Shown here in pieces: positions 1 through 64,000 of a DNA stretch of 64,000 nt. The translations under genes and the position numbers were made by a program. Location: NCBI RefSeq assembly GCF_000384295.1, contig NZ_KB913037.1, forward strand, positions 5,762,822 through 5,826,821, written 5' to 3'. The notes under the pieces were generated by a model that did no database searches, had not been told where the DNA came from, and saw only the letters and a program-made list of their open reading frames with translations. Within the stretch, counting starts at the first letter, position 1. Every line of letters begins with the position of its first letter. This DNA comes from Amycolatopsis balhimycina FH 1894 (GTDB lineage Bacteria > Actinomycetota > Actinomycetes > Mycobacteriales > Pseudonocardiaceae).

Positions 1-1
1 G

Positions 2-175
<174 letters not shown>

Positions 176-180
176 CCGGC

Positions 181-186
181 TAGAGT
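181..186 (+). promoter_or_regulatory. -10 box of a leaderless transcript
   Basis: TAGAGT lies exactly 6 nt before the GTG start at 193, with no Shine-Dalgarno between. This fits the TANNNT box followed by a leaderless mRNA that is common in actinobacteria. The same arrangement recurs at many genes in this window. Confidence 0.6.
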
Positions 187-192
187 CACCGC

Positions 193-735
193 GTGGCGGA
201 CAAGGACACCGAGGACCTCAACGGGCTCACCGACGACGAACGGCGCAAAATGGGACGTTCGCCGGACCCGGTGCTGCCGGGGCAGCCGGCGCCGAAGATC
301 GACCCACCCGGCGCGGTGCGGGCTTCGTTCTGGCTGTGGCTGGTGGGCGGCGTGGTCCTGGTCGGCGGCCAGGTGTTCACCCTGGCCATCAAGCAGCAGC
401 TGATCGACGCGCTGATCCGGCAGAGCCGGGAACGCGGCCAGAAGGTCGACGAAGCCGCGATGGCCAACGGCGCCACGACGGCGTTCTGGCTGCTGCTCGG
501 CGGGTCGGTCGTGTTCGCGCTGCTCGTCGCACTGTTCGCGTACAAGGCCCGCGAAGGCACCCGCTCGGCCCGCACGGTGCTGACCGGCTTCGCGGTCGCC
601 TGCGTGCTGTTCCAGCTGGGCATCTTCTACAGCGTGCCTTCGATCATCGCGACGCTGCTGATGGTCATCGCGCTGGTCCTGATGTACCTGCCGTCGGTGA
701 CGGACTACTTCCCGAAGGCGGTCAGGAAGCCGTGA
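193..735 (+). CDS. Four-helix membrane protein, function unknown
   Basis: 180 aa, GTG start chosen because a TAGAGT -10 box sits 6 nt upstream (leaderless). The first 50 residues are polar and acidic (DKDTEDLNGLTDDERRKMG) and probably cytoplasmic. About four hydrophobic helices follow, near residues 51-72, 95-120, 127-150 and 152-172. No catalytic motif is visible. The gene follows hemB by 17 nt and overlaps the next gene by 4 nt (GTGA), so the two are translationally coupled. M. tuberculosis also carries small membrane-protein genes directly after hemB (Rv0513/Rv0514), so this is probably a conserved neighbour; function not known. Confidence 0.8.
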   Translation: MADKDTEDLNGLTDDERRKMGRSPDPVLPGQPAPKIDPPGAVRASFWLWLVGGVVLVGGQVFTLAIKQQLIDALIRQSRERGQKVDEAAMANGATTAFWLLLGGSVVFALLVALFAYKAREGTRSARTVLTGFAVACVLFQLGIFYSVPSIIATLLMVIALVLMYLPSVTDYFPKAVRKP

Positions 736-1178
736 GCGACCGGCTCTACGCCGAGTCCGGCGTGAGCTGGGGCGCCATCCTGTGGGGTCCGGTGTTCGCC
801 TTGGCCGGCGCGCTCGCGGAGCTCGTCACGGGTGGTCCGGTGCACGTCGTGGGCTGGCTGATGGTCGGGTTCGGGCTGGGCGTCATCACCGTGCCGTGGG
901 TGTACGCGCGGCGCCGGTTCCTGTCGCTGGAGGTCACCACGCGGCAGCTGCGGCAGGGCCGCGAGGAGGTGCCCGCCGAGCAGATCGCCGAGGTGACGGA
1001 CGTCGGCACGCCGGTGGGCGCGCGGGTGCTCGGCGGCGGCTGGTCGGTGCCGCGCAAGTACGACTCGCTGCCGGTGAAACTGGCCGACGGCACGGTGGTG
1101 CTCGCGTGGGCGAAGGACGTCGAAGCCCTGCAAGACGCGCTGGACCGGCTCGTCCGGGCGACACCGCGTGAAGCATGA
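732..1178 (+). CDS. DUF3093-like membrane protein
   Basis: 148 aa, starting at a GTG that overlaps the previous stop (GTGA). Two hydrophobic helices (about residues 13-35 and 37-58) precede a soluble C-terminal half. That half, with RRRFLSLEVTTRQLRQG, then PAEQIAEVTDVG, resembles the PH-like fold of DUF3093 proteins of actinobacteria, which have a helical hairpin and a beta-rich domain anchored at the membrane. No enzyme motif is visible. Coupled translation with the preceding membrane protein suggests a shared role. The family assignment is by pattern only and moderately sure. Confidence 0.7.
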   Translation: MSDRLYAESGVSWGAILWGPVFALAGALAELVTGGPVHVVGWLMVGFGLGVITVPWVYARRRFLSLEVTTRQLRQGREEVPAEQIAEVTDVGTPVGARVLGGGWSVPRKYDSLPVKLADGTVVLAWAKDVEALQDALDRLVRATPREA

Positions 1179-1191
1179 GAAAATCGTCGCC

Positions 1192-1530
1192 GTGATCGAC
1201 CTTCCGCAGCCCACCGGGGCCGAACTCTGGCCGACGGACGAACCCGGCCCGCGCGCGCGGCTGCACAAGCCGTGGCGGACGCTGGTCGCCGTCGTGGAGG
1301 TCGTGCTCGCCGTCCTCGCCGGCTGGGCGGCCTACGCCTGCTGGCACCACGCCGCCGCCACCGTGGTCACCCGGACCGAAGACGGCGCGCTGCTCGAGTC
1401 GCACCGGTACTTCGGCGGGCTGCTCGCGGCGGCCATCGGGATCGGCACGGTGGCCGCGTTGCTGCTGGTCGACGCGGTGCGTCAGCTCCTGCTCGCGGTC
1501 CGTGCGCGGGCCCCCAGAGCCAAGGACTGA
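1192..1530 (+). CDS. Small two-helix membrane protein, function unknown
   Basis: 112 aa from the GTG at 1192. A longer in-frame GTG at 1168 would overlap the upstream gene by 11 nt. The shorter start is preferred because GAAAAT (1179-1184) lies 7 nt upstream, matching the leaderless -10 pattern of neighbouring genes. The protein has a polar N-terminus of about 30 residues, a hydrophobic helix (roughly 31-50), a short external loop carrying TRTEDGALLES, a second helix (about 73-95) and a basic tail (RARAPRAKD). No known domain is recognised. It lies between the hemB-linked membrane genes and the efflux operon. Confidence 0.72.
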   Translation: MIDLPQPTGAELWPTDEPGPRARLHKPWRTLVAVVEVVLAVLAGWAAYACWHHAAATVVTRTEDGALLESHRYFGGLLAAAIGIGTVAALLLVDAVRQLLLAVRARAPRAKD

Positions 1531-1592
1531 TACACAGCTGCCGCACAGGCAACGAACAGTCAATTGCTAAACAGCGGCACCAAGGTTGCCGC

Positions 1593-2911
1593 ATGACGCG
1601 CGTGCGTGCCTCGAAGGCATGGGTGATCAACGGTGCTCTGGTCGTACTGCTGGCCGGAGCGGGATTCGGGATATACCAGGCGTTCAGCCCGGCGCCGAGC
1701 TCGGCGCAGGCGCAGTCGCGCAGCACCCCGGTCCGCCGGGCGACGGTCACCGAGACCGTCTCCGCCGCCGGCACCCTCGCCAGCAGCTACACCGGTGCGG
1801 CGAACTTCGCGACGGCCGGCAAGGTCACGTCGATCGACGTCAAGGTCGGCGACGTCGTCAGCGCCGGGCAGAAGCTCGCCACCGTCGACAGCACGCAGGC
1901 GGCGAAGCAGCTTCAGGTCGCTAAGGCGAACCTGGCGGTCGCGCAGGACAACCTGGACACCGCCGAGACGGCCGAAGCCACCCCGGCCACCGGGCAGAAC
2001 AGCCAAAACAGTCAGAACAGCGCCAATAGCGCGCAGACGGCGGCGAACAACGTCACCTCGGCGCAGGCGAAGCTGGACCAGGCCCAGCTGGACGTCCAGA
2101 CCGCGCAGCAGGCGCTCGACAACACGACGCTCTACGCGCCCGGCGCCGGCACGGTCACCGCGATCAACGGCGCCGTCGGGCAGCAGTCCTCCAGCGGCTC
2201 GTCGAGCAGCAGCTCCCAGTCGTCTTCCAGCGGCAGCGGCCAGGGCGGCCAGGGCTCGTCGTCGAACTCCAGTGCCGCGTCTTCGAGCAGCAGCTCCGGC
2301 AGCGGGTTCATCACCATCACGAACCTGACCGGGCTGGTCGTCAACACGTCGGTCGCGGAGATCGACGTCAGCAAGGTCAAGACCGGCCAGAAGGCGACCG
2401 TGACGCTCAACGCGCTGCCGGACAAGCCGGTCCAGGCGACCGTGTCGAGCATCAACCTGACCCCGACGACGAGCGGCAGCGTCGTTTCCTACGGCGCCCA
2501 GCTGGCGCTGACCTCCCCACCGGACGGGCTGCGGCCCGGCCAGTCGGCGAGCGTCGTGATCACCGTCGCCGAGGCGCAGGACGCGCTGAGCGTGCCGGCC
2601 GCAGCGGTGCAGAGCGTCGGCGGCACCAACCTCGTCACGGTGCAGGAGAACGGCCAGAACGTCACGCGCCAGGTGCAGGTCGGCCTCCGCGGCGAGTCGA
2701 CGGTGCAGATCACCTCGGGACTGACCGACGGCGAGAACGTCGTGCTCACCGCGACGGCCGCGACCGGCACCGGCGGCGGAAACAACCGCACCGGCGGCAC
2801 CGGTGGTACCGGCGGGTTCCCCGGCGGCGGGACCGGCGGGTTCCCGGGCGGCGGCCAGCGCGGCACGGGCACCGGCACCGGCACCGGCGGTGGCGGCTTC
2901 GGCGGGCGCGG

Positions 2912-2915
<4 letters not shown>
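1593..2915 (+). CDS. HlyD/MacA-type efflux adaptor subunit with Ser/Gly-rich insertions
   Basis: 440 aa, ATG start; overlaps the downstream ATPase gene by 4 nt. An N-terminal membrane anchor (about 11-31) is followed by a barrel-sandwich/lipoyl-like half ([18 protein letters not shown], 77-93), a coiled-coil hairpin (about 101-177) interrupted by an Asn/Ser/Gln stretch, the second lipoyl half, and a beta-barrel/membrane-proximal domain (about 245-390). The adaptor should link the MacB-like permease to extracytoplasmic substrate handling outside the membrane. Odd features are a roughly 40-residue Ser/Gly run (about 198-238) inside the lipoyl domain and a C-terminal tail of about 50 residues made almost wholly of Gly, Thr and Phe-Pro-Gly repeats. 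Substrate unknown. Confidence 0.88.
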
Positions 2916-3612
<697 letters not shown>

Positions 3613-3616
<4 letters not shown>

Positions 3617-4815
3617 ACCTGCTGGAAATCCTGCGCTTCGCCGTCCGCGGCCTCACCGCGAACAAGCTGCGCTCGGCCCTCACCACGCTCGGCATCACCA
3701 TCGGCGTCGCCGCGGTGATCCTGCTGGTCGCGGTGGGCAACGGCGCGTCCGCGGCCATCGCGGCCAGCATCCAGGGCCTCGGCACCAACGTCGTCAACGT
3801 CTCCCCGGCGCGCGGCGGCGGGCAGGGCGCGGCGGCGCGGCCGCTGACCGTCCAGGACGCCCACGCGCTCGTCGACCCCGTCGGCGCCCCCGACGTCAAG
3901 GCCGCGTCTCCCGTGGTCAACACGACGGCGACCGCGACCTACGGGCAGACGTCCTACGACATCTCCAGCGTCGCCGGCACCGAACCCGCGTACTTCACCA
4001 CGACCAACCGCGAACTCGCCCAGGGTCAGCTATTCACCAGCGAGGACGTCACGGCCGCGCGGAAGGTCGTCGTGCTCGGCCCGACGACCGCGGAGTCGAT
4101 CTTCGGCAGTGCCGACCCGGTCGGCAAGAACGTGCTGCTCAACAGCATCCAGTTCACCGTGATCGGCGTGCTGCAGGCCAAGGGCAGCACCGGGCTGCAG
4201 AACGCCGACGACGTCGCCATCGCGCCGATTTCCGCCGCGCAGAACTCGCTGGCGGGGTACGGCAGCCTCAGCCAGATCGCCGTCCAGGCCACCAGCGCGG
4301 ACTCCGTCTCGCTGGCCCAGTCCGAGATCACCGCGATCCTCAACGCCCGCCACGGCATCCGGCTCGGCGGCACCCCCGACTACCAGATCCAGAACTCCGA
4401 GCAGCTGCTCGCGACCCGGACGTCGGCGACCGAGACGTTCACCGTGCTGCTGGCGGCGGTGGCGGCGATCTCCCTGCTCGTCGGCGGCATCGGCGTCACC
4501 AACATCATGCTCGTCACGGTGACCGAGCGGATCCGCGAAATCGGCATCCGCAAGGCCATCGGCGCCCCGCGCGCGGCCATCCTCGGCCAGTTCCTCGCCG
4601 AAGCGACCATGCTCAGCCTGTTCGGCGGGCTGCTCGGCGTCGCGATCGGGCTGATCGGCAGCCGGTTCACCATCTCCGGGATCAAGCCCGTCATCGTGCC
4701 CTCGTCGATCCTGCTCGCCTTCGCGGTGTCCGCCCTGATCGGGCTGTTCTTCGGCAGTTTCCCGGCGAACCGGGCCGCCAAGCTGAGGCCCATCGAGGCC
4801 CTGCGTCACGAATAA
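3613..4815 (+). CDS. ABC transporter permease, MacB/FtsX type
   Basis: 400 aa from a GTG overlapping the ATPase stop. The architecture is typical: one N-terminal helix (about 21-43) after [19 protein letters not shown], a large extracytoplasmic MacB-PCD domain of about 230 residues, then three C-terminal helices with the conserved segment [17 protein letters not shown] and a final RPIEALRHE. It uses ATP hydrolysis for mechanotransmission rather than classic channel transport in characterised MacB proteins. Together with the adaptor and ATPase it forms a tripartite-like system, with no outer-membrane partner expected in this Gram-positive cell. Substrate unknown. Confidence 0.94.
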
Positions 4816-4824
4816 GGAGTTTCG

Positions 4825-5382
4825 ATGTCTTCCTCCACCGAGCCGTCGCTTTCACGTGAAAGTGGCGTTTTGGAGCCGACGGCGGAGCAGATCGTCGCCA
4901 GCCCGGCGGTCGACGGTGACCTGAACGCTGAAATGCGCCGGGCCGCGAAGCCGTTTTCCCGCACCACGCTGGTGCTGGCCGGGCTCGTCGTGTTCGCGAT
5001 CGCGTTCGGCGGCGGCGCCTGGACGCACGCGGCGTTCGGCTCCTCCGCGCCCGCCCGGCAGGCCGGCGGCACCGGCGGCACCCAGGCTCGCGCCCAGGGC
5101 GGGACCGGCCAGACCGGCGGTACCGGCCAGCAGGGCGGCGGGTCACGCGGCGGCCGCGGCACCACCGGCACGGTCGACCACGTCGACGGCACCACGGTGT
5201 ACGTGAAGACCGCGCAGGGCACCGACGTCAAGGTGTCCACATCGGACTCCACGACGGTCGGGGTGACCCAGCCGGGCAAGCTGGCGGACCTCAAACCGGG
5301 CGCGACGGTCGTCGTCCAGGGCCAGGCGGGCGACGACGGCACGGTGACCGCGCAGGCCATCACCCAGCAGGCCGGGCGCTAG
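4825..5382 (+). CDS. Membrane-anchored DUF5666-type protein
   Basis: 185 aa, ATG start 9 nt after the permease stop, with AAGGAG as ribosome binding site. A cytoplasmic N-terminus of about 50 residues precedes one helix (about 51-70), a Gly/Thr/Gln-rich linker and a small beta domain ([20 protein letters not shown] ... TVVVQGQ) like DUF5666 repeats. The Gly-Gly-Thr linker is of the same style as the C-terminal tail of the adaptor in the same operon, which suggests the two meet outside the membrane; that is inference. The stop codon overlaps the stop of the convergent tspO gene by 2 nt. Confidence 0.8.
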
Positions 5383-5855
5383 TTGAGCACGACGACCGCG
5401 GTGTTGAGTGCCGTCGCGAAGAGGATCCAGCCCAGGTAAGGCACCAGCAACGCGGCGGCGAGCTTCGACCGGCGGGCGAACAGGACGATCGTCACCACCA
5501 CGACGACGTCCAGCACCACGACGTCGGCCAGCGCCACCCGCGCCGCCCCGCTTTCGAAGAACAGCGGGGTCCAGAGCAGGTTGAACAGGAGGCCGATGCC
5601 GTACGCGGCGAACCCGCGCGTCTCGCCGTCGGTGCGCCAGTACAACCAGCCGGACAGCGCGATCATGACGTACAACACGGTCCACACCGGACCGAACACG
5701 GACGCGGGCGGCGCCCACGGAGGCTGTTCGAGCCGGGCGTAGATGTCCTTCGCCGACGTCGCGGCCAGGGCGCCGACCACCGCCACCACGGCGACGACGC
5801 CGAAGAAGCCGGCCAGCACCAGCCACGGGTTGCGGTGCGGCACGCGTTCGGTCAC
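5379..5855 (-). CDS. tspO: TspO/MBR family tryptophan-rich sensory protein
   Basis: 158 aa. The GTG start at 5855 is chosen because GGGAGGGG lies 8-10 nt upstream; longer in-frame extensions run into the hemL region. Five hydrophobic helices are visible, with the family motifs [20 protein letters not shown] in the first loop, [12 protein letters not shown], and [12 protein letters not shown]. TspO proteins bind porphyrins and related tetrapyrroles in the membrane and can degrade protoporphyrin IX. The position between hemB and hemL, divergent from hemL, fits a tetrapyrrole role. Confidence 0.93.
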
Positions 5856-5903
5856 CGGCTGTTCCCCTCCCGGGCGGCGTCCCGCCATCCTATGCGGGTT
5901 TGC

Positions 5904-5909
5904 GAGACT
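5904..5909 (+). promoter_or_regulatory. -10 box of leaderless hemL transcript
   Basis: GAGACT sits 6 nt before the GTG at 5916, matching the recurring leaderless layout. It favours that GTG over the upstream in-frame ATG at 5892, which has no clear ribosome binding site. Confidence 0.45.
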
Positions 5910-5915
5910 GAACGG

Positions 5916-7217
5916 GTGAGCAACGGAACCGAGCAGTCCAAGGCATGGTTCGAACGCGCGAAGGCGGCCATCCCGGGCGGGGTGAACTCGCCGGTCCGGG
6001 CGTTCAACTCGGTCGGCGGCACCCCGCGGTTCATGGTCCGCGGCGAGGGCCCGCACCTGTGGGACGCCGACGGCAACCGCTACGTCGACCTGGTGTCTTC
6101 GTGGGGGCCGATGATCCTGGGCCACGCGCACCCGGCGGTGGTGGAGGCGGCGCGCGTGGCGGCGACGTCCGGGCTGTCCTTCGGCACGCCGACCATCGGC
6201 GAGGTGGAGCTGGCCGAGGAGATCATCGGCCGGGTCGAACCCGTCGAACAGCTTCGCCTGGTCAACTCCGGCACCGAGGCCACGATGAGCGCGATCCGGC
6301 TGGCCAGGGGCTTCACCGGCCGGTCGAAGATCGTGAAGTTCGCCGGGTGTTACCACGGTCACGTCGACGCGCTGCTCGCGCAGGCCGGCTCCGGCGTCGC
6401 GACGCTCGGGCTGCCGACGTCGCCGGGTGTCACCGGGGCGCAGGCCGCGGACACGCTGGTGCTGCCCTACAACGACCTCGACGCCGTCCGGAAGTCCTTT
6501 GTGGACAACCCGGGGGAGATCGCCGCGGTGATCACCGAGGCGGCGGCGGGCAACATGGGCGCGGTCGCCCCGGTCGACGGCTTCAACGCGGGGCTGCGGG
6601 AGATCGCCCACGAGCACGGCGCGCTGCTGGTCATGGACGAGGTGATGACCGGGTTCCGCGTCTCGGCCGCGGGCTGGTTCGGCCTCGAAGGCGTGGCCGG
6701 CGACCTCTACACGTTCGGCAAGGTGATGTCCGGCGGCCTGCCGGCGGCGGCCTTCGGCGGCCGCGCCGACGTGATGGCCAAGCTCGCCCCGGGCGGCCCG
6801 GTCTACCAGGCCGGGACGCTGTCCGGGAACCCCGTCGCGGTGGCCGCGGGCCTCGCGACGCTGCGCGCGGCCGACCACGCCGTGTACGCGGCTCTCAACG
6901 CCAACGCGAAGCGCCTCGGCAACCTCTTCCACGCCGCTTTGAGCGAAGCCGGCGTTGCGCACAACGTCCAGTACGCGGGCAACTTGGTGAGCGTTTTCTT
7001 CGGTGAAGAGCCGGTACGCGACTACGCCGGCGCGCAGGCGTCCGAGACGTGGCGGTTCCCGCCGTTCTTCCACGCGTTGCTCGACGGAGGCGTGTATGCG
7101 CCCCCGAGCGCGTACGAGGCCTGGTTCGTCAACGCGGCCATGGACGACGAAGCGTTCTCGGTGATCGAAGCGGCTCTGCCCGCGGCGGCGCGCGCGGCGG
7201 CTGGAGCCGTCCAGTGA
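5916..7217 (+). CDS. hemL: Glutamate-1-semialdehyde 2,1-aminomutase
   Basis: 433 aa, a normal length for HemL. It converts glutamate-1-semialdehyde to 5-aminolevulinate with pyridoxal phosphate, the last step of the C5 route to heme. Visible are the N-terminal signature [16 protein letters not shown], the PLP region [20 protein letters not shown], the [10 protein letters not shown] motif and the PLP lysine K269 in [18 protein letters not shown]. An alternative ATG start at 5892 adds eight residues. Its stop overlaps the start of the phosphatase gene (GTGA), opening a run of coupled genes into cytochrome c maturation, the same order as M. tuberculosis Rv0524-Rv0530 as I recall it. Confidence 0.97.
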
Positions 7218-7840
7218 CCACCGTCGTCCACATGCTGCGTCATGGCGAAGTGCACAACCCCGAGAAGGTCCTCTACGGCCGTCTGCCGGGCTACCGGCTC
7301 TCCGAGCGCGGGCAGCGGCAGGCGCTGACGGTCGCCGAGGCCGTCGCGGGCCACGACCTCGCGCACGTCGTGGCGTCGCCGCTGCAGCGGGCCCAGGAGA
7401 CGGCGGCGCCGATCGCCGCGGCGCACCGGCTCGACATCGCGACCGACGAGGACCTGATCGAGGCGGGCAACCAGTTCGAGGGCCTGCACGTGGCGGTCGG
7501 CGACGGCGCGCTCCGGGAGCCGAAGCACTGGCCGAAGCTGGTCAACCCGTTCAAGCCGTCGTGGGGCGAGCCGTACCTCGAGATCGCGCACCGGATGCTC
7601 GGCGCGGTCCACCGGGCCCGCGAGGCGGCCGCCGGTCACGAGGCCCTGTGCGTCTCGCACCAGCTGCCGATCTGGACGCTGCGGCGGTTCCTCGAGGGCA
7701 AGGCCCTGTGGCACGACCCCCGGCGTCGTCAGTGCTCGCTGGCGTCGCTGACGTCGCTGGTGTTCGACGGAGACGAGCTGCGGGAGATCGTCTACAGCGA
7801 GCCCGCGGGCGCCACCGACCCGAAGGTGACCGGGGCATGA
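7214..7840 (+). CDS. Histidine phosphatase family (phosphoglycerate mutase-like) protein
   Basis: 208 aa, GTG start overlapping the hemL stop. The catalytic RHG motif is at residues 9-11 ([10 protein letters not shown]), followed by [21 protein letters not shown], and the second catalytic histidine in CVSHQLPIW. These are the hallmarks of the histidine phosphatase superfamily, which works through a phosphohistidine intermediate. The substrate is not known. The conserved position between hemL and the ResA-like gene in actinobacteria (Rv0525 equivalent) hints at a link with heme or cytochrome assembly but does not prove it. Its stop overlaps the next start (ATGA). Confidence 0.9.
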
Positions 7841-8400
7841 GGCTCTTCTGGGCGGTGGTCGCGGTGCTGGCGCTGGCCGGGTGCAGCGCGGGCAAGGACG
7901 CGGTGGTGCAGGGGAGCAGCTTCAGCTTCGTTTCGCCGGGCGGCCAGGTCGACATCACCTACGACGTCGCCCAGCGGCAGACGGCGCCGGTCCTGGCCGG
8001 GGAAGACCTGATGAACGAGGGCAAGCAGCTGTCGCTGGCCGACTTCCCCGGCAAGGCCGTCGTGCTGAACCTGTGGGGCCAGTGGTGCGGCCCGTGCCGC
8101 ACGGAGGCGCCGGAGATGGAGTCGCTGGCGAAGAAGGGCGTCCAGGTGGTGGGCATCGACGTCCGCGACCCGGCGCGGGACGTGGCCCAGGACTTCGTCC
8201 GGGACCGCGGGCTGACGTACCCGTCGATCTACGACCCGGACGGCCGGGTCCTGCTCAAGCTGACCGGCTACCCGCGGAACATCATCCCGTCGACGATCGT
8301 GCTGGACAAGCAGCACCGGGTCGCGGCGGTGTTCCTGCGGCAGGTGCTGGCCCAGGACCTGCTCCCGGTGGTCCAGCGGCTGTCGGCCGAGGCGGCGTGA
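7837..8400 (+). CDS. ResA/TlpA-like thiol-disulfide oxidoreductase lipoprotein
   Basis: 187 aa. A lipoprotein signal ends in LALAGC with Cys16 as the likely lipidated residue. A thioredoxin-fold AhpC/TSA-like domain carries the active site WCGPC at 83-87 and the cis-proline region IIPSTIVLD. ResA-type proteins reduce the CXXCH heme-binding cysteines of apocytochrome c on the outer face of the membrane, receiving electrons from CcdA, which is the next gene. Coupled to the phosphatase by ATGA. ccdA itself has its own promoter 180 bp downstream. Confidence 0.92.
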   Translation: MRLFWAVVAVLALAGCSAGKDAVVQGSSFSFVSPGGQVDITYDVAQRQTAPVLAGEDLMNEGKQLSLADFPGKAVVLNLWGQWCGPCRTEAPEMESLAKKGVQVVGIDVRDPARDVAQDFVRDRGLTYPSIYDPDGRVLLKLTGYPRNIIPSTIVLDKQHRVAAVFLRQVLAQDLLPVVQRLSAEAA

Positions 8401-8491
8401 ACGGCACGCCGGCGGCATGACCGGCCCCCCACCCGGACCCCTCCCCGCAACCCCGATCCGAAGCCACAACCCGGACGGCCGTCGCAACACG

Positions 8492-8560
8492 CAGGACCAA
8501 GGTCCTGATCTGCTGTGGCGTAGGTCCTGTGAAGCGGCCCCGGAGTTCTCACCAGGACCT
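8492..8560. promoter_or_regulatory. Cluster of AGGTCCTG motifs upstream of ccdA (putative operator)
   Basis: The octamer AGGTCCTG occurs at 8500-8507 and 8522-8529, and in inverse orientation at 8553-8560. The first forms a palindrome with the preceding CAGGACC (8492-8507, arms of 7 with a 2-nt centre). The third lies just ahead of the TACCCT -10 box at 8568, between the expected -35 and -10 regions, a natural place for a repressor. The cognate regulator is unknown; the shape is loosely reminiscent of DosR/DevR-type palindromes. Confidence 0.5.
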
Positions 8561-8567
8561 CACTGCC

Positions 8568-8573
8568 TACCCT
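8568..8573 (+). promoter_or_regulatory. -10 box of leaderless ccdA transcript
   Basis: TACCCT lies 7 nt before the GTG start at 8581, with no Shine-Dalgarno in between. Confidence 0.55.
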
Positions 8574-8580
8574 CAACGGA

Positions 8581-9354
8581 GTGAACTCCGTGACCGAGCT
8601 GGCGATCTCCGGACCGCTGCTGCTCGCCGCGGGCGTAGCGCTGCTGGCCGGCACCGTCTCCTTCGCTTCGCCGTGCGTCGTGCCGCTCGTGCCGGGGTAC
8701 CTCGCGTACCTCGCCGCGCTCGTCGGCGCGGACGCCCCGGCCGTCAGCGCCGATGAGGAGCGCAAGAAGGGCCGTTGGGCCGTCGTCGGCGCCGCTCTGC
8801 TGTTCGTGCTCGGGTTCACCGTCGTGTTCGTCGCCACGCTGGGGACGCTCGTCTGGTTCGCCGACACGCTCGTCCTCAACCAGGACATCCTGCAGCGCGT
8901 CGGCGGTGTCCTGACCATCGCCATGGCCCTGGTGTTCCTCGGCTGGATCCCCGGCCTGCAGCGCGAGGTCCGCTCGCACCACGTGCCGCGCGGCGGTGTC
9001 TGGAGCGCCCCGCTGCTCGGCGCGATCTTCGGGCTCGGCTGGACGCCGTGCATCGGCCCGACCCTGTCCGCGGTCATGACGCTGGCCAGTGCCACCGGCG
9101 GCGCCGAGGCCCGCGGGTACCTGCTGATCGCCGTCTACTGCCTTGGCCTCGGGCTGCCGTTCCTGCTCATCGCGCTCGGCGCCCGCTGGGCGGTGCGCGC
9201 CACCGACTGGGTACGACGGCACGGCCGTCAGGTGCAGATCTTCGGCGGTGTGCTGCTGATGGCCGTCGGCATCCTGCTGGTCACCGGCGTCTGGGGGGAT
9301 CTGATGGGCTGGCTCCGCAACGAGCTCACCGGTGATCTGAGGCTGCCGCTGTGA
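8581..9354 (+). CDS. ccdA: Cytochrome c biogenesis protein CcdA (thiol-disulfide transmembrane transporter)
   Basis: 257 aa, GTG start with its own leaderless promoter. Six hydrophobic helices are visible, with the two redox-active cysteines in FASPCVVPLVPGYLAYLAAL and GLGWTPCIGPTLSAV, the family hallmarks. CcdA carries reducing equivalents from cytosolic thioredoxin across the membrane to ResA-like proteins, here the preceding gene. The stop overlaps the resB start (GTGA), so ccdA, resB and ccsB make up one transcription unit. Confidence 0.96.
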   Translation: MNSVTELAISGPLLLAAGVALLAGTVSFASPCVVPLVPGYLAYLAALVGADAPAVSADEERKKGRWAVVGAALLFVLGFTVVFVATLGTLVWFADTLVLNQDILQRVGGVLTIAMALVFLGWIPGLQREVRSHHVPRGGVWSAPLLGAIFGLGWTPCIGPTLSAVMTLASATGGAEARGYLLIAVYCLGLGLPFLLIALGARWAVRATDWVRRHGRQVQIFGGVLLMAVGILLVTGVWGDLMGWLRNELTGDLRLPL

Positions 9355-10955
9355 CGACCACCGAGGCGCCCCCCAAGACTCCGCAAGGCCCTACGCCCGC
9401 GAAGCGCACTTTCGCCTTCTTCCGCAACACCTGGCGCGGCCTGACGTCGATGCGCATCGCGCTCGTCCTGCTGTTCCTGCTCGCCCTCGCCGCCCTGCCC
9501 GGTGCGCTCCTGCCGCAGCGGAAGCTCAACGCCCCCAAGGTCGACGAGTACATCGCCGCCCACGGCTGGTGGGGGACGCTGCTCGACAAGCTCGAGTTCT
9601 ACGACGTCTACTCCAGCATCTGGTTCTCGGCGATCTACCTGCTGCTGATGATCTCGCTCGTCGGCTGCCTCACCCCGCGCACCTTCGAGTACCTCAAGGC
9701 GATGCGCGCCAAGCCGGTGCTGACCCCGCGCAACCTCGCGCGGATGCCGCACTACCGGCTCGGCCGCGGCAAGTCCGATGTGTCAGACGCTGCCGCCGAG
9801 ATCGCCGCCGTCCACAAGCAGCTCTCCGGCTGGCGCCGCGTCGAGCGCGAAGAGGCCGGCGGCGTCCGCACGATCTCCGCCGAACGCGGCTTCCTCCGCG
9901 AGACCGGCAACCTGATCTTCCACTTCAGCATGCTCGGCCTGATCGTGTTCTTCGCCCTCGGCAAGCTCTACGGCTACGAGGGGCAGGTCATCGTCCAGGC
10001 CGACGGCGACAGCTTCTGCAACGCCGGCATCTACAACTACGACTCCTTCAACGCGGGCCTGCGCGTCGACGGCACCGATCTCAACCCGTTCTGCGTGAAG
10101 GTCGACGACTTCGCCGCGCGCTACACCCAGTCCGGCCAGCCCGACTACTACCACTCGAACATCGAGTACCAGTCCGGCCAGGACCTGGAGACGAACACCT
10201 GGCGCCCGTACGGCCTCGAGGTCAACTCGCCGCTGCGCACCGCGGGCGACCGCGTCTACCTGCTCGGCCACGGCTACTCGCCGAAGTTCACGGTCACCTT
10301 CCCGGACGGCGCCCAGCGGACGCTGAACACCCAGTGGCGCACGGTCGACCCGAGCACGATGCTCGCCGAAGGCGCGACGAAGTTCGACCAGCCCGGCATC
10401 ACCGACGAGGTGCAGCGGCGGACCCGCCAGCTGGCCATCACCGGCCTGTTCGCCCCGACGGCCTTCATGCACGGGAACGTCCTGACGTCGTCGGCGCCCG
10501 AGGCGGACGACCCGGCCGTCGCCGTCGACATCCTGCGGGGTGACCTCGGCCTCGACGCCGGGCGCGGCCAGTCGGTGTTCGAGGTCGACCAGACGCTCGT
10601 CGACGACGGCAGGCTGAAGAAGGTCGCCCGCGAGAACCTGAAGGCCGGCCAGGAGATCAAGCTCGACGACGGCACGAAGGTCCGCTTCGACGGCGTCGGC
10701 CAGTGGGTGTCGCTGCAGGTCTCCCACGACCCGACGCAGGGGTTCGTGCTCGGCTTCGCCGTCGCGATGTTCCTCGGCCTCGGCGCGTCCCTGCTGGTCA
10801 AGCGCCGCCGGCTGTGGGTGCGGGTGAAACCGGGGACCGAGGACGACCCGGGTACGGTGATCGAGGTCGCCGGGCTGGCCCGCACGGATCAGGCCGGGTA
10901 CGGCGAAGAGTTCCACCGGGTCAGTGAACGCTTGATCAGTGGGCAGAAGGGCTGA
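9351..10955 (+). CDS. resB: Cytochrome c biogenesis protein ResB (Ccs1)
   Basis: 534 aa, a usual length for ResB. A cytoplasmic N-terminus is followed by RNTWRGLTSMRIALVLLFLL (first helix), a second helix with YLLLMISLVGCLTPRTFEYL, a third near NLIFHFSMLGLIVFFALG, a large extracytoplasmic domain of about 270 residues, and a last helix near FVLGFAVAMFLGLGASLLV. ResB and CcsB form the system II cytochrome c synthase that delivers heme to the outside and attaches it to apocytochrome CXXCH sites. It overlaps ccdA by 4 nt and is followed by ccsB after 3 nt. Confidence 0.95.
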   Translation: MTTTEAPPKTPQGPTPAKRTFAFFRNTWRGLTSMRIALVLLFLLALAALPGALLPQRKLNAPKVDEYIAAHGWWGTLLDKLEFYDVYSSIWFSAIYLLLMISLVGCLTPRTFEYLKAMRAKPVLTPRNLARMPHYRLGRGKSDVSDAAAEIAAVHKQLSGWRRVEREEAGGVRTISAERGFLRETGNLIFHFSMLGLIVFFALGKLYGYEGQVIVQADGDSFCNAGIYNYDSFNAGLRVDGTDLNPFCVKVDDFAARYTQSGQPDYYHSNIEYQSGQDLETNTWRPYGLEVNSPLRTAGDRVYLLGHGYSPKFTVTFPDGAQRTLNTQWRTVDPSTMLAEGATKFDQPGITDEVQRRTRQLAITGLFAPTAFMHGNVLTSSAPEADDPAVAVDILRGDLGLDAGRGQSVFEVDQTLVDDGRLKKVARENLKAGQEIKLDDGTKVRFDGVGQWVSLQVSHDPTQGFVLGFAVAMFLGLGASLLVKRRRLWVRVKPGTEDDPGTVIEVAGLARTDQAGYGEEFHRVSERLISGQKG

Positions 10956-10958
10956 GGC

Positions 10959-11927
10959 ATGCCGATCAACGAGACGCTGTCGACCTACAGCGACTGGCTG
11001 TACACCACCGCCGCGGCGATCTACGTCGTCGCGCTGATGATGACGCTGATCGAGCAGGGCTTCGGCGCAAAGGGCCGGCTCGCCACCGAGCGCGCGAAGC
11101 TGCGGGCGCGCGAGCTCGTCGGCGCCGGCGGCCCGCCCGTGGAGGAGGTCCCGGCCGCGCAGCGCGAGGTCGGCCGCCCCGAGCGGATCGGCCGGATGGG
11201 CGCGTCGCTGCTCGTGCTCGGCGCGCTGCTGCAGCTGTCGGCGATCGTGCTGCGCGGCCTCGCCGTGCACCGCGCGCCGTGGGGCAACATGTACGAGTAC
11301 GGCATGGCCGTCACCTTCATCACCGTCCTCACCTGGCTGATCGTGATGTCGAAGTTCCCGGTCCGGCACCTCACCGGCTTCCTGCTGCTGCCCGTCGTGA
11401 TCCTGATGTTCGTCAACGGCACGCTGCTGTACACGACCGCGGCGCCGGTGCAGCCCGCGCTGCAGTCGTACTGGCTGGTCATCCACGTCTCGGCGGCCAT
11501 CATCGGCTCCGGTGTCTTCCTGGTGCCGGGCGTCGCGAGCGTGCTTTACCTGTTCCGGGCGGCCTACGACAAGGACGCCACGAAGTTCGCCCGGTTCGCC
11601 TCGAAGCTGCCCGAGGCCGACGTCCTCGACCGGATCGCCTACCGGACCACCATCTTCGCCTTCCCGGTGTTCACCTTCGGCGTGCTCTGCGGCGCGGTCT
11701 GGGCCGAGTCGGCGTGGGGCCGGTTCTGGGGCTGGGACCCCAAGGAGACCGTCGCCTTCATCGCCTGGGTGGTCTACGCGGCCTACCTGCACTCGCGGGC
11801 GACCGCGGGCTGGCGCGGGGCCCGGGCCGCGGCCGTCAACATCGCCGGGTTCGCCGCGATCGTCTTCAACCTGTTCTTCGTGAACCTCGTCACCGCGGGC
11901 CTGCACTCCTACGCCGGGGTGGGCTGA
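10959..11927 (+). CDS. ccsB: Cytochrome c biogenesis protein CcsB/CcsA (heme handling)
   Basis: 322 aa with about eight hydrophobic helices. The tryptophan-rich heme-binding motif FWGWDPKETVAFIAWVVYAA is present, together with external histidines such as that in VHRAPWGNMYEYGM. This is the ResC/CcsA-type partner of ResB: it binds heme on the outer face and, with ResB, ligates it to c-type cytochromes. It starts 3 nt after resB. The four preceding genes plus this one make a complete system II pathway. Confidence 0.95.
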   Translation: MPINETLSTYSDWLYTTAAAIYVVALMMTLIEQGFGAKGRLATERAKLRARELVGAGGPPVEEVPAAQREVGRPERIGRMGASLLVLGALLQLSAIVLRGLAVHRAPWGNMYEYGMAVTFITVLTWLIVMSKFPVRHLTGFLLLPVVILMFVNGTLLYTTAAPVQPALQSYWLVIHVSAAIIGSGVFLVPGVASVLYLFRAAYDKDATKFARFASKLPEADVLDRIAYRTTIFAFPVFTFGVLCGAVWAESAWGRFWGWDPKETVAFIAWVVYAAYLHSRATAGWRGARAAAVNIAGFAAIVFNLFFVNLVTAGLHSYAGVG

Positions 11928-12002
11928 GCATCCCGCGCGTCCGCCGACTACCGTCGACATCGGGGGCGGAGTGTCAGGCGGAGCGCGTGGAGGTTTTCAC
12001 CG

Positions 12003-13316
12003 GTGACCGGACCCAGCGAAGAATCGGCTCCAGGCCACCCCGAACCGGCCGCTGCCCCGCAGCAGCCGGGGCTGTTCGCCGACGACCGGACGGACTCGCA
12101 CCCGCACCCCGAGACGTCGGGCGTGTACGACCTGCAGCCCACGCAGGCGGTGGCGCCGCCCAACCCGGCGGTGTCGGGCCCGCACCAGGTACCCAACCCC
12201 GCCGTGTCCGGTCCGCACCAGGTGCCCTATGGCTACGACCAGAACCTGCCGCCGCTGCAGCCCCAGTACGACCCGGCCCAGCAGTATGCCCAGGCCCAGG
12301 CTCAGGCCCAGTACCCGCAGCAGCCGTCGGGTTTGCCGCAGCCCCAGGGCGGCCGCCACGCGGCGCCGCAGCAGCCCGGCCACGGCCATGATCTGTCGAC
12401 CGCGCACCTGGTCAAGCAGACCAAGCGGCCCCCGCAGTCCGGCTGGCGCAAGGCGGTCTACGTCGGCACCGGGAAGCTGGTCAACCCGGGGGAGAGCCCG
12501 GCGGACGCCCAGCGCCGCGAGCTCATCGCGCGCGTCAACCAGCCGCTGCGCGGGTGCTACAAGATCGCGATGCTGTCGCTGAAGGGCGGCGTCGGCAAGA
12601 CCACCGTGACGACGACGCTGGGCTCGACGTTCGCGTCCCTGCGCGGCGACCGCGTCGTCGCCGTGGACGCCAACCCGGACCGCGGCACGCTGTCGCAGAA
12701 GATCCCGCTGGAGACCACCGCGACGGTCCGCCACCTGCTGCGTGACGCGGCCCGCATCACGCGCTACAGCGACGTCCGGTCCTACACGTCCCAGGGCTCG
12801 AGCCGGCTGGAGATCCTGGCCAGCGAGCAGGACCCGGCCGTCTCGGAGGCCTTCTCCGAGGGCGACTACCGGCGCACGATCAACCTGCTGGAGCACTTCT
12901 ACAACATCGTGCTCACCGACTGCGGGACCGGGCTGATGCACTCGGCGATGAAGGGCGTCCTGGACGTCGCGGACGCGCTGGTCGTGGTGTCGTCCGGCTC
13001 GGTCGACGGCGCCCGCAGCGCCTCGGCGACGCTGGACTGGCTCGAAGCCCACGGCTACGGCGAGCTGGTGAAACGCTCGGTGGCGGTGATCAACTCGGTC
13101 CGTCCCAAGGGCGGCTCGGTCGACCTCGACAAGCTGTCGGCGCACTTCGGCGCGAAGGTCCGGGCCGTGTGCAAGGTGCCGTTCGACCCGCACCTGGAGG
13201 AAGGTGCCGAGATCGAGCTGGACCGCCTGTCCGGCGAAACCCGCCTGGCCCTGCTGGACCTCGCGGCGACCGTCGCCGACGGCTTCGCGACCCCGCTCTC
13301 CCAGGGCTACCGCTGA
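12003..13316 (+). CDS. MinD/ParA-family ATPase with long Pro/Gln-rich N-terminus
   Basis: 437 aa, GTG start preceded by GTGGAGG at proper spacing. The first ~165 residues are low-complexity, rich in Pro, Gln and Ala with PNPAVSGPHQV repeated. The C-terminal domain (from about 180) carries the deviant Walker A LKGGVGKTTVTTTLG near 194-201, DANPDRGTLSQK (switch I-like), VLTDCGTG (Walker B-like) and VINSVRPKGGSV. Such proteins include MinD-like ATPases linked to ESX secretion (EspI type) and the Rv0530-type protein of mycobacteria, which also follows the ccs genes. Its partner and cargo are unknown. The place directly after ccsB suggests a link to cytochrome assembly or its membrane placement. 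Confidence 0.85.
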   Translation: MTGPSEESAPGHPEPAAAPQQPGLFADDRTDSHPHPETSGVYDLQPTQAVAPPNPAVSGPHQVPNPAVSGPHQVPYGYDQNLPPLQPQYDPAQQYAQAQAQAQYPQQPSGLPQPQGGRHAAPQQPGHGHDLSTAHLVKQTKRPPQSGWRKAVYVGTGKLVNPGESPADAQRRELIARVNQPLRGCYKIAMLSLKGGVGKTTVTTTLGSTFASLRGDRVVAVDANPDRGTLSQKIPLETTATVRHLLRDAARITRYSDVRSYTSQGSSRLEILASEQDPAVSEAFSEGDYRRTINLLEHFYNIVLTDCGTGLMHSAMKGVLDVADALVVVSSGSVDGARSASATLDWLEAHGYGELVKRSVAVINSVRPKGGSVDLDKLSAHFGAKVRAVCKVPFDPHLEEGAEIELDRLSGETRLALLDLAATVADGFATPLSQGYR

Positions 13317-13323
13317 CCCACAA

Positions 13324-13443
13324 CCCGCGTGATCAGGCCCGTAACCGGCGTGATTGAAGCCGTAACTCGCGTGATTGAAGCCGGAACTCGCGAGTTACGG
13401 CCCGAATCACGCGAGTTACGGGCTCAGTCACGTGAGTTACGGG
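13324..13443. repeat. Intergenic inverted-repeat block, CGTAACTCGCGTGATT family
   Basis: Between two convergent stop codons (13316 and 13465). CCGTAACTCGCGTGATT (13360-13376) is matched by its perfect reverse complement at 13405-13421 (17-bp arms). A self-palindrome AACTCGCGAGTT (13385-13396) lies in the middle, and further degenerate units (GTAACCGGCGTGAT, GTCACGTGAGTTACGG) flank it. The block can fold into strong hairpins and may act as a bidirectional terminator. It is built from repeated units rather than a single stem. Confidence 0.8.
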
Positions 13444-13464
13444 TTCGGTGAAGGTAAAGACTGC

Positions 13465-13650
13465 CTAGAGGTCTTCGTCCCGGCGCTTGCGCTGCTGTTC
13501 GGCCAGCTGACGCAGGAAGTCGGGGTCGTCGTCCGGGGCGAGGGGCGCGCGGCGGGCGGTCGACGGGACCCCGATCCGCTGGCCGGCGAACGATCGCCAC
13601 AGGAGCAGGGCGACGACCAGCGCGCCGACCGCCGCGAGCAGAGCGAGCAT
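13465..13650 (-). CDS. Small membrane protein, function unknown
   Basis: 61 aa, ATG start with GGAAGGA as ribosome binding site. One N-terminal helix (MLALLAAVGALVVALLLW) is followed by a charged cytoplasmic tail with DDDPDFLRQLAEQQRKRRD, which looks alpha-helical. No known domain is recognised. The start codon, ribosome binding site and the one-helix-plus-charged-tail form make it a credible gene. Convergent with the MinD-like gene across the repeat block. Confidence 0.75.
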   Translation of the reverse strand: MLALLAAVGALVVALLLWRSFAGQRIGVPSTARRAPLAPDDDPDFLRQLAEQQRKRRDEDL

Positions 13651-13736
13651 GCCGGATCCTTCCGTATGGCTGCCAGTCCCCCGAGGTTAACCTCTCCGGC
13701 GGTGTGATGGGCCTAAGCCGGGTCGGCAATACACGA

Positions 13737-13781
13737 GGGGCCGTGCGGGACGGGTTGTTCCCCCGTACCCGACACGGCCCC
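13737..13781. terminator. Hairpin downstream of bldC
   Basis: GGGGCCGTG (13737-13745) pairs with CACGGCCCC (13773-13781), extended by a few G-C pairs after a bulge. It lies 15 nt past the bldC stop on the minus strand and is followed by no clear T tract, as is usual in high-GC actinobacteria. Confidence 0.55.
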
Positions 13782-13795
13782 GCGCCGGAGATGGT

Positions 13796-14008
13796 TCAGG
13801 CGTTGCGCGCCGGTTCGCTGGCGTCGGTGGTCAGCTCGGCGAGGAGCTCGTTCACCTCGGACTCCCGGAACCGCCGGTGTCCGCCGGGGGTGCGGATCGA
13901 GCCGATCCGGCCCGCGGTCGCCCACCGGGTCACCGTCTTGGGGTCCACTCGGAACAGCGCTGCCACCTCGCCTGGGGTGAGCAGGCGTCCGCCCATCGTC
14001 GCGGTCAT
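13796..14008 (-). CDS. bldC: BldC-type MerR-like developmental regulator
   Basis: 70 aa. The ATG start at 14008 is chosen because AAGGAGG lies 7 nt upstream. The winged-helix DNA-binding domain covers most of the protein: LLTPGEVAALFRVDPKTVTRW, then AGRIGSIRTPGGHRRFRESEV, nearly the BldC consensus. BldC in Streptomyces binds cooperatively as head-to-tail multimers and controls the onset of development. Its presence suggests a morphologically differentiating actinomycete. It is transcribed away from the AsnC gene across a 278-bp divergent region. Confidence 0.93.
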   Translation of the reverse strand: MTATMGGRLLTPGEVAALFRVDPKTVTRWATAGRIGSIRTPGGHRRFRESEVNELLAELTTDASEPARNA

Positions 14009-14150
14009 TTTCCGCCTCCTTAACGAACTCACTGCTATACCGGAGGCGTCCGAGCCCTTCTGCTCGTCGCGCCGGGGTAGCCAACACGGCAATCGTTGCA
14101 CTTCACCCGTCGGGTACTCGAACGGTTGTCCACGAGTAAAGAGCCCTTAA

Positions 14151-14178
14151 AGGTCAAAACGGACAGTTTGTTTGACCT
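14151..14178. promoter_or_regulatory. Inverted repeat in the bldC/asnC divergent region
   Basis: AGGTCAAA (14151-14158) and TTTGACCT (14171-14178) form 8-bp arms separated by 12 nt, in an AT-richer patch. Probably an operator for one of the two flanking regulators. The rest of 14009-14286 holds no gene I can support; a TATAGC-like -10 for bldC is possible near 14034-14039. Confidence 0.4.
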
Positions 14179-14274
14179 CTGCAACTGATATCCGGTGACA
14201 TGACGTGCCAGGACGACGTCCGTCGCGGTATCGGGCGCGGGGCGGTGGTGCCAATGGGGGATTGTCCAACCGCA

Positions 14275-14280
14275 TAGAGT
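14275..14280 (+). promoter_or_regulatory. -10 box of leaderless asnC-family transcript
   Basis: TAGAGT lies 6 nt before the GTG at 14287, identical in sequence and spacing to the box at 181-186. Confidence 0.6.
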
Positions 14281-14286
14281 GATCCT

Positions 14287-14760
14287 GTGGATCAGTTGGA
14301 CCGGAAGATCATCGCAGCGTTGCGCATCAACGGACGGGCCACTTACGCAGACCTCGGACGGGCCGTCGGGCTGTCCGCGTCGTCGGTGCACGAACGGGTG
14401 GGCAAGCTGGAAGCCGCCGGCGTGATCACCGGCTACCACGCGGTCGTCGACCCGAGCTCGGTCGGTCTCGGCGTCACCGCCCTCGTCAGCATCCACCCGA
14501 CCGACACCGCCACGGAGGACGACGTCGCCGACGCGCTCGCCGAGCTCGACGAGGTCGAGAGCTGCTACGCGGTGGCCGGGGACGAGGCGTTCGTCGTCAA
14601 GGTGCGCGTGCCGACCGTCGACGAGCTGGAGCGGACCCTCGGCAGGCTCCGCCGCATCGCCGGCGTCGGGCGGACGAACACCACCGTCGTGCTCTCGACG
14701 CGCTTCGAAGGCCGGCCGAACAACGCGGGGCTGCAGAAAGACCGGCAAGGCGGGGCGTAG
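14287..14760 (+). CDS. Lrp/AsnC family transcriptional regulator
   Basis: 157 aa. The N-terminal helix-turn-helix begins DQLDRKIIAALRINGRATYADLGRAVGLSASSVHERVGKLE and is followed by a C-terminal RAM/ligand domain (about 70-145), the complete two-domain form. Members sense amino acids or related molecules. The gene stands immediately upstream of a DUF4229 protein and a Cds1-like cysteine desulfhydrase, so cysteine or a related amino acid is a reasonable ligand guess; that is inference from context. Leaderless start. Confidence 0.93.
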   Translation: MDQLDRKIIAALRINGRATYADLGRAVGLSASSVHERVGKLEAAGVITGYHAVVDPSSVGLGVTALVSIHPTDTATEDDVADALAELDEVESCYAVAGDEAFVVKVRVPTVDELERTLGRLRRIAGVGRTNTTVVLSTRFEGRPNNAGLQKDRQGGA

Positions 14761-14771
14761 CCTGCGTTGAT

Positions 14772-15059
14772 GTGAGCGACGAGAAAGCCCCGAACCTGGC
14801 CCGCGACCTGACGCTGTACCTCCTGGCGCGGTTCGTGCTGGTCGCGGTGATCGCGTGGGCGCTGACGCTGGCGACCGTGCCGCTGCTGGTCGCCTTGCTC
14901 ATCGGCCTGGTCGTCGGGCTGCCGCTCGGTCTGCTGCTCTTCCGCCCGCTCAACGCCCGCGTCACGGCCGGCCTGGCCAAGCGCAACGAGAAGCGTGCTC
15001 GGGCCCGCGCCGAGTTGCGCGCTCAGCTCCGGGGCGACGCCGCCGGGCAGCCCGAATGA
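14772..15059 (+). CDS. DUF4229 membrane protein
   Basis: 95 aa, GTG start. A TAGCCT box (14758-14763), overlapping the preceding stop, lies 8 nt upstream. Two helices (about 13-33 and 36-58) are followed by a strongly basic tail ([21 protein letters not shown]), the DUF4229 layout. Function unknown. The stop overlaps the ATG of the following PLP enzyme (ATGA), so the two are coupled. Confidence 0.8.
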
Positions 15060-16138
15060 GCCGGCTGCACAGCCGCAGCTGGGTCCGCGAAGCCGTCCGG
15101 ATCATCGAGGCCGACGCCAACCGCAGCGCCGACACGCACCTGCACGTCTTCCCGCTGCCCCCGGAGTGGGGCATCGACCTGTACCTCAAGGACGAGTCCG
15201 TCCACCCGACCGGCTCGCTGAAGCACCGGCTGGCCCGGTCGTTGTTCCTCTACGGCCTGGTCAACGGCCACATAGGGTCGGACACCGTGCTGGTCGAGGC
15301 CTCCAGCGGGTCGACCGCGGTCTCCGAGGCCTACTTCGCCCGGATGCTCGGGCTGCGGTTCATCACCGTCGTGCCCCGGCGCACGTCGAAGGAGAAGATC
15401 GCGCTCATCGAGTTCTACGGCGGCGAGTGTCACTACGTCGACGAAGCGCCGGCGATGTATCCCGAGGCCGAGCGGCTCGCGGCCGAGTGCGGCGGGCACT
15501 ACCTCGACCAGTTCACCTACGCCGAGCGCGCGACGGACTGGCGGGGCAACAACAACATCGCCGAGTCGGTGTTCGCGCAGATGCGCTCGGAGCGCCACCC
15601 GGTCCCGGCGTGGATCGTGGTCGGCGCGGGCACGGGCGGCACGAGCGCGACCTTCGGCCGGTACGTCCGTTACAAGCGGCACACGACGAAGGTCTGCGTC
15701 GTCGACCCGGAGAACTCGTCGTTCTACGGCGCCTGGGAGACCGGCGCCCTGGACTACGCCACCGGCATGCCGTCGCGGATCGAAGGGATCGGACGCCCGC
15801 GGTGCGAGCCGTCGTTCGTGCCCGGCGTCATCGACGAGATGTTCCGGATCCCGGACGCCGGCTCGCTGGCGGCGATCCGGCTGCTGCGCGAGCGGACCGG
15901 GCATTGGGCGGGCGGCTCGACGGGCACCAACCTGTACGGCGCCTTCCGGCTCATCTCGCGCATGGTCGAGGACGGCCAGGCGGGCAGCGTCGTCACCCTG
16001 CTGTGCGACGGCGGCGAGCGGTACGCGCACACCTACTACAACGACGAGTGGCTCGCGAAGCAGAACCTGGACCTGGCGCCGCACACCGCGTTGTTCGAGG
16101 AGTTCCTCACGACCGGGAAGTTCGTCCCGGAGAGCTAG
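15056..16138 (+). CDS. cds1: PLP-dependent cysteine desulfhydrase, Cds1-like
   Basis: 360 aa. Fold-type II PLP enzyme: the PLP lysine is K56 in [14 protein letters not shown], with the phosphate-binding glycine loop in [19 protein letters not shown] and a cofactor-contacting [16 protein letters not shown]. It matches the Cds1 (Rv3684) group of actinobacteria, which turns L-cysteine into pyruvate, ammonia and hydrogen sulfide in the cytosol; H2S production has been tied to respiration and redox balance in mycobacteria. An ordinary cysteine synthase-like role is the alternative. Convergent with menA, their stop codons overlapping at 16135-16138. Confidence 0.82.
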
Positions 16139-17007
16139 ATGTTCAGGCCGACCGCGGCCAGCACCGCCCACGCGAGCATCGCGAGCCCGGTGTCGCGCAG
16201 TGCCGGGATGAGGTCGCGGCCGGTCGCGTCCCGGAGGATCGCCTTGACGGACTGGGGCAGCAGAGCGGCGCTCAGCACCGTGAGCGCGGCGAGCGAGTGC
16301 GTGGTGAACTGCAGGATTCCGCTGAGCACGTACGGCACGGCGATCAGCGCCAGGTAGAGCCGGCGCGTGCCCTGGTCGCCCAGGCGCGTCGCGAGGGTGC
16401 GCTTGCCGGACTCGACGTCGGTCGGGATGTCACGGAGGTTGTTGGCCGTCAGGACCGCCGTCGAGAAGCAGCCGACCGCGACCGCGCACCCCAGCGCCGC
16501 CCAGCTGACCCGGCTGGCCTGGACGTACACCGTGCCGAGGACGCCGGCCAGGCCGAAGAACACGAAGACGGCGATCTCGCCGAAGCCGTAGTAGCCGTAA
16601 GGCTTCTTGCCGCCGGTGTAGAACCACGCGCCGAGGATGCACAGCGCGCCCATCGCCAGCAGCCACCAGTGCCCGCTGACCGCCACGAGGACCAGCCCCA
16701 GCACCCCGGCCAGGCCCAGCGCGATCAGGGCCGCCGTCAGCACGGCCTTGGGTGCGGCGACGCCCGAGCCGACCAGTCGCAGCGGGCCGACGCGGTTCTC
16801 GTCCGTGCCGCGGATGCCGTCGGAGTAGTCGTTGGCGTAGTTGACGCCGACGATCAGCGAGAGGGAGACCAGCAGCGCCAGCACCGAACGCCACCAGGAG
16901 AACGCGTCCAGCGCGATCGCCGCGCCGACGCCCGCCACCACCGGCGCCACCGCGTTGGGCAGCGTCCGCGGCCGGGCCCCTTCGATCCACTCGCTCAAGC
17001 TCGCCAT
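16135..17007 (-). CDS. menA: 1,4-dihydroxy-2-naphthoate polyprenyltransferase
   Basis: 290 aa from the ATG at 17007; an ATG at 17025 would add six residues. UbiA-family integral membrane protein with about eight or nine helices and two Asp-rich motifs, [15 protein letters not shown] (first) and [22 protein letters not shown] (second), which bind Mg-prenyl diphosphate. It joins the prenyl tail to dihydroxynaphthoate to give demethylmenaquinone, the step before MenG. Its partner enzymes MenE, MenB, MenD and MenG, and a prenyl diphosphate synthase, lie elsewhere in this window. Confidence 0.96.
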
Positions 17008-17059
17008 GGCGCCATTCAACGCCATGTCGATCAGTGCCTGACCAGGAGCCCGGACGCCG

Positions 17060-19855
17060 TCAGACCGCGCGCGACGATCGGTCCCCGGCCAGGGCGTCGA
17101 GCTGCCGCTGGACGCGTTCGGCGTCCTCGGCCCGGTCTTGCTGGCGGTACATCTCGAGTGCCTCCCGCCACACCGTGCGGGCGTCGTCGTCGTGGCCGAG
17201 CGCGGCGTGCGGCTCGCCGAGACGATCGAGGGTGTCGGCCACCTGGAAGGTGTTGCCGCGGTCGCGGTAGAGGGTCAGCGCCGCCCGGTAGTACTGGATC
17301 GCCGAGGCGTGGTGGCCGGTGTGGAACTCGATGTAGCCGAGGCTGTCCAGGGTGTCCGCCTCGGCGTGGGAATCGCCGTGGTCCCGGTGCAGGGCCAGCG
17401 CGGCCGTGCAATGGGTGCGCGCCGTCTCGAAGTCGCCGGTCCTGGCGGCGAACCAGCCCACCTGGTTGAGCTCGCGCGCCTCCCAGACCGGCTGGCCCAG
17501 GCCGCGGAAGAGCTCCAGGGCGCGGGTGGCGTGCGCCAGCGCCCTCCGGTCGTCTCCGCGCAACTGCCAGACCCACGAAAGCCCGTGCTGGGCCAGGGAC
17601 TGCTCGGTGTCGTCTTCGTTCCGTTCGGCGAGGGAGATCGCCTCCTGCAGGTGCTCGACGGCCTCGTCGTGCTTGCGGAGGTTCGCGAAGACGTCGGCGA
17701 GCAGCCGGCGCGACCGGCTGAGGGCGGCCGGGTCGGGCAGGTGCGGGGCGGCCGCCAGCGCGGGCCGCCACACGGCGAGCCGGTCGTGGAGCATCCCCCG
17801 CCGGTTCTGGAAGGTGTGCAGCCCCCACGCCAGGTGCCACACCGCGTCGTGCCACCCGAGGTCCGCGGCGGTGCGCTGGGCGGCCAGCAGGTTGGCGTGC
17901 TCGTTGTCGAACCACGCCATGGCATCCGAGTCGTCGGGTGGCGAGCCGGGTTCGGCGCCGGGCGCGGGAGCGGGGAGCCGGACGGCCTGGCGGTGGGAAT
18001 CCACCCGGTGGTCGGCCGCGTGCGAGGTGTGGGTGTAGAAGTCGATCACCCGGCGCAGCGCGGATTCCCGCTCGACGCGCGAAAGATCCCGGCCGGCGGT
18101 GGCCGTGGCGTAGTCGCGGATCAGGTCGTGCATCGCGTACCGGCCGCCGGCGCGGCGGGTCAGCAGCGAGGCCTCCTCCAGCATGCTCAGCACCTTGGCG
18201 GTCCGCCGCGGCGGCGAGCCGGCGAGCGCGGCCGCGGCGGGCAGCCCGATGTCCGCTCCGGGCGCGATGCCGAGCAGGGCGAACAAGGTGCGTTGTTCGC
18301 CGGTGAGGGCCCGCAGGGACCACGAGAGGACCGTCGGCAGGCTGACGGCAGGATCTTCGTGGTCGAGCGCGTCGAGGCCGAGGTCACGCAGTTCGGCGGC
18401 GAACTCGGTGAGCGGGATGTGGGGCCGGGTGTGCGCGTGGCGGCTCATGATGGCCAGCGCCAGCGGGTAGTGCCCGCACAGGCGGATCAGCGCTTCGGCC
18501 GCCGCCGGCTCGGCGGCGATGCGGGCCGCGCCCAGCCGTTCGGTCAGCAGCGCGTGCGCTTCGCCGTGGCTGAGGATGTCGAGCTGGAGGTGCCGGGCGC
18601 CGTAGCGCGTGATCAGCGGGGCGAGGTGCCGCCGGCTGGTCACGATGGTCGTGCCCGCCGGGCTGCCCGGCAGCAGCGGGACCACCTGGTCGGCGTCCGC
18701 AGCGTTGTCCAGCACGACCAGCATCCGCTTGCCGTCGACGAGCTTCCGGTACAACGCGACCTGGGCGTCCCGATCCGGTGGGATGCGGCTGGGCGCGACG
18801 CCCAGCGCGCCGAGGAACCCGCGCACCACAACCGACGGATCGAGCGGGGCGCCGGCCGAGGAGAACCCGTGCAGGTCGGCGAACAGCCTGCCGTCCGGGA
18901 ACCGCTCGCGGTGGGCGTGCGCCCAGTGCAGGGCCAGCCACGTCTTGCCGACCCCGCCCGCGCCGGCCAGCGCGGAAATCTGCACCACCCGGCTCACGTC
19001 CGCCTCGGGGTGGGACGCGGCGGTGAGCGCGGCGAGCTCGTCCGCGCGGCCGATGAACGACGGCGGTGCCGCGGGAAAGTGGTGCGGTACCGCGCCGGCG
19101 CCCGGCCGGGCGCCGGACGCCGACGCGGTCAGGTCCGGATCGCCGCGGAGGACCCGCTGGTGCAGGTCCCGCAGCGGCGGGCTGGGATCGGTGCCCAGCT
19201 CCCGGACGAGCCGCCGCCGCAGCTGCTCGTAGTGGTCGAGGGCGTCGGCCTGGCGGCCGCAGCGGTAGAGGGCCAGCACGACCTGGCCCGCGAGCCGCTC
19301 GTCCAGGGGGTGATCGCGGGTCCACGCCGTCAGCTCCGCCAGCAGCTCGGCGTGCCGGCGCAGGCGCAGGCGCAGGTCGGCGTGGTCGAGTTCCGCCGCC
19401 CATTGTTCGGCACGCAGGTCCCGGCGCAGTTCGTCGGCCCACTCGGTGCCGACGTCGGCCAGCGCTTCCCCGCGCCAGAGCGCGAGGGCCTGCGCGAAGA
19501 GGACGGCGGCCTCTTCGTCTTCGGCCTCGCGGGCCTCGGCCACGAGCCGCCGGAACCGGTGCAGGTCCACCGCGTCGGGATCGACGCGCGGGAGGTAGCC
19601 GCCGCCGAGCCGCTCGATCTCCAGCCCGCCGCCCGCCAGCAACCCGCGCAGGCGGGACAGGTAGCTGTACAGCGTGTCCCGCGCGCGCAGCGGCGGGCTC
19701 TCCGCCCACACACGGTCGATCAGCTGGTCGACCGGCACCATCCGGTTCGCGTCGGCGAGCAGTGCCGCCAGCACGGACCGCTGCCGGACCGGCCCCAGCT
19801 CCACCGGCTTGCCGTCCTGATGGGCTTCGATCGTGCCCAGCAACCGGAACTCCAC
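17060..19855 (-). CDS. AfsR/SARP-type regulator with BTAD, NB-ARC-like ATPase and TPR domains
   Basis: 931 aa, GTG start with GGGGAGGG upstream. Order of domains: OmpR-like winged helix (about 1-90), BTAD (about 95-240), AAA/NB-ARC ATPase with P-loop ALAGAGGVGKTWLALH near 297-308 and VVLDNAADADQV as Walker B, then a C-terminal TPR region (about 690-915, with repeats such as AALALHRDHGDSHAEADTLDSLGYIEF). AfsR-type proteins activate secondary metabolism or development in response to phosphorylation or nucleotide. No biosynthetic cluster is seen here, so its target is unknown; the tiny secreted peptide gene upstream is on the same strand. Confidence 0.93.
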   Translation of the reverse strand: MEFRLLGTIEAHQDGKPVELGPVRQRSVLAALLADANRMVPVDQLIDRVWAESPPLRARDTLYSYLSRLRGLLAGGGLEIERLGGGYLPRVDPDAVDLHRFRRLVAEAREAEDEEAAVLFAQALALWRGEALADVGTEWADELRRDLRAEQWAAELDHADLRLRLRRHAELLAELTAWTRDHPLDERLAGQVVLALYRCGRQADALDHYEQLRRRLVRELGTDPSPPLRDLHQRVLRGDPDLTASASGARPGAGAVPHHFPAAPPSFIGRADELAALTAASHPEADVSRVVQISALAGAGGVGKTWLALHWAHAHRERFPDGRLFADLHGFSSAGAPLDPSVVVRGFLGALGVAPSRIPPDRDAQVALYRKLVDGKRMLVVLDNAADADQVVPLLPGSPAGTTIVTSRRHLAPLITRYGARHLQLDILSHGEAHALLTERLGAARIAAEPAAAEALIRLCGHYPLALAIMSRHAHTRPHIPLTEFAAELRDLGLDALDHEDPAVSLPTVLSWSLRALTGEQRTLFALLGIAPGADIGLPAAAALAGSPPRRTAKVLSMLEEASLLTRRAGGRYAMHDLIRDYATATAGRDLSRVERESALRRVIDFYTHTSHAADHRVDSHRQAVRLPAPAPGAEPGSPPDDSDAMAWFDNEHANLLAAQRTAADLGWHDAVWHLAWGLHTFQNRRGMLHDRLAVWRPALAAAPHLPDPAALSRSRRLLADVFANLRKHDEAVEHLQEAISLAERNEDDTEQSLAQHGLSWVWQLRGDDRRALAHATRALELFRGLGQPVWEARELNQVGWFAARTGDFETARTHCTAALALHRDHGDSHAEADTLDSLGYIEFHTGHHASAIQYYRAALTLYRDRGNTFQVADTLDRLGEPHAALGHDDDARTVWREALEMYRQQDRAEDAERVQRQLDALAGDRSSRAV

Positions 19856-19877
19856 CCCTGCGCCCTCCCCGCCGCGA

Positions 19878-19897
19878 CCGGACCCGCTTGGGTCCGG
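19878..19897. promoter_or_regulatory. Perfect hairpin/palindrome ahead of the AfsR-like gene
   Basis: CCGGACCC, a GCTT loop and GGGTCCGG, 22 nt upstream of the GTG start. It may be an operator or an mRNA hairpin that affects translation. Confidence 0.45.
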
Positions 19898-20072
19898 GAC
19901 CGCATTCGACCAGCTCTTTCAAGCCGGTTGCAAGGTATCGCCACGGTGAGTGCGGCACGGTAGTGGACGCACCGCGTGAGCGGTCGCGAGCGGAGCGAGA
20001 GCAGGGGCCGGGACCGTGCCGTCGAGGGGGTGGCACAGTTCCGGCTCTTCCGGGCCGGCCGGAATCCGCCGG

Positions 20073-20216
20073 TCAGTCCGTGGCCGGCACCTGCAGGACG
20101 AGCGAGCCGCTGTTCGGGTCCGCGGTGGGACCGTCGGCCAGCGCCGTACCCGCGGGAAGAAGGACCCCCAGGGCGACGGCGGTGCTGATCAAGGCAGTGC
20201 GAATCAGGCGCGTCAT
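20073..20216 (-). CDS. Small secreted peptide, function unknown
   Basis: 47 codons from the ATG at 20216 to TGA. The product begins MTRLIRTALISTAVALGVLL, then PAGTALADGP: a classical signal peptide with two Arg, a hydrophobic core and an Ala-Leu-Ala cleavage site after residue 27. The mature peptide is only about 20 residues (DGPTADPNSGSLVLQVPATD) with no Cys. A TTGACA -35 box lies upstream (20253-20248), with a TTCGCT-like -10 at 18-nt spacing. It lies between menE and the AfsR-like gene, both on the same strand. No similarity recognised. Confidence 0.6.
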   Translation of the reverse strand: MTRLIRTALISTAVALGVLLPAGTALADGPTADPNSGSLVLQVPATD

Positions 20217-20223
20217 GGTGAGT

Positions 20224-20253
20224 AGCGAAGCGGGCGCACGGCGTAAATGTCAA
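20224..20253 (-). promoter_or_regulatory. Promoter of the small secreted peptide gene
   Basis: On the minus strand TTGACA (20253-20248) is followed after 18 nt by TTCGCT (20229-20224). The -35 is a perfect consensus, rare in this GC-rich window. Confidence 0.45.
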
Positions 20254-20267
20254 GAAAATGCCGCCAT

Positions 20268-21305
20268 TCAGCCGTTTTGACCCGGCAGCAGCCGGGCTTT
20301 CACCGCCGCCCGGTCGATCTTCCCAGGTCCGCGCAGGGGCAGCGCCCCGGTGAACTCGACGCGCTTCGGCGTCGACGCCGGTCCCAGCTCGGCCCGGACC
20401 GCCGCTCGCAGGTCACCCGCGTCACCGGAGGACACGACGAGCGCCACCACGGCCTCGCCCCACTCCGGGTCCGGCAGGCCGACGACGCACGCGTCGCGCA
20501 CGCCCGGCTGCGCGCAGAGGCAGCGTTCGACCGCGGCCGCCGAGACCTTCACGCCACCGGTGTTGATCATGTCGTCGGCCCGGCCGAGCACCTCCACCCG
20601 GCCGTCTTCGTGCCGGATCCCCCGGTCGGACGTCGTGAACCAGCCGGCGCGGAACGCCTCCGCCGTCAGCCCAGGCTGCCGCCGGTAGCCGTGCGCGAGG
20701 ACGTCGCCCGCGATGCGGATCCGGTCGCCCTCGATGTCGACGCGGACGCCGTCGAGGGGGAAGCCGTCGTAGACGCAGCCGCTCGCCGTCTCGCTCATCC
20801 CGTACGCCGGCACGATCCGCACGCCGGCGTCGGCGGCACGCTCCCGCAAGGACACCGAGGTCGCCGCCGCGCCGACCACGATCGCGTCGAACGTCTTCGC
20901 CGCGGCCAGGCCCACGCCGCCGTCGTCGAGGAGGCGGACCAGCTGGGTCGGCACCAGCGCCGTGTACCGGGGGCCGCCCTTCAGCGTCGCGGCCGCGGCG
21001 GCGAAGTCGTCCGGGCGGAACCCGGTGCCGGTCAGGACGGCCGGCTCGGTGCCCGCCAGCAGCGACCGGACCAGCACCTGCAGCCCGCCGATGTAGTGCG
21101 CCGGGGTGGCCAGCAGCCAGTGCCCGGGACCGCCGAGCCGGGCGTGGGTGGCCTCGGCGGACGCGGTCAGCGCGCGGGCCGACAGCAGCACGCCCTTGGG
21201 TGCGCCGGTCGAACCGGAGGTGGCGATGACCACGGCGGTGCCCGGCTCGGCGGGCTCGTCGGGGGCCATCGCGTCGCGCAGCGCCGGGTCGGTGAACGGC
21301 AGCAC
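20268..21305 (-). CDS. menE: o-Succinylbenzoate-CoA ligase
   Basis: 345 aa from the GTG at 21305, the first standard start codon in frame. Adenylate-forming enzyme: the P-loop AVVIATSGSTGAPKGVLLSA, the AYGMSETASGCVYDG motif, the hinge GRADDMINTGGVKVSAAAVE and the catalytic lysine in LPLRGPGKIDRAAVK are all present. It activates o-succinylbenzoate to its CoA ester for MenB, whose gene is directly upstream. The frame stays open through a sensible LLPIHLDGSPEALHTLKAAV stretch back to 1 nt after the menB stop, without ATG, GTG or TTG. The true start may therefore be the CTG at 21392 (374 aa). Confidence 0.9.
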   Translation of the reverse strand: MLPFTDPALRDAMAPDEPAEPGTAVVIATSGSTGAPKGVLLSARALTASAEATHARLGGPGHWLLATPAHYIGGLQVLVRSLLAGTEPAVLTGTGFRPDDFAAAAATLKGGPRYTALVPTQLVRLLDDGGVGLAAAKTFDAIVVGAAATSVSLRERAADAGVRIVPAYGMSETASGCVYDGFPLDGVRVDIEGDRIRIAGDVLAHGYRRQPGLTAEAFRAGWFTTSDRGIRHEDGRVEVLGRADDMINTGGVKVSAAAVERCLCAQPGVRDACVVGLPDPEWGEAVVALVVSSGDAGDLRAAVRAELGPASTPKRVEFTGALPLRGPGKIDRAAVKARLLPGQNG

Positions 21306-21393
21306 CGCCGGGGCGCCGCCCAGCGCGTCCGCGACGGCCGCCTTCAGCGTGTGGAGCGCCTCGGGCGAGCCGTCGAGGTGGATCGGGAGCAGC

Positions 21394-22317
21394 TCAGTAG
21401 TAATAGGGGACGTCCTTGAAATCGGGGTCGCGCTTCTGGAGGAACGCGTCGCGGCCTTCGACGGCTTCGTCCTGCATGTACGCCAGCCGGGTGGTCTCGC
21501 CGGCGAACAGCTGCTGGCCGACGAGGCCGTCGTCGGTGAGGTTGAACGCGTACTTCAGCATCCGCTGCGCCGTCGGCGACTTGCCGGCGATCGTCCACGC
21601 CCAGTCCAGGGCCTCTTTTTCCAGGTCGGCGTGCGGGACGACGGCGTTGACCGCCCCCATCCGGTGCATCTGCTCGGCGGAGTACTCCCGGCCGAGGAAG
21701 AAGATCTCGCGGGCGAACTTCTGGCCGACCATCTTCGCCAGGTAGGCCGAGCCGTAGCCGCCGTCGAACGAGCCGACGTCGGCGTCGGTCTGCTTGAACT
21801 TCGCGTGCTCGGCGGAGGCGAGCGTGAGATCGCACACCACGTGCAGGGAGTGCCCGCCGCCCGCGGCCCAGCCCGGCACGACCGCGATCACCGGTTTCGG
21901 CATGAACCGGATGAGCCGCTGGCACTCGAGGATGTGCAGCCGGCCCGCCCGCGCGGGGTCCACCGTGTCGGAGGTCTCCCCGCTCGCGTACTGATACCCG
22001 GACCGTCCGCGAATACGCTGGTCACCACCGGAGCAGAACGCCCACCCGCCGTCCTTGGGCGAGGGGCCGTTGCCGGTGAGCAGGACGCAGCCGACGTCGG
22101 CGCTCATCCGGGCGTGGTCCAGCGCCCGGTAGAGCTCGTCGACGGTGTGCGGCCGGAAGGCGTTGCGGACCTCGGGACGGTCGAACGCGATGCGCACGAC
22201 GCGCTTGCCGCCGCGACTGCCGGCGGAGCGGTGGTAGGTGATGTCGGTGAAGGCGAAACCTTCGACCTCGGTCCACGCGGCGGGGTCGAACAGCTCGGAA
22301 ACTCGGGCGTCATCCAC
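21394..22317 (-). CDS. menB: 1,4-dihydroxy-2-naphthoyl-CoA synthase
   Basis: 307 aa, GTG start 7 nt after a TATCCT -10 box on the minus strand. Crotonase fold with the MenB signatures WAFCSGGDQRIRGRSGYQYA, VPGWAAGGGHSLHVVCDLT and FKQTDADVGSFDGGYGSAYLA, and the C-terminal DFKDVPYYY. It closes the second ring of the naphthoquinone from o-succinylbenzoyl-CoA. It is divergent from menD across a 90-bp region and is followed by menE, so the ring-forming steps are grouped. Confidence 0.97.
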   Translation of the reverse strand: MDDARVSELFDPAAWTEVEGFAFTDITYHRSAGSRGGKRVVRIAFDRPEVRNAFRPHTVDELYRALDHARMSADVGCVLLTGNGPSPKDGGWAFCSGGDQRIRGRSGYQYASGETSDTVDPARAGRLHILECQRLIRFMPKPVIAVVPGWAAGGGHSLHVVCDLTLASAEHAKFKQTDADVGSFDGGYGSAYLAKMVGQKFAREIFFLGREYSAEQMHRMGAVNAVVPHADLEKEALDWAWTIAGKSPTAQRMLKYAFNLTDDGLVGQQLFAGETTRLAYMQDEAVEGRDAFLQKRDPDFKDVPYYY

Positions 22318-22324
22318 GTTTGCG

Positions 22325-22330
22325 AGGATA
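22325..22330 (-). promoter_or_regulatory. -10 box of leaderless menB transcript
   Basis: TATCCT on the minus strand, 7 nt before the menB GTG at 22317; no ribosome binding site between. Confidence 0.55.
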
Positions 22331-22336
22331 GGACCT

Positions 22337-22411
22337 GTGGACACTTCTGCTGTGCTGGCTGCCGCCTCCGCGGTGAAGAGTACGTCGGCGGGCGACGGAG
22401 CCTGCCGGTGA
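22337..22411 (+). CDS. Possible leader peptide overlapping the menD start
   Basis: A GTG-started frame of 24 codons (product ending ...AVKSTSAGDGACR) whose TGA overlaps the menD GTG as GTGA. The start lies just downstream of an AT-containing GGATAGGACCT segment. If transcribed leaderless it would couple menD translation to its own. No conservation evidence is available here, so this is tentative. Confidence 0.25.
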   Translation: MDTSAVLAAASAVKSTSAGDGACR

Positions 22412-24084
22412 ACCCTTCCACCGCGCAGGCCAGGGTCATCGTCGACGAACTCGTCCGCAACACCGTTTCGCACGTCGTCCTCTGCCCCGGCTCCCGCAAC
22501 GCGCCGCTGTCGATCGCGCTCTATGACGCGGCGGCGGCCGGGAAGCTCCAGCTCCACGTCCGGATCGACGAGCGCGGCGCCGCCTTCCTCGCGCTCGGCA
22601 TCGCCGCGCGGACCGGCCGCCCGGTGGCCGTGCTCTGCACGTCCGGCACCGCGGCCGCGAACTTCCACCCCGCCGTCCTGGAGGCCGACCGGGCCGGTGT
22701 CCCGCTGATCGTGCTGACCGCCGACCGGCCGCCCGAGCTGCGCGCGGCCGGCGCGTCGCAGGTCATCGACCAGCACCAGCTCTACGGCAACGCCATCCGC
22801 TACTTCGACGAGCTGGCCGTCGCCGAGCGGCGGGCCGGCCAGAACTCGTACTGGCGCAGCCAGATCTGCCGCGCCTGGAACGCCGCGTACGGCGAGTGGC
22901 GCTGCGGGCCGGTGCACCTGAACATCCCGTTCCGCGAGCCGCTCGTGCCCGATCTCGACGACGACGGCGAATGGTACGAATCCCTCGACGGCCGTGCGGA
23001 CGGTTCCCGCTGGACCGAGCTGCCGGACTTCGGCGCGCTGCCGTCGTTCGTGGTGCCTTCGGCGCGGCACGGCCTGGTCATCGCGTGCGACACCGGCGTC
23101 CAGGCGGCCAGCGAGTGGGCCGAGCAGCACGGCTGGCCGGTGGTGTCGGAGACCGGCGGCCTCGGCCTGTCCGGCGGTACGGCGATCTCGTCCGGAGCGT
23201 GGCTGCTCGGCGTCGAGGAATTCATCGGGCGGCACAAGCCCGAGCAGGTGCTCTGCCTGGGCCGTCCGACGGTGTTCCGGCAGATCCAGAACGTGCTCTC
23301 GGACGCCTCGGTCGAGGTGCTGCTGGTGCGCCCGGACTCGGACTGGCCGGCACCCGCGCACAACGTCCGGCAGGTCGGGCAGTGGTTCGACGAGCCGACC
23401 AAGCCCGCCGACCCGGAGTGGCTGGCGAGCTGGCGCCGCGCCGACGCGGCGGCCGCGGCCGCGGTGGCGTCGACGCTGGCCGACGAGCCGTGGCCCAGCG
23501 GGTTGCGGGTGGCGACCGAGCTGGTGGACGCCCTGCCGCCGGACTCGCTGCTGGTGGTCGGCTCGTCCAACCCGACCCGGGACGTCGCGCTGGCCGGGCG
23601 GCTGCGCGCGGACGTCCTCGTGCACCGAAACCGCGGTGTCGCGGGCATCGACGGCACGGTCTCGACGGCCATCGGCGCCGCGTACGTGCACCGGGGCCCG
23701 TCCTACGCGCTGCTGGGGGACCTGACGTTCCTGCACGACGCGTCGGGCCTGCTCACCGGGCCCGCCGAGCAGCGGCCGGACCTGACCATCGTCGTCCTCA
23801 ACGACGACGGTGGCGGCATCTTTTCCCTGCTCGAGCAGGGGGCGCCGGAGCATTCGGCGAGCTTCGAGCGCGTCTTCGGCACCCCGCACGGCGCCGACCT
23901 GGGCGCGCTGTGCGCCGGCTACCGCGTGCCGCACGTCGTCGCGGAAACCCTCACGGAGTTCCGGGCGGCGCTGGCGCCCGTGCCGGGGCTGCGGGTGGTG
24001 GAGGTGCGGGTGGACCGTTCGCGGCACCGCGACCTGCACGCCCGGCTGCGCGCGGCGGTGTCTTCGGCCGTCTCCGCGGTCTGA
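22408..24084 (+). CDS. menD: 2-succinyl-5-enolpyruvyl-6-hydroxy-3-cyclohexene-1-carboxylate synthase
   Basis: 558 aa, GTG start chosen because NPSTAQARVIVDELVRN is the conserved MenD N-terminus. ThDP-dependent enzyme: CPGSRNAPLSIALYDA and IDERGAAFLALGIA in the pyrimidine domain, and GDLTFLHDASGLL with NDDGGGIFSLLEQ as the diphosphate/Mg motif in the C-terminal domain. It adds the succinic semialdehyde unit from 2-oxoglutarate to isochorismate, the first committed step of classical menaquinone synthesis. Divergent from menB. MenF, MenH and MenC are not in the window. Confidence 0.96.
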   Translation: MNPSTAQARVIVDELVRNTVSHVVLCPGSRNAPLSIALYDAAAAGKLQLHVRIDERGAAFLALGIAARTGRPVAVLCTSGTAAANFHPAVLEADRAGVPLIVLTADRPPELRAAGASQVIDQHQLYGNAIRYFDELAVAERRAGQNSYWRSQICRAWNAAYGEWRCGPVHLNIPFREPLVPDLDDDGEWYESLDGRADGSRWTELPDFGALPSFVVPSARHGLVIACDTGVQAASEWAEQHGWPVVSETGGLGLSGGTAISSGAWLLGVEEFIGRHKPEQVLCLGRPTVFRQIQNVLSDASVEVLLVRPDSDWPAPAHNVRQVGQWFDEPTKPADPEWLASWRRADAAAAAAVASTLADEPWPSGLRVATELVDALPPDSLLVVGSSNPTRDVALAGRLRADVLVHRNRGVAGIDGTVSTAIGAAYVHRGPSYALLGDLTFLHDASGLLTGPAEQRPDLTIVVLNDDGGGIFSLLEQGAPEHSASFERVFGTPHGADLGALCAGYRVPHVVAETLTEFRAALAPVPGLRVVEVRVDRSRHRDLHARLRAAVSSAVSAV

Positions 24085-24145
24085 GCCATTCGGTCAACCG
24101 CTTTCCGGGTGGAATCCCAGTAGGCAAGAAACCTCCCTTCGGCTG

Positions 24146-24174
24146 TTCCTGCCTCCGCCTGGCCTGGCTACGTT
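24146..24174 (+). promoter_or_regulatory. Promoter of the M1 peptidase gene
   Basis: TTCCTG (24146-24151), 17 nt, then TACGTT (24169-24174), ahead of a leader of roughly 30 nt and a strong AGGAGGAATTC ribosome binding site. This contrasts with the leaderless genes around it. Confidence 0.5.
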
Positions 24175-24212
24175 CGAGCGCGCTGCTTCTCACTCCTTCA
24201 GGAGGAATTCGT

Positions 24213-25730
24213 ATGCGTGCAAGAACGCGCACCGGCCTCGGTGCGCTCGCGGCCGGCGTCGTCTCGGTGCTGCTCGCCGGTACCGCGAGCGCGGCGCCCT
24301 CACCCGGCGCCCCCGGTGCCGGCGACCCCTACTACCCGAACGCCGGCAACGGCGGCACCGACGTGCTGCACTACGACATCCGGCTGACCTACCAGCCCGC
24401 GACCGACCTCCTGTCGGGCACGACGACGCTGCTGCTCACCGCCACGCAGGACCTCTCGCGGTTCGACCTGGACTTCGCGCTGAAGGCGTCGAGCGTGCGG
24501 GTGAACAACCGGCCGGCGCAGTTCACGAACCAGACCGGCAACGGCGAGCTCGTCGTCACGCCGGCGCAGCCGCTGCTCAAGGGCCAGACCGCGACCGTCG
24601 TCGTCGCCTACGCGGACACGCCGTCCACCGAGAAGGTCGACGGCCTCAACGCGTGGAAGAAGGGCTCCTTCGGCGCGCTCGGCATCGACGAGCCGCAGAG
24701 CTCGGCGTGGTGGTTCCCGGCCAACGACCACCCGACCGACAAGGCGACCTACGACGTCACCATCGAGGCGCCGGACGACAACGCCGCCATCTCCAACGGC
24801 ACCCTCGTCCGGAAGACGAAGAGCCGCGCGGGCTGGACCCGCTGGCAGTGGCGCAGCACGAAACCGCAGGCGACGTACCTGACGTCGTTCATCGTCGGCA
24901 AGTACGAGGTCGTCGAGTCGACGACGCCCGACGGCAAGCCGTTCATCACGGCCTACGGCGCCGACCTCGGCGACTCGCTGTACGCGGCGAAGGCCAGCGT
25001 CGAGCGGACGGCGGAGATCAACGAGTTCCTGGCGACGCAGTTCGGGCCGTACCCGTTCGAGGCCGAGGGCGGCGTCGTGACCAGCGGCATCGGCTTCTCC
25101 CTGGAGAACCAGACGCGGCCCACGTACGGCGCCCGGAACTTCCGCGCGGGCTCGAACACGAACTTGATCGCGCACGAGAACGCCCACCAGTGGTTCGGCG
25201 ACAACGTTTCGCTGGGTCGGTGGAGCGACATCTGGCTGAACGAGGGCTTCGCGTCCTACGCGTCGTGGCTGTGGTCGGAGCACGAGGGTGAGGGCACGGT
25301 CGCGGAGCTGGCGCAGTACACGTACGACTCGAACGCGGCGGACGCTCCGCTGTGGAAGCTGGTCCCGGCCGACGTGGGCGCGGACAACCAGTTCGACAAC
25401 GCCGTCTACGACCGGGGTGCGCTGACGCTCCAGGCGCTGCGGACCGCCGTCGGTGACGAGGCGTTCTTTGCCATTTTGAAGACGTGGCAGGCTACGAAGG
25501 GCGGTTCGGACGGGCGGATTCTGGAGTTCATCGCGCTGGCGGAGAAGATCTCGGGCAAGCCGCTGCACGACCTGTTCCAGACGTGGCTGTACACGGCGGG
25601 CAAGCCCGCGGTGGGCCCGAACGGCGCGGCCGCTCCTGCGTTGCGCGCCGCCGCGGCTCCCGTGAAGCCGAAGTCGTACGACCAGATCCAGGCGAACCAC
25701 CGGTTCCTCGCCGCGGAACACGCGGGGTAG
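24213..25730 (+). CDS. Secreted M1 family metallopeptidase
   Basis: 505 aa, ATG start after AGGAGG. A signal peptide (about 1-29, ending TASAAPS) is followed by an N-terminal beta domain and a gluzincin catalytic domain. The zinc motif is HENAHQWFGD near residue 320, with the third ligand Glu in WLNEGFASYASW 18 residues later; the GAMEN-like substrate loop reads GFSLENQT. A tyrosine in VYDRGALTLQ completes the site. At about 500 residues it lacks the long C-terminal helical domain of full-size aminopeptidase N. Probably an exported aminopeptidase acting outside the membrane. Confidence 0.93.
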   Translation: MRARTRTGLGALAAGVVSVLLAGTASAAPSPGAPGAGDPYYPNAGNGGTDVLHYDIRLTYQPATDLLSGTTTLLLTATQDLSRFDLDFALKASSVRVNNRPAQFTNQTGNGELVVTPAQPLLKGQTATVVVAYADTPSTEKVDGLNAWKKGSFGALGIDEPQSSAWWFPANDHPTDKATYDVTIEAPDDNAAISNGTLVRKTKSRAGWTRWQWRSTKPQATYLTSFIVGKYEVVESTTPDGKPFITAYGADLGDSLYAAKASVERTAEINEFLATQFGPYPFEAEGGVVTSGIGFSLENQTRPTYGARNFRAGSNTNLIAHENAHQWFGDNVSLGRWSDIWLNEGFASYASWLWSEHEGEGTVAELAQYTYDSNAADAPLWKLVPADVGADNQFDNAVYDRGALTLQALRTAVGDEAFFAILKTWQATKGGSDGRILEFIALAEKISGKPLHDLFQTWLYTAGKPAVGPNGAAAPALRAAAAPVKPKSYDQIQANHRFLAAEHAG

Positions 25731-25740
25731 GGGGGACCGC

Positions 25741-25746
25741 TACGCT
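25741..25746 (+). promoter_or_regulatory. -10 box of leaderless DUF3592 gene
   Basis: TACGCT lies 6 nt before the GTG at 25753. Confidence 0.55.
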
Positions 25747-25752
25747 CGCGGC

Positions 25753-26202
25753 GTGAGCACGAAAGGTGAGCGGGCGAGGCGCGCCGGGTGGTGGATCACC
25801 CTCGGTGTCGCCTCGCTCCTCACCGTGATGTGCGTGTGCCTGCTGTTCGCGGCGATCCGCAACGACGGAGCGATCTCGGCTCAGCTGGGAACGGCGACGG
25901 CGACGGTCGACTCGGTGGCGTTCGACCGCACGATCATCCACTTCGAAACCCCGGACGGCATCGTCCACAGCCCGGCGAACGGCGTGCTGTACCCGGACGG
26001 CCTGGCGGCGGGCCAGCTGGTCCGCATCGAGTACGACGCATCGGACCCGGAACTGGCCCGGGTGGCCGGCCGCTCGGCGACGAACACGTTGCTGCCGCTG
26101 GGGAGTTTCGCGTTCTTCACGTGGCTGGTGGCCGGGCCGGCCTTGTGGTGGATCCGGCGGCAGAACAAACGCACCCGGGCCGAGCCGTCGGCGGCGGCCT
26201 GA
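25753..26202 (+). CDS. DUF3592-type membrane protein
   Basis: 149 aa, leaderless GTG start. One helix near 13-35, an extracytoplasmic beta region (TATVDSVAFDRTIIHFETPDGIVHSPANG ... GQLVRIEYDASDPELARV), then a second helix (about 113-133) and a basic tail. The GQLVRIEYDASDP segment is typical of DUF3592 proteins, small membrane proteins of unknown function. It stands alone between the M1 peptidase and a palindromic repeat. Confidence 0.8.
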   Translation: MSTKGERARRAGWWITLGVASLLTVMCVCLLFAAIRNDGAISAQLGTATATVDSVAFDRTIIHFETPDGIVHSPANGVLYPDGLAAGQLVRIEYDASDPELARVAGRSATNTLLPLGSFAFFTWLVAGPALWWIRRQNKRTRAEPSAAA

Positions 26203-26237
26203 CCAGCCGAAACCCCGCCCATCCCGGGAGTTTCGCA

Positions 26238-26294
26238 ACGCCGTGAACGACCCTTTCCTGTCGTCAGACGCCATGAACGAGTCGTTCACGGCGT
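26238..26294. repeat. Intergenic palindrome, second family (CGCCGTGAACGA)
   Basis: ACGCCGTGAACGA (26238-26250) and TCGTTCACGGCGT (26282-26294) form 13-bp perfect arms around 31 nt that contain a further half-copy, CGCCATGAACGA. It lies between two convergent genes and probably forms a bidirectional terminator. It shares the GTGAA core with the 30103 family but differs elsewhere. Confidence 0.7.
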
Positions 26295-26315
26295 CCGGCC
26301 ACCGGCCCAGCGAAC

Positions 26316-26873
26316 TCAGCCTGTCAGCGCCGGCCACCGGCGGCGCGTGATCTCGTACTCGACCTCGCCCTCCTCCGCCCCCGGGATCGGGTCGTCGTAC
26401 TCCGCGGCCGAAACGAACGCCCTCGCGAACGTCAGCCCAGCCGACGCCATCGTCGCGCGGGATGGCGTGTTCACCGCCATCGTCTGGGCGAAGATGCGAT
26501 CCAGGCCCAGCACCTCGAAGCCGTACCGGATCACCTCCAGCGAGCCTTCCCGGGCGTACCCCTGCCGCCACTGCCGGCGCAGCAGGCGATACCCCAATTC
26601 CGCTTCGCCCGAGACCTCCGGCTGGTCGGGGCCGTGGGGTGGGCGCAGGAGCCACCAGCCGACGAAGTCCTCGCCCGTGAAGCCCAGCCAAAAGCCGAAC
26701 CCCGGCGCGGTCGCCATCCGGCGGGCGTGCGCCCGCGAGACCTCGGCCCGGGTTGCCGCCCGGCCCGTCAGGTAGCGCATCACCTCCGGGTCGGAGTCCA
26801 GCTCGTACTCCAGCTCGAGGTGCTCGTCGGCCAGGGGCACCAGCGTGAGCCGCGGTGTGCGAAGCGTGCGCAT
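26316..26873 (-). CDS. GNAT family N-acetyltransferase (RimJ/RimL type)
   Basis: 185 aa. It begins MRTLRTPRLTLVPLADEHLELE and contains AELGYRLLRRQWRQGYAREGSLEVIRYGFEVLGLDRIFA, the acetyl-CoA binding motif of RimJ/RimL-like GNAT enzymes (Q/R-x-x-G-x-A/G), and NTPSRATMASAGL. Substrate unknown. A GAGGAT box 6 nt before the ATG suggests a leaderless transcript. It follows the IMPase-like gene by 30 nt on the same strand. Confidence 0.88.
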   Translation of the reverse strand: MRTLRTPRLTLVPLADEHLELEYELDSDPEVMRYLTGRAATRAEVSRAHARRMATAPGFGFWLGFTGEDFVGWWLLRPPHGPDQPEVSGEAELGYRLLRRQWRQGYAREGSLEVIRYGFEVLGLDRIFAQTMAVNTPSRATMASAGLTFARAFVSAAEYDDPIPGAEEGEVEYEITRRRWPALTG

Positions 26874-26903
26874 GTCCCGATCCTCACGGCGCGCGCAACC
26901 GGA

Positions 26904-27740
26904 TTAGCCCGCGTGGGCCGTCTCCTGCCACCACCCCAGCACCTCGTCCGCCACCCCCGGTGCCGCGACCAGCAGCCCGTCCGTCGGCAAAGCCGCGTCC
27001 TCCCCGTGCTTGTCCAGCACCACCGCGCCCGCCTCGATGGCCATCGCGACCGAGCCGGCCACGTCCCATTCGTGGTAGCTGTGCAGCACCGCCGCGGCCG
27101 CGTGGCCCAGCGCCACCTGGGCGATCGACAACGCCGCCGAGCCCAGTACCCGGACCCCCGCGTGCGCCGCCGCGGCCCGCTCGATGAACCCGCCCATTCC
27201 CGGCCATGGCCCCTTCCGGGCCAGCTCCGTGCACACCAGCGCTCCCGCCGTCACACAGCGGTCCGTCAGGTGGATCGGCTTGCCGTTGGCGCGGGCCCCG
27301 CGGCCACGCGCCGCCGCGTAGATCTGGGCTCGGTACGGGTCCGCCACCACCCCGACCACCGGGCCCGCGGCGTCGACCAGCGCCAGGCTGTAGGCGCACC
27401 ACGGCACCCCCGCGACGTAGTTCGCCGTGCCGTCGACCGAGTCGACCACCCAGCGGTACTCGGCGACGTCCGCGCCGTGGTCGGCGCCGAACTCGTGGCC
27501 CACCACCGGGATGCCCGGGAACTCCGCGGTCAGCACGCGTCGCGTGTGCCGCTCGAGGATCCGGTCGGTGTCGGTGACCCAGTCGAACGGCGAGTCCAGT
27601 GTCGAAGGGTGGGCGCCGCGGCCGGCGGTCGCGGTGATCACGTCGGTGGCGTCGTTGGCCAGCCGCCCGGCCACTTCGAGCGCCCTCGACACCAGGCCGG
27701 GCTCGACGGGCCGCGGCGGCCGGGAGGACAAGAGGGTCAT
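26904..27740 (-). CDS. Inositol monophosphatase-family protein with variant metal motifs
   Basis: 278 aa, a normal length for the family. Recognisable are SPFDWVTDTDRILERH (the VT.TD motif), VVDSVDGTANYVAGVPW (canonical DPIDGTxNF altered to DSVDGTANY) and HSYHEWDVAGSVAMAIEAGA (the WDxAG motif). The usual GEE motif appears as VVGHEFGADH, with only one of the two acidic residues. Mg-dependent phosphomonoesterase activity on inositol phosphate, histidinol phosphate or a nucleotide-type substrate is possible. In this setting next to mannosyltransferases a phosphatidylinositol mannoside link is tempting but unproven. Confidence 0.85.
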   Translation of the reverse strand: MTLLSSRPPRPVEPGLVSRALEVAGRLANDATDVITATAGRGAHPSTLDSPFDWVTDTDRILERHTRRVLTAEFPGIPVVGHEFGADHGADVAEYRWVVDSVDGTANYVAGVPWCAYSLALVDAAGPVVGVVADPYRAQIYAAARGRGARANGKPIHLTDRCVTAGALVCTELARKGPWPGMGGFIERAAAAHAGVRVLGSAALSIAQVALGHAAAAVLHSYHEWDVAGSVAMAIEAGAVVLDKHGEDAALPTDGLLVAAPGVADEVLGWWQETAHAG

Positions 27741-27869
27741 GCCTGCTTAGTCTGGGCCCCCCTGGTTTCCGGGACACGACCTTGAGATGACATGTCGTAG
27801 CCGATCTGTTCCGGCAGCGTTGGCCACAGCGTCACGCCGCCGCCAGGATCGGGTGCGATCGTCCAAGAC

Positions 27870-28988
27870 GTGCGAGTCGCCATAGTCACCGAAAGTTTCC
27901 TGCCCCAGGTGAACGGCGTGACCAACTCCGTCCTGCGGGTCGTCGAGCACCTGCGCGAACGCGCGCACGACGTGCTGATCATCGCCCCCGGTCCCGGCCC
28001 GGACTCCTACCGTGGCGCCCCGGTCGTCCGGATCCCCGCGCTCGACGTCCCCGGCGTCAGCTCCCTGCCGATCGGCCTGCCGACGCGCACGGTGCTGAAC
28101 GCGCTCACCGCGTTCGGCCCGGACGTCGTGCACCTGGCGTCGCCGTTCGTGGTCGGCGCGCGCGGGCTCGCCGCCGCGCGCCGGCTGAGAGTGCCGTCGA
28201 TCGCCGTCTACCAGACCGACATCGCCGGGTTCGCCGCCGCGTACGGCTTCGGCATCGGCGCGCGCGCCGCGTGGCGCTGGGTGCGGCGGCTGCACTCGCG
28301 GGCCGACCGGACGCTCGCGCCGTCCAGCGACTCGGTCGAGCAGCTGGAGCTGCACGGGGTACCGCGGGTGCACCGGTGGGCGCGCGGCGTCGACATCGAG
28401 CGGTTCTCCCCGGCGCACGCCGACCCGGCGCTGCGGGCCGAGCTGGCGCCGGACGGCGAACTGCTCGTCGGGTTCGTCGGCAGGCTGGCGCCCGAAAAGG
28501 AGGTCGACCGGCTCGCCGCGCTGGCCGGCGTGCCCGGGATCCGCGTGGTCGTCGTCGGCGACGGGCCCGAACTCGAAAACCTCAAGGAGCAGCTGCCCGG
28601 CGCGGCGTTCCTCGGCGCGAAGTACGGCGAAGACCTCTCGAAGGCGTACGCGAGCCTCGACGTCTTCGTCCACACCGGCCCGCACGAGACGTTCTGCCAG
28701 GCGGTGCAGGAGGCGATGGCCTCCGGCCTGCCCGTGCTCGCGCCGGACGCCGGTGGCCCGAAGGATCTCGTCCTGCCGGGCCGCACCGGCTACCTGCTGC
28801 CCGCGGACCGCGAGCTGTTCGGCCCGGCGCTGGTCGCGAAGGTCGGCGACCTGCGGGACGCGGCCCTGCGCGCCCGGCTCGGCGAGAAGGCACGCAAGGT
28901 CGTGCTGGGCCGTACCTGGCCCGCTGTGTGCCGCGAGCTGATGGGGCACTACGAAGCCGTGCAGGGCCGGGCCGCCCGCGCGGCCTGA
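27870..28988 (+). CDS. mgtA: GT4 glycosyltransferase, GDP-mannose-dependent alpha-mannosyltransferase MgtA-like
   Basis: 372 aa, GTG start 7 nt after GATCGT (leaderless pattern). GT-B fold, family GT4: N-terminal RVAIVTESFLPQVNGVTNSVLRV, and the nucleotide-sugar domain with VGFVGRLAPEKEVDRL and the EX7E motif in HETFCQAVQEAMASGLPVLAPDAGG. It resembles Rv0557 (MgtA), which transfers mannose from GDP-mannose to a glycolipid acceptor for lipomannan-type glycolipids at the cytoplasmic face. The assignment is supported by its place between menD and menG, as in mycobacteria; exact acceptor unknown. Confidence 0.85.
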   Translation: MRVAIVTESFLPQVNGVTNSVLRVVEHLRERAHDVLIIAPGPGPDSYRGAPVVRIPALDVPGVSSLPIGLPTRTVLNALTAFGPDVVHLASPFVVGARGLAAARRLRVPSIAVYQTDIAGFAAAYGFGIGARAAWRWVRRLHSRADRTLAPSSDSVEQLELHGVPRVHRWARGVDIERFSPAHADPALRAELAPDGELLVGFVGRLAPEKEVDRLAALAGVPGIRVVVVGDGPELENLKEQLPGAAFLGAKYGEDLSKAYASLDVFVHTGPHETFCQAVQEAMASGLPVLAPDAGGPKDLVLPGRTGYLLPADRELFGPALVAKVGDLRDAALRARLGEKARKVVLGRTWPAVCRELMGHYEAVQGRAARAA

Positions 28989-28991
28989 GCC

Positions 28992-30095
28992 GTGCACATC
29001 GTCCAGCTCGCGAACTTCTACGGGCCGCGTTCGGGCGGGCTGCGCACGGCGCTGCACCACCTCGGCGCCGGGTACGTCGCGAGTGGCCACCAGGTGACGC
29101 TCGTGGTGCCGGGCACCCGGTACGCCGACGAAGTCCTGCCGACCGGTGTCCGCCGGTTTTCCTTGCCCGCGCCCAAGATCCCGGCCACCGGCGGCTACCG
29201 CGCCGTCGACCCGCACCGGGTCCGCGCGGTGCTGCGGAAGCTCGAGCCGGATCGCCTGGAGGTGTCGGACCGGTTGACGCTGCGGGGGATGGGTGGCTGG
29301 GCGCGGCGCCACGGCGTCCCCAGCACGGTCATCTCCCACGAGCGCCTCGACCGCCTGCTGGAGCAGTTCCTGCTGCCCGAGCCGGTGGCGCGCCGCGTCG
29401 CCGACGTCGCGAACCGGCGGATGGCCGCGAGCTACGACACGGTCGTCTGCACGACGGCGTTCGCGCGCGCGGAGTTCGACCGGATCGCCGCGCCGAACGT
29501 CCGCCGGGTGCCGCTCGGCGTCGACCTCACGACGTTCCGGCCCGCCATGCGCGACGACGGCTGGCGCGCCGGCCTCGCCGGGGGAGCGGACGCGTTGCTC
29601 GTCCATTGTGGACGGTTGTCGCCGGAGAAGCACGTCGAGCGCAGTGTGGACACCGTCGCTTCGCTGACCGAGGCCGGCGCGAAGGTGCGGCTGGTCGTGG
29701 CGGGCGACGGGCCGCGGCGGCGTTCCTTGGAACGCCGGGCACGCGGCTTGCCGGTGACGTTCCTGGGTTTCCTGTCGGGACGCGACGACGTCGCGCGGCT
29801 CCTGGCCAGCGCCGACGTGTCGCTCGCGCCGGGCCCGCACGAGACCTTCGGGCTCGCCGCTTTGGAGGCGCTCGCGTCCGGGACGCCGGTGGTGGTGTCG
29901 GCGTCGTCGGCGCTGCGGGAGATCGTGCGACCGGGGTGCGGCGAGGCGGTCGACGACCACGCGCCGGCGTTCGCCTCGGCGGTGACGAACCTCCTGGAGA
30001 GCCCGGAAGACACGCGCCGCGCGGCAGCGCGAGCCCGCGCCGAGGAGTTCACCTGGCCCGCCGCCGTGGCCGGGATGCTGGCCACCTTCCGCTGA
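28992..30095 (+). CDS. GT4 family glycosyltransferase
   Basis: 367 aa, GTG start 3 nt after the mgtA-like stop, so co-transcribed. GT-B fold: HIVQLANFYGPRSGGLRTALHHLG at the N-terminus, LVHCGRLSPEKHVERSV and VAGDGPRRRSLERRA in the C-terminal domain, and the EX7E motif in HETFGLAALEALASGTPVVV. Donor and acceptor are not known. Pairing with an MgtA-like enzyme suggests successive sugar additions to one glycolipid. An intergenic palindrome begins 8 nt after the stop. Confidence 0.88.
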   Translation: MHIVQLANFYGPRSGGLRTALHHLGAGYVASGHQVTLVVPGTRYADEVLPTGVRRFSLPAPKIPATGGYRAVDPHRVRAVLRKLEPDRLEVSDRLTLRGMGGWARRHGVPSTVISHERLDRLLEQFLLPEPVARRVADVANRRMAASYDTVVCTTAFARAEFDRIAAPNVRRVPLGVDLTTFRPAMRDDGWRAGLAGGADALLVHCGRLSPEKHVERSVDTVASLTEAGAKVRLVVAGDGPRRRSLERRARGLPVTFLGFLSGRDDVARLLASADVSLAPGPHETFGLAALEALASGTPVVVSASSALREIVRPGCGEAVDDHAPAFASAVTNLLESPEDTRRAAARARAEEFTWPAAVAGMLATFR

Positions 30096-30102
30096 CGCCC
30101 AA

Positions 30103-30157
30103 GTTCGTGAAGGCCACCTTCCCGAACTACAAGTTCCTCAAGGTGGCCTTCACGAAC
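30103..30157. repeat. Intergenic palindrome family A, copy 1
   Basis: GTTCGTGAAGGCCACCTT (30103-30120) and its perfect reverse complement (30140-30157), 18-bp arms; the 19-nt centre still carries the family's AGTTCCTC. It begins 8 nt after the glycosyltransferase stop, and its right arm contains the marR TGA (30152-30150). Likely bidirectional terminator. Copies 2-4 are at 33327, 49610 and 58934. Confidence 0.85.
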
Positions 30158-30611
30158 CTTTGAGGCGGGTGTAGCCGGGGTGGACGCCCGGGGTGAGGTC
30201 CTGCTCGTCGGCGATCTTGGTCAGCAGTGCGTGCAGGGTCGCGCGTTCGCCTTCGGTGAGCGCGGCGGTCAGCGCGCGCTCGTGGGCCATCGACGTCAGG
30301 GCGATGCGGCTCATCAAAGCCCGGCCGTCCTCGCTCAGCTCCAGCGCGTAGAGCCGGCGGTCCCCGGGGTTGCGGTGCCGCTCGATCAGGCCGCGCTTCT
30401 CCAAGCCGTCGACCAGCGCCACCAGCCGCGTCGGCTGCGTGCCGAGCTGGGCCGCGATCGCCTGCTGGCTCTGGCCCGGCCGCGTCGCCACCAGCCGGAG
30501 GAGGCCGACCTGCGCCGGCGTCAGGTCCAGCTCCGCGATCCGCTCGGCGAACCGCTGGGCCGCGTGGGCGCCGACCTGGGCGAGCAGGAACGCGCTGCCG
30601 AAACCGTGCAT
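30150..30611 (-). CDS. MarR family transcriptional regulator
   Basis: 153 aa from the ATG at 30611, preferred to the TTG at 30635 because TACGGT lies 7 nt upstream. Winged helix: DLTPAQVGLLRLVATRPGQSQQAIAAQLGTQPTRLVALVDGLEKRGLIERHRNPGDRR is the standard MarR layout, with the RNPGDRR wing. It is divergent from a four-helix membrane protein, and a 20-bp perfect palindrome lies in the shared promoter, so it most likely represses that gene and itself. Its last codon and stop fall in the palindromic repeat. Confidence 0.93.
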   Translation of the reverse strand: MHGFGSAFLLAQVGAHAAQRFAERIAELDLTPAQVGLLRLVATRPGQSQQAIAAQLGTQPTRLVALVDGLEKRGLIERHRNPGDRRLYALELSEDGRALMSRIALTSMAHERALTAALTEGERATLHALLTKIADEQDLTPGVHPGYTRLKGS

Positions 30612-30628
30612 GGGTGGAACCGTAGCCG

Positions 30629-30657
30629 TTGACAATCGATTACACCAGTGTAATCGT
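30629..30657 (+). promoter_or_regulatory. MarR operator palindrome and overlapping promoter
   Basis: CGATTACAC CA GTGTAATCG (30637-30656) is a perfect palindrome with 9-bp arms and a 2-nt centre. A consensus TTGACA (30629-30634) sits just upstream and a TAATCG-like -10 lies within the right arm, so a bound MarR dimer would cover the promoter of the membrane protein at 30665. Confidence 0.75.
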
Positions 30658-30664
30658 TTATGGC

Positions 30665-31270
30665 ATGAAACGAATCGCCGTCATCGCCTACGGAGTCCTG
30701 ACCATCGCCGGGGGAGTCCTCGGTGCCGCCGGAACGCGTCCCGGCTCGTCCGCGGCCGAAGTCGCCGTCTACTACGCCGCCCACCAGGGCCTCGTCCAGC
30801 TGCTGGCCTTGGTCGTCTTCGGCGCCGGGCTGTCCCTCGCGGCATGGACGGCGGCCGAGAGACCACCGGCTCCCGGCTTCGCGGGCGGCCTGCTCGCCTC
30901 GGGTTCACTCCTGCTCAGCGGCCTGGCCATGTGGACGGCCGCCCAGAACGCCGATCCCGCAGTCGCCCGAGCCTTCACCTCGCTGTCGTTCGCCGCCGGA
31001 GCCTTCGGGTTCGCGGTGCCCCTCGCGCTGCTCATCGCGTCGGTCGCGCGGGCCCAAGCCAGGTGGTTGGCCATCACCGGTTACGTCATCGCCGCGCTGG
31101 CCGGGCTGTCGGTCTTCGGCATGCTCACGGACGTGCTCTACCCGCTGATCCCGGTAGGACGCTTCGGCGGCCTCATCTGGCTGGTGCTGGCGACGTTCGT
31201 GAAGCGCCCCGACTACCCGGACCCCGCCCCACCACCACCCTCAACGGACGGGCTTCGCCCGGCTGTCTAG
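30665..31270 (+). CDS. DUF4386-like membrane protein under MarR control
   Basis: 201 aa, ATG start. About six hydrophobic helices (for example VLTIAGGVLGAAG, QLLALVVFGAGLSLAAW, FGFAVPLALLIASVA, YVIAALAGLSVFGMLTDVLY). No transport motif is evident; a DUF4386 or similar uncharacterised family is the likely home. The divergent MarR gene and shared operator suggest the protein responds to a small hydrophobic molecule. Its C-terminal codons (PPPPSTDGLRPAV) are part of the promoter cassette for menG. Confidence 0.72.
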   Translation: MKRIAVIAYGVLTIAGGVLGAAGTRPGSSAAEVAVYYAAHQGLVQLLALVVFGAGLSLAAWTAAERPPAPGFAGGLLASGSLLLSGLAMWTAAQNADPAVARAFTSLSFAAGAFGFAVPLALLIASVARAQARWLAITGYVIAALAGLSVFGMLTDVLYPLIPVGRFGGLIWLVLATFVKRPDYPDPAPPPPSTDGLRPAV

Positions 31271-31275
31271 ATTCG
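31227..31275 (+). promoter_or_regulatory. Promoter cassette for menG, copy A of a duplicated 49-bp element
   Basis: Contains CCCTCAACGGACG, a GGGCTTCGCCC hairpin and TAGATT (31268-31273), the -10 box 6 nt before the menG ATG. 41 of 49 positions match the element at 31982-32029 ahead of the menJ-like gene. It overlaps the last codons of the preceding membrane protein. Confidence 0.7.
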
Positions 31276-31279
31276 ACCC

Positions 31280-31969
31280 ATGTCACGCGCAAGCCTGGAC
31301 AAGGACCCGCACGAAGTCGCCGCGATGTTCGACGGCGTCGCGTCCGGGTACGATCGGGCGAACTCGTTCATGACGTTCGGCTTCGACCGGCGCTGGCGCA
31401 CGACCACCGCCCGCGTGCTCGACGCCCGCCGCGGCGAGAAGGTCCTGGACCTCGCGGCCGGCACCGGCGTGTCCACCGTCGAGTACGCCCGCGGTGGCGC
31501 CTGGTGCCTGGCCGCGGACTTCTCGTTCGGCATGCTGCGCGCGGGCAAGCACCGCAACGTGCCGATGGTCGCGGCCGACGCGCTCAACCTGCCGTTCGCC
31601 GACGAGAGCTTCGACGCCGTGACGATCTCCCTCGCGCTGCGCAACTTCGTCGACACGAAGGCGGCGCTCACCGAGATCGCCCGGGTGGTCAAACCGGGCG
31701 GCCGCCTGGTGATCTGCGAGGTCTCGACCCCGCCGTTCGCGCCGATCCGGTTCGTCCACCGGCGGTTCATGCTGAAGCTGCTCACCTGGGTCGGCAAGCG
31801 GACGTCGTCCAACCCCGAGGCGTACTCCTACCTGGCCGAATCGATGCTGGCCTGGCCCGACCAGCGCACGCTCGGCGAGATCATCGCGAGCGCGGGCTGG
31901 GCCGACGTCGAGTGGTTGAACCTCACATTCGGCGTCGTGGCGATCCACCGCGCGCGCAAGCCTGCCTAA
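31280..31969 (+). CDS. menG: Demethylmenaquinone methyltransferase
   Basis: 229 aa, leaderless ATG start. Class I SAM methyltransferase of the UbiE/MenG family: [21 protein letters not shown] near the N-terminus, the SAM motif [16 protein letters not shown], and the UbiE signatures [24 protein letters not shown] and [16 protein letters not shown], then [22 protein letters not shown]. It methylates demethylmenaquinone in the last step to menaquinone. It is followed after 64 bp by the menJ-like reductase, which has a near-identical promoter, so the two are probably co-regulated rather than co-transcribed only. Confidence 0.96.
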
Positions 31970-31981
31970 CTCCGCCTTCCT

Positions 31982-32029
31982 CCCCGCCACCGCCCTCAAA
32001 GGAGGAGCTTCGCTCCGCTGTTAGATTCG
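31982..32029 (+). promoter_or_regulatory. Promoter cassette for the menJ-like gene, copy B of the duplicated element
   Basis: Contains CCCTCAAAGGAGG, a GGAGCTTCGCTCC hairpin and TAGATT (32022-32027), 6 nt before the ATG at 32034. Confidence 0.7.
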
Positions 32030-32033
32030 GCGT

Positions 32034-33320
32034 ATGACGCGACGCACCGCAGACCAGGACGCCGAAGTCATCGTCGTCGGCGCTGGACCCGCTGGGTCCA
32101 CCGTGGCCACTTACCTGGCCCGCGCGGGCGTCGACGTCCTCCTGCTGGAGAAGACCGAGTTCCCCCGCGAGAAGGTCTGCGGCGACGGCCTGACCCCGCG
32201 CGGCGTCAAGCAGTTGATCGACCTGGGCATCGACACGAGCGAGGACGCGGGCTGGGTGCACAGCCGCGGCCTGCGGATCCTCACCGGCGACTTGACGTTG
32301 GAACTCGACTGGCCGGACCTGACGAGCTACCCGCCGTACGGCGTTTCCCGCACCCGCCACGACTTCGACGACCTGCTCGCGAAGCTCGCGGTGAAGGCGG
32401 GCGCGCGGCTGTACGAGCGCACCACGGTCACCGGTGCGATCACCAGCCCGGCCGGGCGCGTGGTCGGCGTCGAGGCGAAGGTCGGCCCCGAGCGGACGTC
32501 GGTGAGCTACCGCGCGCCGCTCGTCCTGGCCTGCGACGGCGTCTCCGCGCGGCTCGCGCTGAGCGTCGGCATCCAGAAGAACGAGAAGCGACCGATGGGC
32601 GTCGCGGTGCGCCAGTACTACAAGAGCCCGCGCCACGACGACCCGTTCATCGAGGGGCACCTCGAGCTGTGGGACCGCTCCGACCCGCGGGACCCGAAGC
32701 TGCTGCCGGGCTACGGCTGGGCGTTCCCCCTCGGCGACGGCACGGTGAACGTCGGCCTCGGCATGCTCTCGACGTCGGCGTCGTTCCGGAACACCGACTA
32801 CCGCGCGCTGCTGCGCCAGTGGCTCGACGGGACGCCGGAGGAGTGGGGCTACCGCGAGGAGAACGCGATCGGCAAGGTCGGCGGCGCCGGCCTCCCGATG
32901 GGCTTCAACCGCACCCCGCACTACCGCGACGGCCTGCTGCTGCTCGGCGACGCCGGCGGCATGGTCAGCCCGTTCAACGGCGAAGGCATCTCGGCCGCGA
33001 TGGAGTCCGCGCAGATCGCGGCGGAGGTCGTCGTGCAGGCGCTCGCGCGGCGCGAAGGGCCTTCGCGGGAGCGGGCGCTGGAGGCGTACCCGCGCGCGGT
33101 CGGCGAGCTGATGGGCGGCTACTACCAGCTGGGCAACGTCTTCGCGAAGATCATCGGCAAGCCGAAGATCATGCACGCCTGCACCAAGTACGGGCTGCGC
33201 GTCAACAAGCTCCTCCCGTTGGTGTACAAGGGCTTGTCGGGCTGCTACGACGCCAAGGGCGGCGACGGCGTCGACCGCCTGATCGCGGCGCTCGCCCGGG
33301 TCACCCCCACCCCCCGCTGA
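32034..33320 (+). CDS. menJ: Geranylgeranyl reductase family flavoprotein, MenJ-like menaquinone reductase
   Basis: 428 aa, leaderless ATG start. FAD binding at the N-terminus (VIVVGAGPAGSTVATYLARAG), then LEKTEFPREKVCGDGLTPRGVKQL, VSRTRHDFDDLLAKLA and the C-terminal GDAGGMVSPFNGEGISAAMES motif of the geranylgeranyl reductase/PHBH family. In mycobacteria MenJ (Rv0561c) saturates one double bond of the menaquinone side chain; position next to menG supports the same role. A role on other prenyl lipids (GGPP) is the alternative. A palindromic terminator begins 7 nt after its stop. Confidence 0.92.
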   Translation: MTRRTADQDAEVIVVGAGPAGSTVATYLARAGVDVLLLEKTEFPREKVCGDGLTPRGVKQLIDLGIDTSEDAGWVHSRGLRILTGDLTLELDWPDLTSYPPYGVSRTRHDFDDLLAKLAVKAGARLYERTTVTGAITSPAGRVVGVEAKVGPERTSVSYRAPLVLACDGVSARLALSVGIQKNEKRPMGVAVRQYYKSPRHDDPFIEGHLELWDRSDPRDPKLLPGYGWAFPLGDGTVNVGLGMLSTSASFRNTDYRALLRQWLDGTPEEWGYREENAIGKVGGAGLPMGFNRTPHYRDGLLLLGDAGGMVSPFNGEGISAAMESAQIAAEVVVQALARREGPSRERALEAYPRAVGELMGGYYQLGNVFAKIIGKPKIMHACTKYGLRVNKLLPLVYKGLSGCYDAKGGDGVDRLIAALARVTPTPR

Positions 33321-33326
33321 CGTACT

Positions 33327-33377
33327 TCGTGAAGGCCACCTTGAGGAACTACAAGTTCCTCAAGGTGGCCTTCACGA
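33327..33377. repeat. Intergenic palindrome family A, copy 2
   Basis: Perfect 24-bp arms (33327-33350 and 33354-33377) starting TCGTGAAGGCCACCTTGAGG with a 3-nt loop ACA; the longest intact copy. Located 7 nt after the menJ-like stop; here no convergent gene uses it. Between this repeat and the nuo promoter (33378-33578) I see no gene I can support. Confidence 0.88.
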
Positions 33378-33578
33378 GCTGGACCTCGTGCGCGCGGACA
33401 CGCGAGTGGTCTGGCAAGTTGGCCGTGCGGTCAGTGGGATAGCTCACACGCCGGAGTCCGGATTGTCGGGCCTCGAGGCGATCTTGAGGACCCTTCGCGC
33501 AGGTCGCGCGGGCGACGTCAGCGCGTCGTGACAACGATGGCGCGGGAAGTTAGGCGACCCTTATAACACGGGGGCCTA

Positions 33579-33608
33579 GGGACAAGAGTGTGAGTCGCGT
33601 CCTAGACT
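33579..33608 (+). promoter_or_regulatory. nuoA: Probable nuo operon promoter
   Basis: TAGACT (33603-33608) as -10, with GGGACA (33579-33584) at 18-nt spacing as a weak -35. A TATAAC at 33562-33567 is a second candidate -10. The leader to nuoA would be about 200 nt and contains both Rex-like operators just after the transcription start. Confidence 0.5.
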
Positions 33609-33619
33609 CCCCCCATGCT

Positions 33620-33637
33620 TTGTGAATCGCTTCACAT
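33620..33637. promoter_or_regulatory. Rex operator-like site 1
   Basis: TTGTGAATCGCTTCACAT: TGTGAA and TTCACA arms with a 4-nt centre, one mismatch at the outer base from the full TTGTGAA-N4-TTCACAA consensus. Centre 32 bp from site 2. Confidence 0.85.
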
Positions 33638-33649
33638 CCGCGACGAGTG

Positions 33650-33671
33650 GCTTGTGAACTATTTCACAAGC
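33650..33671. promoter_or_regulatory. Rex operator-like site 2
   Basis: GCTTGTGAACTATTTCACAAGC: perfect 9-bp arms around CTAT, containing the complete TTGTGAA-N4-TTCACAA core. Rex represses respiratory genes when NADH is low and leaves DNA at high NADH/NAD+. Confidence 0.92.
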
Positions 33672-33822
33672 ACCCTGTGTCTTCCCTCCGGGGACAGCCA
33701 CGGGCCGTAAGGAGACCCTGACCCTCGGCGGTGTGACCCAGGTCCCTTAGGGTGCCGACGAGGCCAAGCGGTTCCCACCCCAAGCACAACCGCATCGGCG
33801 CGGAAAGGATGGCGAAGACCCC

Positions 33823-34242
33823 GTGCTGACGTTGCTGACCCGAACCGACACGGTGCAGCTGGCGCAAGAGGCCCCGAGCCTGAAGCCCTACCTGCCCCTG
33901 GTCCTGTTGTTCGTGCTGGCGCTCGGTTTCGCCGTGCTGTCGGTCTTGCTCGGGCCGCTCGTCGGCCCCAGCCGGTACAACAAGGCCAAGCTCGAGGCCT
34001 ACGAGTGCGGCATCGAGCCGTCCCCGCAGCCGCTCGTCGGCGGCGGCCGGATGCCGGTCGCGTACTACATCACCGCGATGCTGTTCATCCTGTTCGACAT
34101 CGAGATGGTCTTCCTCTACCCGTTCGCCGTGCAGGCGGACGCGCTGGGCACGTTCGGCCTGGTGGAGATCCTGCTGTTCATCGCGACGGTCGGCTTCGCG
34201 TACGCCTACGTGTGGCGGCGCGGCGGCCTGGATTGGAACTAG
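33823..34242 (+). CDS. nuoA: NADH-quinone oxidoreductase subunit A
   Basis: 139 aa, GTG start, first gene of the complex I operon. Three transmembrane helices with [48 protein letters not shown], the highly conserved loop and second helix of NuoA. It forms part of the membrane arm at the quinone site junction with NuoH and NuoJ. GGAAAGGA upstream is about 13 nt away, a little far. nuoB follows after 4 nt. Confidence 0.95.
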
Positions 34243-34246
34243 ACCC

Positions 34247-34795
34247 ATGGGCCTCGAAGAGAAACTCCCCAACGGCATCCTGCTGGCCAGCCTCGAAGGT
34301 CTCGTCAACTGGTCGCGGAAGAACTCGATGTGGCCGGCCACCTTCGGGCTCGCCTGCTGCGCGATCGAGATGATGACCGTCGGCGGTTCCCGCTACGACA
34401 TCGCCCGCTTCGGCATGGAGCGCTTCAGCGCGACGCCGCGGCAGGCGGACCTGATGATCGTCGCCGGGCGCGTCACGCAGAAGATGGCCCCGGTCCTGCG
34501 CCAGATCTACGACCAGATGGCCGAGCCCAAGTGGGTTCTCGCGATGGGCGTCTGCGCCTCCTCCGGCGGCATGTTCAACAACTACGCCGTGGTCCAGGGC
34601 GTCGACCACATCGTGCCGGTCGACATGTACCTGCCCGGCTGCCCGCCGCGGCCGGAGATGCTGCTGGACGCGATCCTCAAGCTGCACGCCAAGATCCAGG
34701 ACGAGCCGATCAACGCCCGCCGCGCCGCGATCCGCGCCGCCAGCGGGGCGCGCACCGAGCTCGTCGCGTCGTCGATCAAGTACGCGAAGAAGTAG
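34247..34795 (+). CDS. nuoB: NADH-quinone oxidoreductase subunit B
   Basis: 182 aa. The N2 [4Fe-4S] ligands are visible: the tandem cysteines in [11 protein letters not shown], the Cys in [14 protein letters not shown] and the one in [16 protein letters not shown]. NuoB carries the last cluster in the chain and passes electrons to menaquinone at the NuoB/NuoD interface. Peripheral arm, cytoplasmic side. Followed by nuoC after 4 nt. Confidence 0.97.
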
Positions 34796-34799
34796 AGCG

Positions 34800-35549
34800 A
34801 TGACTGAGAACCCCCAACCCGGCGAAGAGCAGTCGAGCGCCGAGCGTGCCGAAACCGGCCTGACGGCCCAGGGTCCGGGTGCGGCCGAACCGGTCGTCAC
34901 CGGCCGCGAGCGCCAGGGCATGTTCGGCGTCCACGGCACCGGTGACACCTCCGGCTACGGCGGCGTCCGGCTCCCGGCCTACAGCCCCGCGCCCGCCGAG
35001 CGCCCCTACGGCGGCTGGTTCGACCAGTTCGCCGACGAGTTCTACGCGGCACTGGCCGAGCGCAAGATCCCCGCCGAGGCGATCCTGCAGACGACGGTCG
35101 ACCGCGGCGAGATCACCTTCTACGTCGCCCGCGAGCACCTGCCCGCCATCGCGAAGACCCTGCGCGACGACGGCGGCCTCCGCTTCGAACTGCTGTCCTC
35201 GGTGTCCGGTGTGGACTACGGCGTCGACGTCCCGCAGCGGCTGCACGCGGTCTACCACTTCACGTCGCTGACCTACCGGCGCCGCATCCGCCTCGAAGTC
35301 ACCCTCGACATCGAGGACGCGCACGTGCCGTCGCTGGTCGAGACCTACCCGACCGCCGACTGGCAGGAGCGGGAAGCCTGGGACATGTTCGGGATCGTCT
35401 TCGACGGTCACCCGGCGCTGACCCGGATCCTGATGCCGGACGACTGGGACGGCCACCCCCAGCGCAAGGACTACCCGCTCGGCGGGATCCCGGTCGAATA
35501 CAAGGGCGCGGAGATCCCGCCGCCGGACCAGCGGAGGTCGTACTCGTGA
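34800..35549 (+). CDS. nuoC: NADH-quinone oxidoreductase subunit C
   Basis: 249 aa, ATG start. An N-terminal acidic, low-complexity extension of about 75 residues precedes the 30-kDa subunit domain with [19 protein letters not shown] and the signature [31 protein letters not shown], ending in [12 protein letters not shown]. Peripheral arm scaffold next to NuoD. Overlaps nuoD by 4 nt (GTGA). Confidence 0.96.
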
Positions 35550-36877
35550 CCATCAACGAAGACACCACCGAAGTTCCCGAGGCGGACAGCCGCGACACGA
35601 CCGAAGGCCGCGTCTACAGCGTCTCCGGCGGCGACTGGGACGACGTCATCGCCGACGCGGCGCACGACGAGCGCATGGTCATCAACATGGGCCCGCAGCA
35701 CCCGTCGACGCACGGCGTGCTCCGGCTCGTGCTGGAGATGGAGGGCGAGACCGTCACGCAGCTGCGGTCGGTCATCGGCTACCTCCACACCGGCATCGAG
35801 AAGAACTGCGAGTACCGGACCTGGACCCAGGGCGTCACCTTCGTGACGCGCATGGACTACCTGGCCCCGCTCTCGACGGAGATGGCGTACTGCCTCGGCG
35901 TCGAGAAGCTGCTGCAGATCGAGGCCCCGCGCCGCGCGCAGCTGCTGCGCGTGATGCTGCTGGAGATCAACCGGATCGGCTCGCACCTGGTCTACATCGC
36001 CACCGGCGGCATGGAGCTCGGCGCCACCACCGCGATGACGCTCGGCTTCCGCGAGCGCGAAGAGGTGCTGCACCTGCTGGAGCACCTGACCGGCCTGCGG
36101 ATGAACCACGCGTTCATCCGCCCCGGCGGCCTCGCGCAGGACATGCCCGCCGACTACGTCGAGAAGGTCAGCGAATTCATCAAGACGATGAAGAAGCGCC
36201 TTCCGTTGTACGACAAGCTGTTCACCGGGCAGCCGATCTGGCGCAACCGGCTCAAGGGCGTCGGCTACCTGCCGGTCGACGCGTGCCTCGCGCTCGGCGT
36301 CACCGGCCCGGTGCTGCGGTCCGCGGGCCTGCCGTGGGACCTGCGCAAGACCGAGCCGTACTCCTGCTACGACGAATTCGACTTCGACGTCCCGGTCGAC
36401 AACGGTGCCGACTGCTGGTCGCGCTACCTGATCCGCGTCCACGAGATGCACGAGAGCCTCAAGATCATCGAGCAGTGCCTCGAGAAGCTCGAGCCGGGCC
36501 CGGTCATGGTCGAGGACAAGAAGGTCGCGTGGCCCGCGCAGCTGTCCATCGGCAGCGACGGCATGGGCAACTCCCTGGAACACGTCAAGAAGATCATGGG
36601 CCAGTCGATGGAGTCCCTGATCCACCACTTCAAGCTGGTCACCGAGGGCTTCAAGGTGCCGGCCGGGCAGGTCTACACCTCGGTCGAGTCGCCGCGCGGC
36701 GAGCTGGGCGTGCACCTGGTCTCCGACGGCGGCACCCGGCCGCTGCGGGTCCACGTGCGCGAACCGAGCTTCGTGAACCTGCAGTCGATGCCCGCCATGG
36801 CCGAGGGCGGCCTGGTCGCCGACGTGATCGCCGCCATCGCCTCGATCGACCCCGTCATGGGGGGAGTGGACCGATGA
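35546..36877 (+). CDS. nuoD: NADH-quinone oxidoreductase subunit D
   Basis: 443 aa, GTG start overlapping nuoC. 49-kDa subunit with [21 protein letters not shown] (quinone-site loop with the conserved His), [18 protein letters not shown] and [17 protein letters not shown]. It forms the quinone-binding pocket with NuoB and NuoH. Overlaps nuoE by 4 nt (ATGA). Confidence 0.97.
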
Positions 36878-37731
36878 CCACAGCAGTTCCCGAGCCGGGC
36901 CCGAACTACTCCGCGGCGACGCACGCCGCGGCCGGACCCGACACCGACGTCGTCGCCATCGCGCCGGACCCCAATGTGGCCGTCGGCATCATCACCGAGA
37001 CGCCCCTCGAGGACATCTTCGACGCGGACATCCACGCGAAGGCGCAGGACCTGATCGCGCGCTACCCGATGTCCCGCTCGGCGCTGCTGCCGCTGCTGCA
37101 CCTCGTGCAGTCGGTGCAGGGGTACGTCAGCCAGGAGGGCATCGCGTTCTGCGCGCGGCAGCTCGACCTGTCCGACGCCGAGGTCAGCGCGGTCGCGACG
37201 TTCTACACGATGTACAAGCGGCGTCCGTGCGGCGAGCACCTCGTGAGCGTCTGCACCAACACGCTGTGCGCGGCCATGGGCGGCGACGCGATCTACAAGA
37301 AGCTCCAAACGCACCTCGGTTCCGAAGAAAACCCGCTGGGGCACAACGAGACCGCGGGCACGCCGAACGAGCCGGGCTCGATCACCCTCGAGCACGCCGA
37401 GTGCCTCGCGGCCTGCGACCTCGCGCCGGTCATCCAGGTCAACTACGAGTACTTCGACAACCAGACCGAGGAGAAGGCCGTCGCGCTGGTCGACGCGCTG
37501 CAGGCGGGCAAGAAGCCGGCCCCGACGCGCGGTGCCCCGCTGACCAGCTTCAAGGGCGCCGAGCTGCAGCTCGCCGGGTTCTTCCCGGAGGACGAGCGGA
37601 CCTACCGCAAGGACGTCGACGGCCCGTCGCAGGCCGTCGAGACGCTGCGGGGCGCGAAGCTCGCGCAGGACCGCGGCTGGGTCGCGCCCGTCGCGCAAGA
37701 CGTCCCGCTTCCCGAAGTGGAGAAGAAGTAA
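36874..37731 (+). CDS. nuoE: NADH-quinone oxidoreductase subunit E
   Basis: 285 aa, longer than the usual ~165-240 owing to an N-terminal ~45-residue extension and a C-terminal extension of about 70 residues ([20 protein letters not shown] onward). Thioredoxin-like 24-kDa subunit with the [2Fe-2S] ligands in [13 protein letters not shown] (C-x4-C) and [12 protein letters not shown] (C-x3-C). It sits beside NuoF at the NADH end. Overlaps nuoF by 1 nt (TAATG). Confidence 0.96.
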
Positions 37732-39011
37732 TGGCCGATCCCATTACCCCGGTCCTCACGAAGCGCTGGCTGTCCCCGAACTCCTGGCAGATCGGGACGT
37801 ACGAGGCACTCGAGGGCTACACCGCCGTCCGCAAGGCCCTCGCCGGGACGCCGGAGCAGCTCGTCCAGCTGGTCAAGGACTCCGGTCTGCGCGGCCGCGG
37901 CGGCGCGGGCTTCCCGGCCGGCATCAAGTGGTCGTTCATGCCGCCGAACTTCGACAAGCCGCACTACCTGGTCATCAACGCCGACGAGGGCGAACCGGGG
38001 ACCTGCAAGGACATCCCGCTGATGATGGCGGACCCGCACTCGCTCATCGAGGGCTGCATCATCGCCTCGTACGCGATGCGGTCCAACCACTGCTTCATCT
38101 ACGTCCGCGGCGAGGCGCTGCACTGCATCCGCCGCCTCAACGCGGCCGTGCGCGAAGCCGAAGCGGCGGGCTACCTGGGCGAGAACATCCTCGGCTCCGG
38201 CTTCGACCTCAAGATCACCGTCCACGCGGGAGCGGGTGCGTACATCTGCGGCGAAGAGACGGCGCTGCTCGACTCGCTGGAAGGCCGTCGTGGCCAGCCG
38301 CGGCTCAAGCCGCCGTTCCCGGCCGCCGCGGGTCTCTACGCCGCGCCGACCACGGTCAACAACGTCGAGACCATCGCGAGCGCGCCGTTCATCGTCAACG
38401 GCGGCTCCAGCTGGTTCCGCGAGATGGGCCGCGAAAAGTCGCCCGGTCCGAAGATCTACTCGATCTCCGGCCACGTCGAGAAGCCCGGCCAGTACGAGTG
38501 CCCGCTCGGCACGACGCTGCGTGAGCTGCTGGACATGGCGGGCGGCATGAAGGACGGCATCCCGCTCAAGTTCTGGACCCCGGGCGGCTCGTCCACCCCG
38601 ATGTTCACCGCGGAGCACCTCGACGTTCCCCTGGACTTCGAGGGCGCGGCGGAAGCTGGGTCGATGCTCGGCACGACCGCGGTCCAGGTCTTCAACGAGA
38701 CCGTGTCCGTGCCGTGGGCCGTGATGAAGTGGACGCAGTTCTACGAGCACGAGTCCTGCGGTAAGTGCACGCCGTGCCGCGAAGGCACGTACTGGCTGGC
38801 GCAGATCCTCGAGCGGATGGTCGAGGGCCACGGCACCGAGGAGGACATCGACACCCTCCTCGACGTCTGCGACAACATCCTCGGCCGGTCCTTCTGCGCC
38901 CTCGGTGACGGCGCGGTGTCGCCGATCACCAGCGGCATCAAGTACTTCCGCGACGAATTCCTCGCTCTGTGTGAGAGCAACAAGCGCGAACTGGTGGGAG
39001 CGCAGGCATGA
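37731..39011 (+). CDS. nuoF: NADH-quinone oxidoreductase subunit F
   Basis: 426 aa. FMN/NADH-binding 51-kDa subunit: [62 protein letters not shown], and the N3 [4Fe-4S] ligands in [16 protein letters not shown]. It takes electrons from NADH to FMN at the tip of the peripheral arm. Overlaps nuoG by 4 nt (ATGA). Confidence 0.97.
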
Positions 39012-41479
39012 CGATCGCCCCCGACAAGCCCGAGACCAAAGAGACGCCGGTCCCTGAAGGCCACGTCAAGCTGGTCATCGACGGCGAAGAGGTCATCGCC
39101 CCCAAGGGCGAGCTCCTCATCCGCACGGCCGAACGCCTCGGCACGGTCATCCCGCGGTTCTGCGACCACCCGCTCCTCTCCCCGGCGGGCGCCTGCCGCC
39201 AGTGCCTGGTCGAGGTCGAGATGGGCGGCCGGCCGATGCCGAAGCCGCAGGCGTCCTGCACGATGACCGTCGCCGACGGCATGGTCGTCAAGACGCAGCT
39301 GACGTCGCCGGTCGCGGACAAGGCCCAGCAGGGTGTGATGGAGCTGCTGCTCATCAACCACCCGCTGGACTGCCCGATCTGCGACAAGGGTGGTGAGTGC
39401 CCGCTGCAGAACCAGGCGCTGGCCCACGGCCGCACCGAATCCCGGTTCGTCGACACCAAGCGGACGTTCCCGAAGCCGCTGCCGATCTCGACGCAGGTGC
39501 TGCTGGACCGCGAACGCTGTGTGCTCTGCCAGCGCTGCACCCGGTTCTCCAGCGAGATCGCCGGCGACCCGTTCATCGAGCTCCTCGAACGCGGCGCCCA
39601 CCAGCAGATCGGCACCGCGGAGACGGCGGACGTGCTCGACATGGCGTCGCGGACGACGTCCGGCCAGCCGTTCCAGTCCTACTTCTCGGGCAACGTCATC
39701 CAGATCTGCCCGGTCGGCGCGCTCACCAGCGCCGCCTACCGCTTCCGTTCCCGCCCGTTCGACCTGGTGTCCTCGCCGAGCGTCTGCGAGCACTGCTCGT
39801 CCGGCTGCGCCGAGCGCACCGACTTCCGGCGCGGCAAGGTCCAGCGCAAGCTGGCCGGTGACGACCCCGAGGTCAACGAAGAGTGGATCTGCGACAAGGG
39901 CCGGTTCGCGTTCCGCTACACCGGTGCCGAGGACCGCATCCGCCGTCCGCTGGTCCGCAACCGCGAGACCGGTGAGCTGGAAGAAGCGTCCTGGACCGAC
40001 GCGCTGCGCGCCGCGGCGGCCGGGCTGGTCGAAGCCCGATCGAACGGTGGCGTCGGCGTCCTGACCGGTGGTCGGCTGACCGTCGAGGACGCCTACGCGT
40101 ACTCGAAGTTCGCCCGCGTCGCCCTGCGGACCAACGACGTCGACTTCCGCGCCCGCCCGCACTCGGCCGAGGAACTCGCGTTCCTCACCTCGCACGTCGT
40201 GAGCGTGACGCCGGAGTCCGGCGTCACCTTCGGCGAGATCGAGCGGGCCCGGACGGTCCTGTGCGTGGCGTTCGAGCCCGAGGACGAGGCGCCGATCGTG
40301 TTCCTGCGGCTGCGCAAGGCGGCCCGCCGGAACAAGACCCGCGTCGTCCACTTGGGACAGTGGACGACGTCGTCGGTGCGCAAGACGTTCGGCGAGCTGC
40401 TCGCCTGCGTCCCCGGCCAGGAGGCCGCGGCCGTCGAGGGCATCGCCAAGCACGCGCCGGACCTCGACGAAGCCCTGAGCGGCGAAGGCGCCGTGGTCCT
40501 GGTCGGCGAGCGCGCCGCCGCGATCCCGGGCCTCTTCTCGGCCCTGCACGACCTGGTGGAGCGCACCGGCGTCCGGCTCGCGTGGATCCCGCGCCGCGCC
40601 GGCGACCGGGGCGCCCTCGAGACCGGCTGCGTGCCGTCGCTGCTGCCCGGCGGCCGCCGGGTCGGCGACGACGCCGCCCGCGTCGCCGTCGAGAACGCCT
40701 GGGGCGTCCCGATCCCGGCCACCCCGGGCCGCGACACGACCGACATCCTGCTGGCCGCCTCGGCTCGCGAGCTGGGTGGCCTGGTCGTCGGCGGTGTCGA
40801 CCCGTTCGACCTGCCGGACCCGGACCTCGCGCTGCGCGCGCTGGACAGCGCCGGGTTCGTGGTCAGCCTCGAACTGCGGCACAGCGCGGTGACCGGACGC
40901 GCGGACGTCGTCCTCCCGGTGGCCGCGTCGGACGAGAAGGCGGGCAGCTACCTCAACTGGGAGGGCCGCACCCGCCCGTTCGACGTCACCCTCGAAGGCA
41001 CCGGCGCCCTGCCGGACTGCCGGGTGCTCGACACCCTCGCCGTCGAGATGGACGCGGACCTGTTCACGCAGACGCCGGCCGCCGCGCGCGGCGACTTCGA
41101 GAAGCTGGGCGTGGCTTCGGCGCTGCGCTGGAGCCACGTTGCCGCCGAGGTCGCGCCGCCCGCCACGCCGGGTGCCGGCCAGGCAATCCTGTCGACCTGG
41201 CGCCAGCTGATCGACAACGGGTCGCTGCAGGACGGCGAACCGCACCTGAAGGGCACCCAGCGCACGCCGGTCGCGCGGTTGTCCGCGAAGACCGCCGAAG
41301 GACTGGGCACCACCGTGCGGGTCAGCACCGAACGCGGTGCGATCACGCTGCCGGTGGAGATCGCCGACCTGCCCGACGGCGTCGTCTGGCTGCCGGGCAA
41401 CTCCGACGGCTCCGCCGTGGCCAAGACGCTCGGCGCCGGACACGGCGCCGTGGTGAACCTCGCTGGAGGTGGGCAATGA
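39008..41479 (+). CDS. nuoG: NADH-quinone oxidoreductase subunit G
   Basis: 823 aa. Ferredoxin-like N-terminal domain with [2Fe-2S] ligands in [21 protein letters not shown], then [20 protein letters not shown] and [11 protein letters not shown] for the N4/N5 clusters. A further CEHCSSGC with a distant Cys in [10 protein letters not shown] is the CxxCxxxC...C motif of the extra N7 cluster. A molybdopterin-oxidoreductase-like C-terminal domain follows. It is the electron wire from NuoF toward NuoI. Overlaps nuoH by 4 nt. Confidence 0.96.
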
Positions 41480-42825
41480 CCCCGCTGCTGACCGAAACCG
41501 TCGTGGGCAGCGTCCCGGACGCGGCGACGCGGGCGGCGCTGCTCGCCGACGACCCGTTGTGGCTGATCCTGCTCAAGTGCGTGGTCATCCTGCTGATCGG
41601 GCCGATCCTGACGATCTTCCTGATCGTCTGGGAGCGCAAGGCGGTCGGCCGGATGCAGAACCGGCCCGGCCCCAACCGGGTCGGCCCCGGCGGTTACCTG
41701 CAGTCCCTGGCGGACGCGATCAAGCTGCCGTTCAAGGAACAGATCATCCCGGACACCGCCGACCGCAAGGTGTACTTCCTCGCCCCGGTCGTCTGCGTGG
41801 TGCCCTCGCTGATCGCGCTGTCGGCCATCCCGTTCGGGCCGGTCGTGTCGATCTTCGGCGAGCGCACCGTGCTGCAGCTGCTCGACCTGCCGGTCAGCGC
41901 GCTGGTGATCCTGGCCTGCTCCTCGATCGGCGTCTACGGCATCGTGCTCGCCGGCTGGTCGTCCGGCTCGCCGTACCCGCTGCTCGGCGGCATGCGCAGC
42001 GCGGCGCAGGTGATCTCCTACGAGATCGCGATGGGCCTGTCGATCGTCGCGGTGATCCTGCAGGCCGGGTCGCTGAACCTGGCCGACATCGTCGGCGCGC
42101 AGCACAAGGCGTGGTTCCTCTACCTGGTCCCCAGCTTCGTGATCTACCTGATCTCGATGGTCGGCGAGACCAACCGCGCCCCGTTCGACCTCCCCGAGGC
42201 CGAGTCGGAGCTGGTCGGCGGCTTCCACACCGAGTACAGCTCGATGAAGTTCGCGATGTTCTTCCTCGCCGAGTACGTCAACATGGTGATCGTCTCGGCG
42301 TTCGCGACGACGTTGTTCCTCGGCGGCTGGATGGCCCCGTGGCCGCTGTCGCTGATCGGGAACAACGTGCTCAACACCGGCTGGTGGCCGGTGCTGTGGT
42401 TCTTCGCGAAGATGTTCGTCCTGCTGTTCGGGTTCATCTGGCTGCGCGGCACGCTGCCCCGCCTGCGCTACGACCAGTTCATGCGGCTGGGCTGGAAGGT
42501 CCTGGTCCCGCTGAACCTGGTGTGGATCGTCATGGTGACCTTCGCGAAGGTCATCACCTGGAACACCACGACCATCATCATCGCCGCGGTCGCGATCTTC
42601 ATCGTCGTCGCGCTGTTCTTCTACGTTCGCGCCGCGGGCCGCGAAGAGGAGAGCGAAAGCATCCCGGTGACCGGTGGCGGCTTCCCGGTTCCGCCGCTGG
42701 ACCTCAAGGTCCCGCAGACCACCCCGCGTCAGAAGGCTTTGGCCAAGGCCGAGGCGAAGGCGGCCCGCCGCAAGCCGGCGGCCGTCGGTACCGCAAAGGA
42801 AGGAGCACAAGATGGGGTTTCTTGA
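41476..42825 (+). CDS. nuoH: NADH-quinone oxidoreductase subunit H
   Basis: 449 aa with about eight or nine helices. Conserved quinone-chamber motifs [31 protein letters not shown] and [28 protein letters not shown] are present. A charged C-terminal extension of about 65 residues ([20 protein letters not shown] ... [16 protein letters not shown]) goes beyond the usual end. It links the quinone site to the membrane arm. Overlaps nuoI by 14 nt. Confidence 0.96.
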
Positions 42826-43336
42826 TCCCGTCAAGGGCTTCGGCGTCACCTTCGGGATGATGTTCAAGAAGGTCGCCACCGAGGAGTACCCGGAGGCCGG
42901 CGCGCCGGCCGCGCCGCGGTACCACGGCAGGCACCAGCTGAACCGCCACCCCGACGGCCTCGAGAAGTGCGTCGGCTGCGAGCTGTGCGCGTGGGCGTGC
43001 CCGGCGGACGCGATCTTCGTCGAGGGCGGTGACAACACCGAGGAAGCCCGGTTCTCGCCGGGTGAGCGGTACGGCGCGGACTACCAGATCAACTACCTGC
43101 GCTGCATCGGCTGCGGCCTCTGCGTCGAGGCGTGCCCGACCCGGTCGCTGACGATGATCAACTTCTACGAGCTGGCCGACGACGACCGCCAGCGGCTGAT
43201 CTACACGAAGGAAGACCTGCTCGCCCCGCTGCTGCCCGGCATGGAGCAGCCGCCGCACCCGATGCGGCTCGGCGAGAACGAGCAGGACTACTACGTGAAC
43301 GGCCCCGAACTGGCACGCGGGGAGGGCGTCAAGTGA
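42812..43336 (+). CDS. nuoI: NADH-quinone oxidoreductase subunit I
   Basis: 174 aa; the ATG at 42812 inside the end of nuoH is supported by GGAAGGAG at good spacing. Two [4Fe-4S] motifs: [18 protein letters not shown] and [19 protein letters not shown] (N6a and N6b). It passes electrons from NuoG to NuoB. Overlaps nuoJ by 4 nt (GTGA). Confidence 0.97.
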
Positions 43337-44193
43337 TCGCCGCACTTCTCGCCCAGGCGCCGAACGCGTCCGCGGGCGTCTCGACCGGCGAGGCCATCGC
43401 GTTCTGGGTTCTCGGCCCGGTCTCGCTGCTCGGCGCGCTAGGGATGATCTTCTCCCGCAACGCCGTGCACTCGGCGCTGTGGCTGGTGCTGACCATGCTG
43501 AGCCTGGGCGCGCTGTACATGATCCAGTCGGCGCCGTTCCTGGGCTTCACGCAGATCATCGTCTACACCGGCGCGATCATGATGCTGTTCCTGTTCGTGC
43601 TGATGCTGGTCGGCCGGGAGAGCTCGGACTCGGTTGTCGAAGTCCTCCGTGGACAGCGGCTGGCCGCGACCGTGCTCGGCATCGGCCTGGCCGCGCTGCT
43701 GGCCACCGGCATCTACCGGGCGCTGGAGAACGTCACCCCGGCCATCCCGCTCGACTCGGCCACGCCGGCGGGCGGCGGGCCGAAGGGCCTGGGCCGGCTG
43801 ATCTTCACCGACTACCTGTTCCCGTTCGAGCTGACGTCGGCGCTGCTCATCACCGCCGCGATCGGCTCGATGGTGCTGGCCTTCACCGACCGGCACGGCA
43901 AGGGCGGCAAGCTCTCGCAGCGGGAACTGGTCCTGCTGCGCTTCCGCGGTGAGCACGACCGGCCGTCGCCGCTGCCCGGCCCGGGTGTCTTCGCCACCGC
44001 CAACTCGGTGGCGACGCCGGCCCTGCTGCCGGACGGCTCGGTCGCGCCGGAGTCGCTGTCGGCGATCATCGAGTCCACCTCGGCGATCGAGCTGGCGAAG
44101 GAACGCAAGCTCGTCAAGGACGAGGGCCCGCACCCGGACGCGCACGCGCTGGTCGGCTCCGACTCTTCGGAACCCGAGGGGGAGAAGGCATGA
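43333..44193 (+). CDS. nuoJ: NADH-quinone oxidoreductase subunit J
   Basis: 286 aa, GTG start. Five helices, with [51 protein letters not shown], the NuoJ signature including the pi-bulge helix. The C-terminal ~110 residues are a hydrophilic extension ([20 protein letters not shown] to [10 protein letters not shown]) that is not part of the core subunit and is typical in length of actinobacterial NuoJ. Overlaps nuoK by 4 nt. Confidence 0.95.
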
Positions 44194-44489
44194 CCCCGAC
44201 GTACTACCTGCTGCTGTCGGCGCTGTTGTTCTCGCTCGGCGCGGTCGGCGTGCTGGTGCGGCGCAACGCGATCGTCGTGTTCATGTGCATCGAGCTGATG
44301 CTCAACGCCGTGAACCTGACGCTGGTCACCTTCGCCCGGATCAACGGCGGGCTCGACGGCCAGATCATGGCGTTCTTCGTCATGGTCGTCGCGGCCGCCG
44401 AGGTCGTGGTCGGCCTGGCGATCATCATGGCCATCTTCCGCACCCGGCGCTCGGCCTCGGTCGACGACACCAACCTGCTGAAGTACTAG
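44190..44489 (+). CDS. nuoK: NADH-quinone oxidoreductase subunit K
   Basis: 99 aa, three helices with the buried glutamates of the proton path in [17 protein letters not shown] and [18 protein letters not shown]. MrpC-like antiporter-type subunit. nuoL starts 11 nt after the stop, preceded by AGGAGA. Confidence 0.96.
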
Positions 44490-44500
44490 GAGACCCCCGA

Positions 44501-46438
44501 GTGACCGCATCATCGTGGCTGCTGGTGGCCTTTCCTGCCCTCGGCGCGCTCGTCCTGCTGCTGGCAGGGAAGCGAGCCAAGGCGTGGGGGCATCTGCTCG
44601 GCTGTGCCACCGTCACCCTGGCCTTCGTCTACGGCCTGATCCTGTTCTTCACCGCCGACACGGGCACCACGACGGACACCAAGCTGTACTCGTGGATCCC
44701 GGCCGGTGCGCTGCAGATCGACTTCGGGCTGCGGATCGACGCGCTGTCGCTGACGTTCGTGCTGCTCATCACCGGCGTCGGCATGCTGATCCACTACTAC
44801 TCGATCGGCTACATGGCCGACGACGAGGGCCGGTACCGCTTCTTCGCGTACCTGAACCTCTTCGTCGCGTCGATGCTGATCCTGGTGCTGGGCAACAGCT
44901 TCGTGACGCTCTACCTGGGCTGGGAGGGCGTGGGTCTCGCGTCCTACCTGCTCATCGGCTGGTACCAGGGCCGTCCGTCCGCCGCGACCGCGGCGAAGAA
45001 GGCGTTCCTGATGAACCGCGTCGGGGATGTCGGGCTGGCGCTGGCGATCTTCATCATGTTCAAGTACGCGGGCTCGACCGGCTACGCGCAGGTGTTCCAG
45101 GCGGTCGGCGACGGCAAGTTCTCGCTGGGCGCGATCACCGCGATGGCGATCCTGCTCCTGCTGGGCGCCTGCGGTAAGTCCGGCCAGTTCCCGCTGCAGG
45201 CGTGGCTCCCGGACGCGATGGAGGGCCCGACCCCGGTGTCGGCCCTGATCCACGCGGCGACGATGGTGACCGCGGGCGTCTACCTGGTGGCCCGCTCCAA
45301 GGACATCTTCAACGCCACCGAAGACGGCCGCCTGATCGTCACGCTGGTCGGCACGGTGACCCTGCTGCTCGGGTGCATCATCGGCTGCGCGTACGACGAC
45401 ATCAAGAAGGTCCTCGCGTACTCCACGGTCAGCCAGATCGGCTACATGATGCTCGCCGTCGGCCTCGGGCCGATCGCCTACGCGCTGGGCATCATGCACC
45501 TGGTCGCGCACGGCTTCTTCAAGGCCGGGCTGTTCCTCGGGGCCGGGTCGGTCATGCACGGCATGAACGACGAGGTCGACATGCGGAAGTTCGGCGGCCT
45601 GCGCAAGCACATGCCGATCACCTTCATCACCTTCGGCCTCGGGTACCTGGCCCTGATCGGCATCCCGCCGCTGTCGGGCTTCTTCACCAAGGACGCGATC
45701 ATCGAAGCGGCGTTCGGCCAGGGCGGCTGGCGCGGCTGGGTGATGGGCGGCGCGGCGCTGCTGGGCGCCGGGCTCACCGCGTTCTACATGACGCGCCTGA
45801 TGATGATGACGTTCTTCGGCAAGGAGCGCTGGAAGGACATCAACACAGCGTTGGAGCTCGATCCCGCAAGCGGATCTTCGGGCGACGGCCCACGGCCTTT
45901 CCACCCGCACGAGTCCAAGGCGATCATGTGGGTCCCGATGGCGGTGCTGGCGGTCGGCTCGGTCGGCGCCGGCGCGTTCTTCGCCCTCGGTGACCGCTTC
46001 GCCGAGTGGCTGACCCCCTCGGTCGGCAAGCTGGAGGAAGCCCACCACTCGCCGCTGAACGCCGGCGTGATCTCGGCGGGCGCGATCGTGTTCTCGCTGC
46101 TCGGTGTGCTGATCGCGTACCTGATCTTCCGCCGTGACGTCCCGGTCGAGCGGCCCGAGCGGGTCTCGTTCGTCACCCGGGCCGCGCGCAAGGACCTGTA
46201 CGGCAACACCCTCAACGAGACGCTGGTCGCCCGCCCGGGCACCTGGCTCTCGCGGGCGCTGGTGTTCGTCGACAACCGCGGCGTCGACGGCGCGGTCAAC
46301 GGCCTGGCGGCCTCCCTCGGCGGCGGCTCCGGCCGGCTGAGGCGGCTCCAGACCGGGTTCGTCCGGTCCTACGCGCTGTCGATGCTCGGCGGCACGTTCC
46401 TGCTTCTGGCGGCTCTCCTGCTGGTGAGGTTCTCCTGA
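44501..46438 (+). CDS. nuoL: NADH-quinone oxidoreductase subunit L
   Basis: 645 aa, GTG start. About 15-16 helices; the antiporter motifs [59 protein letters not shown] and [20 protein letters not shown] are present, with the key Lys and Glu. It pumps protons at the distal end and carries the lateral helix near its C-terminus. Overlaps nuoM by 1 nt (TGATG). Confidence 0.97.
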
Positions 46439-48027
46439 TGACCTGGTTGCTCATCCTCATCCTGGTGCCGCTCGCCGGCTCCCTGGTGCTGGCGTTCCTC
46501 AAGGGGAACGACCGCGCCGCGGTGCTGGCCGCGCTGGCGTTCTCGATCCTCGAGTTCCTGCTGATCATCCCGTTCTGGCTCAGCTACTCGCCTTCGGGTG
46601 CGCGGCTGCAGATGACGTCGAGCTTCGACTGGATCCCGAGCTTCGGGGTGCACATCGCGTTCGGCACCGACGGCATCTCGCTGATCATGATCGCGGTGAT
46701 CGCGCTGCTGGTGCCGATCGTCGTCGGCGGGCTCGGCACGCTGGACAAGCTGCCACCGGGCCGCAGCGCGGGCGGGTTCCTGTCGCTGATCCTGCTGCAG
46801 GAAGCGCTCACGATCGGCGTGTTCGCCGCGACCGATGTCTTCCTGTTCTACGTGCTGTTCGAGATCATGCTGATCCCGATGTACTTCCTCATCGGCGGCT
46901 ACGGCGGCGCGAACCGGCAGTACGCGGCGGTGAAGTTCTTCCTGTACTCGTTCCTCGGCGGCCTGATCATGCTGGCGTCGGCGATCGGGGCGTACTCGCT
47001 CGCGGCCGACAAGCTCGGCAAGGGCACGTTCGACTGGGCCACGCTGGTGACGGTGGTCCGCGACGCGCCGCTGTCGACGCAGATCTGGCTGTTCCTCGGG
47101 TTCTTCCTGGCGTTCGCGATCAAGGCGCCGCTGGTGCCGTTCCACACCTGGCTGCCGGACGCGGCGGGGGAGGCGCCGATCGGCGTCGCCGTCCTGCTGG
47201 TCGGCGTGCTGGACAAGGTCGGCACGTTCGGGTTCCTGCGCTACTGCCTGCCGATGTTCCCCCAGGCGAGCAAGACCCTCGCGCCGCTGGTGCTGGTGCT
47301 CTCGGTGATCGGTGTCCTCTATGGATCGATCCTCGCCGCCGGGCAGCGGGACATGAAGCGGTTCATCGCCTACGTCTCGATCGCGCACTTCGGCTTCATC
47401 TCGCTGGGCATCTTCGCGTTCAACGAGCAGGCGATGATCGGCTCGGCGACGTACATGCTCAACCACAGCCTCGCGACCGGCATGCTGATCGTGGTGATCG
47501 GCCTGGTGATCACGCGCGGCGGGTCGTCGAAGATCTCCGACTACGGCGGCATGGCGAAGGTGACCCCGTTGCTGGCGGGCATGTTCCTCCTCGCCGGTCT
47601 GTCGACGCTTTCGCTGCCGGGCACCAACTCGTTCGTCTCCGAGTTCCTGGTGCTCATCGGGTCCTTTGTGGACCAGCCGGTGTACACGATCCTCGCCACG
47701 GTGGGCATGGTCCTGGCCGCGGCGTACGTCCTGTGGCTCTACCAGCGCGTCATGCAGGGCCCGGTCCGCGGTGACGCTGTGTTTTCGCCGGCCCCGACGG
47801 GGCCTCCCACCCCGACCAGCGTGGAGTCGGGTGGCGCCGTAGCCACAGCAACCGTGGCTGAGTCCGGATCAACAAAGGTCATCCGCGACCTGAGCGGGCG
47901 GGAGATCGCGATCCTCGCGCCGCTGGTCGTGCTGATCCTCGTTCTCGGCTTCTACCCGAAGCCGGTGCTCGACACAGTCACCCCGACGGTGCAGCAGACG
48001 CTGTCCTCGGTCCAGGGAGGCAAGTAA
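46438..48027 (+). CDS. nuoM: NADH-quinone oxidoreductase subunit M
   Basis: 529 aa. About 14 helices and the antiporter motifs FYVLFEIMLIPMYFLIGGYGG (with the buried Glu), FAIKAPLVPFHTWLPDAAGEAPIGVAVLLVGVLDKVGTFG and MKRFIAYVSIAHFGFISLGI. An internal low-complexity loop (PAPTGPPTPTSVESGGAVAT) precedes the last helix. Proton channel of the membrane arm. nuoN begins 2 nt after its stop. Confidence 0.97.
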   Translation: MTWLLILILVPLAGSLVLAFLKGNDRAAVLAALAFSILEFLLIIPFWLSYSPSGARLQMTSSFDWIPSFGVHIAFGTDGISLIMIAVIALLVPIVVGGLGTLDKLPPGRSAGGFLSLILLQEALTIGVFAATDVFLFYVLFEIMLIPMYFLIGGYGGANRQYAAVKFFLYSFLGGLIMLASAIGAYSLAADKLGKGTFDWATLVTVVRDAPLSTQIWLFLGFFLAFAIKAPLVPFHTWLPDAAGEAPIGVAVLLVGVLDKVGTFGFLRYCLPMFPQASKTLAPLVLVLSVIGVLYGSILAAGQRDMKRFIAYVSIAHFGFISLGIFAFNEQAMIGSATYMLNHSLATGMLIVVIGLVITRGGSSKISDYGGMAKVTPLLAGMFLLAGLSTLSLPGTNSFVSEFLVLIGSFVDQPVYTILATVGMVLAAAYVLWLYQRVMQGPVRGDAVFSPAPTGPPTPTSVESGGAVATATVAESGSTKVIRDLSGREIAILAPLVVLILVLGFYPKPVLDTVTPTVQQTLSSVQGGK

Positions 48028-48029
48028 CC

Positions 48030-49598
48030 GTGCTCGACATCCTCCTGACGCAGGCGCAGCCGCCGATCGCGACGCCGTCGGTGAACTACCCGGCGGTGCT
48101 GCCGATGCTGATCGTCTTCGGCGCGGCGTGCGTCAGCGTGCTGGTCGAGGCGTTCGCGTCGAAGCGCTCGCGCTTCGGCCTGCAGGTCGGGCTGAGCCTG
48201 GCGGCGATCGTGGCGGCCGGCGTCAGCCTGTTCCTCTACGCCACGGGCGACGCGCCCGCGGGCGGCGTCAAGACGTTCAGCGGCGCGATCTCGATCGACC
48301 GGCCGGCGCTGTTCCTCTGGGGCACGCTGCTGGCCTTGGCCGTCGGCGCGGTGCTGCTGATCTCGGACCGCGTGGTCGAGCCGGGCGGCGCGCTGGTCGC
48401 GCAGGCCGGCATCCGCCCTGGCACGCTCCAGGACCGTGCGCAGACGGCGACGGTCATGCAGACCGAGGTGTTCCCGCTGACGCTGTTCGCGCTTGGCGGC
48501 ATGATGGCGTTCTGCGCGTCGAACGACCTGTTGACGATGTTCATCGCGCTGGAAGTCCTGTCGCTGCCGCTGTACCTGATGTGCGGCCTGGCCCGGCGGC
48601 GGCGGTTGCTGTCGCAGGAGGCGGCGGTCAAGTACTTCCTGCTCGGCGCGTTCTCGTCGGCGTTCTTCCTGTACGGGCTGGCGCTGCTGTACGGCTACGC
48701 GAACTCCGTGAAGCTGGGCGACATCGCGAACGCGGCGGCCGGGTCCGACCGGTCGGACACGCTGCTGTTCGCCGGGCTGGGTCTCTTGGTGGTCGGTCTG
48801 CTGTTCAAGGGCTCGGTCGGCCCGTTCCACACGTGGACCCCGGACGTGTACCAGGGAGCGCCGACACCGGTGACGGCGTTCATGGCGGCGTGCACGAAGG
48901 TCGCGGCGTTCGGCGGGATCCTGCGGGTGCTGTCGGTGGCGTTCTCGTCGACTTCGTGGGAGTGGCGCGGAGTCCTGTGGGGGGTGGCGATCATCTCGAT
49001 GGTGATCGGCGCGGTGCTGGGCCTGACGCAGACGGACGTCAAGCGCATGGTGGCGTATTCGTCGATCGCGCACGCGGGTTTCCTGCTGGTCGGGGCGATC
49101 GCGATGACTCGCGACGGTTTGTCCAGCACGCTGTTCTACCTGCTGGCGTACGGCTTCACGACGCTGGCGGCGTTCGGCGTGATCAGCCTGGTCCGCGACT
49201 CGTCGGGGGAGGCAACGCACCTCTCGGCGTGGGCGGGGCTGGCGAAGCGGTCACCGTTGGTGGCGGCCGTGTTCACGTTCCTGCTCTTGGCTCTGGCGGG
49301 CATTCCTTTGACGTCCGGTTTCGTGGGCAAGTTCGTGGTCTTCTCGGCAGCGCTGTCGGACGGAATGGCACCGCTGGTCGTGATCGCGTTGGTGTTCAGC
49401 GCGGTGGCGGCGTTCTTCTACCTGCGGGTGATCGTCCTGATGTACTTCTCAGAGCCGGCGCCCGACGGCCCCTCGGTATCGGTCCCGGGCTTCGGCACGG
49501 GCACGGCGATCTTCCTCGGCACGGGCGTGACGCTGGTGCTGGGCCTGGTCCCGGCGTTCGCTCTCGGCTGGGCGGGCTCGGGCGGTTTCGCTTTCTGA
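48030..49598 (+). CDS. nuoN: NADH-quinone oxidoreductase subunit N
   Basis: 522 aa, GTG start. About 14 helices with MFIALEVLSLPLYLMCGLARR, FKGSVGPFHTWTPDVYQGAPTPVTAFMAACTKVAAF and VKRMVAYSSIAHAGFLLVGAI. The innermost antiporter-like subunit of the membrane arm. Last gene of the 14-gene nuo operon; a palindromic terminator begins 11 nt after its stop. Confidence 0.97.
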   Translation: MLDILLTQAQPPIATPSVNYPAVLPMLIVFGAACVSVLVEAFASKRSRFGLQVGLSLAAIVAAGVSLFLYATGDAPAGGVKTFSGAISIDRPALFLWGTLLALAVGAVLLISDRVVEPGGALVAQAGIRPGTLQDRAQTATVMQTEVFPLTLFALGGMMAFCASNDLLTMFIALEVLSLPLYLMCGLARRRRLLSQEAAVKYFLLGAFSSAFFLYGLALLYGYANSVKLGDIANAAAGSDRSDTLLFAGLGLLVVGLLFKGSVGPFHTWTPDVYQGAPTPVTAFMAACTKVAAFGGILRVLSVAFSSTSWEWRGVLWGVAIISMVIGAVLGLTQTDVKRMVAYSSIAHAGFLLVGAIAMTRDGLSSTLFYLLAYGFTTLAAFGVISLVRDSSGEATHLSAWAGLAKRSPLVAAVFTFLLLALAGIPLTSGFVGKFVVFSAALSDGMAPLVVIALVFSAVAAFFYLRVIVLMYFSEPAPDGPSVSVPGFGTGTAIFLGTGVTLVLGLVPAFALGWAGSGGFAF

Positions 49599-49609
49599 GT
49601 CTTGTGGTT

Positions 49610-49658
49610 CGTGAAGGCCACCTTGAGGAACGTAGAGTTCCTCAAGGTGGCCTTCACG
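49610..49658. repeat. Intergenic palindrome family A, copy 3
   Basis: 22-bp perfect arms (49610-49631, 49637-49658), CGTGAAGGCCACCTTGAGG with a 5-nt loop GTAGA. Terminates the nuo operon, 11 nt after nuoN; the right arm contains the TGA (49656-49654) of the converging 94-residue gene. Confidence 0.88.
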
Positions 49659-49938
49659 GCGTTTGGGCGAACTCGCTGGTGCCGTCCCATGCCAGCATGA
49701 GTTCGGCGAGAACTTCACCCAGCTCGTCGTACTCGACGACTTCGCCGTAGGAGACGCTGAACAGCCCGGCCTCGTGGTGCCCCTTGCGGAGCAGGTCGAG
49801 AGCCCACGTACGCAATTCTGTGATGTACGTGTCGTGCTTCTGCAGCGCGGAGTTGACCTCGGCGAAGCCGACCAATTCATGGCTGATGTCGTTGACGGAA
49901 GTCTTGCGGAGTTCGTAGGCGAAATAGCCGTAACGCAT
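49654..49938 (-). CDS. Hypothetical protein, 94 aa
   Basis: 94 aa, ATG start behind AGGGGA, with a TAGAGT -10 box on the minus strand at 49977-49972. The sequence (YGYFAYELRKTSVNDISHEL, then YDELGEVLAELMLAWDGTSEFA) looks like a soluble, mainly helical protein with no Cys and no known domain. It is divergent from the XRE regulator, 90 bp apart, so the pair may share control. Codon use is less extreme than in nuo. Function unknown; possibly part of the XRE/DUF397 regulatory set. Confidence 0.65.
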   Translation of the reverse strand: MRYGYFAYELRKTSVNDISHELVGFAEVNSALQKHDTYITELRTWALDLLRKGHHEAGLFSVSYGEVVEYDELGEVLAELMLAWDGTSEFAQTP

Positions 49939-50028
49939 CTCTGGTCCCCTGATCGAGTTGTTGTTGCAGCAACTCTAGCGCTATTCATTGGCGTCGTGCC
50001 AAGCTCATTCACCTGAAGGGAGGGTGCC

Positions 50029-50880
50029 ATGCCGAGGTCAAAACCCAAGCCGCAAGCACGTGGACTTGCAGAGGGGTTACGTTTTGAACGACGAGCCCGC
50101 AAGCTCGCAATGGTTGAGGTGGCAGAGAAACTGGGCTGGTCCGAGTCCACACTCAGTCGCATCGAAACCGGCTTGCGTAATGCGTCAACTGAAGAAGTTT
50201 CCGCTTTGCTTGCCATCTATCAGGTGACCGGTGTCAAGCGAAGCAAGCTGATCGAGATGTCGCGCGACATCGATCGCGCGGCCTGGCTCGAAATGCGCTA
50301 CGCCGATGTGCCAGAGCAGGCCAAGACCCTCGCGCAGTACGAGGCCGACGCTGTCCGGATCGTCGAGACCACCGTGATCACGATCCCTGGGCTTCTGCAG
50401 ACACCCAGGTACATACGTTCGTTGATGGGATCCGCCGGCGTGGCGCCGCCGGATATCCCGCAGCGGGTGAACCTGAGGTTGGAGCGCCAGAAGGTCTTGA
50501 ACAGCAAACGTGCGCCGATGCTGGTGACTTACCTCGACGAGGCTGCGCTGCATCGGGTGATCGGCGGTCCGCAGGTCATGGCGGACCAGTTGAGGCATCT
50601 CGTGGAGATGGCAGAGCGCACACTGGTGGAGGTGCGTGTCATCTCGTTCGGTGTCGGCGGTCATGCGGCGATCGATGGCGCCTTTGACCTGCTTGACTTC
50701 GCCGATGCTCGACCGCTGGTGCATCTCGAGCAGCTGAGGTCAGGCTTGTTCCTGGATCAGCTTGCCGATGTGGATCCCTATGTGCGGACCGTCGCTGCGC
50801 TGGATTCAGTCGCTCTCGGCCCTATGCAGTCGGTGCAACTGATCGAGCACCTCTCTGCAAGATATGAATCACTAGACTGA
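50029..50880 (+). CDS. XRE family regulator with DUF5753 domain
   Basis: 283 aa, ATG start with GAAGGGAGG. N-terminal HTH (LRFERRARKLAMVEVAEKLGWSESTLSRIETGLRNAS) followed by the DUF5753 domain (from about 90: QYEADAVRIVETTVITIPGLLQTPRYIRSLM). These regulators commonly sit directly before a DUF397 gene, as here, in developmental or stress switches of the WhiJ/BldB type in Streptomyces. GC content and codon use look lower than in the nuo genes, suggesting an accessory module. Confidence 0.92.
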   Translation: MPRSKPKPQARGLAEGLRFERRARKLAMVEVAEKLGWSESTLSRIETGLRNASTEEVSALLAIYQVTGVKRSKLIEMSRDIDRAAWLEMRYADVPEQAKTLAQYEADAVRIVETTVITIPGLLQTPRYIRSLMGSAGVAPPDIPQRVNLRLERQKVLNSKRAPMLVTYLDEAALHRVIGGPQVMADQLRHLVEMAERTLVEVRVISFGVGGHAAIDGAFDLLDFADARPLVHLEQLRSGLFLDQLADVDPYVRTVAALDSVALGPMQSVQLIEHLSARYESLD

Positions 50881-50884
50881 GTGT

Positions 50885-51088
50885 ATGGACCTGTTCTCGG
50901 CGAGCTGGCGCAAGTCCAGCTACAGCGGCACCCAGTCATCCTGCGTCGAGGTCGCGTTCGGCGCCACGCGTGCCGCCGTCCGGGACTCGAAGGACCCGGA
51001 CGGCGGCGCGCTGGTGTTGTCACCGGCGTCGTTTGCGGCGTTAGTGATCCAGGCCGGCGCGCAGCGAAGCGACTTTCTGGCCCAGTAG
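50885..51088 (+). CDS. DUF397 domain protein
   Basis: 67 aa, 4 nt after the XRE stop. WRKSSYSGTQSSCVEVAF, then VRDSKDPDGGALVLSPASFAALV is the DUF397 signature. Such small proteins partner with the adjacent XRE/DUF5753 regulator, probably counteracting its DNA binding. The 3' end overlaps the convergent espG-like gene by 48 nt. Confidence 0.92.
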   Translation: MDLFSASWRKSSYSGTQSSCVEVAFGATRAAVRDSKDPDGGALVLSPASFAALVIQAGAQRSDFLAQ

Positions 51089-51796
51089 CCCCGGCTCGCC
51101 GGGCAGCACGGTGATGTACCGGTTGCCCGGCGCCCCGGAAAGCAGGACGGCTACGCGCCCAGCCTCGACGTCGAGGTAGCTCAGCGAATCCTGGGTGAGC
51201 GTGCGGGGCCCGCCGTTCGACCGCTTCGCCGCGTAGAACTGTCCGACGCCGAAGTAGGGTTGGCCGAAGATTTCGTCGAGTTGCTGGGCCGCGCGGCTTC
51301 GGGTGGGACCTGTGTCGTAGAGATCGTCGGCTTCTGCTTCGTGCCGGAACTCGTCCTGAGGTAGCGAGAAGGGCGTGAAGCACGCCGGAGCGTACTGAGG
51401 CAGGTTGGCGACCAGCGCGTCCGCCGGGTTGTTGTCCGGCGAAACGGTCTTCAGCCAGACACGCTCGCCCTGGCACAGCGCGGTGACCGCGAACCTTCCC
51501 TGGGCCGCGACGAGCACGCCGATCTGCTCCTCCGTGTCGCGGGCATAAGCGAAGTATTCGGTTGCCGGACGGTCGAGCAGATGCAGGACTTCCTCGAATC
51601 CCGGCGTGAAGCGGTCTCCCTGAGTGAAGCCGTACTGGCTCAGTTCCTCGAACGCCTCACGATTCACCTGGTTCGCCGAGGACGGCGGGATGTACCGCAA
51701 CCCTCCGGCGAAAACTTGGTGCGGTTCGCCGCACCCCACCTGGTTCATCGCGGTGAGCAGAGTGTTCAGCGAAAGTTCGACCTGTTTGAGCACCAC
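51041..51796 (-). CDS. espG: ESX secretion-associated protein, EspG family
   Basis: 251 aa, GTG or ATG-equivalent start after GGGGAGGAACCAC. The sequence (VELSLNTLLTAMNQVGCGEPHQVF, FEELSQYGFTQGDRFTPGFEEVLHLLDRPATEYFAY, EAGRVAVLLSGAPGNRYITVLPG) has the EspG layout, a cytosolic chaperone that binds PPE proteins before type VII secretion. It is the last of four genes on this strand, behind a WxG/PPE-like protein that is the obvious client. No ESX core component (EccB-E) is present in the window. Overlaps the DUF397 3' end. Confidence 0.85.
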   Translation of the reverse strand: MVLKQVELSLNTLLTAMNQVGCGEPHQVFAGGLRYIPPSSANQVNREAFEELSQYGFTQGDRFTPGFEEVLHLLDRPATEYFAYARDTEEQIGVLVAAQGRFAVTALCQGERVWLKTVSPDNNPADALVANLPQYAPACFTPFSLPQDEFRHEAEADDLYDTGPTRSRAAQQLDEIFGQPYFGVGQFYAAKRSNGGPRTLTQDSLSYLDVEAGRVAVLLSGAPGNRYITVLPGEPGLLGQKVASLRAGLDH

Positions 51797-51821
51797 GTGG
51801 TTCCTCCCCTTTCGCGTGGTG

Positions 51822-53096
51822 CTACTTGTTCGGTTTCTCGCCGATCACCGGCGGCACCGGCTTCTCGATGTCGCCACCGAAGGTGTCGTCGGGATCCGGG
51901 TTCCGGAGGTAGGCCGCGGCCTTCTTCTCCTTGTCCTCTTCTTTCTTGCCGCCGGCCGCATGCCCCATCGGCATCCCGTTGGCACCACCCCTGCCGGCGG
52001 CACCGGCCGCACCGGGACGTCCCCCGGCGACGTTCTCGCCGACCACGCCACGCCCCGAGCCGGGGCCCGGCCCCATCCCGCGCGCACCCGGCTCGTTCAC
52101 GGAGCCGCTGCCCGTGCCGCGATATCCACCGCTGCCCGAACCTGGCCCGTAACCGCCGGTCGCGTATCCGCCGGTCCCGGGCCCGAACTCGCCGCTGCCG
52201 TACGGCCCGAATCCCTGCCCGAGGGAGTTGATCGGTTGCCCGGTCGGACCGAACTGATACCCGGTGCTCGCCGCGGGCGGCATGACGGGCTTGGGTACAT
52301 AGCTGTTGGCGTGCGTGTCGTCTGAAGTGGACGGATTGGTGGCTCCCGGCGTCCGGCCACCGACCTGGTTCTGTCCGACCTGATTTTGGCCGGTTTGATT
52401 CTGCCCTGTCTGGTTCTGACCGGTCTTGTTCTGGCCGGTCTGCGTGCCGGGCCGGTACTGAGTCTGGCCGGGGACGCTGGGCGGCTGGGTTCGCTGCCGA
52501 TCTTGCGCACGGCGTCCGGTATCGGTGCCGGTCGTCGTGTCCGGGGGCGGCGACCCGGTGTCCAAGGTGATCGGCGCACCGGAGTCGGTCAGCTGCGCGT
52601 ACTGGGCGGGCATCTGCCCGCCATTGGTGGTGCTGGCGGAGTGGTAGGCGCGAAAGGCATCGATGTTGGCCTGGCTGTCGGCCTGCCATCCGGCGACCTT
52701 GGTCTGGTACGACTTGCCATCGCCTGCGAGCGTGTTGTAAAGGTCATCGGCGGTGATGTCAGGAGGCTGCGCCGCAACGGGCTTCACGGAGTTCTTCGCG
52801 GTCCCGAAGGCGCCCATCTGCGCACCGACGGCGCTTTGCGCGTTCTTGAGATGGATGGCATCGTCCATCGCCGCCTGGATCAGCGGTGCCGTCGAGTCCG
52901 CGGCGGTATCTCCGGCGCCGCCCTGCCAACCGCTCATGGTCTTGGCCCGAAGAGCGTTGATCCGAGCGGCCCGGTCGATCATCCGCTGAGTCAGCTGGCT
53001 CGCACCGTCCTGAGCGTCGGCCAGGGCCTGAGTTCCCTTGCCGCCAGTGATCTGCTCGTAGATCTGAGCTGCGGTCAGCGGCCCTTCGGCGACCAT
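51822..53096 (-). CDS. WxG/PPE-like type VII-associated protein with TGQNQ repeats
   Basis: 424 aa from the ATG at 53096 (TGATG, 1-nt overlap with the lipoprotein stop; a GTG at 53099 adds one residue). N-terminal ~170 residues are helical with a GWQGGAG WxG motif near residue 57 and LTAAQIYEQITGGKGTQALA at the front, like PPE/WxG proteins of ESX systems. The middle has five tandem pentapeptides [TV]GQN[QK] (about 220-244). The tail is a Gly/Pro/Ser-rich region, then a charged GGKKEEDKEKKAAAYLRN segment. Likely exported with help of the neighbouring EspG; that is inference. Confidence 0.75.
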   Translation of the reverse strand: MVAEGPLTAAQIYEQITGGKGTQALADAQDGASQLTQRMIDRAARINALRAKTMSGWQGGAGDTAADSTAPLIQAAMDDAIHLKNAQSAVGAQMGAFGTAKNSVKPVAAQPPDITADDLYNTLAGDGKSYQTKVAGWQADSQANIDAFRAYHSASTTNGGQMPAQYAQLTDSGAPITLDTGSPPPDTTTGTDTGRRAQDRQRTQPPSVPGQTQYRPGTQTGQNKTGQNQTGQNQTGQNQVGQNQVGGRTPGATNPSTSDDTHANSYVPKPVMPPAASTGYQFGPTGQPINSLGQGFGPYGSGEFGPGTGGYATGGYGPGSGSGGYRGTGSGSVNEPGARGMGPGPGSGRGVVGENVAGGRPGAAGAAGRGGANGMPMGHAAGGKKEEDKEKKAAAYLRNPDPDDTFGGDIEKPVPPVIGEKPNK

Positions 53097-53722
53097 CACC
53101 TCACCGCCCGTAAATTAGTCAATACCTGCGCGGCGACTTCGTGTGCGGCTGCGCAGGGATCTTTCTTGCCGACGTTCTCCTCCGACTGTGCGATCGAAAC
53201 GTCAATGATCTCTTGATCGCTCGTGCCTACGGCGATTGCGCAACGACCGTGTGTTGTCCGTTCGTCGACCATGCCATACGCAACCATTGGGTAGCCATCG
53301 ACCGGGTCCATCGGCAAGAAGAAGGGGAAAGTTGTGTTTTTCTTCTGGTAGATGGCTGTCAAGCCAACTTTGTCGACCTCGTTGAAAATAACTGATAAGC
53401 CAGCCTGTGAGACCTTGGGTGTATTCCAACTGCAACCGGGGCCGCCGGGGCCATTCAGATCCGGTTTTGGTGTAACTCCAGAGCCGAGGAGAGCGTTGAC
53501 CTGACTGTCTTTGAGTGAGTCACACGGTGCCTGTTTGAAGTGGGTTGTGTCCAGCGGGCTCTCGACCTTCGGGACTCCGGCCCCCGGGAGCCCGTCGGCC
53601 GAGTTGGGTGACGAAGACTGGCTGTCGGTGCTGGAGGACGGCTGGGGTTTGCCCTCGTTGGTGGTAGTACACGCAGTCAGGCTCAGTAATGATGCGCTGA
53701 CCAGAATGATTGTGCGGCGCAT
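53096..53722 (-). CDS. DUF3558 family lipoprotein
   Basis: 208 aa from the ATG at 53722 behind GGAGG. Signal peptide and lipobox SLTACTTT (Cys near residue 18), then a Ser-rich linker and a DUF3558 domain with cysteines in FKQAPCDSLKDSQVNALLG, GGPGCSWNTP, THGRCAIAVG and KKDPCAAAHEVAAQV. DUF3558 lipoproteins often occur in ESX-related loci of Pseudonocardiaceae. Its start overlaps the EspC-like gene's stop and its own stop overlaps the WxG-like gene start, so the set is translationally coupled. Confidence 0.88.
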   Translation of the reverse strand: MRRTIILVSASLLSLTACTTTNEGKPQPSSSTDSQSSSPNSADGLPGAGVPKVESPLDTTHFKQAPCDSLKDSQVNALLGSGVTPKPDLNGPGGPGCSWNTPKVSQAGLSVIFNEVDKVGLTAIYQKKNTTFPFFLPMDPVDGYPMVAYGMVDERTTHGRCAIAVGTSDQEIIDVSIAQSEENVGKKDPCAAAHEVAAQVLTNLRAVR

Positions 53723-54147
53723 CACAAGCTGCCTCCGGTCCGCGTGATCTCGGTTGAATGTGTGTCTTCGGCTCTTGCGTACTTGCCCAGGGCGGCTTCG
53801 AATTTGGCTGCCATCGTTCGGCAGTACTTCTCGCGACCGATGAGAGTGTCGAGGAGTGCCTCACCAGATCGGCGAACGTGGTCGGCGTTGCCCTCGCTTG
53901 CGTACTCCACGCCGGGGCCTTGGGCTGTTGCGATAGTCCTGGCTCTGGCCTGATCGACCTGGAACTCGTTGGCCATGTCGTTCCAGTCGGTCTTCAATTG
54001 CTCAAGCGTGGCTCGGTCGTACTTGAAGCCCGGGCCGCTCGCGCCCGCGCCCGCGGGGGCGCCGTAGATGCCCGCCTGCGGGGTGATCGGCGTCAGCGGT
54101 GCCCGGCGCGTGTTCGGGTCGTAGACCGGCGGCCGGCCGTCAGGCAT
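53722..54147 (-). CDS. EspC/WXG100-like small helical protein
   Basis: 141 aa from the ATG at 54147 (MPDGRPPVYDPNT). A proline-rich N-terminus of about 45 residues is followed by a long helical region (YDRATLEQLKTDWNDMANEFQVDQARARTIATAQ ... LLDTLIGREKYCRTMAAKFEAALGKYARAED), the two-helix hairpin expected of ESX substrates or their partners, though no clear WxG is seen. First gene of the four-gene set ending in espG. The length and helical profile are seen; the ESX link is inferred from its neighbours. Confidence 0.72.
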   Translation of the reverse strand: MPDGRPPVYDPNTRRAPLTPITPQAGIYGAPAGAGASGPGFKYDRATLEQLKTDWNDMANEFQVDQARARTIATAQGPGVEYASEGNADHVRRSGEALLDTLIGREKYCRTMAAKFEAALGKYARAEDTHSTEITRTGGSL

Positions 54148-54239
54148 CGTCTTGCACCCCTGTCGTCTCAAACCGGCAGGGCGTGACAGGGCTGGGGCGC
54201 CCCGAAGCCGTCGTCGTCACTGTGCTCTCCCCTTGGCAG

Positions 54240-54265
54240 CAGGGTGCTCCTAGTCCGGCACCCTG
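54240..54265. other. Hairpin in the divergent region between the ESX-like set and the lipoprotein gene
   Basis: CAGGGTGC (54240-54247) and GCACCCTG (54258-54265), 8-bp perfect arms with a 10-nt loop. The 305-bp region 54148-54452 otherwise holds AT-richer promoter sequence; TACTCT (54442-54447) lies 5 nt before the ATG at 54453. I see no further gene in it. Confidence 0.4.
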
Positions 54266-54452
54266 CGTAGTTCGACGTATCGGAGATTACCAGGGTTCCC
54301 TACCGCCTGTTCCCCCTTGCAAGAAGATCCGTTCCGCTCGGAATGGCAGTGGTGAACTCAGTGACAATGAGTGATAATCAATTCGGCTGAATCTCACTCG
54401 CCAGGCAGATATTCCCTGTTCAAAGCACGAATCTGTGTGCATACTCTGTGTA

Positions 54453-55622
54453 ATGAGACCTGCGCGACGACTTGCTTGTTTCCTGCTGGCGTGTTTCCTG
54501 ACCACATCCGGCTGTGCCGCTGAGACCGCTTTGGGGCAGCGTTCCGTAACGCTGTCATTGCCGCTTCCGTGGCATCCGAAACAGCCGCGTCCGGCGGATC
54601 GGGACGAGAACGCGGTGGATTCCGCGCTCGCCGCGCTCGACCTGTGCGCGCTGATCGACCTCGGCGTCTACGACCGCCGGAAGGCGGCAGGCGCTGCGCC
54701 GGTCACCCGGCAGGCCAGAGTCTTCGACGGCCGGCGCGAGTGTGACCTCGTGCGGGCCGGTAACCCGATTCCGTTGATCACCGTTCGTGACGAGCCGCCG
54801 GAGGGCGCTCCGCTGCGGAATGACGGGGCGGTCGTCGATCTGTCGGGTGTGAAGGGTTACCAGGTCGAGCGCCACGAGCAGGGGCGGATCGTGGGCTGCA
54901 GTGTGCTCGTCCCGGTCAGTTTCGTCCGGGCTGTGCGCTTCGAACTGGCCTACGGCACGCGGGAGGACAACGCCCACTGTGAAATCGTGCGCGACTTCGC
55001 CGCCGCTGGGGCTCGCTCGCTTCCGAAGGGCCTCGCGTACCCGGCCGGCGGTCAGGACTCCGGCCGTGTCGGAGCCTGCGCGAACATGGTCGTCAACACC
55101 GACGGGAACGACTGCGACCCCGCGGTTGACCTCGAGGTGCCGGCCGGCGGTGCCGATGTGCTGCTGGGCGCCGGAGCCCGCGATCCGAACATCGAATGTG
55201 CGGTGTTCCGGCGAGCTGTCGAAACGGCCTTCGGGAGCGCGTTCGAACCAGTGGCGACACCCGGAGCCTGCTGGTTCGTCGAACCGCAGCACCGCCTTCA
55301 GATCGAGGTGGGCGCAACGGCCTTGGGCGACCACCCCGGGATTTTCGGTTCGGATCCGAATCTGTGGACGGACCGGCGGATCATCACGCTCGGCCAGAAA
55401 CCGGCGGTGGTCTTTCGCAGTCTGCGTGGCGACGAATTTTCCGTCTACGCTTCGCCGTACGGGAATCTCGACGTCCGAGGGCAGGTGCGGCTGCGGATCA
55501 GGGCCGAGCCCGAGCGTGGCCTTGACGTGGGCGCCCTGCCGATTTTGCCGGCGGAGGCCGCGCTGAAGGCCGAGGCCGTTGTCTCGTCGGTGTTGGAGCG
55601 CCATTTCGGGCCAGGCCGCTGA
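54453..55622 (+). CDS. Large lipoprotein, function unknown
   Basis: 389 aa, ATG start just after a TACTCT box. Lipoprotein signal with ACFLLACFLTTSGCAAE, Cys near residue 21. The mature part has two repeated-looking sections, each with a Cys-bearing DLCALIDLGVYDRRKAAG- or NIECAVFRRAVETAFGSA-like helix followed by a beta section. Its cysteines (for example RRECDLV, VGCSVLV, AHCEIV, GACANM, NDCDPAV, IECAVF, PGACWF) are an even-looking set that could form disulfides. DUF3558-like folds are a possibility. Divergent from the ESX-like genes, so it may belong with them. No function recognised. Confidence 0.7.
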   Translation: MRPARRLACFLLACFLTTSGCAAETALGQRSVTLSLPLPWHPKQPRPADRDENAVDSALAALDLCALIDLGVYDRRKAAGAAPVTRQARVFDGRRECDLVRAGNPIPLITVRDEPPEGAPLRNDGAVVDLSGVKGYQVERHEQGRIVGCSVLVPVSFVRAVRFELAYGTREDNAHCEIVRDFAAAGARSLPKGLAYPAGGQDSGRVGACANMVVNTDGNDCDPAVDLEVPAGGADVLLGAGARDPNIECAVFRRAVETAFGSAFEPVATPGACWFVEPQHRLQIEVGATALGDHPGIFGSDPNLWTDRRIITLGQKPAVVFRSLRGDEFSVYASPYGNLDVRGQVRLRIRAEPERGLDVGALPILPAEAALKAEAVVSSVLERHFGPGR

Positions 55623-55644
55623 GTCAGCGGCACACGAGTAGCGA

Positions 55645-55690
55645 GAGTGCCGCGGCCACCCTCTCGGACTGGTCCCAGGCCGCGGCACTC
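55645..55690. terminator. Bidirectional terminator hairpin
   Basis: GAGTGCCGCGGCC (55645-55657) and GGCCGCGGCACTC (55678-55690), perfect 13-bp arms, between two convergent stop codons (55622 and 55696). Not a member of the GTGAA palindrome families. Confidence 0.75.
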
Positions 55691-55695
55691 CCGGC

Positions 55696-56343
55696 TTACG
55701 GGGTCGGCGAACAGCTCGTGTGGCCCAGGGTCACCTGGCCGCTGATGCCCGACGCCGGGAGGAAGTCGATGCGCAGCATCGTCAGTCCGATGCTGCCGTC
55801 GCCCGGGAGGTTCTGGATGTTGAACACCGCGTTCGCCAGCGCCGTCCCGTCCGGCTTCCTGATCGGCGACACGTAACCCACCGGCACCGGGTTCGGGGGG
55901 TTCGTCAGGCCTGACATGCCGCCGAACGTCCAGGTCGCGTTCGTCCGCGTCTGGGTTGCCGTGCAGGTCACCGTGAACGTCGACAGCTTCACCCGCGGCC
56001 CGCCCGCGCTCAGCAGTGCCGACAGCTCGAAGTTCTTGCCCGTCGCTGTCGACGTCGTCGTCGTGGCGCTCGTGTTCGGGTCCGTCACCGTCGTCGTGCA
56101 GGACGAGGTGCCGCCGCCGAACGTGATGCCCGGTTTCGACACCGGCTGGGCCGTTGCGCTCGTCGGGCCGCCGATCGAACAGGGGCCCTGCGCCGGGACC
56201 TTGATCGTCGAGCCCGCCTTCGTGAACTCGGCCGAGCCGATGTTCGCCACCCCCGGCTGCGGGGCCGCCTGCGCCGGCGTGGGTGTCACGGCGAGCGCGG
56301 CCGCCGCCAGCGTTCCGGCGAGCCTCACGATGGTGACGCGCAT
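55696..56343 (-). CDS. Secreted beta-rich protein, function unknown
   Basis: 215 aa from the ATG at 56343, AAGGAGG at proper distance. Signal peptide MRVTIVRLAGTLAAAALAVT ending PAQAA. The mature protein is Thr/Ser/Gly-rich and beta-predicted (SSCTTTVTDPNTSATTTTST, VTCTATQTRTNATWTFGGMSG) with a few Cys and no catalytic motif. It resembles the uncharacterised choice-of-anchor-type surface proteins of actinobacteria, judged by style only. Confidence 0.72.
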   Translation of the reverse strand: MRVTIVRLAGTLAAAALAVTPTPAQAAPQPGVANIGSAEFTKAGSTIKVPAQGPCSIGGPTSATAQPVSKPGITFGGGTSSCTTTVTDPNTSATTTTSTATGKNFELSALLSAGGPRVKLSTFTVTCTATQTRTNATWTFGGMSGLTNPPNPVPVGYVSPIRKPDGTALANAVFNIQNLPGDGSIGLTMLRIDFLPASGISGQVTLGHTSCSPTP

Positions 56344-56600
56344 GGGCGTTCCTCCTTGCCGACCTCTGTTCACCCCCTGAATATCCGCCCGCCGCCGGCG
56401 TCCGTTGCGTCCGGAATCTCCGATCACCCTTTCGTGGATCATGAACCACCCGGTGGGTGATGGCCCGGCCGTCGCGACGGGGCGTTGCCGCGGTGTCATG
56501 TTCGTCACCGTTTCCGCTGGACAGCGGGTAAACGACCGCGCGCGGTAGCCACTACGCTCAAGGGGCAACCCGACCGGTGCACGAGTAGAGCGGAGCCGAC

Positions 56601-57659
56601 GTGTCTGTGCCTTCCCCAGCCCCCGGGGCGGGATCCCTCCCCGCTGCGCCGGGTGGCGCCCTCGACGACCTGCGGGCGTCGGTCGGCCTGCAGATCGCCG
56701 ACGAAGCCCTGCTGCGCGCGATCGCTGACGGGCTGGCCGACGTCGAGAAGCTGCTGCGCGAGGTCGTCCGCAGCGACGTCCAGGCCGTCAACGACGCCGC
56801 GTTGCACCTGGTCGAAGCGGGGGGCAAACGCTTCCGTCCGCTGTTCACGCTGCTGGCCGCGCAGTTCGGCCCCAAGCAGGACGACCACGTGGTGATCGCC
56901 GCCGCCGCGGTCGAGCTGGTGCACCTGGCCACGCTCTACCACGACGACGTCATGGACGAGGCCGACATGCGGCGCGGCGCCGAGAGCGTCAACGCGCGCT
57001 GGGACAACACCATCGCCATCCTCACCGGCGACTTCCTCTTCGCGCACGCCTCGCGCCTGGTCGCCGACCTGGGCACGGACGCCGCGCGGATCATCGCCGA
57101 GACCTTCGGCGAGCTGGTCACCGGGCAGATGCGCGAGACCGTCGGCCCCGGACCGGGTGACGACGCCGTCGCGCACTACCTCACCGTGATCGCGCAGAAG
57201 ACCGGCTCGCTGATCGCCACGTCCGGCCGGTTCGGCGGGATGATGTCCGGCGCCGCCGACGAGCACGTCGAGGCGCTGCGCCGCTTCGGCGACATCATCG
57301 GCACCGCGTTCCAGATCTCCGACGACATCATCGACATCGCCTCGCCGTCCGACGAGCTCGGCAAGGCGCAGGGCACCGACCTGCGCGAAGGCGTCCGGAC
57401 GCTGCCCATGCTCTACGCGCTGGCCGACCCGGACACCGACCCGCGGCTCATCGAACTGCTGTCCGGCCCGATCGGCGACGACGTCCTCGTCCAGGAGGCG
57501 CTGGAGCTGCTGCGGGTCAGTAACGGACTCGATCGAGCACGCGTCACCCTTTCCGACTACGCTCGGCGCGCGCGAGCCGAGCTCAGCGCGCTCCCCGCGT
57601 CACCCGCTCGGGACGCGTGCGAGTCGGTCGCCGACTACCTGGTCGCGCGCACGCATTAA
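56601..57659 (+). CDS. grcC1: Polyprenyl diphosphate synthase for the menaquinone side chain
   Basis: 352 aa, GTG start with GCGGAG upstream. Trans-isoprenyl synthase with the first Asp-rich motif LYHDDVMDEADMRRG (near residue 114) and the second FQISDDIIDIASPSDELGK (near 240), and KRFRPLFTLLAAQFG at the N-terminus. Elongates isopentenyl diphosphate into the long-chain prenyl diphosphate used by MenA. Its place beside the other men genes parallels grcC1 (Rv0562); chain length cannot be read off the sequence. Confidence 0.93.
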   Translation: MSVPSPAPGAGSLPAAPGGALDDLRASVGLQIADEALLRAIADGLADVEKLLREVVRSDVQAVNDAALHLVEAGGKRFRPLFTLLAAQFGPKQDDHVVIAAAAVELVHLATLYHDDVMDEADMRRGAESVNARWDNTIAILTGDFLFAHASRLVADLGTDAARIIAETFGELVTGQMRETVGPGPGDDAVAHYLTVIAQKTGSLIATSGRFGGMMSGAADEHVEALRRFGDIIGTAFQISDDIIDIASPSDELGKAQGTDLREGVRTLPMLYALADPDTDPRLIELLSGPIGDDVLVQEALELLRVSNGLDRARVTLSDYARRARAELSALPASPARDACESVADYLVARTH

Positions 57660-57682
57660 GCACTAAACAGGGGCAGGAAAAG

Positions 57683-58924
57683 ATGTCCATATTCGGACAG
57701 GTTTGGCTGTGGAGCCTCGCCGCGTTCTTCGTCGGGGTCCTCCTCACCTGGTTGGTGCTGGTACTGCCGCTCCGCAAGAGCGTCCGCAAGCTCGAGAGCG
57801 CGCTGGCGCAGTCCCACGCCGACGCCGCGCGCATCCCCGCGAACGCGGCGGCGGTGGGCCACGATTCGTTCGCGCGGCCGGAACCGCGCCGCGAGCCGGA
57901 GCCGTCCCGCCAGGAGACGTCCTACCCCGGCACGCTGGTCGCCGCACCGCCGATCCACCGCGACGACGTCCACGACGACATCGACGAGGACTTCGCCGAG
58001 CTGGACGCCCAGGTGCCGTCGCGGATGCCGCCGGAGCCGGACCGCGAACCCGAGCCCGAACCCGAGCTCGAAGAAGACGACCCGTACCGGACCGCGGCCA
58101 CCCAGTTCCTGACGCCGGTCGCCGACGACGAGCCGGAGGACCCCTACCGCGCCACCGCGACGGAGTACCTGGCCCCGGCGGGGGAGGCGGTCGAACACGA
58201 GCCCGTGTCGCCGGCGCTTTCGCGGCTCGAACCGGACTCCGCGGGCTCGCTGTTCCAGACCCCGGGCGAGGCACCCGTGCCGGACTGGTTCGACCACGAC
58301 CTGCCGCCCGAACAACCGTCCCAGCGGTCGGCGTTCGAGGAGCCGGTCGAGCGCACGCGGATCATCGGCCAGCACCCCGGTTCCGTGCGGAAGGTCGAGC
58401 CCGAAGACGAGGAAGTGCCGCGATACGCCTTCGGCGGCGACGACGTCACAGGAGAGCTGGACGTGCCCGAAGAGACTCCGGCCGAGGCGACGCAGGTGCT
58501 GCCGAAGCGTCAGCCGCGCGAGACGACGGTGCGCGGCGGGTTCGACGCGCCGCAGCCGATCCAGCCGTCGATGCGCACGGTGGAGCGGCGCGAGCCCGAC
58601 CTGGCCGGCGCGCACAGCGGCTCGCTGTTCGAGCCGTCGGTGCAGCCGAACCAGGTGGCCGCCGCGGCCGGGGTGGTGGCGCCCGAGCCGCCACCCGCGC
58701 GGCAGGAGGCGGCCGACGCCGTCCCGCACGGCCCGTTCGGCCCCGGCTCGGCGATGCCGCGCCCGGGCGGCGGAGCGCCCAGTGACGCGTTCGCGGTGAA
58801 GGCGAGTGTCACGGCTTTGCGGTACTGCACCGAGGAATCGGCCCAGTTCCCGAAGATGGTCGCCGAGGTCTGGTTCCGCACCGCCGAGGACGCCGAACGC
58901 GTCGGGTTCCGGCCGCTCAGCTGA
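57683..58924 (+). CDS. Membrane-anchored acidic protein with C-terminal sunset-like domain
   Basis: 413 aa, ATG start. One N-terminal helix (SLAAFFVGVLLTWLVLVLPL), a short coil, then about 300 residues of Pro/Glu/Asp-rich low complexity with the repeat DDPYRTAATQFLTPV / EDPYRATATEYLAPA. The last ~45 residues read like a sunset domain (VKASVTALRYCTEESAQFP, then VAEVWFRTAEDAERVGFRP). Such domains end several actinobacterial envelope proteins. Function unknown; a scaffold at the cytoplasmic or outer face is the plain reading. Confidence 0.78.
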   Translation: MSIFGQVWLWSLAAFFVGVLLTWLVLVLPLRKSVRKLESALAQSHADAARIPANAAAVGHDSFARPEPRREPEPSRQETSYPGTLVAAPPIHRDDVHDDIDEDFAELDAQVPSRMPPEPDREPEPEPELEEDDPYRTAATQFLTPVADDEPEDPYRATATEYLAPAGEAVEHEPVSPALSRLEPDSAGSLFQTPGEAPVPDWFDHDLPPEQPSQRSAFEEPVERTRIIGQHPGSVRKVEPEDEEVPRYAFGGDDVTGELDVPEETPAEATQVLPKRQPRETTVRGGFDAPQPIQPSMRTVERREPDLAGAHSGSLFEPSVQPNQVAAAAGVVAPEPPPARQEAADAVPHGPFGPGSAMPRPGGGAPSDAFAVKASVTALRYCTEESAQFPKMVAEVWFRTAEDAERVGFRPLS

Positions 58925-58933
58925 ACATCAAGT

Positions 58934-58984
58934 CCGTGAATGGCACATTGAGGGACTTGAAGTCCCTCAATGTGCCATTCACGG
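58934..58984. repeat. Intergenic palindrome family A, copy 4
   Basis: Perfect 24-bp arms (58934-58957, 58961-58984), CCGTGAATGGCACATTGAGG with a 3-nt loop TGA; a diverged version with compensating changes on both arms (AATGGCACATT for AAGGCCACCTT). 9 nt after a plus-strand stop; the right arm holds the TGA (58981-58979) of the VOC gene. Confidence 0.85.
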
Positions 58985-59326
58985 CTTTTCCAGTGCTTGG
59001 AACAGGACCAGGGCGGCGCCGCCGGGGTCGGTGACCACCACCAGGGAGCCGAACGGCAGCTCGGTGCGTTCACGCACCAGGGTCCCGCCCAGCTCGACCG
59101 CCTTCGCCGCGGCAGCGTCCACATCGGACACCGGGGCGTAGGGGAGCCACTGTGGTGCCCGGTCGTCGTCCGGGGCCAGCGGGGTCAGGCCGCCCCAGGG
59201 AACGCCCCCGGTCGTCAGCAGGGTGTCGTTCGCGTGCCAGCCCAGCAGTTCCGTGAAGAACCGCTTGCTGCCCTCGGTGTCGGAGGTACGGACGTCGAAG
59301 AAGACGAAGGGTGACTCAGGTCGCAT
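58979..59326 (-). CDS. VOC/glyoxalase-family protein
   Basis: 115 aa, ATG start 7 nt after TAAGTT (leaderless). One vicinal-oxygen-chelate fold unit: SPFVFFDVRTSDTEGSKRFFTELLGW, then PYAPVSDVDAAAAKAVELGGTLVRERTELPFGSLVVVTDPGGAALVLFQ. Such small proteins bind metal or antibiotics, or act as lyases; activity cannot be told. The last codon and stop are made from the palindrome. Confidence 0.85.
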   Translation of the reverse strand: MRPESPFVFFDVRTSDTEGSKRFFTELLGWHANDTLLTTGGVPWGGLTPLAPDDDRAPQWLPYAPVSDVDAAAAKAVELGGTLVRERTELPFGSLVVVTDPGGAALVLFQALEKP

Positions 59327-59374
59327 GACCTAGAACTTAGGACAACTGTCCCAGTCAAGGCAACCCAGAAACGC

Positions 59375-59408
59375 CGAAGGCCGCCATGCCAGAGCATGGC
59401 GGCCTTCG
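59375..59408. terminator. Terminator hairpin after korB
   Basis: CGAAGGCCGCCATGC and GCATGGCGGCCTTCG, perfect 15-bp arms with a 4-nt loop CAGA, 11 nt beyond the korB stop on the minus strand, followed by CGTTTCTGG. Confidence 0.8.
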
Positions 59409-59419
59409 CGCAGTACGGG

Positions 59420-60484
59420 TTACGCGACCGTCCAGGTGTCCTTGCCGCGCAGCAGGGCCTGCAGGTCCGGCGTGCGGGCCGCGCGGGCCTGCTCGACCTG
59501 GGCGCGGGCGCCGTCGTCGTACGTCGGGCGCTCGACGCTCCGCAGGATCCCGGTCGGGACGTGGTTGAGGTTCTGGTCGCCGAGGCGCGACAACGCGAAC
59601 GCGTACGACGTGTCCGTGATCGACGGGTCGTGCACCACCACGTTGTCCTCGCCGATGTCCGCGACCTTGGCGACGTCCAGGCCACCCCAGTCGCCGCGCT
59701 TGACGCCGAACTCCTGGTTGGGGCCGAAGCGGATCGGCTCGCCGGCGTGCAGCGGGATCAGCCGGGCGGCGGCTTCGTCGGCGTCCTTGAGGACGTCGAA
59801 CGCGCCGTCGTTGAAGATCGGGCAGTTCTGGTAGATCTCCACCAGCGCCGACCCCCGGTGCTCTGCCGCGGCTTGCAGGACCTCGGTGAGGCCCTTGCGG
59901 TCGGAGTCCATGGCGCGGCCCACGAACGACGCCTCCGCGCCGATCGCCAGCGACAGCGGGTTGAACGGCGTGTCCACCGAACCCATCGGCGTCGACTTCG
60001 TGACCATGCCCTGCCCGGACGTCGGCGAGTACTGGCCCTTGGTCAGCCCGTAGACCCGGTTGTTGAACAGCAGGATCTTGATGTTCACGTTGCGGCGCAG
60101 CGCGTGGATCAGGTGGTTGCCGCCGATGGACAGCGCGTCGCCGTCGCCGGTGACGACCCACACCGACAGGTCGGGGCGGGTGGTGGCCAGCCCGGTCGCG
60201 ATCGACGGCGCGCGGCCGTGGATCGAGTGCATGCCGTAGGTGTTGAGGTAGTACGGGAAGCGCGACGAGCAGCCGATGCCCGAGACGAACACGATGTTCT
60301 CGCGCTTGAGGCCGAGCGTCGGCAGGAACGACTGGACGGCGTTGAGCACGACGTAGTCGCCGCAGCCCGGGCACCAACGGACCTCCTGGTCCGACTTGTA
60401 GTCCTTGGCCTTCTGCGGCTCGTCGGTCGTGGGCACAAGGTCCAGGCCGCCGAGATGGGGTATCCCCAGATCCATTGCGGTCAC
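59420..60484 (-). CDS. korB: 2-oxoacid:ferredoxin oxidoreductase subunit beta
   Basis: 354 aa, GTG start overlapping the korA stop. Thiamine-diphosphate subunit: WCPGCGDYVVLNAVQ and GIGCSSRFPYYLNTYG hold the single [4Fe-4S] ligands, and VTGDGDALSIGGNHLIHALRRN with LLFNNRVYGLTKGQYSPTS is the ThDP-Mg motif. With KorA it oxidises 2-oxoglutarate or a related 2-oxoacid to the acyl-CoA and reduces ferredoxin, a CoA-dependent alternative to the 2-oxoglutarate dehydrogenase complex. Confidence 0.95.
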   Translation of the reverse strand: MTAMDLGIPHLGGLDLVPTTDEPQKAKDYKSDQEVRWCPGCGDYVVLNAVQSFLPTLGLKRENIVFVSGIGCSSRFPYYLNTYGMHSIHGRAPSIATGLATTRPDLSVWVVTGDGDALSIGGNHLIHALRRNVNIKILLFNNRVYGLTKGQYSPTSGQGMVTKSTPMGSVDTPFNPLSLAIGAEASFVGRAMDSDRKGLTEVLQAAAEHRGSALVEIYQNCPIFNDGAFDVLKDADEAAARLIPLHAGEPIRFGPNQEFGVKRGDWGGLDVAKVADIGEDNVVVHDPSITDTSYAFALSRLGDQNLNHVPTGILRSVERPTYDDGARAQVEQARAARTPDLQALLRGKDTWTVA

Positions 60485-62406
60485 TTCGCCGCCTCCGTAG
60501 TAACGCCGGTGATGATCTCCGAGAACAGGTTCTGCAGCTCTTCGGCCTTGAACGCCATCCCGGCGACCTTGGTGTGCGAGTGGACGTCCACCAGGTACTT
60601 CGCGCGCAGCAGCAGGGACAGCTGGCCCAGGTTCATCTCCGGCACCACGACCTTGTCATAGCTGCGGAGGACGTCGCCGAGGTTGGCCGGCAGCGGGTTG
60701 AGGTGCCGCAGGTGCGCCTGCGCGATCGGCATGCCGAGCTTGCGCACGCGCCGGCAGGCCGCGCCGATCGGGCCGAACGAGCTGCCCCAGCCGAGCGCGA
60801 GCACCCGGGCCTTGCCGCCGCTCGGGTCGTCGACGACGAGGTCGGGGACATCGATGCCGTCGATCTTCGCCTGCCGCAGCCGGACCATCTTGTCGTGGTT
60901 GGCCGGGTCGTAGGAGATGTGGCCGGTCCGGTCGGCCTTCTCCAGCCCGCCGATGCGGTGCTGCAGGCCCGGTGTGCCCGGGATGGCCCAGGCGCGGGCG
61001 AGGGTCTCGGGGTCGCGGACGTACGGCCAGAACTCGCCCGAGCCGTTCTCGGCGTTGGGCTCGGTCGCGAACTCGACCCGCAGGTCCGGCAGCGTCCCGA
61101 CATCCGGGATCAGCCACGGCTCGGAGCCGTTGGCGATCGCGCCGTCCGACAGCAGCAGCACCGGGGTGCGGTACTTCAGCGCGATCCGGGTGGCCTCGAT
61201 GGCCGCGTCGAAGCAGTCGGCCGGCGACAGCGGCGCGACGATCGGCACCGGCGACTCGCCGTTGCGGCCGAACATCGCCTGCAGCAGGTCGGCCTGCTCG
61301 GTCTTGGTCGGCAGCCCGGTCGAGGGGCCGCCGCGCTGGACGTCGATGACGACCAGCGGCAGCTCCATCATCACGCCGAGGCCGATGGTCTCGGACTTCA
61401 GCGCGACCCCCGGACCGGACGTCGAGGTGACGCCGAGCGCGCCGCCGTAGGACGCGCCGAGCGCGGCGCCGATGCCGGCGATCTCGTCCTCGGCCTGGAA
61501 GGTGAGGATGCCGAAGTTCTTGTGCTTCGACAGCTCGTGGAGGATGTCCGACGCCGGGGTGATCGGGTACGTGCCGAGCAGGATCTGCAGGCCCGACTGC
61601 TGCCCGGCGGCCACGATCCCGTAGGCCAGCGCGGTGTTGCCGGTGATCTGCCGGTAGGTGCCCTGCTTCAGCTTCGCCGGGGCGACCTGGAACGTCGTCG
61701 CGAACGACTCGGTGGTCTCGCCGTAGTTCCAGCCCGCGCGGAAGGCGAGGATGTTGGCCTCGGCGATGTCCGGTTTCTTGGCGAACTTCTCGCGCAGGAA
61801 CCGCTCGGTGCCTTCGGTGGGCCGGTGGTACATCCAGGACAGCAGGCCGAGGGCGAACATGTTCTTGCAGCGCTCGGCGTCCTTCTTGCCGAGGCCGGTC
61901 TCGGCAAGCGCGCCCTGGGTGAGGGTCGACATCGCGACCCGGTGCACCTGGTAGGCGGCGAGGGTGTCGTCGTCGAGCGGGTCGGTCGCGTAGCCGACCT
62001 TGGTCAGGTTGCGCTTGATGAAGTCGTCGGTGTTGAGGATGATCGTCCCACCCTGTGGGACGTCGCCGAGGTTCGCCTTGAGCGCGGCCGGGTTCATCGC
62101 CACGAGCACGTCGGGGCGGTCGCCGGGGGTGAGGATGTCGTAGTCGGCGAAGTGGACCTGGAACGAGGAGACGCCGGGGATCGTGCCCTGCGGGGCGCGG
62201 ATTTCGGCGGGGAAGTTCGGCATCGTCGACAGGTCGTTGCCGAACGCGGCGGCCTCCGAGGTGAACCGGTCGCCGGTCAGCTGCATGCCGTCACCCGAGT
62301 CGCCCGCGAACCGGATGACGACCCGGTCCAGCTTGCTGATCTCGGTCGGCCTGGTTGCGGCGAGCGAGCCGTGACCAGCGCCGTTGCCGTTCGCACTCGT
62401 GCTCAT
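60481..62406 (-). CDS. korA: 2-oxoacid:ferredoxin oxidoreductase subunit alpha (gamma-alpha fusion)
   Basis: 641 aa. An N-terminal gamma domain (VVIRFAGDSGDGMQLTGDRF, then GVSSFQVHFADYDILTPGDR) is fused to the alpha domain (GNTALAYGIVAAGQQSGLQILLGTYPITPASDILHELSKH, SGPGVALKSETIGLGVMMELPLVVIDVQRGGPSTG). The layout matches actinobacterial KorA (Rv2455c-type). It sits upstream of korB in one transcription unit. The 2-oxoglutarate preference is by family; pyruvate-type substrates are not excluded. Confidence 0.95.
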   Translation of the reverse strand: MSTSANGNGAGHGSLAATRPTEISKLDRVVIRFAGDSGDGMQLTGDRFTSEAAAFGNDLSTMPNFPAEIRAPQGTIPGVSSFQVHFADYDILTPGDRPDVLVAMNPAALKANLGDVPQGGTIILNTDDFIKRNLTKVGYATDPLDDDTLAAYQVHRVAMSTLTQGALAETGLGKKDAERCKNMFALGLLSWMYHRPTEGTERFLREKFAKKPDIAEANILAFRAGWNYGETTESFATTFQVAPAKLKQGTYRQITGNTALAYGIVAAGQQSGLQILLGTYPITPASDILHELSKHKNFGILTFQAEDEIAGIGAALGASYGGALGVTSTSGPGVALKSETIGLGVMMELPLVVIDVQRGGPSTGLPTKTEQADLLQAMFGRNGESPVPIVAPLSPADCFDAAIEATRIALKYRTPVLLLSDGAIANGSEPWLIPDVGTLPDLRVEFATEPNAENGSGEFWPYVRDPETLARAWAIPGTPGLQHRIGGLEKADRTGHISYDPANHDKMVRLRQAKIDGIDVPDLVVDDPSGGKARVLALGWGSSFGPIGAACRRVRKLGMPIAQAHLRHLNPLPANLGDVLRSYDKVVVPEMNLGQLSLLLRAKYLVDVHSHTKVAGMAFKAEELQNLFSEIITGVTTEAAK

Positions 62407-62669
62407 GGGTCAGGGATTCCCTCTCTCCCGACGTTGCGGCCTTCGGTTCGCCTGCCCAGTGCCCTGACAGGCGGATCACCAGGCCCTACCACGAGGTTAG
62501 CTCGCGCCCGGTGTCCATGTTTCCGCGCGTCCCGGCTGGACGGCGACCTCTGCCCTGCCTTGAAAGTCCTCTGTGCTGGTCCGGGAAACACCTGTAACCG
62601 ATGGTAACGGCTATCGGTGTGTCCACGTTGTGATGCGTGTCTCCCGGTGGGGTGTCCAACTGCTGAGAT

Positions 62670-63434
62670 TCAGCGGCGGGACCGGATCCGCGCCCGCATC
62701 ACCGCCACCCGTTCGGCGAAGCCGGGCGAAGCCAGCGACGCCAGTTGCGGCTCGATCTCGACGTCGACGGCGTCGGCGTGCGCGGCCAGCGAGGCGGTCG
62801 TCCGGAGGCTGCGCTTGGTGGCCAGCAGCGCTTCGCGGGGCGCGGCGACCGCCGGCGCCGCCAGCTCCCTGGCCGCGGCCACCAGGTCGTCGTGCTCGCC
62901 GCCGACCACCCGGAGCGCCAGCCCGGCGTGTACCGCCGCCTCGGCGTCGAGCGGCTGCCCGAACAAGGTCATGGCGGCGGCCTGCTGCGGGCCGGCGAGC
63001 CGCTGCGTCATCCACGTCATGCCGCCGCCGGGGTGCAGCCCGAGCTCGAGGAACCGGGCCACGAACTTCGCCCGCGGCCCGGCCAGCCGGACGTCCGCGG
63101 CGAGCGCGAGGTTCAGCCCGGCGCCGACGGCCGCGCCGCCGACCGCCGCGATCGTCGGCAGCGCGCAGCGGGCCACGGCGAGGAAGCCTTCGTAGATGGC
63201 GCGCAGGCCCTGCTCGTCGGCGTGGGTCAGGGCGGACAGGTCGGCGCCGGCGCAGAAGGCCGGCGGCGTGCCGGTGACCACGACGGCGTGCACCGACTCG
63301 TCCCGTTCCGCCGCGTCGACGGCGGCCGCGAGCTGCGCGGAGAGGTCGAGGGTCAACGCGTTGCGGCTGCCGGGCGCGTCGACGGTCAGCAGGGCGACGC
63401 CGCCGGCGTGCACGCTGACGATGCTGTCGGTCAT
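62670..63434 (-). CDS. Enoyl-CoA hydratase/isomerase (crotonase) family protein
   Basis: 254 aa from the ATG at 63434. Crotonase fold: [31 protein letters not shown] (oxyanion loop), [53 protein letters not shown]. The usual Glu dyad position reads GLHPGG, so catalysis is likely not that of a classical hydratase; many such proteins are isomerases or unassigned. Downstream of an Lrp/AsnC regulator on the same strand, 62 nt apart, which may control it. Confidence 0.88.
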
Positions 63435-63496
63435 GCGGTCAGCGTGGCACGCACCGCTCGCACGCGGCTGCGGGATGGCTGAAAGGCGTGCCCCGC

Positions 63497-63952
63497 TCAC
63501 TCCTCCGGCGTCGGCGGCCGTTCGAGCAGCCGGGAGAGCACCACCGTCGACACCGTGCGGTCCACGATCTCGAGCCCGCGCAGCCGCTCCAGCGCCGTCT
63601 CCAGGTGGTGGATATCCGCAGCCCGCAAATGCACGATCGCGTCCGCCGCGCCCGAGACCGTGTACGCGGCCACCACCTCCGGCAGCGGTTCCAGCCGCGC
63701 GCGGATCCGGGCCGGCGTGATGTTGCCCTGGCACGTGACCTCGACGAACGCCTCCGTGCCCCAGCCCAGCGCCTCGGGGTCGACCACCGCGGTGAAGCCG
63801 CGGAGGATGCCCGTTTCGAGGAGCCGGTCGACCCGCCGCTTCACCGCCGGGGCGGACAGGCCGACGACCTTCCCGATCTCCGCGTAGCTGGAACGCGCGT
63901 TCGCCACGAGACATGAAACGATTCGCTGGTCGATGGTGTTCACACGCAACAT
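63497..63952 (-). CDS. Lrp/AsnC family transcriptional regulator
   Basis: 151 aa, ATG start at 63952; a GTG three codons further in (63943) is an alternative. HTH ([45 protein letters not shown]) followed by the RAM ligand domain. Probably controls the enoyl-CoA hydratase-like gene behind it, as often seen in amino-acid catabolism. It ends the window; the 48 nt upstream are AT-richer and probably hold its promoter. Confidence 0.93.
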
Positions 63953-64000
63953 TTAGCACAGATGTGCGCAGCGAACAGCGATTGATTGCGAGTTTAGGCA

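Follow-up and report, generated by a model that had tools for sequence, protein, structure and literature searches.

The cyd genes are a leading Rex target in Streptomyces, and in Bacillus subtilis several Rex sites follow the promoter of one respiratory operon, in the cydABCD leader. For complex I the closest described case is the nuoA1 promoter of Streptomyces avermitilis, where a Rex footprint on TTGTGACCTGCTTCACAT is reported together with gel shift and ChIP data (PMC5355995). The same report gives Rex footprints on TTGTGCACGCGTTCACAA at rex and on TCGTGAAAGCGTTCACAT at wblE, the homologue of whiB1, higher expression of nuoA1 and wblE in a rex deletion strain, and a weakening of Rex binding by NADH, tested on the cydA1 promoter (PMC5355995).

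We analysed a window of 64,000 nucleotides of Amycolatopsis balhimycina FH 1894, positions 5762822-5826821 of a 10.86-Mb genome assembled in a single contig. It carries nuoA-N (33823..49598, forward strand), the presumably co-transcribed complex I genes. The first of them, nuoA (33823..34242, forward strand; NCBIfam NF005922), is read from a GTG whose assignment as start codon is uncertain, and its product is 96% identical to NuoA of three named Amycolatopsis loci. Two palindromes of 18 bp, to which no strand is assigned, lie between nuoA and an upstream gene of the geranylgeranyl/menaquinone-reductase kind (32034-33320). These predicted Rex operators, ROP1 (TTGTGAATCGCTTCACAT, 33620..33637) and ROP2 (TTGTGAACTATTTCACAA, 33652..33669), were compared with the experimentally supported published Rex operator consensus TTGTGAANNNNTTCACAA, an 18-bp palindrome with 14 fixed bases, of which ROP1 keeps 13 (one mismatch) and ROP2 all 14. 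The initial annotation had described them as Rex-type operators with centres 32 bp apart on one face of the helix; both 18-mers are present where it placed them, the distance is correct, and at 10.5 bp per turn it amounts to 3.05 turns, which leaves the two centres 17 degrees away from exact alignment on one face.

A scan of the window for TTGTGAANNNNTTCACAA with up to three mismatches yields four matches for 0.27 expected by chance, the two besides ROP1 and ROP2 having three mismatches each. Genome-wide, nine sites have at most two mismatches, compared with two for a reversed-pattern control: a single perfect one, which is ROP2 and has no equal in the 10.86 Mb, two with one mismatch (ROP1 and a site at whiB1) and six with two. 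A first-order Markov estimate based on the composition of the window predicts 0.0014 perfect sites per genome. The two sites are real and are kept in relatives; judged from their sequence, they are almost certainly Rex operators of nuo.

At its threshold, a simple scan for the sigma-70 consensus detected no promoter in the nuo leader, so the promoter boxes were assigned by conservation across relatives. The -10 box TAGACT (33603..33608, forward strand), pointed out in the initial annotation, is conserved as TA(C/G)ACT upstream of the first site in 35 of 36 paired nuo leaders, at a distance of 10-12 bp in 33 of them, and both ROP1 and ROP2 lie downstream of it. A probable -35 box, GGACAA (33580..33585, forward strand), precedes it by 17 bp; this box is GACA-like in the Amycolatopsis leaders examined, but not clearly so in the other named genera examined. 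With the transcription start taken about 7 bp after the -10 box, ROP1 would extend from about +5 to +22 and ROP2 from about +37 to +54. Given such a start, a protein bound 10-12 bp past the -10 box, as in 33 of 36 leaders, would hinder transcription, and ROP1 and ROP2 so placed would more likely act by arresting RNA polymerase at promoter escape or in early elongation than by simply masking the -35 box, as in the published S. avermitilis layout.

A palindromic hairpin of 47 bp, with 21-bp arms around a 5-bp loop, flanks the nuo genes at 33329-33375 and 49611-49657; the arms are exact in both of these copies. A third copy at 30107-30153 has one diverged arm, and the arms are also found elsewhere in the genome; the element is perhaps an intergenic repeat or a two-way terminator. 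The one Rfam match, of the hairpin at 33325-33378 to a microRNA model (mir-431), was rejected, scoring 22.6 bits for a threshold of 70.

The initial annotation made its proposal depend on a rex gene in the same genome, and one is found about 38 kb from the operators, 4.8 kb before the window. Its 305-aa product scores 376 bits with the NCBIfam equivalog NF003992 (cut-off 226) and matches both Pfam domains, and seven of its eight PDB matches, including the best one, are named Rex. The rex leader carries TTGTGCGCGCGTTCACAA, with two mismatches to the consensus, 130 bp before the ORF start used and one base off the footprinted S. avermitilis rex operator. The whiB1 leader site TCGTGAAAGCATTCACAA (1501-1518, in front of whiB1 at 1573-1845, in coordinates of the extracted whiB1 locus) is two bases off the footprinted wblE operator. 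Every genome site with no or one mismatch, three in all, precedes nuo or whiB1; a target gene, rex, was assigned to only one of the six with two mismatches, and another of these falls inside what we take to be a glnK-like reading frame. Four of the nine sites (two before nuo, one at whiB1/wblE, one at rex) correspond to footprinted S. avermitilis Rex targets. No Rex-type site was found, at up to four mismatches, in the extracted flanks of four cydA-type loci. By their resemblance to the S. avermitilis operators, the nuo, whiB1 and rex sites look like the core Rex regulon of Streptomyces without cyd. The whiB1 palindrome is of Rex type here and in Streptomyces, and whiB1 is described as a CRP target in Mycobacterium tuberculosis (PMC4117774); different lineages may use different regulators to read one kind of palindrome.

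For the distribution of the paired layout, a strict pair was defined as GTGAANNNNTTCAC occurring twice with centres 20-50 bp apart. It is found in 225 of 297 genomes of the family (Pseudonocardiaceae), covering 37 of 46 genera, and the reversed pattern in none. Narrower searches retrieved pairs at 16-29 bp in 57 genomes (20, 23, 24, 26 and 29 bp listed) and at 34-64 bp in three (34, 34 and 35 bp), leaving by subtraction 165 of the 297 genomes, or 165 of the 225 with a pair, at 30-33 bp; this number assumes one pair per genome, none having more among the matches listed, and the adjoining gene was checked in part. Among 30 listed loci of the 20-50-bp search, 20 adjoin nuoA and 10 whiB1, and all 16 spaced by 31-33 bp are next to nuoA. 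The 30 listed loci of the 16-29-bp search, 14 of them shared with the previous list, comprise 11 with a clear NuoA, one with a weak partial NuoA, 16 with whiB1 and two with neither. The spacings are 20, 26 and 29 bp at whiB1, and 20, 23, 24, 30-33, 34 and 35 bp at nuoA. Within the matches listed, no family genome has more than one strict pair at 20-50 bp, so that a strict pair at whiB1 goes with none at nuo, and the reverse.

Leaders were also gathered through NuoA, from 80 named loci and 30 more. Thirty-six of them, window included, have a pair closer than 40 bp: 27 at 32 bp, three at 33, two at 31, and one each at 30, 24, 23 and 20 bp. Amycolatopsis, Kibdelosporangium, Lentzea, Saccharothrix, Actinokineospora, Actinophytocola, Kutzneria and Labedaea are among the genera given in their record titles. 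Out of 58 named loci, 33 have such a pair, six have one site or a loose far pair, and 19 have no site at nuo, one of these having a leader of just 75 bp, too short to judge. The site is missing at nuo in six of seven Saccharopolyspora and in all five Actinomycetospora loci, and in all 26 nuo leaders obtained from the 37 genomes searched in other families of the order. In Klenkia a single, perfect site lies next to where the NuoA match begins. Streptomyces/Kitasatospora-type leaders have one site near NuoA in 18 of 18 cases, two also with a weak far site, and in one the site is identical to the footprinted S. avermitilis nuoA1 operator. A contig labelled Rhodococcus rhodnii, probably a mislabelled assembly, has the pair in a Kibdelosporangium-like nuo leader.

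The 14-bp spacers between ROP1 and ROP2 share a mean identity of 44% (19 distinct sequences) and are nearly constant in length, and the stretch from the second site to the start of the NuoA match ranges from 17 to 360 bp. Since the letters of the spacer diverge while its length hardly changes, the -10 box, ROP1 and ROP2 look like a unit under selection. The pairing seems to be a doubled, lineage-specific form of a known switch, common to many relatives, not to all.

We hold it highly probable, from the sequence and by analogy, that ROP1 and ROP2 form a tandem Rex operator of nuoA-N at which NADH-free Rex represses and from which NADH releases it. Starting from the computed sites, their conservation, the -10/ROP1/ROP2 geometry and the rex gene, we infer binding, repression, release by NADH and a division of labour between ROP1 and ROP2. 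At a low NADH/NAD+ ratio NADH-free Rex dimers would occupy both sites, which begin right past the -10 box and would cover the transcript start. Rex bound to ROP1 would stop RNA polymerase from starting or from leaving the promoter, and ROP2 could add a further block or assist by raising Rex occupancy. Accumulation of NADH would release Rex and allow complex I to be made; complex I would then re-oxidise NADH, closing a feedback loop. That the control runs in this direction follows from the Streptomyces work, an analogy that makes repression of nuo by NADH-free Rex very likely.

This reading retains most of what the initial annotation had proposed, namely Rex-type operators placed past the -10 box in a genome with rex, and agrees with the Rex repression described for the S. 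avermitilis nuo promoter (PMC5355995); the part that fares less well is cooperative binding. Three helical turns are indeed the commonest spacing in the family, but nuo pairs of relatives are also found at 20, 23, 24, 34 and 35 bp, some of them far off-face (103 degrees at 24 bp, 120 degrees at 35 bp). These off-phase exceptions indicate that strict phasing is not required, and shared ancestry explains part of the 32-bp mode. A candidate Rex half-site, GTGTGAG (33588..33594, forward strand), lies between the -35 and -10 boxes, in register 32 bp before ROP1. Of the 36 paired leaders, 21 have its TGTGA (33589-33593) in exactly this position and 23 have it there or shifted by at most 1 bp, the offset being the best of 54 scanned and chosen post hoc; TGTGA is missing there in paired leaders of Lentzea, Saccharothrix, Actinophytocola, Kutzneria and Labedaea. 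GTGTGAG could equally be a promoter element. A three-step array with a 32-bp period, formed by half-site, ROP1 and ROP2 for cooperative Rex assembly, is a speculation that we think unlikely. If true, complex I would switch sharply, not gradually, with the NADH/NAD+ ratio, and among the Rex targets of this lineage nuo would be the best equipped, in place of cyd.

Other explanations of the palindromes have to be weighed. That they arose by chance and have no function is hardly conceivable: only 3e-5 core pairs (gap 6-36) are expected per genome by the same Markov estimate, against strict pairs in three quarters of the family genomes and none in the reversed control. A reading compatible with Rex is that a single site suffices, ROP2 being the operator and ROP1 a spare or the reverse, with the 32-bp spacing inherited and not selected. 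Streptomyces indeed has one site near nuoA, spacings elsewhere span 20-35 bp with some off-face, and in several relatives ROP1 departs further from the consensus than ROP2; yet both sites are retained in 33 of the 58 named loci, and the spacing stays at 30-33 bp in 33 of 36 pairs while the spacers diverge. We see this simpler arrangement as possible, though rather improbable.

The palindromes could instead be sites of the cAMP receptor protein (CRP/GlxR-type), which would act on nuo alone or share the sites with Rex. The CRP core TGTGA-N6-TCACA is nested in the Rex palindrome and is matched exactly by both sites; a CRP homologue is present in the genome, its match to the NCBIfam CRP model staying below the cut-off, and in all 40 order genomes searched. 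Moreover, M. tuberculosis whiB1 is described with tandem CRP sites (PMC4117774), and whiB1 here has a palindrome of the same type. We therefore selected nuo-leader sites using nothing but the CRP core, allowing one mismatch over its ten bases, which gave 43 distinct sites from Pseudonocardiaceae-type loci. Positions just inside and outside the core would vary freely in CRP sites, but the Rex consensus letters are kept at A7 in 39 of the 43, T12 in 38, T1 in 36 and A18 in 31, counts that come from related sequences of shared ancestry, not independent ones; the CRP of this organism may also itself prefer certain flanks. Across the genome, 78 places match the core when one mismatch is allowed (control: 45); six of them are perfect, and A7 and T12 occur together in just two of the six, namely the nuo sites. 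The site is absent from all 26 leaders of other families despite CRP being in 40 of 40 order genomes; rex is in 38 of these 40 too (37 over the family cut-off), which makes the point neutral for Rex. The co-occurrence of rex with nuo pairs proved useless for telling Rex from CRP: rex is near-universal, site or no site, being in 293 of 297 family genomes as well, and many rex-bearing family genomes lack the strict pair or any site at nuo, so its presence cannot discriminate between the two. Finally, the Streptomyces footprints at nuo and wblE are reported to be those of Rex (PMC5355995). The case for CRP, judged at the level of sequence, is weakened by these data and we find it decidedly unlikely, although CRP may conceivably bind in addition to Rex.

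Rex control of nuoA-N through ROP1 and ROP2 would add a family of soil actinobacteria to the known range of a well-tested NADH switch, and the spacings at nuo among relatives (20, 23, 24, 30-33 and 34-35 bp) offer a natural test set for the cooperation of Rex dimers along DNA. Our literature search, which left most subscription papers outside, retrieved no report of Rex in this family or of two or tandem Rex sites, and we do not claim absence from print. The term stem 'cooperativ' was not found in the four Rex papers searched for it; the question may be treated elsewhere.

Compared with the B. subtilis cydABCD leader, the Amycolatopsis leader likewise has multiple Rex-type sites past the promoter, in a different operon and a different phylum. 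It shares with M. tuberculosis whiB1 tandem palindromes of the TGTGA-N6-TCACA type at a conserved promoter, but there the protein is CRP, with activating and inhibiting sites, and the gene another one (PMC4117774). At S. avermitilis cydA1 a full site just past the start (protected from -3 to +25) is accompanied by a nearby half-site and two shifted bands, and the report describes no second full site there (PMC5355995); no cyd site was found here. The wblE operator lies downstream of the start (+108 to +135), where a block of polymerase progress is proposed, although with one full site plus a half-site and at a different gene (PMC5355995). The S. avermitilis nuoA1-N1 operon has in common with nuoA-N the repressor family, the operon and the class of 18-bp palindrome; it differs by its one operator, protected from -42 to -16 over the -35 box (PMC5355995), when here two full operators lie past the -10 box. 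This Streptomyces-type layout, with one operator over the -35/-10 spacer, is not found in the window, where the spacer holds the candidate half-site only. In seven Streptomyces-type nuo leaders that we examined, the single operator is preceded at about 15-16 bp by a TA(G/A)GAT box, which is not easy to reconcile with the published start, relative to which the S. avermitilis operator spans -42 to -16 (PMC5355995). What is new is the layout, tandem and past the promoter, not the principle, the actinobacterial nuo operator described in that report being single and overlapping the promoter (PMC5355995). What is probably the same repressor would here act on the same operon through another arrangement, two sites past the promoter versus one across it.
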